IMG/VR virus record: IMGVR_UViG_3300037264_001369
Span: 1-43,454 of that record
DNA: 43,454 bases
Source of the DNA: a virus
Direction: 5' to 3' (one strand)
The position numbers were made by a program, and so were the translations under genes. The notes below the pieces were generated by a model. It was not told where the DNA came from. It saw only the letters and a program-made list of their open reading frames with translations, and made no database searches. Numbering within the stretch: position 1 is the stretch's first letter; each line of letters opens with the position of its first letter. Below are positions 1-43,454 of this stretch, in pieces.

Positions 1-527
1 ATCAGGATTTCTTTCCTAACGATACAGTTTTAGTTGAAGATGCTCATAAGTATCTTTTGGAACATTACCAAGAATATGATTTTATTTGGTCTAGCCCACC
101 TTGTCCGAGTCATTCAAGATCAAGATTTTGGGGAATGAATAGGGGTTATAAACCAATTTATCCTGATATGGAACTTTATGAAGAAATACTTTTATTAAAG
201 CATTATTTCAAAGGATTGTGGGTTGTAGAAAATGTTATTCCATATTATGAATCTTTGATACCAGCTCAATTAATTGGTCGGCATCTATATTGGGCAAACT
301 TTTTAATACCTAAGATTGAAACTAAGTCTCTTTCACATATCCAAAATAGCTTGGGTTTACTGGAAAAACACTTTGGGTTTAATATAGGAGACAAAAAGTA
401 TAGCGGTGATAAACGAGTTTTATTAAGAAATTGTGTAGAACCAGAGATGGGGTTACATATTTTGCAAATGAGCGAGAAACCAATAGGTTCTTGGGAACCT
501 CAAGAATCTTTGTTTATGGGGAAATAA
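1..527 (+). CDS. DNA cytosine-C5 methyltransferase, C-terminal part (split by window ends)
   Basis: The reading frame is open from base 3 and has no start inside the window; the TTG at 57 is internal. It encodes 174 residues with a Pro-Cys motif IV (SSPPCPSH, fragment residues 30-37; the Cys would be the catalytic nucleophile) and the ENV motif VI (WVVENV, 73-78). The family transfers methyl from SAM to C5 of cytosine in DNA. Motif I (LYAGIGG) lies at the other window end, 43384-43454, in the same operon. The two pieces do not join in frame directly, so 3n+2 bases must be missing. Likely roles are self-protection from host restriction or marking of phage DNA (inference). Confidence 0.85.
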   Translation, partial: QDFFPNDTVLVEDAHKYLLEHYQEYDFIWSSPPCPSHSRSRFWGMNRGYKPIYPDMELYEEILLLKHYFKGLWVVENVIPYYESLIPAQLIGRHLYWANFLIPKIETKSLSHIQNSLGLLEKHFGFNIGDKKYSGDKRVLLRNCVEPEMGLHILQMSEKPIGSWEPQESLFMGK

Positions 528-833
528 ATGAAAACCTCGTGGGAAGACGTAATAGATAAAATGACAAAGATGTTAATTGAGGTTGACCCAAACAAAGGTA
601 ATCAAGGATTGTTTGTTGCTCTGGACTCTGCAAGAAGAATAATAAAGGCTGAAGTCAGAGCGGTTGTTAAAGAGGAGAAGAAAGCTGCAATAAAAGAGTT
701 AAAACTTCCAGACTACGACCACTCGAAATGTATTATTAAAGCAAGTTGTATCGGCTATCAAGGTGCTGAGAGTGATTTAGAAAACATAAAAGAAGCTAAG
801 TTAGCAGACCTAGAAAGGGACTCTAAGAAATGA
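528..833 (+). CDS. Hypothetical protein, 101 aa
   Basis: The ATG follows the methyltransferase stop with no spacer, so translation is probably coupled. The product is charged and mostly helical, with a lysine-rich stretch near residues 40-62 and a C-terminal region rich in Asp/Glu/Lys. The next gene overlaps its stop by 4 nt (ATGA). No family recognised. It belongs to the plus-strand early operon of small proteins. Confidence 0.75.
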   Translation: MKTSWEDVIDKMTKMLIEVDPNKGNQGLFVALDSARRIIKAEVRAVVKEEKKAAIKELKLPDYDHSKCIIKASCIGYQGAESDLENIKEAKLADLERDSKK

Positions 834-1048
834 AATTTGAACATTGTTTTTGGGTCTTTCATAAATTCAACTATGTTTGGAGAGAGTATAACGATTCAAG
901 TTATGGCACTCCCGCCCCAAGTTGTTCTAGGATTGGTTATTGTAAAAGATGTGGGAAAGTTAAAGAAAACAATTACTATGGAGTTAGACTCGATTATATT
1001 AGACAAGCTAGTGGAGAAAAGTTAAAGAAAGAGGATAAAAATGTCTAA
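830..1048 (+). CDS. Hypothetical small zinc-ribbon-like protein, 72 aa
   Basis: It begins in a 4-nt ATGA overlap with the previous gene. The aromatic-rich N-terminal half (HCFWVFHKFNYVW) is followed by CxxxxxxCKRCGK at about residues 32-42, a likely metal-binding knuckle. A 62-codon ORF in another frame (837-1025) is a shadow. Function unknown; similar Cys-knuckle miniproteins recur in this operon (42113, 43235). Confidence 0.7.
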   Translation: MKFEHCFWVFHKFNYVWREYNDSSYGTPAPSCSRIGYCKRCGKVKENNYYGVRLDYIRQASGEKLKKEDKNV

Positions 1049-1083
1049 TAAAGAGTTGACGATTTTAGTAAAAGATTAAATAC

Positions 1084-1185
1084 ATGGCTTACCGAATAAT
1101 ATATAAGTTTAAACCAGATCCTAGACTAAATTGGTGGCAAAATAAATGGAACCAAATATTACAATGGGTTATAGACCGACTATGA
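1084..1185 (+). CDS. Possible 33-aa tryptophan-rich peptide
   Basis: The ORF starts MAYRIIYKF and contains WWQNKWNQ; Trp/Ile-rich and basic, consistent with an amphipathic or membrane-associated peptide. Its TGA overlaps the ATG at 1182 of the next gene (ATGA), the junction type used throughout this operon, which supports it being real. No clear SD. Function unknown. Confidence 0.45.
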   Translation: MAYRIIYKFKPDPRLNWWQNKWNQILQWVIDRL

Positions 1186-1547
1186 AAACAAATAACCAAA
1201 CCCAAAGGGATAGAAGCTGGGAAGAAGAATTTGATGACTTTTACTATGGCAAGATAAATACATTGGCTGACAGTGAATTGTGGTTATTTATTAGGTCAGA
1301 TGAAGTTAAAGAATTTGTCAAAGCCCTCCTAGCCCAGCAGAGAGAGGCTTTGATTGAGGAAGTTGAGAATATTGGTAAAGACTATGTTCAGGATATTGAC
1401 GAAGATGAACACGATGAAGATAGAGAGTTTTGTGCCACTTGTGGAACTTATTTCTTTGAGGGCGAGTATATTTGTGTTTGTACCGAAGTAAACAAAGTAT
1501 TGAAAAAACTTTCAGCCAAACTCTCTGAGTTAAAGGAGAAAGAATGA
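1182..1547 (+). CDS. Hypothetical acidic protein with Cys cluster, 121 aa
   Basis: An in-frame ATG exists at 1146, but 1182 is preferred because it forms an ATGA overlap with the upstream 33-codon ORF. The N-terminal part contains SWEEEFDDFYY, then a helical segment (KALLAQQREALIEEVE), then an Asp/Glu-rich linker and a CATC...CVC cluster near residues 84-101 that may bind zinc. The stop overlaps the next ATG (1544). No known family recognised. Confidence 0.7.
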   Translation: MKTNNQTQRDRSWEEEFDDFYYGKINTLADSELWLFIRSDEVKEFVKALLAQQREALIEEVENIGKDYVQDIDEDEHDEDREFCATCGTYFFEGEYICVCTEVNKVLKKLSAKLSELKEKE

Positions 1548-1705
1548 AATCTATTAAAGAAACTGATAATCAGAAGATGATGCGCTGGCTACAAGAATAT
1601 ATTGAGTACAAGAAAGAGCAAAACAAAATCAACATAAGAATTAACATTATCTTTGGTGTGGTGATTTTAGTAGTGCTGATTTCAATGTTACTGAGAGGTG
1701 TATGA
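1544..1705 (+). CDS. Small membrane protein, 53 aa
   Basis: It starts in an ATGA overlap. A polar, charged N-terminal half (about 33 residues) is followed by one hydrophobic segment (IIFGVVILVVLISMLL) and a short basic tail, predicting a single-pass inner-membrane protein. The next gene again starts in the stop codon (1702). Function unknown. Confidence 0.65.
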   Translation: MKSIKETDNQKMMRWLQEYIEYKKEQNKINIRINIIFGVVILVVLISMLLRGV

Positions 1706-1878
1706 AAACAAAAGTTAAATTTATTACCCCGATACCTTACGCCTATTTACCTACTAAAAAGGGCGTGGATAGTAAAGATTTGGTAATAGTTAGTTTAGAA
1801 CAGTTGATTAAGCTGCAAGAGAAGATTGAGAAGTTGGAGGAAAAGGAAAAGAATGAAGCTACCGAGACAATGGTTTGA
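1702..1878 (+). CDS. Hypothetical protein, 58 aa, coiled-coil C-terminus
   Basis: Translationally coupled through a 4-nt overlap. The N-terminus is beta-prone (KVKFITPIPYAYLP) and the C-terminal half is a short coiled coil (LEQLIKLQEKIEKLEEKEK). It overlaps the next gene by 26 nt. No family recognised. Confidence 0.6.
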   Translation: MKTKVKFITPIPYAYLPTKKGVDSKDLVIVSLEQLIKLQEKIEKLEEKEKNEATETMV

Positions 1879-2041
1879 TTGGAACAAAGATCCGCACACT
1901 ACTAAAGCCCCTAGGAGTTGGTTTTGTTGGGGTGGTCACAGTTTTACATTGTTCGGAATAGGCTGGGTTTATTGGATAAATTATCAACCTTTTATTGATA
2001 GAATTAATATTGAATTTAAATGGATAATAGAGAAAAAATAA
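1853..2041 (+). CDS. Hypothetical Trp-rich membrane-associated protein, 62 aa
   Basis: The start at 1853 is chosen because a purine-rich SD (GGAGGAAAAGGAAAAG) lies directly upstream inside the preceding gene; the GTG-type start at 1826 is less likely. The product is rich in Trp/Phe (WFDWNKD, SWFCWGG, IGWVYWINY) with one moderately hydrophobic segment at about residues 31-43. Function unknown. Confidence 0.6.
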   Translation: MKLPRQWFDWNKDPHTTKAPRSWFCWGGHSFTLFGIGWVYWINYQPFIDRINIEFKWIIEKK

Positions 2042-2232
2042 CCACACTCAAATCAATGGGTCTAACTTATGCTCAGATCGGCTTTCGCTTGGGTGTCTCT
2101 CGCCAGAGAGCTGAACAGATGTACCATCGCGAAGAGTATAATGCCAGACAGAGACACTATAATCATCGTTTTACTGCTAGTCCCCAGAAATATCGGAGAA
2201 AACCGTGCCACTATTGCGAGTCAAAATCCTGA
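2020..2232 (+). CDS. Small HTH DNA-binding protein with Cys pair, 70 aa
   Basis: Residues 5-35 read as a sigma-region-4-like helix-turn-helix: TTLKSMGLTYAQIGFRLGVSRQRAEQM. The C-terminus is basic with CHYC (63-66). It overlaps the previous gene by 22 nt and is the last gene of the rightward operon; its 3' end overlaps the convergent minus-strand gene by 12 nt. The HNH protein at 41489 carries a similar HTH (LFGISRQRVHQLA). Probable regulator (inference). Confidence 0.7.
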   Translation: MDNREKITTLKSMGLTYAQIGFRLGVSRQRAEQMYHREEYNARQRHYNHRFTASPQKYRRKPCHYCESKS

Positions 2233-2580
2233 TTTCTTTAACTCTTCTTTAGTAAAGTGTTGCAGAGCTTTGGGATTATTTTTGTAGTGTTTAATATACT
2301 CTGGGTTCGGTTGCAAGCCCTTCGAGAGTTCGCCTTTCTTAGCTTGCCAAGGTTGGAGTAGGTCTCCGTAATGTTTTTCTCTTTGTCTATCGATTCTTAG
2401 TTGGTGTTTAAGGGTTCGGATAGGCTCTTTTAACTTTGCTCCTAGTTTGTAACCTCTTGATTTAGCTAAACAGTTCTCGCCAGGTAAGACCCCATAAATG
2501 TCGTCCAAAAGAGCTTTTTCATTTCTACAGGCAGGACATAGGACTGTGCTACCTTTTTTTAGTGAGGGATCGACTTCCAT
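2221..2580 (-). CDS. Hypothetical protein with CPAC knuckle, 119 aa
   Basis: The last gene of the leftward replication operon. It has a CPAC motif at about residues 15-18 and one further Cys (37), then a basic, helical remainder. It starts 1 nt after the stop of the preceding gene. No family recognised. Its 3' end overlaps the convergent gene 2020-2232, with no hairpin terminator between the two transcripts. Confidence 0.65.
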   Translation of the reverse strand: MEVDPSLKKGSTVLCPACRNEKALLDDIYGVLPGENCLAKSRGYKLGAKLKEPIRTLKHQLRIDRQREKHYGDLLQPWQAKKGELSKGLQPNPEYIKHYKNNPKALQHFTKEELKKSGF

Positions 2581-2581
2581 A

Positions 2582-2809
2582 CTACATACCTATTCGCTCA
2601 AGGAGTTCGCGGGTTTTCATCTTAGCGTGGGTTTCTGGGTCTATCATTTTCACTGGTCCTTGTTCTGGTTTAGCTTGTTTAGCGACTGTTTCTGTCACGA
2701 TTTTATTTACCTTGTCTTTTAGTTCTCCCTTACCAGAGAGAGTTCCCATCACAAAGCCAGCGATAAAGACTGCTATGAAAGATATGCCGCCGATGAGGAA
2801 TTCAATCAT
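2582..2809 (-). CDS. Small membrane protein, 75 aa
   Basis: An N-terminal transmembrane segment (IEFLIGGISFIAVFIAGFV) is followed by a cytoplasmic helical region of about 50 residues ending in KTRELLERIGM. Coupled to the upstream 44-aa ORF by an ATGA overlap at 2806-2809. Function unknown. Confidence 0.65.
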   Translation of the reverse strand: MIEFLIGGISFIAVFIAGFVMGTLSGKGELKDKVNKIVTETVAKQAKPEQGPVKMIDPETHAKMKTRELLERIGM

Positions 2810-2940
2810 TTAAACATCCCTCCCCAAAGATACTTTTCTTTTTCTTTAGGATTTAACTTAGCGTACATACGCTTTATTTTTCTCAGCTCTTGTCGTGTCT
2901 CGGCTTTTGAAGCTAATATTTTAGATACACTTTCACTCAT
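2806..2940 (-). CDS. Hypothetical 44-aa basic protein
   Basis: ORF from ATG at 2940 (MSESVSKILASKAETR...KEKYLWGGMFK). Both ends overlap neighbours by 4 nt (2937-2940 and 2806-2809), fitting the tightly packed operon. Predicted helical and Lys/Arg-rich. Function unknown. Confidence 0.6.
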   Translation of the reverse strand: MSESVSKILASKAETRQELRKIKRMYAKLNPKEKEKYLWGGMFK

Positions 2941-3332
2941 TCCCAAACAACCTCCTTGCTTTTAGCGTACCCAATTTGTTCTAACCAATCAGAGAATTTT
3001 AAGAACACAAAGGGTTCTGTGTTATTCTTTCCCATCACTACAACATTTGCTAATCTTCCTGGTTGTGGGTTAGCTGCCTGACATTGACGGTAATACTCTA
3101 AAGGGGACCAGTTTTCAGTACACTTCAGCTCCCAGAATACGGGTAAGCTTGGAGTAGTTAAATCTCCTTCAAATCCTATTGATCCCTTAATAGCCCCAGA
3201 TAAAGGGGTTCTTCTAGCCTTAGTATCTACGCCAGAATCTACTATCATTGTCGCTATTACCCTCTCAAAATCTGATCCTTTTCTTTTTGAATGTTTTAAC
3301 ATTCTTTTTCCTGCTTTATTTATGAAAGGCAT
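2937..3332 (-). CDS. Holliday-junction-resolvase-like PD-(D/E)XK nuclease, 131 aa
   Basis: The layout fits a small restriction-endonuclease-fold nuclease: an N-terminal helix with Glu (KGSDFERVIATMIVDSG, about 19-35), an Asp after a glycine-rich loop (GFEGDLTTP), and ELK (about 68-70). This is the E...D...ExK signature of Hjc/VRR-type nucleases. Its place in the recombination/replication operon suggests it resolves branched phage DNA before packaging. Restriction-type or other endonuclease activity is not excluded. Confidence 0.65.
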   Translation of the reverse strand: MPFINKAGKRMLKHSKRKGSDFERVIATMIVDSGVDTKARRTPLSGAIKGSIGFEGDLTTPSLPVFWELKCTENWSPLEYYRQCQAANPQPGRLANVVVMGKNNTEPFVFLKFSDWLEQIGYAKSKEVVWE

Positions 3333-3835
3333 TATTCAATTTCCTTCTCGCAATTCTCGCAGCGCATATGCTTCTCTTGCTCAAAGTTACAAGATGGGCA
3401 GACTACCAAGCGATGCTTGACTGGCTTAGGTTCATCGCCTCTGTCAATCTTGATTAGTCGCTTAACTTCAGCGGCAGAGAGTCCTTCGTCAATTACTCTC
3501 TTAGCCCAAGCTGCTGGATCTTCAGTAGTTGATATAGCGCGCAGTGTCCACCAATTAATATCTTCTGGAACTTCTATTCCTTCTAGCTTACGTTCTACAT
3601 AAGCATAGATTCGCAGGGTATTGCGACTGACTCCAATCTCTTTAGAGATAGCGTCTATCGCCCCTGCTGTCTCTGTGCCGAGAGCGTTGACAATCTTACC
3701 CAGGACCCGCTGGGGTATATCGCGGATGAAGACAGCTTCCGCCGCTAGATCAAGGAGCTGCTGTTTGGTGAACTTACTCCAGTCAAAAGCTGGCTTGAGA
3801 AGCTCCCTGAAAACTGTGATTGATAAGTCTGCCAT
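3332..3835 (-). CDS. HTH protein with C-terminal zinc ribbon, 167 aa
   Basis: The central HTH resembles ParB/MerR-like helices (AISKEIGVSRNTLRIYAYVER, about 62-82). A second helical part (RVIDEGLSAAEVKRLIKI) and a C-terminal Cys4 ribbon (CPSC...CENC, about 146-163) follow. It could act as a replication initiator/loader or a regulator; the HTH-then-ribbon order does not let me decide. Its stop overlaps the resolvase-like gene by 1 nt. Confidence 0.65.
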   Translation of the reverse strand: MADLSITVFRELLKPAFDWSKFTKQQLLDLAAEAVFIRDIPQRVLGKIVNALGTETAGAIDAISKEIGVSRNTLRIYAYVERKLEGIEVPEDINWWTLRAISTTEDPAAWAKRVIDEGLSAAEVKRLIKIDRGDEPKPVKHRLVVCPSCNFEQEKHMRCENCEKEIE

Positions 3836-4324
3836 TTATTTCTTTTCCGCCTCCATAGCCGCGATGGTTGCATCGACATCAATGTCTTCTTTCTCGGCTT
3901 GGACTGCTTTAGCGGTTTTAGAAGTCATAAAAGTATCTACGTTTGAGTAAGTATTATCGCCTTTCTGGCTATTAGTTACTGTAACTCTTACTTGTTTTCC
4001 AATCAAGTTGGATAGGTGAAAGTCAGGGAAACTGTCTTCTCCAGGATTCTTACCCAATACTGCTGCCCAACAAAGATAAAGATTTGAAGGTTTCGGATTT
4101 ATACCGAGCTTAGGTCGAATTCTCTTAAAGAGTTTAGAACCTTTGTGGTCTCCGTCTGCAATAACAAATTCAAACTTTAAGACTGTTTCCATTTCTTCGC
4201 TCATATACTTTTTAGCTTCTATTGGTGCAATAGCCGCAATAACTACCTCATAAACGTCGGGTGGGATGACTTCAAATGTTTCCCCGCCTCCGAAACTAAT
4301 GTTAATCTGATCTAAACTTTCCAT
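3836..4324 (-). CDS. Probable single-stranded DNA-binding protein, 162 aa
   Basis: The length and pattern fit phage SSB/DUF669-like OB-fold proteins: a beta-rich N-terminus (GGGETFEVIPPDVYEVVIAAI), a core (KGSKLFKRIRPKLGI), then LIGKQVRVTVTNSQKGDNTYSNVDTFM, and a disordered C-terminus with acidic residues (EKEDIDVDATIAAMEAEKK). The acidic tail motif EEIDVDAIL also occurs in the helicase-like protein (6309-7952), suggesting a shared docking peptide (inference). SD-like AAAGG precedes the ATG. Confidence 0.65.
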   Translation of the reverse strand: MESLDQINISFGGGETFEVIPPDVYEVVIAAIAPIEAKKYMSEEMETVLKFEFVIADGDHKGSKLFKRIRPKLGINPKPSNLYLCWAAVLGKNPGEDSFPDFHLSNLIGKQVRVTVTNSQKGDNTYSNVDTFMTSKTAKAVQAEKEDIDVDATIAAMEAEKK

Positions 4325-4341
4325 AGTGTTTTCCTTTCAAG

Positions 4342-4569
4342 CTAATAATTAATAACTGGCTTCTCTGGGTCAAAGACTTTTTCTATATCTGGGTCTGGCC
4401 CTGGGACCTCCTTTAAGATAATATTAACTGCCGCTTCTAAAGTTTCTGCGAAGTAAGTCTTGTCGATTGTTTGCCACTTGTCTTCAGCGGTTTCGTCTTT
4501 GAAGTAAAGATCAACGGTAAATCCGTTTTCTATTGGTCTAATACTGGCACTGCTAAGTTCGTTTGTCAT
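4342..4569 (-). CDS. Hypothetical acidic protein, 75 aa
   Basis: A beta-strand-rich small protein (SIRPIENGFTVDLYFKD...) with an acidic, proline-rich C-terminus (PGPDPDIEKVFDPEKP). It has an SD (AGG) before the ATG. Lies between the exonuclease and SSB-like genes. No family recognised. Confidence 0.65.
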   Translation of the reverse strand: MTNELSSASIRPIENGFTVDLYFKDETAEDKWQTIDKTYFAETLEAAVNIILKEVPGPDPDIEKVFDPEKPVINY

Positions 4570-4574
4570 TTTTC

Positions 4575-4775
4575 CTACCTTTCATCTATGTAAGTTATAA
4601 AAGCTGTGTAACTAGAATCACTAATACCGTCATTGTAACTTTCTAAAATATTTATGGAGTAATCAATTTTAAATATGTCGCAATCTGACTCTACAATCTC
4701 TTTAATACAGTTATCTACTGCATCCTCAAAAGCCTCATACCCCCCTTCTGTTGTTATGACTTTTAATCTTTTCAT
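4575..4775 (-). CDS. Hypothetical acidic protein, 66 aa
   Basis: Small acidic protein starting MKRLKVITTEGGYEAFEDAV, beta-alpha-beta in appearance, ending AFITYIDER. It starts directly after the exonuclease stop. Function unknown. Confidence 0.65.
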   Translation of the reverse strand: MKRLKVITTEGGYEAFEDAVDNCIKEIVESDCDIFKIDYSINILESYNDGISDSSYTAFITYIDER

Positions 4776-5534
4776 TTAATTTGCCTCCTTGTTAGTTGAT
4801 AATAATTCCATCTTTTCTGGATTTAAATATTTGTAAATTTCAAAAGCATAGAGAAACAGTTTGAACTTGTCGGGTGCTTGGTGGTAGCTAAAGGTTCCGT
4901 CTTCAGCTAAGAGCAAAATCGCTAGCTCGTCTATCTTTATCATTGGGGTACTGACTTTTGTGTCTTTGTCGTAAAAGAATTCTGCGTGCTGGTAAGCACT
5001 AAGCTGAAGTGCCATATCGGGGTAGTAAGCTTTAGAAGTTTTAATATCTAATAAAACTGTCTTATCACCCATCTGGTAAATCCTGTCACAAGTTCCCGCA
5101 AACTTGAACGTAGCGTTGTAAACCGTTGCTTCGTTGTGTAGGAGTTTTGGTTTAAACTGCTCTTTGAAGTCTAGGAAAGCTTTAATATAGCCGCTGTAAA
5201 TTGGAGCAACTGTTTTTATATCTATCTGCTCGGTAGTGTTATCAATCGCTTCAGTCATCGCGTGGACAGTTGAGCCGATCTTTGCTTTGTCTCCTGATAT
5301 AGCTCTAACTTTAGCCATCACTTCCGACTCATCAAGAGTTGGATCATTCAAAGCCGCCTTAGCCGCCTCTCGCCCCATCCAATATTGCAGAGCAGGCTTC
5401 GGCCAGCCCCCGCTTAAAATCTCCGTGACGGAGATCCCAGGAGTCGGGGTGAAGTAAATCCCATTCCTTCTAAGCGGAAAGGATTTAGTCGTAGCTTTTT
5501 TCTTTATCAATTTCGTCTCGGAGGAGCTTTGCAT
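4776..5534 (-). CDS. RecB/Cas4-like PD-(D/E)XK exonuclease, 252 aa
   Basis: The core CDRIYQMGDKTVLLDIKTSK (about 143-162) followed by DMALQLSAYQHAEFF is the PD-(D/E)XK motif II/III plus QhxxY box of RecB-family nucleases. An upstream His (GSTVHAMTEAID, about 88-99) may be the motif I metal ligand. No Cas4-type C-terminal Cys cluster. Expected role: dsDNA end processing for recombination, alongside the SSB-like and resolvase-like genes. The ATG at 5534 overlaps the upstream 57-aa ORF by 50 nt; the TTG at 5510 is an alternative start. Confidence 0.75.
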   Translation of the reverse strand: MQSSSETKLIKKKATTKSFPLRRNGIYFTPTPGISVTEILSGGWPKPALQYWMGREAAKAALNDPTLDESEVMAKVRAISGDKAKIGSTVHAMTEAIDNTTEQIDIKTVAPIYSGYIKAFLDFKEQFKPKLLHNEATVYNATFKFAGTCDRIYQMGDKTVLLDIKTSKAYYPDMALQLSAYQHAEFFYDKDTKVSTPMIKIDELAILLLAEDGTFSYHQAPDKFKLFLYAFEIYKYLNPEKMELLSTNKEAN

Positions 5535-5658
5535 AATAATTTGTGTAAACTTCTAAGAATTCTATCTGAGCCTCTCTTGGAAATTTAAACTTTGTTAATG
5601 TTTTAATAATTGCCTGTGCCTGAAGATCAGCGGTTGTGCGGTGTAAGTCGGTCTTCAT
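5485..5658 (-). CDS. Hypothetical 57-aa protein
   Basis: ORF MKTDLHRTTADLQAQ...EIDKEKSYD fills the only gap between 5535 and 5667. Its helical, charged composition looks coding, and it overlaps the exonuclease start by 50 nt in another frame. No recognised family. Confidence 0.55.
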   Translation of the reverse strand: MKTDLHRTTADLQAQAIIKTLTKFKFPREAQIEFLEVYTNYYAKLLRDEIDKEKSYD

Positions 5659-5667
5659 AGTGGTATT

Positions 5668-5934
5668 TTAAACCTTCTCCTTGTGTATGTCAAGACTACT
5701 GGTAAATACCTCAACACCGCGCTGTTTAGCATAATCTTTTTCTGTTACCCCTAGTTCTCTAAGCTGGTCTTCTAGCTTTTCCAGAACTAAACACATCAGC
5801 AGAAACTTGTCGTGATCGTAAGGGTTGCCAGCACGGTTGAGTTTTAAATCATCAGGATTGTGCTCTTGTTCGATTAAGAGCTGATAAGCTTTAGACCATT
5901 TTTCTAGTAATATTCCTTTATCGTAGGTTTTCAT
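5668..5934 (-). CDS. Hypothetical protein, 88 aa
   Basis: Helical, charged protein (KWSKAYQLLIEQEHNPDDLKL..., KFLLMCLVLEKLEDQL). It begins in an overlap with the stop of the upstream gene (ATGA, 5931-5934). No family recognised. Confidence 0.65.
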   Translation of the reverse strand: MKTYDKGILLEKWSKAYQLLIEQEHNPDDLKLNRAGNPYDHDKFLLMCLVLEKLEDQLRELGVTEKDYAKQRGVEVFTSSLDIHKEKV

Positions 5935-6305
5935 TCGAGTTTGCCAAATATTTTTTCCTTCTCTTTTTTCTGACGAGCTTCTTTCCGTCTCAAAATACTC
6001 TCAATACGATCTTTGTAGTATTCCTTAAGAGACTTCTCATCATAAACCTCATCATCACCATAAAACTTAAGACCTAAGTAGTCTTCCTCTTCATCTGCTT
6101 CACTAAAATAGTTATTTTCTTTAAACGAAACAGGAACTAACTCCCAATCTTCGAAGTCTCGACCTGTTTCCATTGATCTTTCTGTTTCTTCTTCGTCAAC
6201 CTTAAAAAATAGAAACGGAACCAACTCTTGATAAATACTTCCGTTTTCTAATAAATAAGCGGCGTACACATTTTTAACTGGTAAAACTTCTTTTGTTCTA
6301 TACAT
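5931..6305 (-). CDS. Hypothetical acidic protein, 124 aa
   Basis: Asp/Glu-rich protein with a beta-rich N-terminus (VYAAYLLENGSIYQELVPFLFF) and a C-terminal basic helix (YYKDRIESILRRKEARQKKEKEK, residues about 92-114). Immediately downstream of the helicase-like gene (3-nt gap). Possible helicase partner by position only. Confidence 0.65.
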   Translation of the reverse strand: MYRTKEVLPVKNVYAAYLLENGSIYQELVPFLFFKVDEEETERSMETGRDFEDWELVPVSFKENNYFSEADEEEDYLGLKFYGDDEVYDEKSLKEYYKDRIESILRRKEARQKKEKEKIFGKLE

Positions 6306-6308
6306 TTA

Positions 6309-7952
6309 TTACTCCTTATTTTCAAAACTTTCTAATATTGCATCCACATCTATCTCCTCATCCTCTCCTTGCGGGGCTTCCTGCGTCTCTGTTTGCGGGA
6401 CTTTATCAGGCACAATCTTTGACCTGACCTGCGTTTTTAGTGCCTCTGCGGTACTGCGGGCTAGTTCTTGCAGATCATGCGCGACAACATATCTTCTTAA
6501 TAAGAAATTGAGGTTATCCTCATTAAAAATGATGTGTTTCTGTTTATCATGTCCTTTTGGTTCGGTTTTAAGTTTCATTACTCTTAATAAGCCGCCTAAC
6601 TTTTGAGGTGATAATTCTTTAACTGGCTCTCCTTTAGTATTAACTCCGTATATTTCTTTACTGACGTTTAATCTAACTTCTGCGGTAGTTATGTCCTCAT
6701 AAGATAATCTCTCTACGAATATCTCAACTAGTTTATTAGCAATAATACCTATATCGCTTTCACTTCTTTGTTCCGATAATTCTTTTTGATAATTTTTAGC
6801 AAACTCAATTAAAGTATCCAGGTCTTCTTCTCGTATAACTCTTAATAAGGGATAGAACGTTTGTCTAGTCCGATTGTCAAAATAATCTTCTTTTAAGAAC
6901 CTAGTTATAATATCTTGTCGTGTATTATTTGAATTATCTAACCCGCTGACCCGCAATTGCCTTATTCTTGCGGTCTTGTTTTTACCCTCGAGGCTAGATA
7001 TCTCTTTATTGACCCGCACTCTGGTCGCATTTAATTCCGCAATATGGGTAAGTCTGAACCCAAGGAGTTTATTTTGTATCTCTTGAACCCATTCGTGAAG
7101 TTCGGTAGGTAACTCAATTGAATAATTGTTTCGTAAGTCTTTAGGAAATTCTAAACAGTTATTTCTTAAAATTCGAGATTCTAGCGCATCAGACTTAAAC
7201 CTTTGCAGTGTAGAAAAGAGCTTAGGACCAAATGGCGACCAGAGTCTTGGTTTGATGTTTTTACCTTCCCCCTCACTTTTAGCGATGTAGTGCCCTTTTT
7301 CAAACCCATTGTTAAGCATTGAAGTTAAAGTTGCTTGATCTGAAGTATCCAGAGTATCAAACTCATTGATTATCAAAGTAGGCATATGAGCGTCAATCAT
7401 TCTGAAAATAAAACTTTCTGATACTCCTCCCGCCACTGATAATGGTTTCCTACAAAGAGATCCGACTATATCTATATGCCTAGTTTTACCAGTTCCCATT
7501 TGTCCCACAGGACCATAATAAGGAACTGTTGGGTATCTGTCTGCAATCCAACTATATTTAGCATAAATCCTTGCAAAGAAAAGAGTCTTGTCATCTAACC
7601 AATAAGAAGCAGTTATAAAATCAGTCATTTCTTTCTCTAGTTCTTTTTCAGAAACAAACTCTGCCTTAATCGGTAACAGGATAGCTCTTTTTGTAAAAGG
7701 CTCGGTTGTGTCAGGAATATAAGTTGTGTCTTCAAATTTAAACTCTTTCAGTTCCTGCTCCTCAACCTTACCCGTCTCTTTGTTAAAAAGTACAAAAGAA
7801 AAATCTCCTGGACTTGATTCAACTTCTTCAAGTAAATATGTAGGAGTTTCAAGGAATGAAACAGAAATTGGTTTCTGTTCTTCCTCTTTATGTCCCTTTG
7901 TCATACCCTTAACCACTTTTTCTGCCGCGTCAAATATTCTATCTTCTTTCAT
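6309..7952 (-). CDS. AAA/helicase-like replication ATPase, 547 aa
   Basis: Walker A is GPVGQMGTGKTRH (about 146-158) and Walker B is PTLIINEFD (about 191-199). Downstream are a sensor-like segment (SPFGPKLFSTL) and candidate arginine finger (ESRILRN). This resembles DUF3631/D5-like phage primase-helicase ATPases, with an inserted helical C-terminal region. Its stop-start coupling to the CHC2 zinc-finger gene upstream (ATGA, 7949-7952) suggests the two form a split primase-helicase. The C-terminal acidic tail (EEIDVDAILESFENKE) resembles the SSB-like tail. No polymerase gene is present, so host polymerase is presumably recruited. Confidence 0.75.
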   Translation of the reverse strand: MKEDRIFDAAEKVVKGMTKGHKEEEQKPISVSFLETPTYLLEEVESSPGDFSFVLFNKETGKVEEQELKEFKFEDTTYIPDTTEPFTKRAILLPIKAEFVSEKELEKEMTDFITASYWLDDKTLFFARIYAKYSWIADRYPTVPYYGPVGQMGTGKTRHIDIVGSLCRKPLSVAGGVSESFIFRMIDAHMPTLIINEFDTLDTSDQATLTSMLNNGFEKGHYIAKSEGEGKNIKPRLWSPFGPKLFSTLQRFKSDALESRILRNNCLEFPKDLRNNYSIELPTELHEWVQEIQNKLLGFRLTHIAELNATRVRVNKEISSLEGKNKTARIRQLRVSGLDNSNNTRQDIITRFLKEDYFDNRTRQTFYPLLRVIREEDLDTLIEFAKNYQKELSEQRSESDIGIIANKLVEIFVERLSYEDITTAEVRLNVSKEIYGVNTKGEPVKELSPQKLGGLLRVMKLKTEPKGHDKQKHIIFNEDNLNFLLRRYVVAHDLQELARSTAEALKTQVRSKIVPDKVPQTETQEAPQGEDEEIDVDAILESFENKE

Positions 7953-8506
7953 AACAACCTTTCTATAGCCTGTTTAAATGTTAAGTGGTAATTGTCTCGC
8001 AGAAACTCGATGATATCTCCAGACCAAGAGCATCCAAAACAGTGACCAGTGTTACTCTCCAAATAAATAGTGAAGGAAGGAGTCTTTTCCAAATGTATCG
8101 GACACAAGCCGATTAAGTATTTTCTGTTCTTCTTTAGCTTAGTTGGAAAGTGCAATTCAAAAGGAACTGCTTTAGCTTGGGCTATCTGTAAGTCAGTTAT
8201 CCCAGTATCAATTAAAGGCTCTGGTCGTTTCTCAATTATCCTTTGGATAAAAAACCAGTACTTAATCCATTTATCAATCACTAGAACTTCTCTATATTCT
8301 TCCGCTAATAATGCGGTGTGAAACATTTTGCTGGTTTTATCTAGGTCTCTTATTCTCTCTGCCTTTTTCTTAGTAGCTTGATAAACTTCTTCTCGTCTAT
8401 AGAGCAGCTCATCAAGTTTCGCAGGAATTGTTTCAATCAAACCATCTTTAAATTCTTCAACCTCCTCCTTACTTGGTAACTGTGGGGGATATTGCCAGAA
8501 GTTCAT
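7949..8506 (-). CDS. Stand-alone CHC2 zinc-finger primase-type protein, 185 aa
   Basis: The C-terminal 60 residues contain GLCPIHLEKTPSFTIY...HCFGCSWSGDIIEFL, the CPxH...CxxC zinc-binding domain of DnaG-type primases (PF01807-like). The TOPRIM catalytic domain is absent; the N-terminal about 120 residues are helical and unrecognised. ATG at 8506 is chosen for its SD (AAAGG, 7-nt spacing); a GTG at 8542 inside the previous gene would add 12 residues. Likely helps template recognition with the downstream ATPase (inference). Confidence 0.75.
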   Translation of the reverse strand: MNFWQYPPQLPSKEEVEEFKDGLIETIPAKLDELLYRREEVYQATKKKAERIRDLDKTSKMFHTALLAEEYREVLVIDKWIKYWFFIQRIIEKRPEPLIDTGITDLQIAQAKAVPFELHFPTKLKKNRKYLIGLCPIHLEKTPSFTIYLESNTGHCFGCSWSGDIIEFLRDNYHLTFKQAIERLL

Positions 8507-8531
8507 AGTTGTACCTTTCTTTATCCAGTCG

Positions 8532-8810
8532 TTAGCTTCCACTTAACTCCTTAATTAGAGACGCTTCAGTAAACGCCCTATATGCCTCGATTAGGTCTTT
8601 CTTTGTAAAATATTCACCCTCATTAGTATTGATAGCGTTGTAGGACACGAAGAGATGAGCTTTATCTGGCTTAATCTGGCGGAAGTCGGCTTCGACTCGT
8701 TTGATAAAAGCTATTTTTCTACGCAAAGTGTACATTCGTACCACCTTACCCTTTTTGTAGAACTTTATAGCGAAGTATAAGCCTAACTTCAGTGGTTGTT
8801 TTTGTCTCAT
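8532..8810 (-). CDS. Hypothetical basic protein, 92 aa
   Basis: First full-size gene of the leftward operon. Basic N-terminus (KQPLKLGLYFAIKFYKKGKVVRMYTLRRK), then FIKRVEADFRQIKPDK and a C-terminal helix. Its ATG overlaps the TGA of the 31-codon leader ORF (ATGA, 8807-8810), so it should be translationally coupled to it. No family recognised. Confidence 0.7.
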   Translation of the reverse strand: MRQKQPLKLGLYFAIKFYKKGKVVRMYTLRRKIAFIKRVEADFRQIKPDKAHLFVSYNAINTNEGEYFTKKDLIEAYRAFTEASLIKELSGS

Positions 8811-8902
8811 AAAACCTCTTCAAAAAGCTCCACGAAATTGGACCCCGTTAAGGAGATCGTGGAGCTATTAAAACTGGTTTTGTAAAGAAAAACGGAGTCC
8901 AT
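8807..8902 (-). CDS. Leaderless 31-aa leader ORF spanning a terminator-like hairpin
   Basis: ATG at 8902 lies 6 nt downstream of a TGC-TAGACT extended -10 box, so the transcript should begin at or next to the ATG. The ORF (MDSVFLYKTSFNSS..., ending FEEVL) runs through the hairpin at 8826-8866 with its U5 tract, and its TGA overlaps the ATG of the next gene. It is rich in Ser/Thr and has no recognised family. Either a small protein or a leader peptide whose translation controls termination. Confidence 0.55.
   Translation of the reverse strand: MDSVFLYKTSFNSSTISLTGSNFVELFEEVL
8822..8866 (-). terminator. Terminator-like hairpin inside the early leader (putative attenuator)
   Basis: Perfect 10-bp stem AGCTCCACGA/TCGTGGAGCT, 21-nt loop, followed on the minus strand by TTTTT. 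It sits between the early promoter and the first operon gene and is covered by the leader ORF, so termination would depend on translation or an antiterminator. Confidence 0.7.
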
Positions 8903-8908
8903 AAAAGA

Positions 8909-8939
8909 AGTCTAGCACAGTGTCTCTGTGATCTGTCAA
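8909..8939 (-). promoter_or_regulatory. Early leftward promoter with internal operator palindrome
   Basis: TTGACA at 8934-8939, 19-bp spacer, extended -10 TGC-TAGACT at 8909-8914. The spacer holds a palindrome, CACAG-N5-CTGTG (8916-8930), well placed for a repressor. Drives the replication operon. Confidence 0.6.
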
Positions 8940-8941
8940 TA

Positions 8942-9247
8942 CTACAGTTTATTATGTAATATCTTGTGGCAAGAGGAGCATAGCCATTGAACATCTAAAG
9001 GTTTTGAATAATCGTTATGGTGGCCCGAAAGTTTTGATTCGTTGGAACAAGACTCACAATTTATTGGTTTTAACAGTTTCCCTGATGCTATAGCTCTTTT
9101 TACTTTCATATGTATTGCTTTTGCATAAGGGTGTTTTTTATGCCAATCTATCGTGGCTTCTAAGTAATCAATAGAGCGATTGCGTCCATTCTCTGCATAC
9201 CATTTTTTGTAGTACTCAGATTGTTTAACTTTATCTTTGTAAGCCAT
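8942..9247 (-). CDS. HNH endonuclease, 101 aa
   Basis: Start moved to ATG 9247 because a promoter ends 6 nt upstream and the 27 codons before it are not convincing. The C-terminus has CESCSNESKLSGHHNDYSKP...WLCSSCHKILH, the beta-beta-alpha metal HNH signature with two CxxC zinc ligands. N-terminal basic region SEYYKKWYAENGRNR. A free-standing homing-type nuclease; nothing nearby looks like an intron. Confidence 0.8.
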   Translation of the reverse strand: MAYKDKVKQSEYYKKWYAENGRNRSIDYLEATIDWHKKHPYAKAIHMKVKRAIASGKLLKPINCESCSNESKLSGHHNDYSKPLDVQWLCSSCHKILHNKL

Positions 9248-9253
9248 AGCTAC

Positions 9254-9282
9254 ATTATTGCAGTGCGTAATATTGATGTCAA
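9254..9282 (-). promoter_or_regulatory. Leaderless promoter of the HNH gene
   Basis: TTGACA (9277-9282), 17-bp spacer, extended -10 TGC-AATAAT (9254-9259), then 6 nt to ATG 9247. Confidence 0.65.
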
Positions 9283-9413
9283 TACACAACTTAGAGAGCA
9301 AATAAAAACTCCCAGACACAATTTTCATTGAACCCAGGAGCTTTTAATTGCCCAGCCTGTTATGAGAAACACACGAGGAGTTTCAAAACTGGGCTTTAGT
9401 ATCTTAACAGATA

Positions 9414-9422
9414 TGTTACAAT
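9414..9422 (+). promoter_or_regulatory. Extended -10 promoter for the 50-aa gene
   Basis: TGT-TACAAT; -35 weak. The predicted start, 7 nt downstream (about 9429), is the first base of a stem-loop. Confidence 0.55.
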
Positions 9423-9428
9423 ATTTAC

Positions 9429-9512
9429 AGGTGGCTCATAAATCCACCTCCTTTCACTCAACTGGCTCCTAACCGAGCTTGTTGAGTTTTATCACCTATT
9501 TTATAAGGAGGT
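9429..9512 (+). promoter_or_regulatory. Structured leader with SD/anti-SD alternative pairing
   Basis: Hairpin 1 pairs AGGTGG (9429-9434) with CCACCT (9444-9449). Hairpin 2 pairs ACTCAAC (9456-9462) with GTTGAGT (9481-9487), followed by TTT. ACCTCCTT (9446-9453) is an exact 8-nt complement of the SD AAGGAGGT (9505-9512) and overlaps hairpin 1, so the two pairings exclude each other, as in a translational riboswitch. Confidence 0.5.
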
Positions 9513-9515
9513 TCT

Positions 9516-9668
9516 ATGTTTAACGATGGAGAAGTAAAAGACGTTGACTTGACCCCAAGTGAAGAAGTTGCCGCTGATGGCGAAGTAGTTAAGGAAACTA
9601 CTGAAGAAGCAGAAAAAGTTAGCGATGAAGCAGCCGAGGCTGTTAAAGAAGAAACTCCAGCAGAATAA
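9516..9668 (+). CDS. Small acidic protein, 50 aa
   Basis: Plus-strand gene isolated between minus-strand operons, with a strong SD (AAGGAGGT, 3 nt before the ATG). The product is very acidic and Ala/Val-rich (DVDLTPSEEVAADGEVV..., ending KEETPAE), without hydrophobic or Cys residues; probably disordered or helical. Its sequence resembles no family I recognise. It ends before the hairpin at 9686-9713. Possibly a DNA mimic or inhibitor given the charge (speculation). Confidence 0.65.
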   Translation: MFNDGEVKDVDLTPSEEVAADGEVVKETTEEAEKVSDEAAEAVKEETPAE

Positions 9669-9685
9669 GGAGTTTTGGATACAAA

Positions 9686-9713
9686 GAAGGGAAGTCTTTG
9701 TAGGCTTCCCTTC
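9686..9713. terminator. Bidirectional hairpin between convergent genes
   Basis: Perfect 9-bp stem GAAGGGAAG/CTTCCCTTC with a 10-nt loop and short T-rich flanks on both sides. It lies between the plus 50-aa gene and the minus holin operon. The remaining 9714-9844 shows no convincing gene. Confidence 0.6.
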
Positions 9714-9844
9714 AATGTTTCTACTAAAAACCGAAGATCGAAAACGCTTATTCCTAGTAAACATCCTCAATCGGCTCTCAGAGGTTAGCAGAGTCCCACT
9801 TAACCACTTTCATTTTAGGAACTCTACTTTTATTTAGCAATATC

Positions 9845-10066
9845 TTATTTACCGATTCTAGTAGCTATCGTGACTGCTCCAGATGCCACTAGTCCTGCAT
9901 AAGCTCCCGTTTCAGGAGTTAACCCTTGAATACTAGCTGCACCTGCGATAATACCGACTGCGACTGCGATAACAATCTTCAGCGCGCCTGGATAATCTTT
10001 CTTTTGAATAAGATCAATAAACTTAACGATTGCTGTGATTGCTGCTGGGATTAAAATTGCTTCCAT
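9845..10066 (-). CDS. Putative holin, 73 aa
   Basis: Two hydrophobic segments (AILIPAAITAIVKFIDLI and ALKIVIAVAVGIIAGAAS) separated by a short charged turn (QKKDYPG), plus a third weakly hydrophobic alanine/glycine-rich C-terminal stretch ending RIGK: the size and layout of small phage holins. Strong SD (AGGGGGTGA, suitably spaced). Directly downstream of the amidase gene. Would permeabilise the membrane to release the murein hydrolases. Confidence 0.7.
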   Translation of the reverse strand: MEAILIPAAITAIVKFIDLIQKKDYPGALKIVIAVAVGIIAGAASIQGLTPETGAYAGLVASGAVTIATRIGK

Positions 10067-10071
10067 TTAAA

Positions 10072-10179
10072 TCACCCCCTAGCTGCTTTCTTTGATAATT
10101 GTTTTAAAGCCTCGGCTAGTTTACTTCTTAAAACATTCATAAAACTTTGACGCTTATCTAATTTATTTCTTTTAGCCAT
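10072..10179 (-). CDS. Possible 35-aa basic amphipathic peptide
   Basis: ORF MAKRNKLDKRQSFMNVLRSK...SKKAARG starts within the last codons of the amidase gene and ends 5 nt before the holin ATG. Strongly basic and helical, with an amphipathic pattern. Position suggests a lysis accessory peptide, but no family is recognised. Confidence 0.45.
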   Translation of the reverse strand: MAKRNKLDKRQSFMNVLRSKLAEALKQLSKKAARG

Positions 10180-11113
10180 TTCTCTTAAAGATAGCGTTCC
10201 AGAGCTTAACCAAGAAATCTAATATCTGTGTCCAAACCCAGCGCACCTCATCAGGAGCGTCTGGTAATGGGACTGGGTGTTCATCTGGAACATCTGGAGG
10301 AGGAGTCGGTTCGATTGGATCTGGTACGGGTATAGGCTCTGGTATTGGTTCTGGTATTGGAGCAGGAGCTTTATAGTCAAAGTCTTCTAGTGGGAATCCA
10401 TTAGCGATTCTTTTATCAGCCGAGTACCTTGTAACATAGTATTTTTTACCACCAGTGAAAGTCTTGAACCCTACTGTTACCTGACTTCCATTAGGAAAGT
10501 TCTTTAAGACTTCTCCAGTAGTCATATTTACCAAAGGAACATCTTTTTCCAAGACGTTAGTATGTTCACCAATATCTTGAAGATTGAGAACCCACTCTGG
10601 CTGTGGTGGAGGCGGTGGTGCGGCTAGTTGCTGCGCTCTAGCAATTAATCTATTTACATCTAATGCCGCTGGACAAGCGGTAACAGTACCACTGCCAAAG
10701 ATAATTCGCACGTCTCTGTGACCGAAGATTCTGCCATTGTTTATTGGGATGTTGTGTCGCTTGCAGATGTCAGCAATCAAACGAGCTGAGGACTCGTACA
10801 GAGCGTCAGGGCGTATAGAATCTGGTTGAGCAAAATCTCCGTGCTCAATCGTGATACTCTTCTGATTAATGTCAAAGTTTCCATTAGTGTAAGGAGTGTC
10901 AGATTCTCTCACCATTTGGGTTACACTGCCGTTTAAGTCAACTATGTAAGTTGAGGAAGCGATTCTAGCAGGATTCTTAAAAGCAGCGATTGCAGAAGAA
11001 GCATTTCCGACAATACTATGAATTACTACATATAAAATAGGCTTACCTGCTCTACCAACTTGGTAATTTGGTGCGGCTGCTGGAATAAAATTTGCTCCTG
11101 AATAATCTGCCAT
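10172..11113 (-). CDS. N-acetylmuramoyl-L-alanine amidase (Amidase_2/PGRP type) endolysin, 313 aa
   Basis: N-terminal domain (about 1-165) with LYVVIHSIVG (zinc His), SSTYIVDLNGSVTQMV, ITIEHGDF and FGHRDV...TACPAALDV (zinc His and Cys region), the Amidase_2 pattern that cleaves the sugar-peptide bond of peptidoglycan. A Pro linker, then an SH3-like region (about 180-245), then a long Pro/Glu-Pro repeat stalk (PIPEPIPEPIPVPDP) and a C-terminal amphipathic segment (VWTQILDFLVKLWNAIFKRNG), possibly a membrane or wall anchor. SD AAAGG present. No signal peptide; export via the holin next to it. Confidence 0.85.
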   Translation of the reverse strand: MADYSGANFIPAAAPNYQVGRAGKPILYVVIHSIVGNASSAIAAFKNPARIASSTYIVDLNGSVTQMVRESDTPYTNGNFDINQKSITIEHGDFAQPDSIRPDALYESSARLIADICKRHNIPINNGRIFGHRDVRIIFGSGTVTACPAALDVNRLIARAQQLAAPPPPPQPEWVLNLQDIGEHTNVLEKDVPLVNMTTGEVLKNFPNGSQVTVGFKTFTGGKKYYVTRYSADKRIANGFPLEDFDYKAPAPIPEPIPEPIPVPDPIEPTPPPDVPDEHPVPLPDAPDEVRWVWTQILDFLVKLWNAIFKRNG

Positions 11114-11114
11114 A

Positions 11115-11378
11115 TTATTTTCCTTTCAAGAATTCAAGTATTAAAAATGTTAAAACCGATCCAAGTATCGCTGCTAAACTAGGGGACAACCACCTCCAAA
11201 GATGGGACTGTTCTTCTATCTTTTTTATTCTTAACTCAAAATCTGTCTTAACTACATAGTTAGCTTGCATAAAAACTTTGATCTCTTTAACGTCACTAGC
11301 GACTTCGGTTACTTTTAAGGTAAGATCATCCATTTTAGTTTCCACAATTGAAAGTCTTTCTCCTGCTGGTTTGGTCAT
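11115..11378 (-). CDS. Coiled-coil protein with C-terminal TM (XhlA-like), 87 aa
   Basis: Heptad-rich N-terminal 55 residues (IVETKMDDLTLKVTEVASDV...) followed by WRWLSPSLAAILGSVLTFLILEFLKGK, a single C-terminal transmembrane segment. This matches the layout of XhlA/hemolysin-type lysis accessory proteins. Coupled to the upstream gene by an ATGA overlap; 1 nt before the amidase SD region. Lysis role inferred from layout and position. Confidence 0.65.
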   Translation of the reverse strand: MTKPAGERLSIVETKMDDLTLKVTEVASDVKEIKVFMQANYVVKTDFELRIKKIEEQSHLWRWLSPSLAAILGSVLTFLILEFLKGK

Positions 11379-11647
11379 TGTCCCATATTGTTAAGCATCT
11401 TACCTGCGCGCTTAACTAGCATTTGTAATATTAATTTATTTTCTGCGGGAGAATCTTCACCAGAGGTTTTAGGAGCTGTAGCAGGAGCTGCGACTTGTGC
11501 ACTTCCGAGAGACGGTTGTGGTGCTACAGGAGCTTGAGGAGCCGCCATAGATGATTGATCGGGTGCAGGAGTTGGAGCACCTTGTGCCCTAGCGTTTATC
11601 GCTTGGTTTATGACTGAATTTATTAAAGCTCGTTTCTGTTCGTCCAT
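11375..11647 (-). CDS. Hypothetical Ala/Pro-rich protein, 90 aa
   Basis: First gene of the lysis operon. ATG 11647 is chosen over 11656 because TATAAT lies exactly 7 nt upstream. Helical N-terminus (KRALINSVINQAINARAQ), a disordered Ala/Pro/Gln linker (about 25-68), and a helical C-terminus (LILQMLVKRAGKMLNN). Possibly a minor virion or lysis-accessory protein; unrecognised. Confidence 0.65.
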   Translation of the reverse strand: MDEQKRALINSVINQAINARAQGAPTPAPDQSSMAAPQAPVAPQPSLGSAQVAAPATAPKTSGEDSPAENKLILQMLVKRAGKMLNNMGQ

Positions 11648-11654
11648 TAGATAC

Positions 11655-11660
11655 ATTATA
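11655..11660 (-). promoter_or_regulatory. Leaderless promoter of the lysis operon
   Basis: Perfect TATAAT ending 7 nt before ATG 11647; no clear -35. Divergent from the plus-strand promoter at 11683/11732. Confidence 0.6.
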
Positions 11661-11682
11661 CAACATTATTTAAAAGGACGAT

Positions 11683-11711
11683 TTGACAAGAGGTGTTACC
11701 AGTGGTATGTT
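11683..11711 (+). promoter_or_regulatory. Upstream plus-strand promoter of the lysozyme-like gene
   Basis: TTGACA (11683-11688), 17-bp spacer, TATGTT (11706-11711). A second, extended -10 (TGG-TAAAAT, 11732-11740) lies downstream and would start RNA at about 11747, the base of a long stem. Confidence 0.55.
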
Positions 11712-11746
11712 AAGACCTACGCTAGACAATATGGTAAAATAACAGT

Positions 11747-11809
11747 AGGTGATTTAGTTAGGGGTTGTGTAAGATGGGCAGGCTTGCACAGCTCCTAACT
11801 AGGTCGTCT
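11747..11809 (+). ncRNA. 23-bp stem-loop in the leader of the lysozyme-like gene
   Basis: Bases 11747-11769 pair with 11787-11809 continuously over 23 bp, with a 17-nt loop. All non-Watson-Crick positions (six) are G-T, i.e. G-U pairs in plus-strand RNA but C-A mismatches in minus-strand RNA, so the structure favours the plus transcript. An ATG (11774) lies in the loop; the likely gene start is 11822, 12 nt past the stem. Confidence 0.55.
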
Positions 11810-11821
11810 CGACTTAGATCT

Positions 11822-12406
11822 ATGAAAAGAAAACAACGGGCAGCTCGTTGGATTATTATCCTACTAGCACTAACCCTTCTTGTTTCAACTGCTCTTTCTC
11901 ATAACCAAAAAGAATCCCAATTAAAACAAATTAGACAATTAGAAGAACAACAGACAAGGGATTCCCAGCAGATAGAGAAAGAACACCAGGAGAAACTAAA
12001 GCTGGAACAAGAAAAAGAACAACTTAAAAAGCAATTAGAAACAAAGAAACAAAAAGAAACAATGTTAGCTCAAGTTAAACCAAGGTACTCAAATTCAGGT
12101 AACTGTGAAACTTACAGAAACCTAATAGCCCAATATTCCTGGAACGTCAATACTATGATCGCTATCTGTAATGCAGAAAGTGGCGGAGATCCTAACAAAG
12201 CAAACACAACCGACAATCACGGTGTTTGTATGGGTAGTTATGGATTGTTCCAGATTAGCTGTCATCAAGGAATTGTTCTCGACCCAACAGCTAATGTAGC
12301 TGCCGCTTGGGGTAAGTACACAGGTGCTCAAAATAACCCTAGAACTAATTACTGGGGGTATTGGCCTTGGAGTGTCTGTAAAAATGGCACACTCACTTGT
12401 AGTTAA
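11822..12406 (+). CDS. Membrane-anchored lysozyme/transglycosylase-like murein hydrolase, 194 aa
   Basis: Basic N-terminus and TM/signal-anchor (RWIIILLALTLLVSTAL, about 9-25), a coiled coil (about 30-82), then a lysozyme-like SLT domain: NVNTMIAICNAESGGDPNKAN (Glu of AESGG is the likely catalytic acid), MGSYGLFQISC and WGKYTGAQNNP...YWPWSVC; about five Cys could form disulfides. ATG 11822 is chosen as it begins the signal anchor; ATG 11774 in the hairpin loop would add 16 residues. Plus strand, opposite to holin and amidase. It could act at lysis or be virion-associated for entry. Confidence 0.8.
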   Translation: MKRKQRAARWIIILLALTLLVSTALSHNQKESQLKQIRQLEEQQTRDSQQIEKEHQEKLKLEQEKEQLKKQLETKKQKETMLAQVKPRYSNSGNCETYRNLIAQYSWNVNTMIAICNAESGGDPNKANTTDNHGVCMGSYGLFQISCHQGIVLDPTANVAAAWGKYTGAQNNPRTNYWGYWPWSVCKNGTLTCS

Positions 12407-12439
12407 GCTAATCGGTATTTTGTTACTTCTATATATTTT

Positions 12440-12468
12440 CCTCTTTTAAAGAGGTATATAATTATAGT
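12440..12468 (+). promoter_or_regulatory. Promoter with operator-like palindrome for the forward cassette
   Basis: Palindrome CCTCTTT-T-AAAGAGG (12440-12454) abuts TATAAT (12457-12462). The predicted start, about 12469, is two bases before the long leader hairpin. -35 is poor, which suggests activator control. Confidence 0.5.
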
Positions 12469-12470
12469 TG

Positions 12471-12558
12471 TTTGAATCTTGAGAGCTATATAGGTTATGT
12501 GTAAAACAGCTCCGCTGTCTTAACTTGCAAGTTACCTATATAGTTTTGAGGATTCAAA
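12471..12558 (+). ncRNA. 88-nt 5'-terminal hairpin directly before the SD
   Basis: TTTGAATC (12471-12478) pairs with GATTCAAA (12551-12558), CTATATAGGT (12486-12495) with ACCTATATAG (12534-12543), and ACAGC/GCTGT (12506-12518) caps it; about 30 pairs with few mismatches, wobbles fitting the plus-strand RNA. The SD (AGGAGGAGG, 12559-12567) starts at the next base. A competing palindrome AACTTG-CAAGTT lies at 12522-12533. Confidence 0.6.
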
Positions 12559-12570
12559 AGGAGGAGGTCG

Positions 12571-12756
12571 ATGCCTGAAGAAGTCAAGCAAGTTCCGCCT
12601 ACTCCTAACGAGGTCTGGGTAGGCAACGGCGACTATCTCAAGATCGTGGAAGAGATGTTAATCGCTCTCGGAGAGGAGTATCAACTGGATGTCTGGTACA
12701 ACGGAACAAAGCTCGTTGGAAATGGAGTTACCACCAGCCCAAAAGAAACCAACTAG
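12571..12756 (+). CDS. Forward cassette gene 1, unknown, 61 aa
   Basis: ATG preceded by a very strong SD (AGGAGGAGG, spacing 3-4). Product MPEEVKQVPPTPNEVW..., with a central LKIVEEMLIALGEEYQLDVW and C-terminal VGNGVTTSPKETN. No family recognised. Base composition is visibly more GC-rich than the flanking virion genes, suggesting separate acquisition (moron-like). Overlaps gene 2 by 35 nt. Confidence 0.7.
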   Translation: MPEEVKQVPPTPNEVWVGNGDYLKIVEEMLIALGEEYQLDVWYNGTKLVGNGVTTSPKETN

Positions 12757-12910
12757 GCGACTGGTGCTGCATCATTGCGTCAGGCGTGATCTGTATAACA
12801 CTATTGAACTGGTGGTTACAGACGCAGACTTGGAAGTTCTGGAGCCGGGGTTGCAGCGAGTTCTTCGCAACGGTAACAACCCCGACTTCTACTTTGAAGT
12901 CAGACAATGA
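12722..12910 (+). CDS. Forward cassette gene 2, unknown, 62 aa
   Basis: ATG 12722 (MELPPAQKKPTRRL) is preferred to the in-frame ATG 12689 because it is preceded by TTGGA and avoids a longer overlap. Basic N-terminus then alternating strands (NTIELVVTDADLEVLEPGL...DFYFEVRQ). The stop overlaps gene 3 (ATGA). No family recognised. Confidence 0.65.
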   Translation: MELPPAQKKPTRRLVLHHCVRRDLYNTIELVVTDADLEVLEPGLQRVLRNGNNPDFYFEVRQ

Positions 12911-13110
12911 TTGATGTTGCACTGCTCACCGAAGGCGGCTTCATCTTCTGCGACATACCAGCAGACGTTCTCATCCGTCTCCGAGAACGGGTACTGCAAG
13001 AAGGCGGTGACATTGTCCTTAAAGTAACTGTCTGTAAAGGAGACGGCACACAAGAGAGAGCAGTCTGGATGCGACCAAATATGATCTTGGTCAAACTTGG
13101 GGAACACTGA
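12907..13110 (+). CDS. Forward cassette gene 3, unknown, 67 aa
   Basis: Coupled to gene 2 by a 4-nt overlap. Small alpha/beta protein: LLTEGGFIFCDIPADVL, IRLRERVLQEGGDIVLKVTVCKGDG, MRPNMILVKLGEH. Genes 2 and 3 both alternate strand-helix-strand with a short length, but I see no close mutual similarity. Candidate host-takeover or defence-countering proteins by context only. Confidence 0.7.
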   Translation: MIDVALLTEGGFIFCDIPADVLIRLRERVLQEGGDIVLKVTVCKGDGTQERAVWMRPNMILVKLGEH

Positions 13111-13235
13111 GTCAAGGTTGTGCTAAAAGGAACCTCCTACCGCCAGCACAGCACGCCCAGCACTCAGTTTCTTAGGAGCAGGGACAAATAGGTGAACCTT
13201 TGAGGTTTGCTGATGGACTAACCTGCTCCGCCACC
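13111..13235. other. GC-rich structured non-coding segment between convergent genes
   Basis: No ORF. GGAGCAGG (13175-13182) pairs with CCTGCTCC (13222-13229), enclosing AACC/GGTT (13195-13207). CCGC/GCGG flank the minus-gene stop (13229-13243). Lacks U-tracts, so it is not a classic intrinsic terminator; could be a 3' UTR or small RNA. Confidence 0.45.
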
Positions 13236-16200
13236 TTAGCGGAAACGTAGTCTAAACTTAGACTCTTTCTCAGCTTCTTTTTCTTCTTCAGTTTTTGGGA
13301 TATAGTTTTTGGTAAAGGTTTTTAATAGACCTGCATCAATTAACCTTTGTTCAAAGGCTTTATTAGCTTCTCTGTCTCTCTTCTCTTTTTCAATTTCCAT
13401 ATCAAACTCTCGACTCTTTAAGGGACTAATCGCTTGATTCCAAGGATTATCTGCACCTAAAACATTTAGAAGACGTGATAGTGGTGTTGTATTTAAAAGC
13501 TCCCATCTTGCAGGATTAACACGGAACTTAACCACCTCAACGTCTTTATCTTTTCCGTTTTTAAATGTGTAAGATTCATCTTTTAGTTCTAACCATTTAA
13601 GTAGGGCTTCTCCACCAGGTTTTCCTTCTAAAGCTTTCTTAGCTTGCTTACCTGCATCATACTGAAACTCGTCATAGGATTTACCGTAGAAAAAGTCTCT
13701 TTTGGAGTATTGTTTTAGTGGAAACTGAAGCGCAGGATTCATAAAACTTAGTATTTCTCGCTCTATAAATCTCTCTGGACTTTCACGCCAGAGTCGGTTT
13801 AAGTCTTCTACAGGGAGTAAATTGATACCATAACCATAATTGACATCTTTACCAGAACCACCAAGTTTTACAAATAAACCTTCTTTAATGTAGTCAGGCA
13901 GTAAATCTATCTCACCTTGCTCGCCTTTAGGTAGACTCTCAATTACTTTTCCAAGTGCCGAGTATTTACCAGGTTGTCTAACCATTTGCTCTAGCTGAAG
14001 TGGGATATTCTTTCTGGTCCAAGTGTAGAAAGGAAAGATTCTTTTCATTACTCCTTTTTCAAAGTCAGTTAGTTCAGAGTAATCAAAAAGGAATTTCTTA
14101 ACCGACTGGGCTGCTTCTTCAGGGCTTAAACCACTTCTTATTTTACTAATGAAGTGAGCTATTTTGGCGTTGTCTTCTATAGTAGAACCAATAACTGTAG
14201 GAATATTTAAGCCTGTCTGAGTTATATTCTTGGCCTTTCCTAAATTGGACTTAGCACCAACAGTTCTTTCTAACAGTTCTTGGATATCAGCCTTGTAAAA
14301 GCCTGTATTCACAACTCCTAGATCTTCTATTAAAGTCTTTATCTCCTTATAGCTATAACCAGCAATCTTTCCCTTCAATTTACCTGTCTGGATAAGAGCA
14401 GCATCGGTGTAATCTTTAGGATTTGTGACATCGCCAAGCCAGTTATTGAAAACATTACCTGTGAAATTTCTAATGTGGAAAGCAGGGTAGTAACTCGTTA
14501 GCCCAATTTTCTGAACATTTAATATTTTGTCGTAAATTTGCAGAAATCTGTTAGTTTCTTTAGGAGTCGTAAATTTGTTAAGAGCATTACCTATTTCCTT
14601 AGGAACATAATAAACAGGAACATTCCTGGTGATAGCTGCTGCCATCTTTCCACCAGTAGTTTCAACAGGAAAGAATCCTAAACTACCTTTAGGTCTAAAC
14701 TCAACGTGCCCTTCTGGAATATCAATATCTTTACCAGCTTTGGTTCCGTATCTTTTTAAAGTTTCTTTTAAAAAGTCATTATTTGTCTTAGTGATTCTCA
14801 AGTCAGCTTCGACCTGAGCTATTGCCCACATTGGATCTTTTCGCTCTCCTGTAAACTCTTCCGCAGTACGTCTCTTTAAAGAAGCAGGGTTTTTTTCTTT
14901 AAAAGGGTTGCTTATTTTAAATAGATTCTTTTTAGTCTTTTCTGGGACACCTCTAAATATGTAGTCTTGAAGAAGTTTCTCTTCAGGTAATCCCATATCA
15001 AGAGCTAACTCTCGAATAAGCGGTCTATCAAAACGTAGGTATTCCTTATATAGAGTTTTAGTACCTTCATCTAAGGCGGCATTATCAACTGATTTAACAA
15101 ATTCTTCTGGTAAATCTTGACCAATCTCAGTAAGTATTGGAGTTTGGGGTTTGTAGTTGTTTATATCAACTGGTAAACCTTTGTCAGCTAAGGTAAAGAA
15201 CTCATCTAATTGAGCTTGTGATGGGTTTTTGCCATAAGCCTTTTTAAACATCTGAGTTGTATCTTCAACAGTTCGTCTGGCTATGTTTCGAGGGGAGCGT
15301 ATTATATTCTGATAGGCTTCATGGAACTCTCCAAATCCCGCTGCCTTTAGCCTACTACCAGCATTTATAGGCGAGGTAAGTGCAGCAAAAGCTTTTTTAG
15401 TTGCAGGAGATAGAGTAGTTCCCGTAAAAGGGACTGGGACATTGGATACCACACTGCCGATTTTTCTCTGAAATTGAGGTGCGATAGTCTTTCCACCGAA
15501 TTTGATACCACCGAAATCAACATATTTATTAGGATTTTTAGAAACAATTTCAGCAGTAGCCTTTTTAGCCAGCTCATTTACTTGTCTACCAGTGAGTTCT
15601 GTACCCGCTTCAGCAGATTGTTTAAGGATTCTTTTTGATTCTGAAATCAGTAACTTTTGCCCAGCTCCTTTGTTCAAAGTTACCTCAGTTCCTTTTTTTA
15701 AGCCTTTCTTTAAAGCTTGTTTGGTTCCAGATTTTAAACCTTGGGTGAGAGTAACTTTAGCTGCGGTTCCTGTTCCAAGAGTTAGCAAAGTAGTAGGGTC
15801 ACTGGCTATATCTCCTGGTAAGGATAAAAGTCCTCTTGTGGTCACCTTTCCACCAAGGGTTAAGGGGCCTAGAGATACTTTTGGAGTTGTGAACAAGGTT
15901 CCTTCTCCAACACCCAGCTCTTTAAACACATCTTCAGTTGAAGTTTTGGTTTTACCTGTTATACCTGAGACAGCTCCTCTACTAAAACCTTTAATAAAGC
16001 TATTTTGTAAACCAAAGGGATTCTTTTTAACTTCTTTAACACCTTCGATAAGCCCAGAGCTTTGGGCCATAGTACCTCTAGCAAGTAAATCGAAAGCCCG
16101 TTCTAAGAATCCGATGTGGGGTTTCTTTTTTAAATCTTCAGGGGTGGGGACACCGTGTTGTTTGGCGAGAGTAAGTCTTTCTTGCTTCTCCTCTTCTTCT

Positions 16201-16250
16201 CTAACTTCCTTTGATTTAGAAAATCGAAGTTTCGCTTTTTTAATAGCCAT
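13236..16250 (-). CDS. Large internal virion / polyvalent-type protein, 1004 aa
   Basis: The largest gene. Lys/Arg-rich termini, an N-terminal Gly/Thr/Leu-rich hydrophobic zone (about 120-180), and a central region with IGLTSYYPAFHIRNFTGNVFNNWLGDV (about 577-603). That segment resembles the 'large polyvalent protein-associated' and internal virion/DNA-ejection proteins of short-tailed phages. No protease or RNA polymerase catalytic motif seen. Last gene of the structural block. Likely ejected with DNA; a short SD (GAGG) precedes the ATG. Confidence 0.65.
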   Translation of the reverse strand: MAIKKAKLRFSKSKEVREEEEKQERLTLAKQHGVPTPEDLKKKPHIGFLERAFDLLARGTMAQSSGLIEGVKEVKKNPFGLQNSFIKGFSRGAVSGITGKTKTSTEDVFKELGVGEGTLFTTPKVSLGPLTLGGKVTTRGLLSLPGDIASDPTTLLTLGTGTAAKVTLTQGLKSGTKQALKKGLKKGTEVTLNKGAGQKLLISESKRILKQSAEAGTELTGRQVNELAKKATAEIVSKNPNKYVDFGGIKFGGKTIAPQFQRKIGSVVSNVPVPFTGTTLSPATKKAFAALTSPINAGSRLKAAGFGEFHEAYQNIIRSPRNIARRTVEDTTQMFKKAYGKNPSQAQLDEFFTLADKGLPVDINNYKPQTPILTEIGQDLPEEFVKSVDNAALDEGTKTLYKEYLRFDRPLIRELALDMGLPEEKLLQDYIFRGVPEKTKKNLFKISNPFKEKNPASLKRRTAEEFTGERKDPMWAIAQVEADLRITKTNNDFLKETLKRYGTKAGKDIDIPEGHVEFRPKGSLGFFPVETTGGKMAAAITRNVPVYYVPKEIGNALNKFTTPKETNRFLQIYDKILNVQKIGLTSYYPAFHIRNFTGNVFNNWLGDVTNPKDYTDAALIQTGKLKGKIAGYSYKEIKTLIEDLGVVNTGFYKADIQELLERTVGAKSNLGKAKNITQTGLNIPTVIGSTIEDNAKIAHFISKIRSGLSPEEAAQSVKKFLFDYSELTDFEKGVMKRIFPFYTWTRKNIPLQLEQMVRQPGKYSALGKVIESLPKGEQGEIDLLPDYIKEGLFVKLGGSGKDVNYGYGINLLPVEDLNRLWRESPERFIEREILSFMNPALQFPLKQYSKRDFFYGKSYDEFQYDAGKQAKKALEGKPGGEALLKWLELKDESYTFKNGKDKDVEVVKFRVNPARWELLNTTPLSRLLNVLGADNPWNQAISPLKSREFDMEIEKEKRDREANKAFEQRLIDAGLLKTFTKNYIPKTEEEKEAEKESKFRLRFR

Positions 16251-16253
16251 AGT

Positions 16254-17357
16254 TTACCTCGTCTTAATGCCTTCAATACCATCGGCAAGATCACGCCATT
16301 GTGCCCAAAGGTATTCAGGGTCTAAACCAATTCGTGTTGCTGTGGGAATAATTCCCTTTACATAATTGTAGACTCTATTTTGAGCAACTTTAGGATCAAC
16401 TTTATCACCTGAGTAAGCTCCAGCAATTACGGTATCTAAATTATCTATCATATTCTGTTGTTCTTCAGTAAATTTACTTTTATCCGCACCGCTCCCACTC
16501 TTCCCAGCAGAGATTTTTGCTAAGTCTCGGTTGTAGTCTCTCTCAGCGACAATATCGTCATAAACTCTTTTAGCTTCTATGTTATCTAATTCTTCTGCTC
16601 GTTTAATTTTAGAAATAGTCGCTTCATACTGTGCTTGTCTGGTAGCAGACCAATTAGCTGATTCTCTCGCTGCTCTTTGCCCAAAGACTTCCATCTCTAC
16701 ATTTAACTCTTCGACTCTTCGCTTGTAGTCCTCACCATAGAGTTGTCCTTGGGAAACGACACTTTGTTGTGCGTTAGCAAGCTGTCCAGCAAATCGTTCT
16801 TGTGCGCGGGCTAGATCAGATAGCTGTTGCACTAAAGGTTCACGCTTATAACCTTCTGTAAGTCTAATATCAGCCATAGATCCACCTGCGTTGCTAACCC
16901 TGGAAGTAATATCACCTTTTAACTTGCTTAATAAATCTTCTGTGCGGAGACCCTCTAATCTAACTGGCTCTAACTGTGCCTGTAACTCTGGAATCTTATT
17001 TTCTTGCGACAATCTATTCATTAAAGCAAGTGGAGTTTCGTAACTGCTTGTGACACCAGCACGTTTAGCTAAAAGAGCCTCTTCTTGTGTTCTAAGCTCT
17101 GCATCTTTAGTAGCACCCTGAGCTGCGAAAGTAGCTGCTGCTTGATCGTAGGAGTTTGGTGCTGGAGCAGCCGCTGCTGGAGCAGGTGCAGGTGCAGGAG
17201 CTGGTGCTGCGGGAGCGTAAGGATTCCAACCAGAATTCAACCTTGACTGTAAAGCCAGGTTAGCTTGAGCTGTACCATTAGTAAAACCCCCTGCTGCTGC
17301 TGCACTCCAGGGTTTTCCTGTTACTCGACTCCACGTTTGATGGACTAATTCGGCCAT
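16254..17357 (-). CDS. Virion-associated coiled-coil protein with Pro/Ala hinge, 367 aa
   Basis: N-terminal about 40 residues, then an Ala/Pro repeat hinge (PAAPAPAPAPAPAAAAPAP, about 49-67), then a long helical/coiled-coil body to about residue 275 and a compact C-terminal helical domain. Its position between tail genes and the internal virion protein suggests a second ejection protein (inference). A TGG-TAAAAT box lies 6 nt before its ATG, inside the end of the upstream gene. Confidence 0.6.
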   Translation of the reverse strand: MAELVHQTWSRVTGKPWSAAAAGGFTNGTAQANLALQSRLNSGWNPYAPAAPAPAPAPAPAAAAPAPNSYDQAAATFAAQGATKDAELRTQEEALLAKRAGVTSSYETPLALMNRLSQENKIPELQAQLEPVRLEGLRTEDLLSKLKGDITSRVSNAGGSMADIRLTEGYKREPLVQQLSDLARAQERFAGQLANAQQSVVSQGQLYGEDYKRRVEELNVEMEVFGQRAARESANWSATRQAQYEATISKIKRAEELDNIEAKRVYDDIVAERDYNRDLAKISAGKSGSGADKSKFTEEQQNMIDNLDTVIAGAYSGDKVDPKVAQNRVYNYVKGIIPTATRIGLDPEYLWAQWRDLADGIEGIKTR

Positions 17358-17361
17358 GATT

Positions 17362-17565
17362 CTATTTTACCATATCAATTGATTTCTTATCTTTGGAAAG
17401 TTTAATTTTATCAGGAGTTTCCTTAATCAATACAGCAACATCTTCTCCGACCTCAATAACAATCTCATCACTTGAAAAAACAGGAGAAATTGTAGTGTGT
17501 CCAGAAGATACTGGTAAACTAACTAAAGATTTAAATTTGCCAGTAGAGTCAAAAACTGCTTTCAT
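17362..17565 (-). CDS. Hypothetical protein, 67 aa
   Basis: Small beta-rich protein (MKAVFDSTGKFKSLVSLPVSSGHTT) coupled to the upstream gene by an ATGA overlap. Within the structural operon; unrecognised. Confidence 0.65.
   Translation of the reverse strand: MKAVFDSTGKFKSLVSLPVSSGHTTISPVFSSDEIVIEVGEDVAVLIKETPDKIKLSKDKKSIDMVK
17364..17372 (-). promoter_or_regulatory. Leaderless promoter (16254-17357 gene)
   Basis: TGG-TAAAAT, 6 nt before ATG 17357. Confidence 0.5.
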
Positions 17566-18113
17566 AATCTAATTACTACAAACCTTAAATAAAGATAATA
17601 TGTGTGAGTATCTGCCGACTGATTACGAAAATTGAAACCAATACGTTGTTGATGTAGGCCGAGAGTTTTCCCTACATTCGGAGAGGAAAGACCGCTAACA
17701 CCGTCACTACCTTCTTCATTAGGTGCAAGGGCACTACCAACTACTTGAGGTAACACAGTAACAATTATGTTCTTCTGACTAGAAGTTAAAGAAGCTCCTG
17801 TGGGCCAAAGGTAGTTGGGGTCAGCATCTGTGCCAACATAAATGTTCATTTCAGTTAAGACTTTAATTTTTTCGCCAGGGACAGCGGAAACTAAGGCATT
17901 GAAAAAGTTACTGGTTACTGTTGCTGAAGTAATAGAAAAAGGGGCTACATCAGTATCTTCAAAGTTAGATATTTTACTAAAGCCCAACTCGTTACTTCTA
18001 ACGTGCTGTTGCTCAACCCGTGTAAGGTAAGGAGAGCCGACTCTCTCAACCGAGATTTGTTTTAGCGGTATTCGGGGTATTTCACGCTTGTCTGCTAGTT
18101 TTACTTTAACCAT
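17562..18113 (-). CDS. Structural protein, 183 aa
   Basis: Beta-rich, with a jelly-roll-like appearance (ITSATVTSNFFNALVSAVPG, KIKVLTEMNIYVGTDADPNYLWP, HTYYLYLRFVVIRL). Starts in the stop codon of the tail gene (TAATG). Likely a minor tail or capsid-vertex component by context; no family recognised. Confidence 0.6.
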   Translation of the reverse strand: MVKVKLADKREIPRIPLKQISVERVGSPYLTRVEQQHVRSNELGFSKISNFEDTDVAPFSITSATVTSNFFNALVSAVPGEKIKVLTEMNIYVGTDADPNYLWPTGASLTSSQKNIIVTVLPQVVGSALAPNEEGSDGVSGLSSPNVGKTLGLHQQRIGFNFRNQSADTHTYYLYLRFVVIRL

Positions 18114-19960
18114 TACACCACCTCTTCATCTGATCGGTCTTCATAAGAAATTGTAACAGCGTAAACTTCTAAATCATTAGTGCTAGAGGTTACTAATCTA
18201 ACTCTGACCTCTAATTCTTTAAATCTTTTGTTTAAGTTGAACCTAGTATCAGTAGTTCCAGCGGTTGAGTTTGAAGCGGCGGCAGTCCAATTGGTTGCTC
18301 GATCTATTTTATAATCAATATAAACCTCTTGGTTCGAGATTAGTGTGGAGTGGTCGACTCGAATAACATCAGCTACTTTTTGATGGTAAGGTTTACCATC
18401 ATCAATCATTAAACTCTCCCACGAAGCACTCGTAAAAGGCTGTGAACTAGGACCTACCGTATCCCAACCATAAACAGTGTCATCCCGCCAACCAATGTGT
18501 AAAGTTTGTCCTTGCCCTAGTACAGCTCCTATTTTAAGGTTATTTGACCCAGAGGTTAGTGTGCCAGTTGAAATCGGATAATCTTGAGTAAGAGACTCAG
18601 AATAATCTTTGGTCGGTTGACCATAAGTATAAACCGAAGTTTCAAAAATATCATCTGCATCAGTATTAACGGGAGCACCGATAAGTAAGTTGCCTTGCCA
18701 CATTCCCATTGCGCCAGGAGCGACTTCAACATAGGTCTGCTTTGTCATACGGGGGAGTTGGTCAACGGCTTGAACACCATCAGTGTAAACGTAAAGTTTA
18801 CCTTGATTACCAGCAACAAAGAATAGTCGATTCTGGTCGGTGAACACAGAATTTACCGCGCCTTCGGGGATTTCGACTGCGTAAGTATAAGCAGGACCCT
18901 CTCCGTCCCAGAAAACAAGTAACCCTTTATCCGTGTCGTTGATTGATTGACTAGAAGAAGCTCCTTTCCAACACCCAGCTACAACATAATCTCCTAATTT
19001 AGCTAAACATCTAACCTTGTATCCCAAAGGTATCTCAATGGCATTTGAGTTTATCGGATAGTCATAACCATTCCAGGAACCTACATAGTCAGAGTTGCCA
19101 AAAACAAGAAACCGTTTAAAATCTATCATCGGTTGGTAGTCAGTGTTAGAAATTAGAATTCCAAAGTATTCGTGGAAGTCAGCGGTTTCTAAATCAGAAG
19201 CAGTGGTTGTTACAACTGTACCATCAGCGACTGTGCTGGTTAGATGGAAATGATAGTCGTTATTCCGAAAAACTCTAAGAGGAGTACTAAAAGTAAACTT
19301 TTGGTCCCCACTAGCAGCTAAAGAAGCATTAGCAATAGTAACTGTACCGATAGAAACATTTAAACTATCGTGAAGAGTTAGAGTCCAATTTCCAGTACCT
19401 CTTGTACCTAAATTTACTTGGATAGACTTTATTGGATCCCTAGTTGGAGTAAAAGTTTGGCGATGAGTTGCTCCTTCATTTACTCCTGTAGTAAGAGTGT
19501 AAGTATTTCCAGAAGTATCAAGCGACTGATCGAGATTGTAAACGTCATCTTCAAAGAAAGTAGTACTGTTAGAAGGGGAGTTGGTGATAGGACCAAACCT
19601 ACCTATGGTTGTCGTTAAAGAATAGTAAAGATAATCATCGTCATCCCGATAAGCCAAACCTTGTCCTGCACCAGTAGAGTTATTAACTACTTTAGTAACT
19701 GTTCCAGAAGCGTCTTTATAAATATCATTTCCAGCGTCTATCGCATAAATGTTGCCATCTTTAGCAGTAGCAAACCATTTAATAAGATCGGTAACTGTAG
19801 TACTGGAGATCTTAGCTGTCTTAGGAAGAATCTTGAAAGAAGTTGGTTCAGAGTCTATATCAATAGAACGAGAGTTTTGGAAAGAGCCTGGTGCTCCTTC
19901 TTTACGACTGACGCTAATGCCCCCTTGAAAGTGGTCGAATATACGAATCTTTTTACTCAT
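18113..19960 (-). CDS. Tail protein, beta-propeller-like, 615 aa
   Basis: Starts KKIRIFDHFQGGISVSRKEGAPGSF, then repeated short blades of the form D/N-G-N-I/L-Y... (FATAKDGNIYAIDAGNDIYKD, CLAKLGDYVVAGCWKG, RLFFVAGNQGKLYVYTDG), with an inserted beta-sandwich (about 140-260) and a C-terminal beta domain. Consistent with the tail-tube/hub beta-propeller proteins of podoviruses (T7 gp12-like position after the adaptor gene). Assignment is by fold impression and order. Confidence 0.6.
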   Translation of the reverse strand: MSKKIRIFDHFQGGISVSRKEGAPGSFQNSRSIDIDSEPTSFKILPKTAKISSTTVTDLIKWFATAKDGNIYAIDAGNDIYKDASGTVTKVVNNSTGAGQGLAYRDDDDYLYYSLTTTIGRFGPITNSPSNSTTFFEDDVYNLDQSLDTSGNTYTLTTGVNEGATHRQTFTPTRDPIKSIQVNLGTRGTGNWTLTLHDSLNVSIGTVTIANASLAASGDQKFTFSTPLRVFRNNDYHFHLTSTVADGTVVTTTASDLETADFHEYFGILISNTDYQPMIDFKRFLVFGNSDYVGSWNGYDYPINSNAIEIPLGYKVRCLAKLGDYVVAGCWKGASSSQSINDTDKGLLVFWDGEGPAYTYAVEIPEGAVNSVFTDQNRLFFVAGNQGKLYVYTDGVQAVDQLPRMTKQTYVEVAPGAMGMWQGNLLIGAPVNTDADDIFETSVYTYGQPTKDYSESLTQDYPISTGTLTSGSNNLKIGAVLGQGQTLHIGWRDDTVYGWDTVGPSSQPFTSASWESLMIDDGKPYHQKVADVIRVDHSTLISNQEVYIDYKIDRATNWTAAASNSTAGTTDTRFNLNKRFKELEVRVRLVTSSTNDLEVYAVTISYEDRSDEEVV

Positions 19961-19967
19961 TACCTAG

Positions 19968-19976
19968 ATTATATCA
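19968..19976 (-). promoter_or_regulatory. Leaderless promoter (tail gene 19960)
   Basis: TGA-TATAAT, a perfect extended -10, 7 nt before ATG. Confidence 0.7.
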
Positions 19977-20870
19977 GGTAATCGTACCAGGAGGATAATT
20001 GTTGCCTCTAAACTGAAACTTAGGCTTACCCCTAACAATCGCTCCCCGTGTCTTACTGCCGTAACGCTTTTTAGCTTTCATCATTCCTTGCTCAAACATT
20101 CCTAAGAATTTGATGGAGCGGTTGGTATCCTGCTTTATATCGTAATAGTGAGACAGAGCAAAGTAAATTGGTAGTATGTGTAGGTCTTCTGGAAGATTGA
20201 AGGCTTCGTTAATTGTATAGGCAAGACCTGCACCAGCAGTGCCTTCAAAGACATTCTCTAAAACTATTACAGTTGCAGAAGTGTAGGTCACTATTCGATA
20301 CCAAACCCCATCAACTGTTCCTTTAAAATATCTCCCCACCATCGCTGGGGTGAAAGTTGTACCCGATCCTGTCACTGTAGCACTACCATTTGCTAAAGTG
20401 ACGGTGCCTGTAGTGTAAGCATCGTTAGTTAAATCCCGATCTCCTGCTTCATAAACTACTGTGATTGTATTACTAGCAGAAGCAGGTTTTGGAAAGATCC
20501 CAATCTCTGTACCATTAATACCGAAGCCTGGTCTGACAAAGAAGTAAGTTGGAATATCGCTAGAGCTGGTAAGGTCAGCGTTGAGAGCGTCCCAAGTCTC
20601 TTGATCTGGGATTTCTTCTAATGGGTAAGGAATCGAACCAACTGTTACAGTGATGGATTTAATAAAAAGAGTATTGGAGGGCATTTGATAATATTGCTGG
20701 TTAGCAACAGTTAAAGCAGTCTGAGTCTTCTCCGAGATAACTCTGCCAAGATCAGCTAAAACAGCGTGGTAGCCAAGATTAGCATAGCGTTTGAGCGTAG
20801 TTAAACTTCCGCTAGAGGTATCTGCGGTCATTTCTTGTAGCATTGTTTGTGTCTCGTCCCAAGTAATCAT
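19974..20870 (-). CDS. Head-tail adaptor-type protein, 298 aa
   Basis: N-terminal helices (TWDETQTMLQEMTAD...LKRYANLGYHAVLADLGRVI), a middle with FVRPGFGINGTEIGIFPKPAS, an inserted beta sandwich (TGTVTLANGSATVTGSG..., about 150-205) and a C-terminal helical half (LPEDLHILPIYFALSHYYDIKQD, MFEQGMMKAKKRYG). The order 'RYANLGYHAVL...LYFALSHYY...AKKRYG' is typical of podoviral adaptor proteins (T7 gp11/DUF6682-like). It would join portal to tail. Confidence 0.65.
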   Translation of the reverse strand: MITWDETQTMLQEMTADTSSGSLTTLKRYANLGYHAVLADLGRVISEKTQTALTVANQQYYQMPSNTLFIKSITVTVGSIPYPLEEIPDQETWDALNADLTSSSDIPTYFFVRPGFGINGTEIGIFPKPASASNTITVVYEAGDRDLTNDAYTTGTVTLANGSATVTGSGTTFTPAMVGRYFKGTVDGVWYRIVTYTSATVIVLENVFEGTAGAGLAYTINEAFNLPEDLHILPIYFALSHYYDIKQDTNRSIKFLGMFEQGMMKAKKRYGSKTRGAIVRGKPKFQFRGNNYPPGTIT

Positions 20871-20876
20871 AGTTTA

Positions 20877-20882
20877 ATTATA
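20877..20882 (-). promoter_or_regulatory. Leaderless promoter (adaptor gene)
   Basis: GG-TATAAT, 6 nt before ATG 20870. Confidence 0.65.
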
Positions 20883-20887
20883 CCTTA

Positions 20888-22087
20888 TTAAGCTGCAATA
20901 TAAGTGAAGTACCCATTAATAGAGTCGCTAGTTCCCCAAGACACAGGTACTGAACTTGTCACTTGAGAGTCTTGTAAATAAGTACCTGAAGCTGTTTGCA
21001 TTACAAATGATGCTGAAGTTGCAGACCCTCTATACATAGTTCCTACATAATTAGCTACTCCTGAATCAAGTACGTTTATATGACCTATTATTGGGTTTCC
21101 AGTAGAGGCATAAATGTCAGCTATATTTACAGGAGCAGTTATTCCCGCTCCAGTACTAACAGCTGCACCAGAACCAAAAACCCAGTGGTAGGTAACATAA
21201 ACCTGTCTACCTTGCATTGAAAATCTACCTGTGTTAGTTCCTGCACCAACAGTTAAATTTACATAAGTAGGAGTGAAGTTGAAGTATTGAGGAAACCCAA
21301 TTGGACTAGAGCCGTGTGAGTAGTAATTTAGTGAGATAGCAGCGTTGACTAAAGTGTAGTCAGAGCCGCCTGTTACTGTTAAAAGTGTGTCCGCAACTGT
21401 CACAATGTAAAAGTATTTTACTGTAGTTTGGGTAAGTTTAATTTTGTCCCCGACTGCATACTTTGAGGCTGCACCGCTTGGTACAGTTATTGTAGTCGCT
21501 GAGGCATAAGTCCAAGATTCGTTAGCTAGTTGCCAGCCGTCCCAGCCACTAGGACCACCATCTTTAATTAAAAGAGAATCAACTGTTACCCCAGCGGCTA
21601 CTGTAGTTTCTTTTATGGTATCTGTTTGTAACCACTCTCCCACAGAAATTCCAAAGAAGGCAGAATCAAAAGTATAAGTACCCCCACCTGTTTCTAAAGT
21701 CACAGAACTTGTGCCTACTCCAGTATCACTGGAGGTTAGAAATGCTTCTCTATCAGCACTAAAATAGAGAGGACTACCATTAAGATCCAACTCAGTTCCG
21801 ACTACTGCGCTATTTAAAGTAGCAGAGTTAATAGTTGGAGAAGTTAGAGTTTTATTAGTTAAAGTCTGAGTAGCGGTCTTACCGACTGATTTATCAGTAC
21901 CTGTTACTTCACTTAATTTATAATCGTGAGAGGCGTTGTTAGTATCGCTAGTTTTACCGACTTTAGTAGCGATAGCTTCTATTTCATCGTTTTCGCTACT
22001 ATGTAAGGCAGAATGGGATTGATTATTAGTTTTATCAGTCGCAGCAGGATTAGTTAAAGTAGGAATATCAGTTGGAAATGTAGCCAT
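20888..22087 (-). CDS. Tail fibre / receptor-binding protein, 399 aa
   Basis: ATG 22087 (MATFPTDIPTLTNPAATDKTN) matches the usual fibre N-terminus (T-x-N-P-x-x-x-D, then HSALHSSENDEIEAIATKVG, about 25-44). A Thr/Asn repeat follows (TNKTLTSPTINSATLNSAVVG), then a beta-rich shaft and a C-terminal beta-sandwich. The 16 upstream codons belong to the HNH frame region. SD GGAGGGAG lies inside the HNH 3' end. A host-recognition fibre. Confidence 0.75.
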   Translation of the reverse strand: MATFPTDIPTLTNPAATDKTNNQSHSALHSSENDEIEAIATKVGKTSDTNNASHDYKLSEVTGTDKSVGKTATQTLTNKTLTSPTINSATLNSAVVGTELDLNGSPLYFSADREAFLTSSDTGVGTSSVTLETGGGTYTFDSAFFGISVGEWLQTDTIKETTVAAGVTVDSLLIKDGGPSGWDGWQLANESWTYASATTITVPSGAASKYAVGDKIKLTQTTVKYFYIVTVADTLLTVTGGSDYTLVNAAISLNYYSHGSSPIGFPQYFNFTPTYVNLTVGAGTNTGRFSMQGRQVYVTYHWVFGSGAAVSTGAGITAPVNIADIYASTGNPIIGHINVLDSGVANYVGTMYRGSATSASFVMQTASGTYLQDSQVTSSVPVSWGTSDSINGYFTYIAA

Positions 22088-22625
22088 AAGATACTGCTCT
22101 CCCTCCATAAGTCTCAGTTTGTTTATGGCAGTCAAAACACAAAGTTCTACCGTTATCTAACTCAAACCTTAGTTCTGGATATAGTGAAAATGGTTTAATA
22201 TGGTCAGAGTGAAGTAAAATAGTTTTTCCTAAACCTTTTTTATTTCTAACACCACAAATCTGACAAGTATAATTGTCCCTTCTTTTAACAGTTGCTGCCC
22301 ACCGTTTATACTTAGGAGATTTCCTTGCCTTCTCATTTTTTGAAGTTACACCGCCCTTCCAATTATGGTTTGCTTCTCCAGTTCTAAAACCAATAAGCGA
22401 TACCCAGTAGCACTGAACAGAACAATAAGTTTTTCCACTAACACCTAAAGTTGTTTCAAACTCTGAATTACAACTTAGACATTTCCTATTATCTCGGTTA
22501 TTGTTCCAAGACTTCATTCCTGTAGGAATACCTTTTTTTGGAGAAGGTACTCCTGTTTTAGTTGCTATCATTTTGGCTTTCGTAGACTCAGACATAGGTA
22601 TGCCTTTATTCCAAGATGTTCTCAT
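22068..22625 (-). CDS. NUMOD3-HNH homing endonuclease, 185 aa
   Basis: N-terminal NUMOD3-like motifs (WNKGIPMSESTKAKMIATKTG), a Cys4 knuckle (CLSCNSEF...YCSVQC), NHNWKGGVTS, then HNH core CQICGVRNKKGLGKTILLHSDHIKPF...LDNGRTLCFDCHKQTE. The last 20 nt overlap the fibre start at 22087 and contain its SD, so the gene sits seamlessly upstream. Own leaderless promoter. Closely related in layout to 32041-32766. Confidence 0.85.
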   Translation of the reverse strand: MRTSWNKGIPMSESTKAKMIATKTGVPSPKKGIPTGMKSWNNNRDNRKCLSCNSEFETTLGVSGKTYCSVQCYWVSLIGFRTGEANHNWKGGVTSKNEKARKSPKYKRWAATVKRRDNYTCQICGVRNKKGLGKTILLHSDHIKPFSLYPELRFELDNGRTLCFDCHKQTETYGGRAVSYGYISN

Positions 22626-22631
22626 AGTTCA

Positions 22632-22640
22632 ATTATAACA
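22632..22640 (-). promoter_or_regulatory. Leaderless promoter (HNH 22625)
   Basis: TGT-TATAAT, 6 nt before ATG. Confidence 0.65.
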
Positions 22641-22641
22641 G

Positions 22642-22872
22642 CTAAGTATCAGTGAAATCAGCAGTGTTCTTTGAAGCCTGTGAGAAGTCCGTAGTCAGTT
22701 TATTTCCTAAAGAGGAACTTCCAGCACCTGACCCATCATAATTAATTGTAGCATCATCATAGGCGATGGTAGCATCATCATAAGCTGGCGTTGAGTCTTC
22801 AAAGCTAGAATTTAAGTCAAAGTCAGTTGTGTTTTTAGTAACTATTGTGAAATCAGTAGTATTCTTGCTCAT
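22642..22872 (-). CDS. Repeat-containing small structural protein, 76 aa
   Basis: Built of short repeats: KNTTDF twice at the N-terminus and KNTADF near the C-terminus, and YDDAT(I) three times in the centre. No Cys. Such repeats resemble small fibre-associated or decoration peptides of metagenomic phages. Located between fibre genes. Confidence 0.6.
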   Translation of the reverse strand: MSKNTTDFTIVTKNTTDFDLNSSFEDSTPAYDDATIAYDDATINYDGSGAGSSSLGNKLTTDFSQASKNTADFTDT

Positions 22873-22878
22873 ATAGGT

Positions 22879-22887
22879 ATTATATCA
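22879..22887 (-). promoter_or_regulatory. Leaderless promoter (22872 gene)
   Basis: TGA-TATAAT, 6 nt before ATG. Confidence 0.65.
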
Positions 22888-22949
22888 GTCGCTAATTTCC
22901 TATACCGATGTCAATTTCCCATTTCCTTTAAATTTTGTTTAGAAAAGAG

Positions 22950-23243
22950 TTATGGATTTAAAATTTCTAGTGCTGCTGCTTTAGCGATGTTATTTAGTAA
23001 TTTATCTTCAAGAAGAGCTTTTTTTATTAGCTCGAAATCAGCATCTTCTAAGGTTAGAGTATCGTTTGAATTGTGGATATCAAGGGCTATTTTCATAGCC
23101 CGCACAGGGTCTTCGCTACTCGATTTTGCAAGACAATTAGCAATTATTGATTTGATTAGTAGTTTATTGTTAGTAGGATCAACAAAAGGTTTTTTATCTA
23201 AATCAAGAAGCGGTTTATTTAAACCCGATAAAACTTTAGCCAT
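22950..23243 (-). CDS. Hypothetical helical protein, 97 aa
   Basis: Starts MAKVLSGLNKPLLDLDKKPF; contains LIKSIIANCLAKSSSEDPVRAMKIALDI and a C-terminal helical bundle. The pattern recalls small tail-assembly or capsid-accessory proteins, but I cannot name a family. Overlaps the upstream gene by 8 nt. Confidence 0.6.
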   Translation of the reverse strand: MAKVLSGLNKPLLDLDKKPFVDPTNNKLLIKSIIANCLAKSSSEDPVRAMKIALDIHNSNDTLTLEDADFELIKKALLEDKLLNNIAKAAALEILNP

Positions 23244-23496
23244 TTAATACCCCCTCTATTGTCGTCAATTTATCATCAAGTTTTTTGATTTCAGTTAGAT
23301 TACTTGCGGCGATATCAAGTTTATTCTGCTCATATTTGGCTTGTTTTTCTGCTAACCAGGTGTTAAATTCTGCCATTTGTTGAGCATTAGATTTAGAGGA
23401 AAAATCAATAATTACTTGAACAGGGTCAATCATTCCACCACCCAATACTTTTTCACTAATAAATTCACGATAGAGGATCGTAGTATTTTCGTCCAT
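23236..23496 (-). CDS. Hypothetical protein, 86 aa
   Basis: Acidic start (MDENTTILYREFISEKVLGGGMIDPV) and a C-terminal coiled coil (FNTWLAEKQAKYEQ...IKKLDDKLTTIEGVL). Likely a fibre-associated trimeric adaptor by context. Preceded by TGC-TATAAT with an 11-nt gap. Confidence 0.6.
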   Translation of the reverse strand: MDENTTILYREFISEKVLGGGMIDPVQVIIDFSSKSNAQQMAEFNTWLAEKQAKYEQNKLDIAASNLTEIKKLDDKLTTIEGVLNG

Positions 23497-23507
23497 AACT
23501 TTTCTTT

Positions 23508-23516
23508 ATTATAGCA
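23508..23516 (-). promoter_or_regulatory. Short-leader promoter (23496 gene)
   Basis: TGC-TATAAT, 11 nt before ATG, giving a leader of about 4 nt without SD. Confidence 0.55.
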
Positions 23517-25484
23517 CTAAGTTCCGACTTGCAACACCCTAATTGTACCGTGCCAAGTAATATTATTGTTAACAGCTCCTGTTACTCTAATTCTTGCCGT
23601 GGCTCCAGTCACATCAATAGTCGCATCCCATAAAACCTGATCTTCTTGGGCGACCACATTATTAACAACCCCAATAATAGTCGCAGTTCCAGCCACATTT
23701 TTAATAGTACCGACAATAATATACCCAGCACCATCTTCGGCTGTGCCCGCACTTCCTCCTGTTCTTCTAGCCTCAACATAAGCGACTATATGAACTGTTG
23801 TAGAGGCAGGAATTGTGTAAGTATGCAAAGTCGTTACTGTCGCATTAGTTGTCGCAACTCTATTTTGAAATACCTTTTCCAGGGGATCATCGTTAGTTGC
23901 AAGTGATTCAAGACGGAAAACTTCATTACCTATCGTTCCTTGTTGAACGTGTAATTTACCACTAGCTGCTACTGCTGCACCAACCATTAAATCACCTTGA
24001 TGGTAACTAGCAGCAGTATTAAATTGAAAGCCCCATCTTCCAGAACCGCTAGTTATACCACTTCTTACTCCAACAACTAGAGTACCACCTGTAAAATCAG
24101 CAATATCAACACCAATCGCACTTGTGGCTGTTGCGAAAGTTGTTGCCCCAATATCATCAATAAAAATACCCCATCTATTTACACCTAAGTCCATATCATC
24201 AACAAATAGTCCATATTGGTTAGTTAAAGTGACACCAGTATCTACTAATCGTTTGGCTCCTGATCCAGTAACATTGGGATTGCTAGCAAAGTAATGACGA
24301 ATATTTGTTACTGTCGTATTTGTTGCTGAGATAGGAGAAGTGCCTAATACTATTCCTTGCCAAGTCACGAAGGCAGATATATTAGTAATCGTTAAAGCTG
24401 TTGGTGCTGATGTTTCTGTTAAAGTTGGCTGAGACCAAAATCCTTGTATTCTAACTACCGCATCGGAACCTGTTAATGTTCCACCGTCAACTGTAAATCC
24501 AGTAGCAGTACGAAATCCTGTTATAAAACCTGGATGACCCACACTACCTGAATTCCTAAAAAAAGATCGGGCAAATATCATATCATAAGCTGCTAAGCCA
24601 CTTTGCCTTTCATTATAATCAAGGGTAACAACAGCAGCGAAAGTAGGATAAATTATTGTGCTATATCCAGTTAAAGTGTACGTTACAGCAGTTGAGATAG
24701 ATCCACCAGTATGCTGTAGTTTTGCCCCAGTAAATGTAGATCCACCTGCACCAGCTTTACTATCATTACTTATTCCAACATAGAGACCTAAATCAATATC
24801 GTCAGGTAATAGATTCATGCCTGTTGCAGTAAATTCAACATAATTCTGAGCAAGAACCGATGAATAGATTGCAACTGTAGTTTGAGCAAAATCTAAAGTG
24901 GTGAGAGCAGAACCAAAAAATTGAGTCGTTCCACTAATCGACATAAAAGCGTTAGCGACTCCAGCATCAAGTCTAATAGTATTAGCAGCACTTCTATAAA
25001 CCTGGACATCTGTACCAAGCAACAAACCAGCACCAGAACCAGAAGTGGGAAGTTTTAGTTGACCTGAAGTTTGGTCGAATTCAAAAAGACTGGATGATCC
25101 AATAAAGATACTGCCTTTTGTAGCGTTAGCTGTTGAAGAAAGAGTTAAATCCTCCCCGCTGGCTGTACCTCCAATTAAAGTTTGGCCTGTTGCTCGACCT
25201 GCAAGTAAAGCATATTGAGTATGGTCATCAACAGTTAATGAAGTTAAAGTTGCATGAGCCTTCGGCGAAATATCAGCTAAAGCTAGAGTCGACCAAGTAA
25301 TATCAGTACCATCTGATCTTAATACTTGTCCTGAAGTTCCAATTACTAATTCGTCCCAAACAGGAGTTGAATTACTATAGATGATAGAACCTCTTGTTGG
25401 AGTTTGGGCTACAGTATCATTATTTTGTATCCCATCAAGAAGAGCATGAGCACTTCCAGCGGGGGTAATATCTAGTTCAGCCAT
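23517..25484 (-). CDS. Long tail fibre protein, 655 aa
   Basis: N-terminus carries typical fibre blocks: RGSIIYSNSTPVWDELVIG, GQVLRSDGTDITWS, TVDDHTQYALLAGRATGQTL, IGGTASGEDLTLSSTANATK. A long Thr/Gly/Ser-rich beta shaft and a C-terminal beta domain (about 540-655) follow. No endosialidase-type chaperone or hydrolase motif seen. Putative host-binding fibre; TACAAT lies 10 nt before the ATG. Confidence 0.75.
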   Translation of the reverse strand: MAELDITPAGSAHALLDGIQNNDTVAQTPTRGSIIYSNSTPVWDELVIGTSGQVLRSDGTDITWSTLALADISPKAHATLTSLTVDDHTQYALLAGRATGQTLIGGTASGEDLTLSSTANATKGSIFIGSSSLFEFDQTSGQLKLPTSGSGAGLLLGTDVQVYRSAANTIRLDAGVANAFMSISGTTQFFGSALTTLDFAQTTVAIYSSVLAQNYVEFTATGMNLLPDDIDLGLYVGISNDSKAGAGGSTFTGAKLQHTGGSISTAVTYTLTGYSTIIYPTFAAVVTLDYNERQSGLAAYDMIFARSFFRNSGSVGHPGFITGFRTATGFTVDGGTLTGSDAVVRIQGFWSQPTLTETSAPTALTITNISAFVTWQGIVLGTSPISATNTTVTNIRHYFASNPNVTGSGAKRLVDTGVTLTNQYGLFVDDMDLGVNRWGIFIDDIGATTFATATSAIGVDIADFTGGTLVVGVRSGITSGSGRWGFQFNTAASYHQGDLMVGAAVAASGKLHVQQGTIGNEVFRLESLATNDDPLEKVFQNRVATTNATVTTLHTYTIPASTTVHIVAYVEARRTGGSAGTAEDGAGYIIVGTIKNVAGTATIIGVVNNVVAQEDQVLWDATIDVTGATARIRVTGAVNNNITWHGTIRVLQVGT

Positions 25485-25486
25485 AT

Positions 25487-26740
25487 TTATTTATATTGTA
25501 CATCGAACCAGCAGTCAGCACTTCCGATTGTCTTAGTTGGTCCAGTTGATGAATTACATAAAGTTATTCCAGTTGTAAAAGCCCTTCCATAAACTCCAAA
25601 ATCAAAAGTAAAATTGGATGAAGCTGGAACTATAAAAATTATCACTGGAACGGCTGTATCAGCTGGAAGTGAAGCAGTATTATGGACCTGAATAAATTGT
25701 GCTGAAGTTTTTGAATTATATCCTGAAAATCCGAAAAGAGTTCCTCCTGACGCTTTAGCAACACGATTTGTCTCATAAGCGACTGAGGTGGAGTTTGTAT
25801 AAGAGTTACCTACATCTATGTCAACCCAAGCAGCTCCTCGTGAATTAAATCTAATTGGCTCGGCTTCTCCTGAGCTTAAATCTCCTAAAGAATCATCAAC
25901 TTGTCCTAAGACAAGAAGACCTGTGGGAGTACCGCCAAGACTATCTCCAGCATTATTGACAACTAAACCTTTTTCTGTACCAGCGGAATCTCTGACCTGG
26001 ACATAAACATTTCTATTGCCAGACATTCGAGCCGCACCAGCATCGCCCTCGTTTATATTATCAGGAGATGAATCATCAAATTCAAACCCTGCCATCATTA
26101 CTTTAGTCGTAGCGGGGGTAAAAGCTAGATCATCTGTAACAATTGCGTCATCTAATAATTGAAGTGATGTTGTTTGTGTTTGTTGTTCAGCTAAAGTAGC
26201 AAAAGTAGCCGAAGTCACCGCTACTGTCCCATCTACGGTCAAAGAACCACCATTATCATCAATAGATAAAACTCCTGTAGAATCCGTTGCAATGGTGACT
26301 CTTAAAGCAGTCGCTTCTGTACCAGAACCCACGACAGAAAGTTGAGCGTTGTCTATAGTAATTGAATTGCCGCTATCATTAATTCCTACTTCATCCCAGG
26401 TTCCAGATTGAGTAACGGCAATAGTATCAGTATGTTTAACGTAAAGTTCGCCAAAGTTATTACCGCGTGCTGCTACATTGTCACCATCGGTTGTGGTAAG
26501 TGAACCTGCTCTCGCGTCCTCTCTAATAAGGTTTAGGGCTGTAGCAACAGGATTAGCTGGGGCAGCTACATCTTCAGTATATTCTGTACCAGAAGAACCA
26601 CCAGCAGTAATAACCGCTGAAACCAGCAAACGGTTAGTTGCTGGATCGACTGCAACTAATTCAGTGGAAGTTAAATCAGAAGAAGACACACCAATAAGGG
26701 TCGCTATACGATTTTCGTCTCTTTTTGCTTGAGAAGCCAT
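25487..26740 (-). CDS. Fibre-like structural protein, 417 aa
   Basis: N-terminus [21 protein letters not shown] with [21 protein letters not shown], then repeated short beta motifs ([36 protein letters not shown]) and a C-terminal beta-sandwich (about 330-417). Low complexity in Thr/Val/Gly/Asp and no Cys except near the C-terminus. Probably a capsid or tail fibre; exact place in the virion unknown. Confidence 0.6.
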
Positions 26741-26747
26741 TAGTTAA

Positions 26748-26753
26748 ATTATA
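26748..26753 (-). promoter_or_regulatory. Leaderless promoter (26740 gene)
   Basis: TATAAT, 7 nt before ATG. Confidence 0.65.
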
Positions 26754-27557
26754 CTACAGGGATTTATTGAAGCGAGATACTGCTTCGCGGTCATTGAGGC
26801 GTATTTCTTTTTTCTCTAGTTCTCTTTGTTTGAGAATTAAAGCCTTCTTTTCAAGATCAAGCTCTCTACGTTTAAGTTCTAATTTATCAGCTAAATCTTT
26901 AAGCTGGGCAGACTTAACTACAAACTCACTGTTTACATAATCTAACTTATCGCTTATTTCTTTCCTTTTAGTATCAATCTCCTGCTCTACAGCCGAAAAC
27001 TCGGATTGTTTTGATTTAAGATTTAAAAGACTACTGTTTAAGTAATCCTCTTTATCAAGTACCATGTCTTCTCGTTCCTCTAGCCCTTTTTTTTGATACT
27101 CTATCTGAGCTTTTTCATTATTAAACTTAGTTATTTTAGCGTTGATTTCTTCTTCTAATTTAGTTAAGTCTGTAAATTGTTTTTCTTTCTCTTGTAAAGA
27201 GGTTAATCTCCCAACTAAAGCACCTTCAAAGGCTTCTTTTTTTTGTTGGAGTTCTTCCTCAAGAAGATTTAATTTACCGAGTTTAAGAGTAGTTAAATCA
27301 TCAATGTCCTGTCCTAAAGTAACCTTATCTTGAGCAAGTTTAATATTGGCATTAACTAATTGCTTATTTTCATTCTGACGATCTTCTACTTCTTTCTCTA
27401 CTTGTTTCCTTTTTTTATTTAATTCATCTACCTTAGTAATAAGGTCTGCTCTTTCGTTGATTAACTTATTAAGGGAATCTTGAATTTCTTTAGTGCTTTT
27501 ATCAAGTGCTTCTTTTAAAGAGGCTTTTAAGTGATCGGCTGGGGATATACCGTCCAT
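26754..27557 (-). CDS. Long coiled-coil protein, 267 aa
   Basis: Almost entirely heptad-patterned (about residues 10-255), Lys/Glu/Leu-rich, without Cys or hydrophobic segments. Its position between head genes and fibres suggests a structural spacer or assembly chaperone; no family recognised. SD AAAGG 7 nt before ATG. Confidence 0.65.
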   Translation of the reverse strand: MDGISPADHLKASLKEALDKSTKEIQDSLNKLINERADLITKVDELNKKRKQVEKEVEDRQNENKQLVNANIKLAQDKVTLGQDIDDLTTLKLGKLNLLEEELQQKKEAFEGALVGRLTSLQEKEKQFTDLTKLEEEINAKITKFNNEKAQIEYQKKGLEEREDMVLDKEDYLNSSLLNLKSKQSEFSAVEQEIDTKRKEISDKLDYVNSEFVVKSAQLKDLADKLELKRRELDLEKKALILKQRELEKKEIRLNDREAVSRFNKSL

Positions 27558-27857
27558 TTACTTTCCTTTCACTACTTTTTCTGATTTCTTAGGTTCGTCA
27601 GGAGTTTTCGTAGGTGAATCTTTGAGACCTTTACGGTCTAAAATGTTAATTCTCGGTACATAGACTATTTGTTCAATTTTAGTATCTGGATTGGTAGCTT
27701 TCTGTGCCTCTAATATAGCATGAACAAAGATCTCGTATTTAGCTCCTAGAAGATCGACCTCTGCTAGAAAAGCTTTCTTTCTTCTTTTGAAATTATCTTC
27801 AGCTAGATTTTCTGGAGTTAAGAGTTTAGGCATATTAGTAGTAGTAAAAGCTGCCAT
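27558..27857 (-). CDS. Hypothetical protein, 99 aa
   Basis: Starts MAAFTTTNMPKLLTPENLAE with a helical middle and a disordered Lys/Pro-rich C-terminus (SPTKTPDEPKKSEKVVKGK). Coupled to the upstream gene by a TGATG overlap. Structural operon member of unknown role. Confidence 0.6.
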   Translation of the reverse strand: MAAFTTTNMPKLLTPENLAEDNFKRRKKAFLAEVDLLGAKYEIFVHAILEAQKATNPDTKIEQIVYVPRINILDRKGLKDSPTKTPDEPKKSEKVVKGK

Positions 27858-28450
27858 CAGAAAGCTCTAATAAGACTTAATAATTGATCGACTGTCACAT
27901 TACGTTTATATTTAATACCTAATTTATCTGCTTCTTCTTTTAATTCTCGCAGTGTTGGTCTTTGTTCCATTGGTTTCTTCTCTTCTTTTGGTGCTTCCTC
28001 AATTGTTAATTCTTGAGGTTCTTGTGCGACTGGAACTACTGCTGGTTCAACGTAACCTGTTGGGTTAACTGGTTCAGTCGCCTCTACTTTATCTGCTTCC
28101 AACTTAGCAACTTCCTCAGCGATTTTTTCACCTTCAGTTTGTTCTGGAGAAGCACTAAAGGATTCTTCTACCCCAAGTAATATTTGTTTTAAGAGTAAAG
28201 GTCGTTCTTTATTATCTGAAATAGGTTTATTTTGAGAAGTTAATATATGGTCAGTTAAATGTTTGGCATAATGTTCGGCTATAAAACGAGGAAATAGTCT
28301 GGTTTTACCAGAATCTATTGTGTAAGGGTTTTTTGCGTAAACTACTGTAAATTTGTTTTGGGATTCGGGGTGAACTTCTGGATCATTAAGGGAACAATTA
28401 ATGTCGATATTAGCAACACGAAGGATATCATTAGGTGATTGTGTGTCCAT
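27857..28450 (-). CDS. Head-associated protein with C-terminal HeH/SAP-like domain, 197 aa
   Basis: N-terminal folded part (about 1-100), a disordered Glu/Pro/Val linker (about 100-160), and C-terminal RPTLRELKEEADKLGIKYKRNVTVDQLLSLI, which looks like a HeH/LEM- or Rho-N-type helix-extended-loop-helix DNA-binding motif. Follows the capsid-decoration genes. Expressed from a strong leaderless promoter. Confidence 0.6.
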   Translation of the reverse strand: MDTQSPNDILRVANIDINCSLNDPEVHPESQNKFTVVYAKNPYTIDSGKTRLFPRFIAEHYAKHLTDHILTSQNKPISDNKERPLLLKQILLGVEESFSASPEQTEGEKIAEEVAKLEADKVEATEPVNPTGYVEPAVVPVAQEPQELTIEEAPKEEKKPMEQRPTLRELKEEADKLGIKYKRNVTVDQLLSLIRAF

Positions 28451-28457
28451 TGATATT

Positions 28458-28487
28458 AAGATACCACTATCAAGAAAGTGTTGTCAA
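28458..28487 (-). promoter_or_regulatory. Strong leaderless promoter (28450 gene)
   Basis: TTGACA (28482-28487), 18-bp spacer, TATCTT (28458-28463), then AATATCA and ATG. The -10-to-start module matches that at 33446. Confidence 0.75.
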
Positions 28488-28488
28488 G

Positions 28489-28962
28489 TTAGAAGCCTGT
28501 TGCACCTGCTGCAACTACATTTCCATCTTCACTTAACGCTTGCCAAAGACAAATATAGTAGATATTGCCAGCGGTAACATCTGCAGTTCCGATGTATTCA
28601 TTGATATCTAAACCGTTAACAATTACAAAAGGACCTGGAACGGAAGAAAAGGCAACTGTACCAGCAACCTGGGTTGCGGAAACATAAACACCATTAGCAT
28701 CAAGATCAGTCCCTGTTTCTAATGCGAGTAAGCCTGCTGTGTTTCCAGTTACCCCAACCGATACAGTACCAGCACCAGCGGAAACTAAATCTACGGTGAC
28801 AACACCAAAGATTCTAACTAAAACATCGCCAGTAACTGTGAAAAGGGTTTTGGGGTCGCTAGTACCACCGTCATCCCCACGAGCGTTGGTTGTACCACCT
28901 GCGAAAGCTGCGGGGCGAGCTACTTCTTTATTAAATTTGTTTAGATCAACATTACCGTACAT
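28489..28962 (-). CDS. Capsid-associated/decoration-type protein, 157 aa
   Basis: Gly/Val/Thr-rich beta protein (LVRIFGVVTVDLVSAGAGTVSVGVTGNTAGL) ending in NIYYICLWQALSEDGNVV. Similar small beta-rich proteins follow capsid genes in many phages as head fibre or decoration proteins; assignment by context. Confidence 0.6.
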   Translation of the reverse strand: MYGNVDLNKFNKEVARPAAFAGGTTNARGDDGGTSDPKTLFTVTGDVLVRIFGVVTVDLVSAGAGTVSVGVTGNTAGLLALETGTDLDANGVYVSATQVAGTVAFSSVPGPFVIVNGLDINEYIGTADVTAGNIYYICLWQALSEDGNVVAAGATGF

Positions 28963-28969
28963 TGTTTAT

Positions 28970-28978
28970 ATTGTAACA
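28970..28978 (-). promoter_or_regulatory. Leaderless promoter (28962 gene)
   Basis: TGT-TACAAT, 7 nt before ATG, just downstream of the terminator at 28991-29013. Confidence 0.65.
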
Positions 28979-28990
28979 CATTAAGATACG

Positions 28991-29013
28991 AAAAGAGCAG
29001 CCGAAGCTGCTCT
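28991..29013 (-). terminator. Intrinsic terminator with UUCG loop
   Basis: On the minus strand AGAGCAGC-TTCG-GCTGCTCT followed by TTTTCG; outer bases GATACGA/TCGTATC extend the stem. Ends transcription after the beta-helix gene (29039). Confidence 0.85.
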
Positions 29014-29038
29014 GATCGTATCTCTAGTGAGGTAGAGA

Positions 29039-29983
29039 TTAAGCGTTATCGAAGAGTGTACCGATAGCGACAACAGTACCAACCTCATCTGCTCCAGCAA
29101 CGTAGTTATTAGCCGCGTAAACTTTAGACGCAATCGGAATAGCCACGTTAGCGGCAGCATCTGCCGTTTTTATATGGTTTTCAACAATACTACCACTCGA
29201 AGCAGTTCCAGTTGTTATCACTAGCGTCCCAACAGCCCCATCAGTCTGACCAGTTTGGACGAAGTTACCACGAACGTCAATTCCTAAGAAGTCCGCCGCT
29301 GCACCAGTCAAAAGACCAGCTGCAGCTGCTGCGTGAACTACATAGTTGTCGTAGAACTTCAGGTCAGCCTGCGAAGCTGCGGTGATTGCCAGTGCGAGTT
29401 GACCAGCATCTGCGGTACGCAGGTAGTTACGTTCCCAGCGGCAACCGTCCGAAATGTTGGCTGCACCAAGAGTGTAGCCGTTAATGAAGTTGAATGTCGA
29501 AGTAGCGAAGAACTCGATATCGATATATCTTGTGTTCTGTGCTGCGGTAGCGTGCAGAACCGCAGTTACGACATCGCCAACACCAGCCGTGAAGCGGATG
29601 TTTTGCAAAGTACAATCTGCGACTGTGACATTAATTCGCGAGCTAGTCACCCCAAAGGTGAGCTCAGGCCTCATCAATCCACTACCAAGACCAATAATTG
29701 TTACCCCAGTAACATCAAGATTAGTATTTGTAGATGTTAGGGCCTCAGAGTGGCCAGGTAGTAAGAAGATGACATCACCGTTATTAGCGGTACAAAGTCC
29801 AATCGCTGCATCAAGTGTCGCTTTTGCACTTGTAGGTGTTGTTCCTGAATCACTGTCAGAACCATCAACAGAACTGACAAAGAAGATATTACCGAAAGTC
29901 AAGAGTCCTGCACCTTGAAGGTTCTTGAGTCCTAATGTGTGTCCGTATTTTAACGCTGGTATAAATTCACTTAAATCTGCCAT
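29039..29983 (-). CDS. Beta-helix (pectate-lyase-like fold) capsid-region protein, 314 aa
   Basis: Repeated rungs of about 20-25 residues from residue 60 (GDVIFLLPGHSEALTSTNTN, VTIIGLGSGLMRPEL, RINVTVADCTLQNIRF, DIEFFATSTFNFINGY, DNYVVHAAAAAGL, GNFVQTGQ, VENHIKTADA) with N- and C-caps. Right-handed beta-helix proteins are usual in tailspikes, but its position between decoration proteins suggests a head-surface protein. Good SD (AAGG). Confidence 0.65.
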   Translation of the reverse strand: MADLSEFIPALKYGHTLGLKNLQGAGLLTFGNIFFVSSVDGSDSDSGTTPTSAKATLDAAIGLCTANNGDVIFLLPGHSEALTSTNTNLDVTGVTIIGLGSGLMRPELTFGVTSSRINVTVADCTLQNIRFTAGVGDVVTAVLHATAAQNTRYIDIEFFATSTFNFINGYTLGAANISDGCRWERNYLRTADAGQLALAITAASQADLKFYDNYVVHAAAAAGLLTGAAADFLGIDVRGNFVQTGQTDGAVGTLVITTGTASSGSIVENHIKTADAAANVAIPIASKVYAANNYVAGADEVGTVVAIGTLFDNA

Positions 29984-30094
29984 TTAATTTTACCTTTTTC
30001 TTTCTCCCTCTCTCGTCTAGCGAGGTCAAGGGCGTAATAATAATCTGCTTTCCCTCAAGCCTGCTGCAAACGCAACAGGCGAGAGAGAAAATTC
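29984..30094 (-). promoter_or_regulatory. Structured leader upstream of the beta-helix gene
   Basis: Three-way-junction-like: CTCTCTCG (30080-30087 complement) pairs with CGAGAGAG (30008-30015 complement); inner hairpin GCCTGTTGC-GTTT-GCAGCAGGC with a G-U pair on the minus RNA (30059-30080). Confidence 0.45.
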
Positions 30095-30829
30095 CTAGTT
30101 AATCGTAATGAACGCTGGTTGGGTCGCTGCGCTAACTCCAAGAATATGAGCTGTCCCAATATTTTCTAATAGAGTTACTTGCTTAGTGACAGAACCTGCG
30201 GTAGTTGTTGAAGGTGAAAGACCTTCACCAACTGCTGCTACGGTAGCATCTGACAAGACTGCAAAGACTCCTCGTACTCCAATCCAACCGTATTGTGGGA
30301 TTGCTGCTGTTCCGGCTGGGATTGCGAAGTGAGCCACACCAACTGTTTTACCAGTTCTGGTTGTTGGGCTAACAATTACTCCTGAGTAAAGATTAGTGCT
30401 AACAGTTACTCGTGAGGAGGTTGTTAAAGCAGTAACGATGTTCTCTTCAACTGTGAAGGTACAAGATACTGCACCTGCTGCTACGGTGTGAGACTTAATC
30501 GTGAACGATTGTCCCATACCTGGAGTAACTGAAATAGCTAAAGTACCACCATCAAATTGATTGGCGACTGTTGCTGTAGCTCCGAGAGTTACCACAATTT
30601 CTTTCTGTCCTGCTGCGCCTGAAACAACTACCATACTTGTAAAAGCAGTGTCGCGGGCTTCACTTTGAAGTAAATTACCAGCTACTAGAAGCACTGCTCC
30701 ATTTTTAACGTAGCGGTAGCTTCTTCCACCTCGATCAAAACCAAAGGTTCCTAATTGGTGCTGTTGCACTGTGCTGGAAGCATATGGGTTTATGTCGAAT
30801 ATTTCTGCTCCTGATCCTAATGCTGACAT
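30095..30829 (-). CDS. Capsid decoration/structural protein, 244 aa
   Basis: Starts MSALGSGAEIFDINPYASSTVQQHQLGTFGFDRGGRSYRY, a form commonly found directly downstream of capsid genes. The remainder is Val/Thr/Gly-rich beta sandwich with AIPQYGWIGVRGVFAV near residue 180. SD AGGAG 10 nt before the ATG. Likely head decoration. Confidence 0.65.
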   Translation of the reverse strand: MSALGSGAEIFDINPYASSTVQQHQLGTFGFDRGGRSYRYVKNGAVLLVAGNLLQSEARDTAFTSMVVVSGAAGQKEIVVTLGATATVANQFDGGTLAISVTPGMGQSFTIKSHTVAAGAVSCTFTVEENIVTALTTSSRVTVSTNLYSGVIVSPTTRTGKTVGVAHFAIPAGTAAIPQYGWIGVRGVFAVLSDATVAAVGEGLSPSTTTAGSVTKQVTLLENIGTAHILGVSAATQPAFITIN

Positions 30830-30866
30830 ATATTTGTTCTCCTAAATTACATAATAATCGAATGTC

Positions 30867-31943
30867 TTAAACTCCTGTAATACCAGTCAATCTACCGTGT
30901 CGGCGAGGTTGAGCTGATGTCAGGTTGCCTAAGACAATAATGTGCCCGACTTCACCAAACTGATTGGTTGGGGTGAGCATCCCACTCCAGTTAAATCCTG
31001 TGAACTCGCTCATTGGAGCAGCATTGTAAGTTGAGTCCATAGTTTCAGTTGTTAAGTTGATAGAGCTGTAAGAGCTGCCATCAGCTTTCAAACCGTACCA
31101 ATTAAGGTAGTTCTCGTTAAGAACGTACATTGTCTGAGAGGTTGCCCGCTCATCCTTGACGTAAGGAACACCTTTGTAGGTTAGAGAGACAAAGCCTTGT
31201 GTACCTTGCAAACCTGGGCCTGGCCTGCTGGCTCCGCCGCTTCTACCGACTGAAGGCATACCGAACATTGAGTAGTTCTCACGAACTGTTGAAGTCAAAA
31301 GAGATTCATATAGATCCCAAACAGTTTCGTTTGAGATTATAAGAGTTGGACTGTGACCTGGGGCACTTCCAGCAGAAACTGCTGAAAACAGAGTTGCCAT
31401 TTTAGCGAGGGTCAAAGTACCGCCAGAAGCAGTTCTGGTTGCGTTAAGTGCTGAATAAGTGGTACGAGAGAGTCCACCATAAGTTGCAACGGAGGTTCCG
31501 TCATCAACGATTGCTTGGAGACCGAGGAAATCTTTATTGCCGTTACCAGTACCATCTCCGTAGAGAAGAGCACCGATTGCGTCAGCGGCTTCGACTTCAG
31601 CTTCTTCGAGCTTGAATTTTACTAAATCTACAACTTGAGCTTCAGTCGCGTTGACTGAGCGTTCCATCCCTGGAACAACTACTGGCTGCTCGTAAGCCCG
31701 TAGGTCAAAAGCTAGTCTCTGAGTTGTTTCAGAGGTGGAAGTTGAGAAGGTGTCTAACCCTGAGAAAGAACCACCTAAACCAGTTGAAGACAATTTAACT
31801 GGGATTCTTAGAGTTTCACCACTCCATTGTCGCCCGTTTCCGATAGTACGGGCTGCTAAGACGGAAGAGTTGATAACATTATCAACTACTTTTGGCAGTA
31901 ACTTGTCTTGGGTAAGGGATAAAACCCTTTCGCTGAAAGTTAT
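30867..31943 (-). CDS. Major capsid protein (HK97-fold type), 358 aa, apparent AUA start
   Basis: Motifs: LLPKVVDNVINSSVLAARTI, QWSGETLRIPVKL, GGSFSGLDTFSTS, DAIGALLYGDGTGNGNKDFLGL, ATYGGLSRTTYSAL, VPYVKDERATSQTMYVLNE, FNWSGMLTPTNQFGEVGHIIVL; this is the coat protein of a family common in metagenomic podoviruses. The first ATG/GTG/TTG in frame is TTG 31793, which would delete 50 conserved residues. The only codon with SD spacing is ATA at 31941-31943, 8 nt after AGGAGG (31952-31957). Expected to be the most abundant virion protein. Confidence 0.85.
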   Translation of the reverse strand: MTFSERVLSLTQDKLLPKVVDNVINSSVLAARTIGNGRQWSGETLRIPVKLSSTGLGGSFSGLDTFSTSTSETTQRLAFDLRAYEQPVVVPGMERSVNATEAQVVDLVKFKLEEAEVEAADAIGALLYGDGTGNGNKDFLGLQAIVDDGTSVATYGGLSRTTYSALNATRTASGGTLTLAKMATLFSAVSAGSAPGHSPTLIISNETVWDLYESLLTSTVRENYSMFGMPSVGRSGGASRPGPGLQGTQGFVSLTYKGVPYVKDERATSQTMYVLNENYLNWYGLKADGSSYSSINLTTETMDSTYNAAPMSEFTGFNWSGMLTPTNQFGEVGHIIVLGNLTSAQPRRHGRLTGITGV

Positions 31944-31956
31944 ATAGCTATCCTCC

Positions 31957-32033
31957 TATAGGAACTTCAGTTATAATAAAAAAATCCACATCGTTACCGA
32001 CGTGGAATTAATTCCTATACTAAAAGTATAGCA
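31957..32033 (-). promoter_or_regulatory. Major capsid promoter and structured leader
   Basis: Extended -10 TGC-TATACT (32025-32033). The leader holds a 12-bp palindrome GGAATTAATTCC (32004-32015), the terminator hairpin and an 8-bp inverted repeat, TATAGGAA/TTCCTATA (32012-32019 with 31957-31964), that brings the SD (31952-31957) to the foot of the structure. Confidence 0.5.
31978..32006 (-). terminator. Intrinsic terminator upstream of the capsid gene
   Basis: Minus-strand RNA: TCCACGTCG-GTAA-CGATGTGGA (9 bp with one G-U pair, GNRA-type loop) followed by TTTTTTT. Sits between the HNH stop and the capsid start. Confidence 0.8.
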
Positions 32034-32040
32034 CAAATGT

Positions 32041-32766
32041 CTAATACTCTATTTTAGCTTTGTAAAAGTTCCTTCCCCAGAGCATATTTTTATCTGGTAT
32101 ATCACGACCAAATGTTTCTTTATAATGACAGTTTTTACATAAGGTTCTACAATTACTTAATTTAAACCTTAACTCTGGGTATTTAGACCATCCTTTGATA
32201 TGAGCCACTTGTAAATCGTTGGTAGCCCCACAATCTAAGCATTTAAACACATCTCTCTTAAATACTTGTGGCTGCACTTCTATCCTAAATCTTTTTCTTT
32301 CTAGTTTATTTTGTGTAGTTATCCCACCCTTCCAATTTCCCGCTAATTTTCCGAACCGTCCATTAGGAAACTTTTTCTTGTATCCTTCTAAAACCTTGGG
32401 ATGTAAAGATTTTCCTTTTTTCAGTGCACTTAGAAGTTTCTTCTGACCTTCTGGAAATGGTCTACCTTTAGTTTTATTAGATTTAGTAATATTGGCACAT
32501 TTATTAGAACAGTGTTTTTTAATACCAGCTTTAATTTGTGAAGGTGTTCTTTCAATAGATTTATCACAGACTAAACACTTGTCCCCAACTCTGGTACGTT
32601 TCTTTAAATTTTCTTTACCCTTCCAAACAGCCAGTTTTTCAATACGAGGATCATCAGCCTTAGTCTTCCCTTTGTTCCAAGAAGGAAGAGAGGTACTTCT
32701 TAAAAGCTTCATTGTTTTTGATATTTTCTGTCTGCGGGCTATTTCCCAGTCTGAAAGGTTGTCCAT
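32041..32766 (-). CDS. NUMOD3-HNH homing endonuclease, 241 aa
   Basis: N-terminal repeats of the NUMOD3 type (SKTMKLLRSTSLPSWNKGKT; KKLLSALKKGKSLHPKV), a Cys-rich knuckle (CLVCDKSI...HCSNKC), GNWKGGITTQNKLERKRF, and HNH core CLDCGATNDLQVAHIKGWSKYPELRF...CRTLCKNCHYKETFG. Inserted between the scaffold and capsid genes, which are normally adjacent. Own leaderless promoter and a terminator directly after it. Confidence 0.85.
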   Translation of the reverse strand: MDNLSDWEIARRQKISKTMKLLRSTSLPSWNKGKTKADDPRIEKLAVWKGKENLKKRTRVGDKCLVCDKSIERTPSQIKAGIKKHCSNKCANITKSNKTKGRPFPEGQKKLLSALKKGKSLHPKVLEGYKKKFPNGRFGKLAGNWKGGITTQNKLERKRFRIEVQPQVFKRDVFKCLDCGATNDLQVAHIKGWSKYPELRFKLSNCRTLCKNCHYKETFGRDIPDKNMLWGRNFYKAKIEY

Positions 32767-32772
32767 GTGTTT

Positions 32773-32801
32773 AGTTTAACACAGGATAGGCATAGAGTCA
32801 A
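32773..32801 (-). promoter_or_regulatory. Leaderless promoter (HNH 32766)
   Basis: TTGACT (32796-32801), 17-bp spacer, extended -10 TGT-TAAACT (32773-32778), 6 nt before ATG. Confidence 0.65.
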
Positions 32802-32802
32802 A

Positions 32803-33438
32803 TTAGAGGGATTTTTTGAAGTCAGAGACGAGGGTGTCTAAATTTTTAGAAGGATCGTAAGTCGCTGCGGTTGTATTCTCAGTAGTTTGTGAAGAACTAC
32901 CAACTGGGGCTTTAGCTCCTTCGGGTTGTTTCTTTAAAGAGTCTCTTAAATCTGCCATCGCAATTAAGTCGACTGATTTGTATTTTACACCTAGATTAAA
33001 AATTTCTTTGCGAGCTTTGACTCCTGGATCGTTGTCATCATTAGCGTCACTGACTTTAGGAAGCTTACCTTCTTTTTCGAGCTGAGAAAGTTGTCTATCA
33101 AACTCAGCGTTAATTCTTTCCTCATCAGCTTTTGCCGCTTCTGTTTGAGCTTGTTTTTCTGCTTCTATTGCTTGGTATTTAGCAGCAGCAACTTCTTCTA
33201 CTTTTGAAAAGACATCGTTCCAGTCCTTTGGTTCAAAAGTTGTATCTCCTGGAGGAAGTTCAGTTTTAGTATTGAGGGTTTCTTTTATAGAGGAGAGTTC
33301 TTCGGAGAGTTTAGAAAATTGTTCAGAAAAATCAGGGGCTTCTGGTTTTTCTTCTGGGGTAGTTTCAGTTGTTGGATTTTCAGTCTCTGGAGTTTCTACT
33401 GGTGTAGTTTCTTCAGAAGGCTTAGTTTCGTCTTCCAT
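32803..33438 (-). CDS. Scaffolding protein, 211 aa
   Basis: Thr/Glu/Pro-rich disordered N-terminus (TTPVETPETENPTTETTPEE), coiled coil (about 45-60 and 75-120), and C-terminal segment ending NLDTLVSDFKKSL. Composition, size and position between portal and capsid are those of scaffold proteins. ATG 33438 is chosen over 33450 because the -10 box lies 7 nt upstream of it. Confidence 0.75.
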   Translation of the reverse strand: MEDETKPSEETTPVETPETENPTTETTPEEKPEAPDFSEQFSKLSEELSSIKETLNTKTELPPGDTTFEPKDWNDVFSKVEEVAAAKYQAIEAEKQAQTEAAKADEERINAEFDRQLSQLEKEGKLPKVSDANDDNDPGVKARKEIFNLGVKYKSVDLIAMADLRDSLKKQPEGAKAPVGSSSQTTENTTAATYDPSKNLDTLVSDFKKSL

Positions 33439-33445
33439 TGATATT

Positions 33446-33475
33446 ATCATACCGCCCTAGACTTCATGATGTCAA
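33446..33475 (-). promoter_or_regulatory. Strong leaderless promoter (scaffold)
   Basis: TTGACA (33470-33475), 18-bp spacer, TATGAT (33446-33451), AATATCA, then ATGGA. Same module as at 28458. Confidence 0.75.
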
Positions 33476-33683
33476 GTTTTTTCTTAAAACGGTTAGGAAG
33501 CACTCTAGCATTATATCTTCTTGAAGTTGCATCTATATCCCCTTTTAGCTGTTGCCAATCTTTACGAAGGCGTGGTTCCAAAGCCTTACCAACAGCGGCA
33601 TTAGTACCTGTGTACTTTCTAGGAACAGGTGTAACCTTTACTTGAGGTTTTTTCTTTTTAAATATTCCAAATAAATTCATCAT
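33447..33683 (-). CDS. Hypothetical basic protein, 78 aa
   Basis: Strongly basic (FKKKKPQVKVTPVPRKY..., RFKKKLDIMKSRAV). Two adjacent ATGs; the second (33680) has better spacing from AAAGG. Between scaffold and portal, so possibly a minor capsid protein; unrecognised. Confidence 0.6.
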   Translation of the reverse strand: MMNLFGIFKKKKPQVKVTPVPRKYTGTNAAVGKALEPRLRKDWQQLKGDIDATSRRYNARVLPNRFKKKLDIMKSRAV

Positions 33684-33808
33684 TTACCTTTCTTAGCTCG
33701 TTTTTTCATTATCTCTATCTTACTGCCATACTCTTTAGTCCAGCGTTTTGCTATTTCTGGATGACGTGCCCATAAATACTTTCTCTGCTGCTCACTCTTA
33801 AATGGCAT
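33680..33808 (-). CDS. Small conserved phage protein (MPFKS...RKYLWA type), 42 aa
   Basis: ORF MPFKSEQQRKYLWARHPEIA..., a short basic protein of a type often found next to head genes, with the pattern QRxYLWAxHPEIAxxW. It starts within the portal's last codons and its stop overlaps the next gene's ATGs. Function not known. Confidence 0.7.
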   Translation of the reverse strand: MPFKSEQQRKYLWARHPEIAKRWTKEYGSKIEIMKKRAKKGK

Positions 33809-35681
33809 CGCTTTGACCCCCTTGTTCAATTAACTGATCGCTTGGCAGCGGTGCTTCTGGACCAGCAGGTAGAGAACTTTCAGGAGAAGCTCCTGTTGCA
33901 GTTCCACTTTCGGCTGCATTAGCAGCGGCGACATTATCCATTGCAGTATCAGCTCCTTCTGGATCATTAAGAATCAGTTGCATATAAGTCGCTCCAGTGG
34001 GATCTTTCATCGCCATTATTCTTCTAGCTCGTTCTTTAGGATCCTTAGCTCCGAGATCTTCGTAGAGTGAAAGTGGGTCGATATTACCTGAAGCTGCTAA
34101 CTGTGTTGCGATAGAGCGTCTTTCAGTTTTATCAACTGTAGAAGCTCTGACTGAGATATTAACTCCGTCATCAATTGCATCTCGATCAAACTCTAGGAAT
34201 TCTTTTTCACCAGTAGAACCTAATACTTCTATAAAGGTAGTCTTTGTACCAAAAACTTTAAGCATTTGAACACTCCACTCGGCAATTTCTTGGGTGATTG
34301 GTTCTATTACTGTTGCTACAAAGTCATCTAATCTACCAAGAGAGCCTTCGCGTGCTATTTGTCGAGCAACACCTGACTCATCAGCGGTCCTCTCGCCTCT
34401 AACAGTCTGCTGAGTTCCCATAATATTATCTAATTCAGCTCTATTTTGAAGAAGATCGTTATAGAGAGTTGGGTTAGGGGCAATCCCTGGAATTACTGCA
34501 AAACCTTCGTTAACATTACCTGATCCCCAGATGTGTTCCGTTGGATCATCAGTAACGCGGGCTGCATCTTCTTTGGTTATGAAGGTATCGGAGAAGACTT
34601 TCTTGGGATTAGCCTTATCAGCCAATTCGGTAATTTGGCGACCACGCTTGTTGATAACATCCTGAAGAGGTATAGATTGTTCAACGGGAGTTGTATCGTC
34701 CATTGGACCGTCCAAGCCTGAGTGCTGGTAGTTTCTGATAATGTAGGGTTTATAAGGTCGGTCAAAATGATTAAATTGTCGGTTTTCATAAACTGTTTCT
34801 CCTGTTATGGGATTAGTTCCTGCTTCTGTTTCCTCGCCCTCATAATCCCAATAAGGGTTCTTCATCTTTTCTAAGATAATGTCTTCAAATCTCCAAGCAA
34901 CACCTTCAAATGGGACTCCTGTATCATCATACCAGGTGAACCAGATTTCTTGGTAACGGATTTTATTGGCTAATTGGGACTCCCTACCTTGTTTAATATC
35001 AAATCTTTTCCAAAGTTTATCTTTAGCTTTTGGAAACTTAGCAGTGATGACTTTCAAGGGTTCTTCTAACCACTCGGCAATAAAATCAAAACCACTAGAA
35101 GATAGGCCGAAGTCAGGGACTCTACCTGTGTGATCAAGGGTTATCTTATCAGGGTGAACCGCTTCAAATATATAAGTTTGTCGTACTCTATCCCAACGGG
35201 CTTTAACTATTGTAATAAAGTCTAAGAAAGAGTGTCGGGAAGCTCGTCTAAGAACAGAGCGCATCTCATGGTTCTTTATTTTGTAGTCAAGAACTTTCTG
35301 CAAACCATCTGCCCTTTTTCTTTTAATTGGGTCTTCTGATGCTGCGGAAACAATTATATCTGGTAATTTGCTAACAACAATTGGAATCGCTGTTTCGACA
35401 TCGCGATAGATAACATTATCAATATAAGGAACTTGCCAATCATAGAGAAGTTTTGTGTCAAGTTGTTTACCTCGCCAGTAATCAGTGTTTTTAGCTCGTC
35501 TTTTTTTAAGATCTAATTTAGTTTCGTAGTATTGTTCTGACGCTTTAACTCTTTTAGAAATAACTGAAAGAAGTTCGGAATCTGTCATTGGTAATTCTAA
35601 ATTACCCTCGGTTAAAACCTCAAACTTTTGGGGTTCTGTTTCTACTCTGCGGAGATATTGTTTTTCGTCTTCAGTAGCCAT
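33798..35681 (-). CDS. Portal protein, 627 aa
   Basis: Size and order fit the dodecameric podoviral portal: N-terminal helices (SKRVKASEQYYETKLDLKKRR, YWRGKQ), VPYIDNVIYRDVETAIPIVVSKLPDI, a beta wing (AVHPDKITLDH), the stem/crown region (IIRNYQHSGLDGP...TPVEQSIPLQDVINKRGRQITE, about 305-345) and a disordered C-terminus (about 580-627). Starts in a TAATG overlap, no SD. Forms the DNA channel and packaging motor dock. Confidence 0.8.
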   Translation of the reverse strand: MATEDEKQYLRRVETEPQKFEVLTEGNLELPMTDSELLSVISKRVKASEQYYETKLDLKKRRAKNTDYWRGKQLDTKLLYDWQVPYIDNVIYRDVETAIPIVVSKLPDIIVSAASEDPIKRKRADGLQKVLDYKIKNHEMRSVLRRASRHSFLDFITIVKARWDRVRQTYIFEAVHPDKITLDHTGRVPDFGLSSSGFDFIAEWLEEPLKVITAKFPKAKDKLWKRFDIKQGRESQLANKIRYQEIWFTWYDDTGVPFEGVAWRFEDIILEKMKNPYWDYEGEETEAGTNPITGETVYENRQFNHFDRPYKPYIIRNYQHSGLDGPMDDTTPVEQSIPLQDVINKRGRQITELADKANPKKVFSDTFITKEDAARVTDDPTEHIWGSGNVNEGFAVIPGIAPNPTLYNDLLQNRAELDNIMGTQQTVRGERTADESGVARQIAREGSLGRLDDFVATVIEPITQEIAEWSVQMLKVFGTKTTFIEVLGSTGEKEFLEFDRDAIDDGVNISVRASTVDKTERRSIATQLAASGNIDPLSLYEDLGAKDPKERARRIMAMKDPTGATYMQLILNDPEGADTAMDNVAAANAAESGTATGASPESSLPAGPEAPLPSDQLIEQGGQSDAI

Positions 35682-35920
35682 TAGCGATAAATTTGATACT
35701 TGGTTTTACAAGCACTGTTTCTGCACATAATAATAACTGTTGGAGTAGTTGGGGTCATTGGACCTTCTCCAACTACTGCCATTAAAGCTTCATTATAATA
35801 TTCAAAACAAGGATGACCACAACTCATACAGTAAAATACTTTTCTTCTATTATTAGTTGAATTATCCAACCAAAGATTAATTGCACCTTTTTCTCTGGTT
35901 TCTCTGTATGTAAGGATCAT
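35681..35920 (-). CDS. Zinc-ribbon protein, 79 aa
   Basis: Two knuckles, CMSCGHPC (about 31-38) and CRNSAC (about 67-72), predict a zinc ribbon. Wedged between terL and portal and coupled to the portal by overlap. Small Zn-ribbon genes in this position could assist packaging (inference). Confidence 0.65.
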   Translation of the reverse strand: MILTYRETREKGAINLWLDNSTNNRRKVFYCMSCGHPCFEYYNEALMAVVGEGPMTPTTPTVIIMCRNSACKTKYQIYR

Positions 35921-35927
35921 TTAGTTT

Positions 35928-35936
35928 ATTTTATCA
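35928..35936 (-). promoter_or_regulatory. Leaderless promoter (35920 gene)
   Basis: TGA-TAAAAT, overlapping the terL stop codon, 7 nt before ATG. Confidence 0.5.
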
Positions 35937-37364
35937 CAAGTACTTCCATCCGCGTTTATTGTTTTTCTTGAGGAACTCTTTAGGATCAATACCTGGCATT
36001 GTATTATCAGGAGAAATAGTCGGATTGTAAACTTTAGTTCTTTCTGTACCTTTCATCTTGACTCCTCCTCCATGTCCTTTAGGTCTACCAAAAGTGAGAA
36101 AAGCAATACGGATTGCATCGTAAAGGTGATCTTCCCCGTCAGTGTCGACATCCTCACTACCGCTAGTGTTGTCACCTGATTGTTTATAGACAAGTTCTGG
36201 GAGAGTTCTAATTGTATTATTACAACTTTGATGAATCTGGAAATAGGGGTCGCCATCAGGTGCGTCTGATAACCAGGTGTGAAAAAGAGCTAATCCATTG
36301 GCTCTAGCTCCTTTAGTGAGAGAATCCGCGCGCCTTATCGGTATTGAAATCCCCATCTTTTGAAAGGTTCTTTTAAAGACTTCAGCGATTGAGTCGTGTC
36401 CTTGTTGCCTGGAAAAACAATCGTGAGGAAGATTGATAAAAGAGACTGACATTACTTGAGCTGCGAGGGCTAGTTCTTCGGCCCATTCATCTGGTGTTTT
36501 TCTATTTTGATATATTTCTCGATACTGAAAAAGTCTACCATCTTTTCCTTTAGCCAAAAAAACCGCTGCTCCGTGATCGTTGTAACCCCAGTCAAAAGAA
36601 ATAACTCGATCTGCTTCTTCAATCGGAAAAGGATAACCGCTAACAACGTGTTTATCCCGTCTCCATTCTGAAAAAACCTGGCCTGAAAAAACATCCCAAT
36701 CGCCTTCAAGATAAGCTCGTCTAAGATCTTCTGGTAGAGTTTCCAACTCTTTAACGTATTCAGGAGTGTTTTTCATAAGAACAGTGTTGTCATAGACCTT
36801 AGCTGGAACAAATTTGTAATCATTAGGATCTTCGCCTTTTTCATATTCCTTATCAAGAAAAAGTCTTTTTAACCAGCCGTGTCCGACACCCCCTGGGTTG
36901 CTACCGAGATACATTTGGAGTTTGACATCACTTCTAATAGTACGCAGATTAGTTCTAAAGTTATCAAACATAAACTGAGTGAATTGGCCTGCTTCATCGA
37001 TACCAATTCTTTCGTACTCTGCACCTTGGTAGTTGTAGACATCACCTTCGTACTGACAGCTGCCCATTTCTAAGACGCTACCATTACCGAAAGTGAAGGT
37101 GTGCTTTTGTTCGTTATATTTAAAAACGTCTTTAGGAAGTTCTCTTTGGAGTTCTAATATGTGATTTCTATAAAGTTCAGGGAAGGTTCTTCGTAGAAGT
37201 AAGGCTTTTAAATTAGGATACATGAGACAATTAAGAACCAGTTTATTTCTGATAGACCAACTTTTGCCTCCACCTTTAGCTCCTCCGTAAAAAAGGAATT
37301 TCTCTCTGGATTTAAAGAATTCTGTTTGGCGTGGGTTAAGTGTAGGAAGTGTCCAATCAGCCAT
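35934..37364 (-). CDS. terL: Terminase large subunit, 476 aa
   Basis: ATPase Walker A GGAKGGGKSW (about 27-36) and Walker B RIGIDEAGQ (about 120-128), coupling region MYLGSNPGG, and an RNase H-like nuclease with first Asp in VISFDWGYNDHG (about 252) and a late Asp in DHLYDAIRIAF. ATG 37364 (MADWTLPTLNPRQ) is chosen: the 16 codons upstream cross a hairpin and the promoter. Packages DNA into proheads through the portal. Confidence 0.9.
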   Translation of the reverse strand: MADWTLPTLNPRQTEFFKSREKFLFYGGAKGGGKSWSIRNKLVLNCLMYPNLKALLLRRTFPELYRNHILELQRELPKDVFKYNEQKHTFTFGNGSVLEMGSCQYEGDVYNYQGAEYERIGIDEAGQFTQFMFDNFRTNLRTIRSDVKLQMYLGSNPGGVGHGWLKRLFLDKEYEKGEDPNDYKFVPAKVYDNTVLMKNTPEYVKELETLPEDLRRAYLEGDWDVFSGQVFSEWRRDKHVVSGYPFPIEEADRVISFDWGYNDHGAAVFLAKGKDGRLFQYREIYQNRKTPDEWAEELALAAQVMSVSFINLPHDCFSRQQGHDSIAEVFKRTFQKMGISIPIRRADSLTKGARANGLALFHTWLSDAPDGDPYFQIHQSCNNTIRTLPELVYKQSGDNTSGSEDVDTDGEDHLYDAIRIAFLTFGRPKGHGGGVKMKGTERTKVYNPTISPDNTMPGIDPKEFLKKNNKRGWKYL

Positions 37365-37370
37365 AGTATC

Positions 37371-37379
37371 AGTATAACA
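37371..37379 (-). promoter_or_regulatory. Leaderless promoter (terL)
   Basis: TGT-TATACT, 6 nt before ATG 37364; no -35. Upstream lies a 9-bp hairpin (TACCGC.../...GCGGTA, 37393-37420). Confidence 0.6.
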
Positions 37380-37426
37380 GACTCTCCTGGGGCTACCGCC
37401 TGTGAAAAACAAGCGGTAACGCTAGA

Positions 37427-38098
37427 TTAGCCTTTCTTAAAGAACCTCTTAGCTTCTCGGAGTGAGAAACCAAAAGCTGTTCCTAAGACTCCTAATCCGA
37501 CTAGAGCGAACAACGGTGCTCCTGTGTTTGGCAGAAGCGGTGCTGGCTCAGCTTTAGGTGTTGGTGTTGCAACTGGTGTCGGGCACTCGCCTTTAGTTGC
37601 TCCTTCTGGTACTTCAACATTAACAGGAATCAACATTAGCTCACCTTTATAGCAGTAAGGGTTAGAGTCATAGGTACAAGTTGTGTTGTCTTCAACAGTT
37701 TGACCCTCGACTACTTCGCCGATATTGTTAGCTTGTTTGTCAGTACAGACTGGAGTACAAGTCTTTTCGACTGTTACTTTAGCGACTTCAATATCATCAC
37801 CTGGATTCGGATTGAACTTGACGCTGTCAACAACTGGATAAACTACAAAGCCTGCTTGATTGTCGTTTTCGACATTCAATTCAACTTTGGTAAGTTTGTA
37901 ACCAGCTTTGACAGTAACAGTGATTGATTCGTCGCTGTCCTGGAAGTTGATATTTACTTTGGAGTTGTCATAGTCGCCTTCTTTGGTGAAAGTTGTGGTT
38001 GCACCACACTTTTCGACTTCATCTTGAGTCGCTAAGACTGGAGTTGCTACTACAGTTAAAAGTACTAAACTTAAAATTCCACTTAGTAATTTGTGCAT
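37427..38098 (-). CDS. Secreted LPNTG cell-wall-anchored surface protein, 223 aa
   Basis: Signal peptide (KLLSGILSLVLLTVVATPVLA, cleavage about residue 23), a beta-rich ectodomain with six or more Cys (C31 and pairs in CTPVC, C-T-Y, C-Y), a Pro/Thr stalk (TPVATPTPKAEPAPL) and LPNTG followed by a hydrophobic segment and RFFKKG: a complete sortase sorting signal. Very strong SD (AAAGGAGGTG). Would be displayed on the infected cell, suggesting superinfection exclusion or altered cell-cell contact. Confidence 0.8.
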   Translation of the reverse strand: MHKLLSGILSLVLLTVVATPVLATQDEVEKCGATTTFTKEGDYDNSKVNINFQDSDESITVTVKAGYKLTKVELNVENDNQAGFVVYPVVDSVKFNPNPGDDIEVAKVTVEKTCTPVCTDKQANNIGEVVEGQTVEDNTTCTYDSNPYCYKGELMLIPVNVEVPEGATKGECPTPVATPTPKAEPAPLLPNTGAPLFALVGLGVLGTAFGFSLREAKRFFKKG

Positions 38099-38129
38099 TT
38101 ATGTATTCACCTCCTTTCGTGGAGATTGA

Positions 38130-38306
38130 TTAGAATTCAAACTTAAAACCATCTAACTTAGCAGTAGTCCAAGTGTTACCATCTTTTCTAAAGACTTGCT
38201 TATAGACGTTTATAGCTTTGAACTTGTCGTATTCTTCTACGAATTCTTTGAACTTGTCTTCGCCTAACATTCGTTTAATTATCTTGCCTCTGAAGTGTTC
38301 TTGCAT
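38130..38306 (-). CDS. Hypothetical basic protein, 58 aa
   Basis: ATG 38306 has GAAAGGAAG 8 nt upstream; GTG 38315 is the alternative. Lys/Phe-rich (FRGKIIKRMLGEDKFKEFVEEYDKFK, ending KLDGFKFEF). Function unknown; between the surface protein and small membrane proteins. Confidence 0.6.
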   Translation of the reverse strand: MQEHFRGKIIKRMLGEDKFKEFVEEYDKFKAINVYKQVFRKDGNTWTTAKLDGFKFEF

Positions 38307-38328
38307 AAATTTCACTTCCTTTCATAGT

Positions 38329-38502
38329 TTAATTGTGTGCTCTGACTATTGCTTGAGGAGGTATTCCTCTAAAGGTCAGTAGTATTTGTTGTTCTTTGCA
38401 TTGTAAACAATTGTAGTTTGATTTCAGACAAGAGACATCTTCACCAGAGAAAGATACTCCTGAAGTCCTTTGTGTGTCTTTGATAATCATATTGTGCATC
38501 AT
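38329..38502 (-). CDS. Hypothetical 57-aa protein with CLQC knuckle
   Basis: ATG 38502 sits 9 nt after AGGTAGGTG; a GTG at 38514 would overlap the SD. Contains CLQC plus one more Cys and a C-terminal LTFRGIPPQAIVRAHN. Unknown. Confidence 0.55.
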   Translation of the reverse strand: MMHNMIIKDTQRTSGVSFSGEDVSCLKSNYNCLQCKEQQILLTFRGIPPQAIVRAHN

Positions 38503-38514
38503 AATTAGTTTCAC

Positions 38515-38730
38515 CTACCTTTCTTTGATGAGCAGGGAACTGATAACCATAGCAGGTAGCCCAATTACTAAAGATATAACCATAATAGTCGCTCCAATAT
38601 TCTGTCCTAGGGCTAATAGAACTAGACCTGTCCAGAAAGCGATGTGAGATAGTCCGAAGACGATCTGGGTGAGATCGTTAGTGATGTAGATTATTCCTCT
38701 AGCTGTTATTGCGTATTTCTTTTCTAGCAT
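38515..38730 (-). CDS. Small two-TM membrane protein, 71 aa
   Basis: Two hydrophobic helices (VFGLSHIAFWTGLVLLALG and ATIMVISLVIGLPAMVISSLL) with a short polar turn and basic ends. Layout would also fit a holin, but the lysis cluster has its own. Overlaps the upstream regulator gene by 1 nt. Confidence 0.65.
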   Translation of the reverse strand: MLEKKYAITARGIIYITNDLTQIVFGLSHIAFWTGLVLLALGQNIGATIMVISLVIGLPAMVISSLLIKER

Positions 38731-39014
38731 TATTTCTTTCTATAGACTTTGGGGTAGGGGTGTAATTCACCGCCCTTTTCCTCTTTTAATTTAATTGCCT
38801 TTTCTGCCAACCTGACAGGGTTAGTTAATCTTGCAGGAATATCTTCCTCTTCTTCTGCATAAGCTACATTAATTCCTTCATTACTACTTTTAACTACTAA
38901 AGCAACTACCTTGTTGTACTTAGTAAGTATCAACGGTAATTGCGTAACATATTTACTAGCGTGAAGTTGAAATTCTCGGAGTGGGATAGTTGTGAAATTA
39001 TCTGTTGATACCAT
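38730..39014 (-). CDS. Phd/YefM-like antitoxin-type regulator, 94 aa
   Basis: N-terminus FTTIPLREFQLHASKYVTQLPLILTKYNKVVALVVKS matches the Phd/YefM dimerisation and DNA-binding fold (xxVRExRxNASKYL...xxTxxGxxxAVLV). C-terminal helices are basic (AEKAIKLKEEKGGELHPYPKVYRKK). No toxin-like partner adjacent; the next gene is a membrane protein. ATG 39014 is chosen from the promoter 6 nt upstream. Probably autoregulates through the GTGTTAACAC-type boxes. Confidence 0.7.
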   Translation of the reverse strand: MVSTDNFTTIPLREFQLHASKYVTQLPLILTKYNKVVALVVKSSNEGINVAYAEEEEDIPARLTNPVRLAEKAIKLKEEKGGELHPYPKVYRKK

Positions 39015-39020
39015 AGTGGA

Positions 39021-39096
39021 ACTATAGCACACAGTTAACACTTGTGTCAACACATTAGTTTTAGTGTTGATATTCTGCGGGAGATAGTGTTAACAC
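39021..39096 (-). promoter_or_regulatory. Promoter and operator array of the Phd-like regulator
   Basis: TTGACA (39045-39050), 18-bp spacer, TATAGT (39021-39026), 6 nt to ATG. Boxes related to GTGTTAACAC lie at 39033-39042, 39044-39053 (covers the -35), 39063-39072 and 39087-39096 (perfect palindrome). Confidence 0.65.
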
Positions 39097-39457
39097 ATTA
39101 TATTTAGGGTTTATCTTGGGGTGGTTGCTAAGTATTATTTCTACAGACTGGGACTCCTGATCGAGCCTACCCCCCTTGCTATATAGACATATACTATATA
39201 TAATTATAGGATACTATAGTTATATATTTAAATGTGGGGTGGTGTAGTGGTGTATATAGTACCATCGATATGATCTATATAGTATAATGTATACGTTCCG
39301 ACGTGTTGTACGCCTTATCAGTCTATTACCATCGCACTACTGCTTATGCCTAGTAGTGTATGTTATACGTTATCATGCCTTATACAGAAGCCCCTGTAAT
39401 CGATTCTAAGACACTTTCGGAGAGTTAGTATACATTATAGTCCAGTTGATTTAGTGC
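39097..39457. other. AT-rich non-coding region with TATATAG repeats
   Basis: No credible ORF on either strand. Many TATATAG/ATATAGT tracts (39179-39290), TATACGTT twice, a hairpin CACTACT/AGTAGTG (39335-39358), and a GGGGTGG...CTACCCC stem (39118-39173) that is too short for a tRNA. Lies between terS-like and the regulator; candidate replication origin, packaging site or regulatory hub. Confidence 0.5.
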
Positions 39458-39856
39458 CTAACCTGCTAAATCTTTAAGCTCTGGAGATAGATTAATTTGT
39501 ATAGCATTTGCTATAGTATCCGAACTTAAACCAACATCTTTTTTATACTCTTTTATAAACTCCAAAGCTACTTTCAAATCCTTACTCTTTAAACCTTCCT
39601 TCATTCTCTTGGCTGGCAAATTCGGTTTTATTCTGCTGTTTATTTCGTAAGAATAAGCCTCTTTAATCGAATTAATACCCTTACTGTTTATAATTGCATT
39701 GGGGTTTTTCTTTACTGCTGGACTATAACCTGCTAACACTAAAGCTTCGCCTAGTGGCATATCAGGATTAGCAGTTAGAATTAAAGCCGCAGCTTTTTGA
39801 CGTGGGGTTGGCTCTTGTTTTCTTTCGCCTCTTGGGTGATTTGTTTTATTTGCCAT
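39458..39856 (-). CDS. Terminase small subunit-like protein, 132 aa
   Basis: HTH-like N-terminal domain (TPRQKAAALILTANPDMPLGEALVLAGYSPA, about 15-45) resembling terminase small subunits, then NSKGINSIKEAYSYEIN, AKRMKEGLKSKDLKVALEFIKEYKKDVGL and a C-terminal oligomerisation-like tail. ATG 39856 chosen over TTG 39877. Separated from terL by about 2.1 kb of regulators and non-coding DNA, unusual for this gene pair. Confidence 0.6.
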   Translation of the reverse strand: MANKTNHPRGERKQEPTPRQKAAALILTANPDMPLGEALVLAGYSPAVKKNPNAIINSKGINSIKEAYSYEINSRIKPNLPAKRMKEGLKSKDLKVALEFIKEYKKDVGLSSDTIANAIQINLSPELKDLAG

Positions 39857-39865
39857 CACATAAAT

Positions 39866-39894
39866 AATATACACCAACAGGGCAAAAGTCTCAA
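39866..39894 (-). promoter_or_regulatory. Near-leaderless promoter (terS-like)
   Basis: TTGAGA (39889-39894), 17-bp spacer, TATATT (39866-39871), 9 nt before ATG 39856; leader about 2 nt. Confidence 0.65.
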
Positions 39895-39968
39895 GATATG
39901 TTCATACTTATATAAATAGCAAAACGTACTATAGGGAAATAGGCACAATATATCCTCTATATAACCTA

Positions 39969-39998
39969 TTGACAATAGAATATATTATCCTGTATACT
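39969..39998 (+). promoter_or_regulatory. Rightward early promoter
   Basis: TTGACA (39969-39974), 18-bp spacer, TATACT (39993-39998), 10 nt before ATG 40009. Divergent from the terS-like promoter. Confidence 0.75.
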
Positions 39999-40008
39999 CT
40001 CTTTAGTT

Positions 40009-40119
40009 ATGAGAAACCTTGCCTTGATTATCTTTTTAATTATTCTCTTTTTAACAATCTATAACTTGCTAGATGTTGGCTATCTCTGCTCTGACGTGAT
40101 CGCGGGCAAGTGTGTTTAG
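40009..40119 (+). CDS. Small membrane peptide, 36 aa
   Basis: MRNLALIIFLIILFLTIYNLL then DVGYLCSDVIAGKCV: one N-terminal TM helix and two Cys that could form a periplasmic disulfide. First ORF after the rightward early promoter, near-leaderless. A 10-bp hairpin (GCTTGATCTA/TAGATCAAGC, 40120-40157) follows directly. Confidence 0.55.
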   Translation: MRNLALIIFLIILFLTIYNLLDVGYLCSDVIAGKCV

Positions 40120-40216
40120 GCTTGATCTAATACTTTATGTTGGACACTAGATCAAGCTCAAGCATATTAGCACTTTAAAATTCAAATACTGATAAAGAGT
40201 ACGAAAGGACAATATA

Positions 40217-40354
40217 ATGCAAATAACAAAATTAGCAAATGTAATGTACGAAGTTAGGAAAGCAACCGAAGACTTGATCAACAATCGTATGGAACTAACA
40301 AAATTAGAACAGTTAGACAAAGCCAAAGAGATTCAGGAGGCAAACAATGACTAA
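40217..40354 (+). CDS. Hypothetical helical protein, 45 aa
   Basis: SD GAAAGGA 7 nt before ATG. Helical charged peptide (MQITKLANVMYEVRKATEDL..., KLEQLDKAKEIQEANND). Overlaps the next gene by 8 nt. Unknown. Confidence 0.6.
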   Translation: MQITKLANVMYEVRKATEDLINNRMELTKLEQLDKAKEIQEANND

Positions 40355-40595
40355 AAAAGATTATGAATTGATTGCTGGAAGCATAAAGTTCAGTCGCACA
40401 AGTGGTATTTTAACCACTGAAGCTGATGAAGCTATGCAAATATTAGCTGATGATTTATCAATTCAGTTAGCAAACGAAAACCCACGCTTTGATCGAGATA
40501 AATTCTTGAAAGCGTGCGGATTAGAGGAAAAGTGTTATGACGAACACGAAAGCGGTAAGTATGCGGGGCTTTCAGTTCCTCATTACCACGATTGA
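40347..40595 (+). CDS. Hypothetical protein, 82 aa
   Basis: SD CAGGAGG upstream. Helical core (LTTEADEAMQILADDLSIQLANENPRFDRDKFLKACGL) with C-terminal YAGLSVPHYHD. Form recalls small proteins of unknown function in phage early regions. Followed by a hairpin CCTTGCT/AGCAAGG (40609-40639). Confidence 0.65.
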   Translation: MTKKDYELIAGSIKFSRTSGILTTEADEAMQILADDLSIQLANENPRFDRDKFLKACGLEEKCYDEHESGKYAGLSVPHYHD

Positions 40596-40707
40596 AGATT
40601 AGAACTGACCTTGCTAGTCAATTTTAGAACTAAGCAAGGCAAGTCAAATCTCTTTATCAGTATTTGGGATTTAAAGTTTGAAATCTAGATGGGTGGTGAA
40701 TTAAATT

Positions 40708-40992
40708 ATGTACTATGCAAAAATAAAAAAAGATTAGAATTCTGATGAATTTATTAAAACTCCAATAGAAAAGCCTTACCCATTTACTTGGAAAGGGATT
40801 GAGTTTGTTGCTCACCGTTCTTTTGATTACAACAAATCTTGGAGTATTACCGAGCCTAAAACTGGTCGGTCTGTACCATTAAAAACTTCTCAAGTCGTAC
40901 CAACCAAGAAATATGCTGTCAATTTAGCAATAGCAACTCTTGAAGAAGTTGGTAAAACTAGAACTCTTGAAGCTATTAGAGCCTTACGCTAG
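40708..40992 (+). pseudogene. 94-codon ORF with an in-frame TAG at codon 10
   Basis: ATG 40708 (SD-like GGTGG upstream) gives MYYAKIKKD, then TAG (40735-40737), then an uninterrupted, coding-looking stretch (NSDEFIKTPIEKPYPFTWKG..., ending EAIRALR) to TAG at 40990. No start codon lies shortly after the amber codon. Either a nonsense mutant, a read-through gene, or a suppressed codon. The N-terminal nine residues look native. Unknown family. Confidence 0.6.
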
Positions 40993-41034
40993 CTTTTGAT
41001 TGACCCGATCACGCAAAAGCTGGTCGGGTTTATT
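40991..41034 (+). terminator. Terminator/antiterminator or H-type pseudoknot
   Basis: Stem A AGCTTTTG/CAAAAGCT (40991-40998 with 41014-41021) and stem B ACCCGA/TCGGGT (41003-41008 with 41024-41029, then TTTATT) are interleaved. Stem B alone is an intrinsic terminator; together they can form a pseudoknot or exclude each other. Confidence 0.55.
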
Positions 41035-41068
41035 CAGAAGTTAATACTCAATGCCCGACTGAAAGGCG

Positions 41069-41257
41069 GTGGTTACAATAAGCCCAGAGACTATAAAAGC
41101 ATTATTTCTAGTACAAAAGAATATCTTGACCCAACTGATGAGCTTTGACGTTAACAGCTTAGACCGAGTACAAGTCAATTTAATTGTTAAAGAAGCGATC
41201 AAGAGGACTGAAGACCAGATTATCAGTGGCGAGAGCTACCAACAGGCAACTAAATAG
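41069..41257 (+). CDS. Hypothetical protein, 62 aa
   Basis: GTG 41069 is the annotated start, but it lies inside the SD-like AAAGGCGGTGG; an ATA at 41078 would be better spaced and would give M-SPETIKALF. Helical protein (LFLVQKNILTQLMSF, QVNLIVKEAIKRTED). Unknown. Confidence 0.55.
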   Translation: MVTISPETIKALFLVQKNILTQLMSFDVNSLDRVQVNLIVKEAIKRTEDQIISGESYQQATK

Positions 41258-41263
41258 TAAAGA

Positions 41264-41296
41264 GGCGTTACAAGCGATTGTAGCGCCTTTGTTTTT
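41264..41296 (+). terminator. Intrinsic terminator with GNRA loop
   Basis: GGCGTTACAA-GCGA-TTGTAGCGCC (10 bp, one G-U) followed by TTTGTTTTT. Confidence 0.85.
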
Positions 41297-41437
41297 ATGA
41301 AATTTATAACTCAAATAGATCGAATAAGGAAAGCAAGGCGAAATGAAGTTAGACGCGATTGGTATAGACGCAACCAAGAGCATATATTGGAAATGAGAAA
41401 GCAAGGCAAAATAAAATCCAGATTACGCAATGCCTGA
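41297..41437 (+). CDS. Possible 46-aa basic protein
   Basis: ATG directly abuts the terminator U-tract, with no SD or promoter visible. Product is Arg-rich (RIRKARRNEVRRDWYRRNQEHI) and resembles the basic N-terminus of HNH proteins such as 8942-9247 (SEYYKKWYAENGRNR), so it may be an HNH remnant. Confidence 0.4.
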   Translation: MKFITQIDRIRKARRNEVRRDWYRRNQEHILEMRKQGKIKSRLRNA

Positions 41438-41452
41438 CCGAGAGGCAAGTAT

Positions 41453-41488
41453 CTTGACAGTTGTCAAGAAAAGACATAACATAATTCT
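41453..41488 (+). promoter_or_regulatory. Leaderless promoter with operator palindrome (HNH 41489)
   Basis: TTGACA (41454-41459), 17-bp spacer, TAACAT (41477-41482), 6 nt to ATG. Palindrome CTTGACA-GT-TGTCAAG (41453-41468) covers the -35. Confidence 0.65.
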
Positions 41489-41908
41489 ATGCAAGAAGCA
41501 CCTTACCGCCCAACAAAAATAGATATTGAAAATTCTTATAGAGAACTACGCTCTTACGCGGCAGTTGCAAGATTATTTGGGATCTCCAGACAAAGGGTAC
41601 ATCAATTAGCTAAAGATTATAAAAATACAGGTAGGCTAAAACGAAAAGAAAAATATAAGTCGCTTCCTAAGAAATGTCCTATCTGTAAAAGTTTTAAAAC
41701 CGAAGTTCTACATCATATTGACGGGAACAATTCCAATGATACAACAGAGAACTTACTAGGTCTTTGTAAGAAATGTCACGTTGAGGTGCATAAAGTTATT
41801 AGATTAAAGAAAAAACTACCACTTTTAATAGAGCACCATTACAAGAAACACAAATATAAATTTGAAGAGCCTATCGGTTTTAAAACTTTTAAGAAGTACT
41901 TGCCTTAG
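41489..41908 (+). CDS. HTH-HNH endonuclease, 139 aa
   Basis: N-terminal HTH (YAAVARLFGISRQRVHQLAKDY, about 23-44) followed by HNH core CPICKSFKTEVLHHIDGNNSNDTTENLLGLCKKCHVEVH (about 63-101), with two CxxC zinc ligands and HH metal-site residues. C-terminal basic tail. A free-standing homing-type endonuclease with its own promoter; the HTH likely gives sequence choice. Confidence 0.8.
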   Translation: MQEAPYRPTKIDIENSYRELRSYAAVARLFGISRQRVHQLAKDYKNTGRLKRKEKYKSLPKKCPICKSFKTEVLHHIDGNNSNDTTENLLGLCKKCHVEVHKVIRLKKKLPLLIEHHYKKHKYKFEEPIGFKTFKKYLP

Positions 41909-41964
41909 ATTTATAATTTGGGGGCTAGACAGAATCTAGCAGGGGTATTAACATACTTATAGTT

Positions 41965-42102
41965 ATGAGAATTAGTCACAAACTCACTAAAACAGAATTG
42001 TCGCTAGCGGTATTAGTTGGTATAGTGCTGGGCTGTTTAACAGCGGCTTTTGTGCTGATGATAACTTTGCCTTGGATTATTGGGCTTATGATCGGCTATT
42101 AG
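41965..42102 (+). CDS. Small membrane protein, 45 aa
   Basis: MRISHKLTKTELSLAVLVGIVLG..., with one long or two short hydrophobic helices and no Cys beyond one. CATACT lies 7 nt before the ATG, no SD. A hairpin GCTAGA/TCTAGC (41925-41941) precedes. Unknown. Confidence 0.6.
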   Translation: MRISHKLTKTELSLAVLVGIVLGCLTAAFVLMITLPWIIGLMIGY

Positions 42103-42112
42103 GGAAATCTTT

Positions 42113-42829
42113 ATGAAGAACTATATAACCATAGATAAAACTAAAATGAGGAAGGCTTGGAATAAAACCTTAGAATTAGATAAATGGGTTCCCACGCCTC
42201 TATTTATAGAATGGCTTTTAGATAAGGCTAAAGTCCCAGCAGAACAAACAGAATATAACAAAGTGATGGATAGTTATATTGCTAAATCAGCAGAACCAAA
42301 GGGAAACACTACTCAAGCACCAAGAAATTCTACATTGCCAGAACCAAAGGTTGATCTAGATTGGAACAAACATTATTGCGTTGGCTGTAATCAATGCAGA
42401 CCAACCAAGCTAGCCTCTCAAGAGGGTTGGAGAGAAAATAAAGACAAAGAGGGTAATTGGTTATGTAATAAATGTGGAGATAAGCTAGAACATAACTGTG
42501 AGATAGGTAAACAAGAAAAAGACGATACGTCAACTGATATGTCAAGTAAATCTCAAGAGGAGTGTGAGCATAACTGGTTTAATGAAAGAGTTTATATGAA
42601 ATGTAGAAACTGTGGTGAATCAGATTTATCTTTAGCAAATAGTGAGGAGATGGGTAAAGTTGAGGCTGTTGGAGAGGAGTGGGAAGTTCCAGAGAAGTTA
42701 AGTCGTAACCAACAGATCTTTTTAAGTAACAACCCGTCAATGAACCGAGAGTTGATTAGAGAACAAGGTAACAAGATTAATGAAATATTATCTAGCTTAG
42801 AGAAATTGAAGTTAGAGAGGTTGAAGTGA
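42113..42829 (+). CDS. Multi-zinc-knuckle protein, 238 aa
   Basis: Helical N-terminus (about 1-60), linker, then three Cys clusters: CVGCNQC...WLCNKCGDK (about 89-121), CEHNW (about 151) and CRNCGE (about 163-168). C-terminal coiled coil (KINEILSSLEKLKLERLK). Could bind nucleic acid or act as a regulator; no family recognised. GTGA overlap with the next gene. Confidence 0.65.
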   Translation: MKNYITIDKTKMRKAWNKTLELDKWVPTPLFIEWLLDKAKVPAEQTEYNKVMDSYIAKSAEPKGNTTQAPRNSTLPEPKVDLDWNKHYCVGCNQCRPTKLASQEGWRENKDKEGNWLCNKCGDKLEHNCEIGKQEKDDTSTDMSSKSQEECEHNWFNERVYMKCRNCGESDLSLANSEEMGKVEAVGEEWEVPEKLSRNQQIFLSNNPSMNRELIREQGNKINEILSSLEKLKLERLK

Positions 42830-42978
42830 GAGACTGGATACTAACTGGTGTTTGGGTACTAGCACTAATTGTAGGATTTATATTTATAATTTGGCTTTGG
42901 AGTTTTGCATCTTGTGATACATTTAGCAACTTCCCGTTTTCACAAGTACCTGCAAGGTGTATCGAACTTAAAAAGTGA
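42826..42978 (+). CDS. Small single-pass membrane protein, 50 aa
   Basis: GTG start overlaps the previous stop (GTGA) with SD GAGAGG. TM helix (ILTGVWVLALIVGFIFIIWLW) then FASCDTFSNFPFSQVPARCIELKK with two Cys, probably periplasmic. Same layout as the 36-aa peptide at 40009. Confidence 0.6.
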   Translation: MRDWILTGVWVLALIVGFIFIIWLWSFASCDTFSNFPFSQVPARCIELKK

Positions 42979-43002
42979 GAAGAAGCTGGGCTGAGGTTTC
43001 TT

Positions 43003-43197
43003 ATGAAATACAGAAATATTAAATTTAAAATACCTCTGGTACTTGGCTACTCACTTCAACTTAGAAAGTACAAACAGTGTGGAGCTTGGTACTTAGGTCT
43101 TTGCTTAAGAAACAACCCACGATATCAACTTTATTATCATTATGGACTAAAGTTTGAAGAATCTTATTGGTCAAAATATCGGAGACTGAGACCTTAG
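43003..43197 (+). CDS. Hypothetical basic Tyr-rich protein, 64 aa
   Basis: Basic beta-rich small protein (RNIKFKIPLVLGYSLQLRKYKQCGAWYLGLCLRNNPRYQ...). No family recognised. Confidence 0.55.
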   Translation: MKYRNIKFKIPLVLGYSLQLRKYKQCGAWYLGLCLRNNPRYQLYYHYGLKFEESYWSKYRRLRP

Positions 43198-43234
43198 CAA
43201 ATTTAGTAAAAGATTAAAGACAGATAGGAAATAA

Positions 43235-43387
43235 ATGAAAATTAAATTACAGTGGCCAATTAAGTTTATAAAAGAATACGTCAATATTTGTATTTGGTGT
43301 GGTAAAAGGGTTACTTACGATCACAAAATAGATTTATCAAATTATCCAACCCACAGATATTGTGGGCCAGCACAAATAAAAAAATGA
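43235..43387 (+). CDS. Small zinc-knuckle protein, 50 aa
   Basis: MKIKLQWPIKFIKEYVNICIWCGKRVTYDHK...HRYCGPAQIKK; CIWC plus a C-terminal His/Cys suggest one zinc site. Stop overlaps the methyltransferase ATG (ATGA, 43384-43387). Confidence 0.6.
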   Translation: MKIKLQWPIKFIKEYVNICIWCGKRVTYDHKIDLSNYPTHRYCGPAQIKK

Positions 43388-43454
43388 AAATACTTAATTT
43401 ATATGCAGGTATCGGGGGCAACAGAAAACTTTGGACTCTAAATGGAGATGAACA
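43384..43454 (+). CDS. DNA cytosine-C5 methyltransferase, N-terminal part
   Basis: MKILNLYAGIGGNRKLWTLNGDE: motif I (LYAGIGG) SAM-binding start of a C5 methyltransferase, cut by the window end. Continues, after a short missing piece carrying the motif II region, at base 3 of the window. Confidence 0.85.
   Translation, partial: MKILNLYAGIGGNRKLWTLNGDE

Follow-up and report, generated by a model that had tools for sequence, protein, structure and literature searches.

An orphan three-gene cassette behind a leader hairpin: a candidate accessory operon in a relative of TM7 phage DolZOral124

Phage morons and accessory operons of small orphan proteins, anti-CRISPR loci among them, combine small open reading frames (ORFs), foreign base composition and residence in a variable slot. 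Large leader hairpins next to a Shine-Dalgarno (SD) sequence are in turn familiar from the phage lambda N leader, where the hairpin is an RNase III site, and from the ompA-type hairpins that stabilise mRNA 5' ends. The locus described here lies in a 43,454-base IMG/VR virus record, the whole of which was analysed and is hereafter called the window, and brings such features together in a plus-strand cassette of three small genes (Table 1). We interpret it, with a probability of roughly 60%, as an accessory ("moron") operon that a relative of TM7 phage DolZOral124 acquired horizontally and that occupies a variable slot of its genome.

Table 1. Coordinates of the cassette, its control elements and its flanking genes in the window.
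Feature	Position	Strand	Description
Lysozyme/transglycosylase-like neighbour	11765..12406	+	SLT_3 1.5e-4 (below curated cut-off), phrog_3310 1.2e-4
Palindrome	12440..12454	.	CCTCTTT-T-AAAGAGG (7+1+7, near-perfect); just 5' of the -10 box
-10 box	12457..12462	+	TATAAT (perfect), from sequence; predicted transcription start ~12468-12470
Leader hairpin, 88 nt	12471..12558	+	From folding and inverted-repeat search; predicted mRNA 5' end
Shine-Dalgarno	12559..12567	+	AGGAGGAGG, from sequence; strong; precedes gene 1 ATG
Gene 1	12571..12756	+	61 aa, acidic, pI 4.2, orphan
Gene 2	12722..12910	+	62 aa (73 aa with start 12689), predicted beta-beta-alpha-beta fold, orphan
Gene 3	12907..13110	+	67 aa, orphan; start overlaps the gene 2 stop as ATGA; model (helix + beta-sheet) of low confidence
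3' tail	13111..13235	+	8-bp GGAGCAGG/CCTGCTCC stem
Virion/internal protein gene, 1004 aa (probable)	13236..16250	-	Right-hand border of the slot; family present at 25 IMG/VR loci

Relatives of the window's capsid protein, portal and terminase were identified in TM7 phage DolZOral124_53_65 and in MW202566 (Manatee Spring). One related capsid gene resides in a genome of 0.9 Mb, and most of the listed members of that phylum have 0.5-1.1 Mb. Together, these relationships render a Patescibacteria-like host likely. Related phages stand at some distance (at most 73% for the MCP), and the closest of them are fragments that do not span the slot. Chaperonin genes also occur in related phages: MW202566 has an annotated groEL, the TM7 phage a Cpn60 gene, and a GroEL-like ORF was found in phage G016 (9139-10683). 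The 71-kb contig JAFTFC010000001.1, labelled Prevotella, carries two capsid matches ~40 kb apart whose match statistics are identical, as if the assembly contained a phage genome copied in tandem.

A preliminary description of this DNA had proposed three plus-strand genes in the cassette, and the corresponding ORFs were borne out. Together they cover 100% of positions 12571-13110, and of 5000 first-order Markov sequences none attained even 99% coverage; the codon score under the phage codon model was higher in the own frame of each gene than in all five other frames. The start of gene 2 overlaps gene 1 and that of gene 3 lies in the ATGA overlap with the gene 2 stop, a layout that would suit translational coupling. 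For gene 2 an ATG at 12689 is a possible alternative to the one at 12722, since GAGAGGAG is located ~10 nt upstream of the former. Considered as possible paralogues, the three proteins aligned with one another no better than shuffled sequences.

The cassette had further been described as more GC-rich than its surroundings, which holds: its GC content of 0.49-0.50 compares with 0.40 and 0.38 in the neighbours, both native in composition, and places it among the top 640-bp windows, equalled only at 29.0 kb. The composition unlike the remaining phage that marks morons is evident in GC3, for which the cassette genes are the top three of 59 (0.56, 0.52, and 0.49; mean of the remainder 0.30, maximum 0.46). 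As for its placement inside the minus-strand late region, the plus-strand orientation stood, but a plus-strand lysozyme-like gene lies directly upstream, and the cassette thus forms the latter part of an island of plus-strand genes, the lysozyme-like gene being its first half. This upstream gene, with an N-terminal hydrophobic stretch and native composition, falls outside the cassette.

Among the 50 related records of one search, only G003 (46 kb) held a homologue of the 1004-aa gene. In G003 this homologue is a virion-like gene of 816 aa, and the slot between it and the lysis genes is occupied by four plus-strand genes unrelated to the cassette, of which two match PHROGs with no assigned function (phrog_4652 and phrog_15946); judged from this one pair, G003 being the only relative read in detail, the slot is therefore variable. 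Neither the related loci nor the 25 loci with the neighbouring virion family yielded a convincing homologue of the cassette, whose absence from related phages at this locus, another mark of morons, thus refers to distant relatives and, for the slot itself, to G003. Being fixed as core in all relatives with native composition, the situation that would have spoken against a moron, was examined and did not apply. No convincing target-site duplications flank the cassette, the sole long-spaced direct repeat being a 10-nt AT-rich match. Elsewhere in the window, 32041-32766 matches HNH endonuclease families and hits the same stretches as 22068-22625 in several related loci, both genes sitting between structural genes; from the family match and these shared matches, both are probably HNH endonucleases.

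In homologue searches the three proteins matched no family of Pfam, PHROGs, NCBIfam or PADLOC, in line with the preliminary description; matches to virion and lysis families, likewise looked for, were absent. Searches against PDB sequences, viral_contigs and phage records returned no relatives of the cassette proteins, and protein 3 had none in plasmids and genome_contigs, in 50 related records or among 380 genomes from the phylum to which G050 belongs, one of small genomes, with the qualification that the pattern-based collection scans detect close relatives and may let distant homologues escape. A single match of protein 2 in the 380 phylum genomes (E 0.005, inside a 478-aa frame) was taken as chance.

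The structural search suggested for these proteins delivered models of genes 2 and 3, but all fold matches were non-significant and no significant fold relative was found for either. The single-sequence model of gene 2 is fairly confident (pLDDT 82.5, beta-beta-alpha-beta), and that of gene 3 is of low confidence (pLDDT 62.5), with weak matches mostly to PAS domains. For gene 2, every Foldseek E-value was at least 0.001 and every Z below 5, the weak matches being PII-like proteins, ATfaRel2 (Z 4.3, rmsd 2.4 over 51, a weak alignment), p56, the Ung inhibitor of a Bacillus phage (Z 3.9, rmsd 4.0 over 45, likewise weak), and Dmd; Foldseek E-values against p56 and T4 Dmd were 2.8-3.3, not significant. 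ATfaRel2, p56 and T4 Dmd are all small binders of a host enzyme or of a toxin, p56 being a DNA-mimicking dimer, and the gene 2 model has a like beta-beta-alpha-beta order. However, the E-x-x-Y motif carried by p56 (PMC10303552) is missing from the gene 2 sequence, and the modelled likeness to small host-enzyme binders is to be taken as a lead only.

Upstream of the genes, the cassette had been credited with its own promoter plus palindrome. The TATAAT and the palindrome are indeed present, but no good -35 hexamer accompanies the former and the site is absent from the promoter-scan list. The palindrome is a possible operator; at up to three mismatches it has 8 matches in the window on both strands versus 3.0 expected, an excess that is weak evidence of a regulon. 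The 88-nt hairpin, reported as ending one base before a near-perfect SD, does abut AGGAGGAGG. Folding of the 134-nt stretch around it gave z -4.18, with none of 200 shuffles equally stable. It is among five inverted repeats in the window with arms of at least 16 nt within 120 nt, and ranks 6th in absolute stability among 90-nt windows, although none of the 25 most stable has a lower GC content. Another large inverted repeat, at 8800-8892 (36-nt arms), has on the minus strand one arm that holds an SD-like motif and the ATG of gene 8532-8810, and is a possible SD-sequestering leader.

Pairing probabilities predicted for the cassette SD are equal with or without the hairpin, and a role of the latter as an SD switch is therefore unlikely. 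A predicted pairing of the SD with codons near the start of gene 1 weighs against the acquired-operon reading. A loose pattern of the inner arms of the hairpin retrieved 10 IMG/VR stretches, which differ around the pattern and encode no relatives of the window's proteins, and they were rejected as instances of the same hairpin. At the opposite end, the claim of a structured 125-nt 3' tail was not upheld, its stability (folded as 13108-13300) being at shuffle level, with z -0.06. The terminator scan revealed no terminator downstream of gene 3 and ARAGORN gave no tRNA within the window. A 3' tail folding back onto the SD has been reported for icaR (PMC3868564); here ACCTCCT at 13132 matches, but 11.8% of shuffles reach the duplex energy and this arrangement was rejected.

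Collectively, these observations accord with the moron form proposed for the cassette, given that its composition is foreign, that it has a -10 box and a leader to itself, that no homologues were retrieved and that other genes occupy the G003 slot. Acquisition as such rests on composition and absence, because no donor was found, and one rival reading is a native early-type operon of this phage lineage whose genes evolve too fast for homologue detection, with no recent import. Indeed, early genes of the window phage use SDs and several have GC3 values of 0.42-0.46, above those of late genes, and the G003 slot likewise has plus-strand genes. The cassette GC3 (0.523) nevertheless exceeds that of every other 180-codon stretch of the window (at most 0.472), and the G003 slot genes are AT-rich as is native (GC 0.26-0.36) and unrelated to the three of the cassette; on balance, we deem native origin unlikely, if worth keeping in mind.

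The RNA itself could alternatively be the functional product, either as a structured non-coding RNA or together with one protein instead of three. Folding of the whole 829-nt stretch (z -3.39) and of the coding sequences plus tail (z -2.9 to -3.3) would fit such an RNA, but the latter values are equalled or passed in 4 of 32 other genome windows, Rfam gave no match at gathering score and chance-level matches only at relaxed E-value, and both the ORF tiling and the own-frame codon scores speak for proteins, which leaves this explanation with very little probability. Hardly more probable is a real operon in which the hairpin works at the DNA level, as an operator or a palindromic site, or acts in transcripts of the minus strand instead of forming the operon's leader, an idea favoured by the length of the inverted repeat and by the second palindrome in the promoter. 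Of the eight positions at which the hairpin arms differ, five are of transition type; read as plus-strand RNA each of these forms a G.U pair, and read as minus-strand RNA none does (p = 1/32, judged by sign). Moreover, the plus-strand RNA folds at -36.7 kcal/mol versus -25.9 for the minus-strand RNA, which is thus 10.8 kcal/mol less stable. The strand bias in G.U pairs is suggestive of selection on the plus-strand RNA and of a leader-RNA role. Together, these data indicate that the cassette is real, orphan and foreign-looking, with a real leader hairpin, and ordinary in kind.

The type of leader sets the cassette apart from many starts in its phage group. When the window was scanned together with 14 relatives, 84 of 544 starts had a TATAAT-like box whose end lies 5-8 nt from the ATG, a rate of 0.154 per start versus 0.006 at internal ATGs. 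Exactly 6 nt separate box and ATG in 50 of the 84, a TG extension is present in 49, and an SD-like motif accompanies only 3 of the box-bearing starts. Examples among the minus-strand late genes of the window, with boxes that end 6-7 nt from the ATG, are 18113-19960, 19974-20870, 22068-22625, 22642-22872, and 25487-26740. MW202566 and TM7 phage DolZOral124 have one such box each, about chance level. By the criterion of PMC3160421, boxes so close to the ATG predict that leaderless mRNAs are widespread in this group. The cassette is of the opposite type, SD-led and with a leader of ~100 nt.

For the acquired operon that we favour, transcription from the TATAAT would start just upstream of the hairpin, at the position predicted in Table 1, which would therefore make the hairpin the extreme 5' end of the mRNA. 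Protection of this end, RNase III processing and insulation remain the candidate roles: the hairpin would shield the mRNA from decay, act as an RNase III entry site or insulate the SD. Ribosomes would then enter at gene 1 and be carried on to the other two genes by translational coupling, to produce three small soluble proteins that probably bind host proteins. Host takeover or counter-defence, as proposed in the preliminary description, would be a plausible function of such products. A broader proposal, that three new protein families constitute a counter-defence or host-takeover operon whose hairpin-led SD leader, amid leaderless genes, sets the timing or ribosome state of translation, strikes us as decidedly doubtful. 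The defences of Patescibacteria-like hosts are poorly known, and should the cassette products prove to disable functions of the host, phages of this kind would thereby furnish early examples of such tools.

As it stands, the cassette is a typical orphan accessory operon, and the sharper lead to emerge is that late genes throughout this phage group are predicted to be expressed from leaderless mRNAs. With anti-CRISPR-type loci it has in common, beyond small ORFs, foreign composition and a variable slot, a -10 box of its own and a palindrome close to the -35 position; unlike them, it shows no recognisable HTH gene and no Acr or Aca family match in Pfam, PHROG, NCBIfam or PADLOC, none of which is a dedicated Acr collection, and Acr families yet to be described may escape them. 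In its leader, the cassette resembles the lambda N and ompA-type systems, with which it shares a large hairpin beside the SD.
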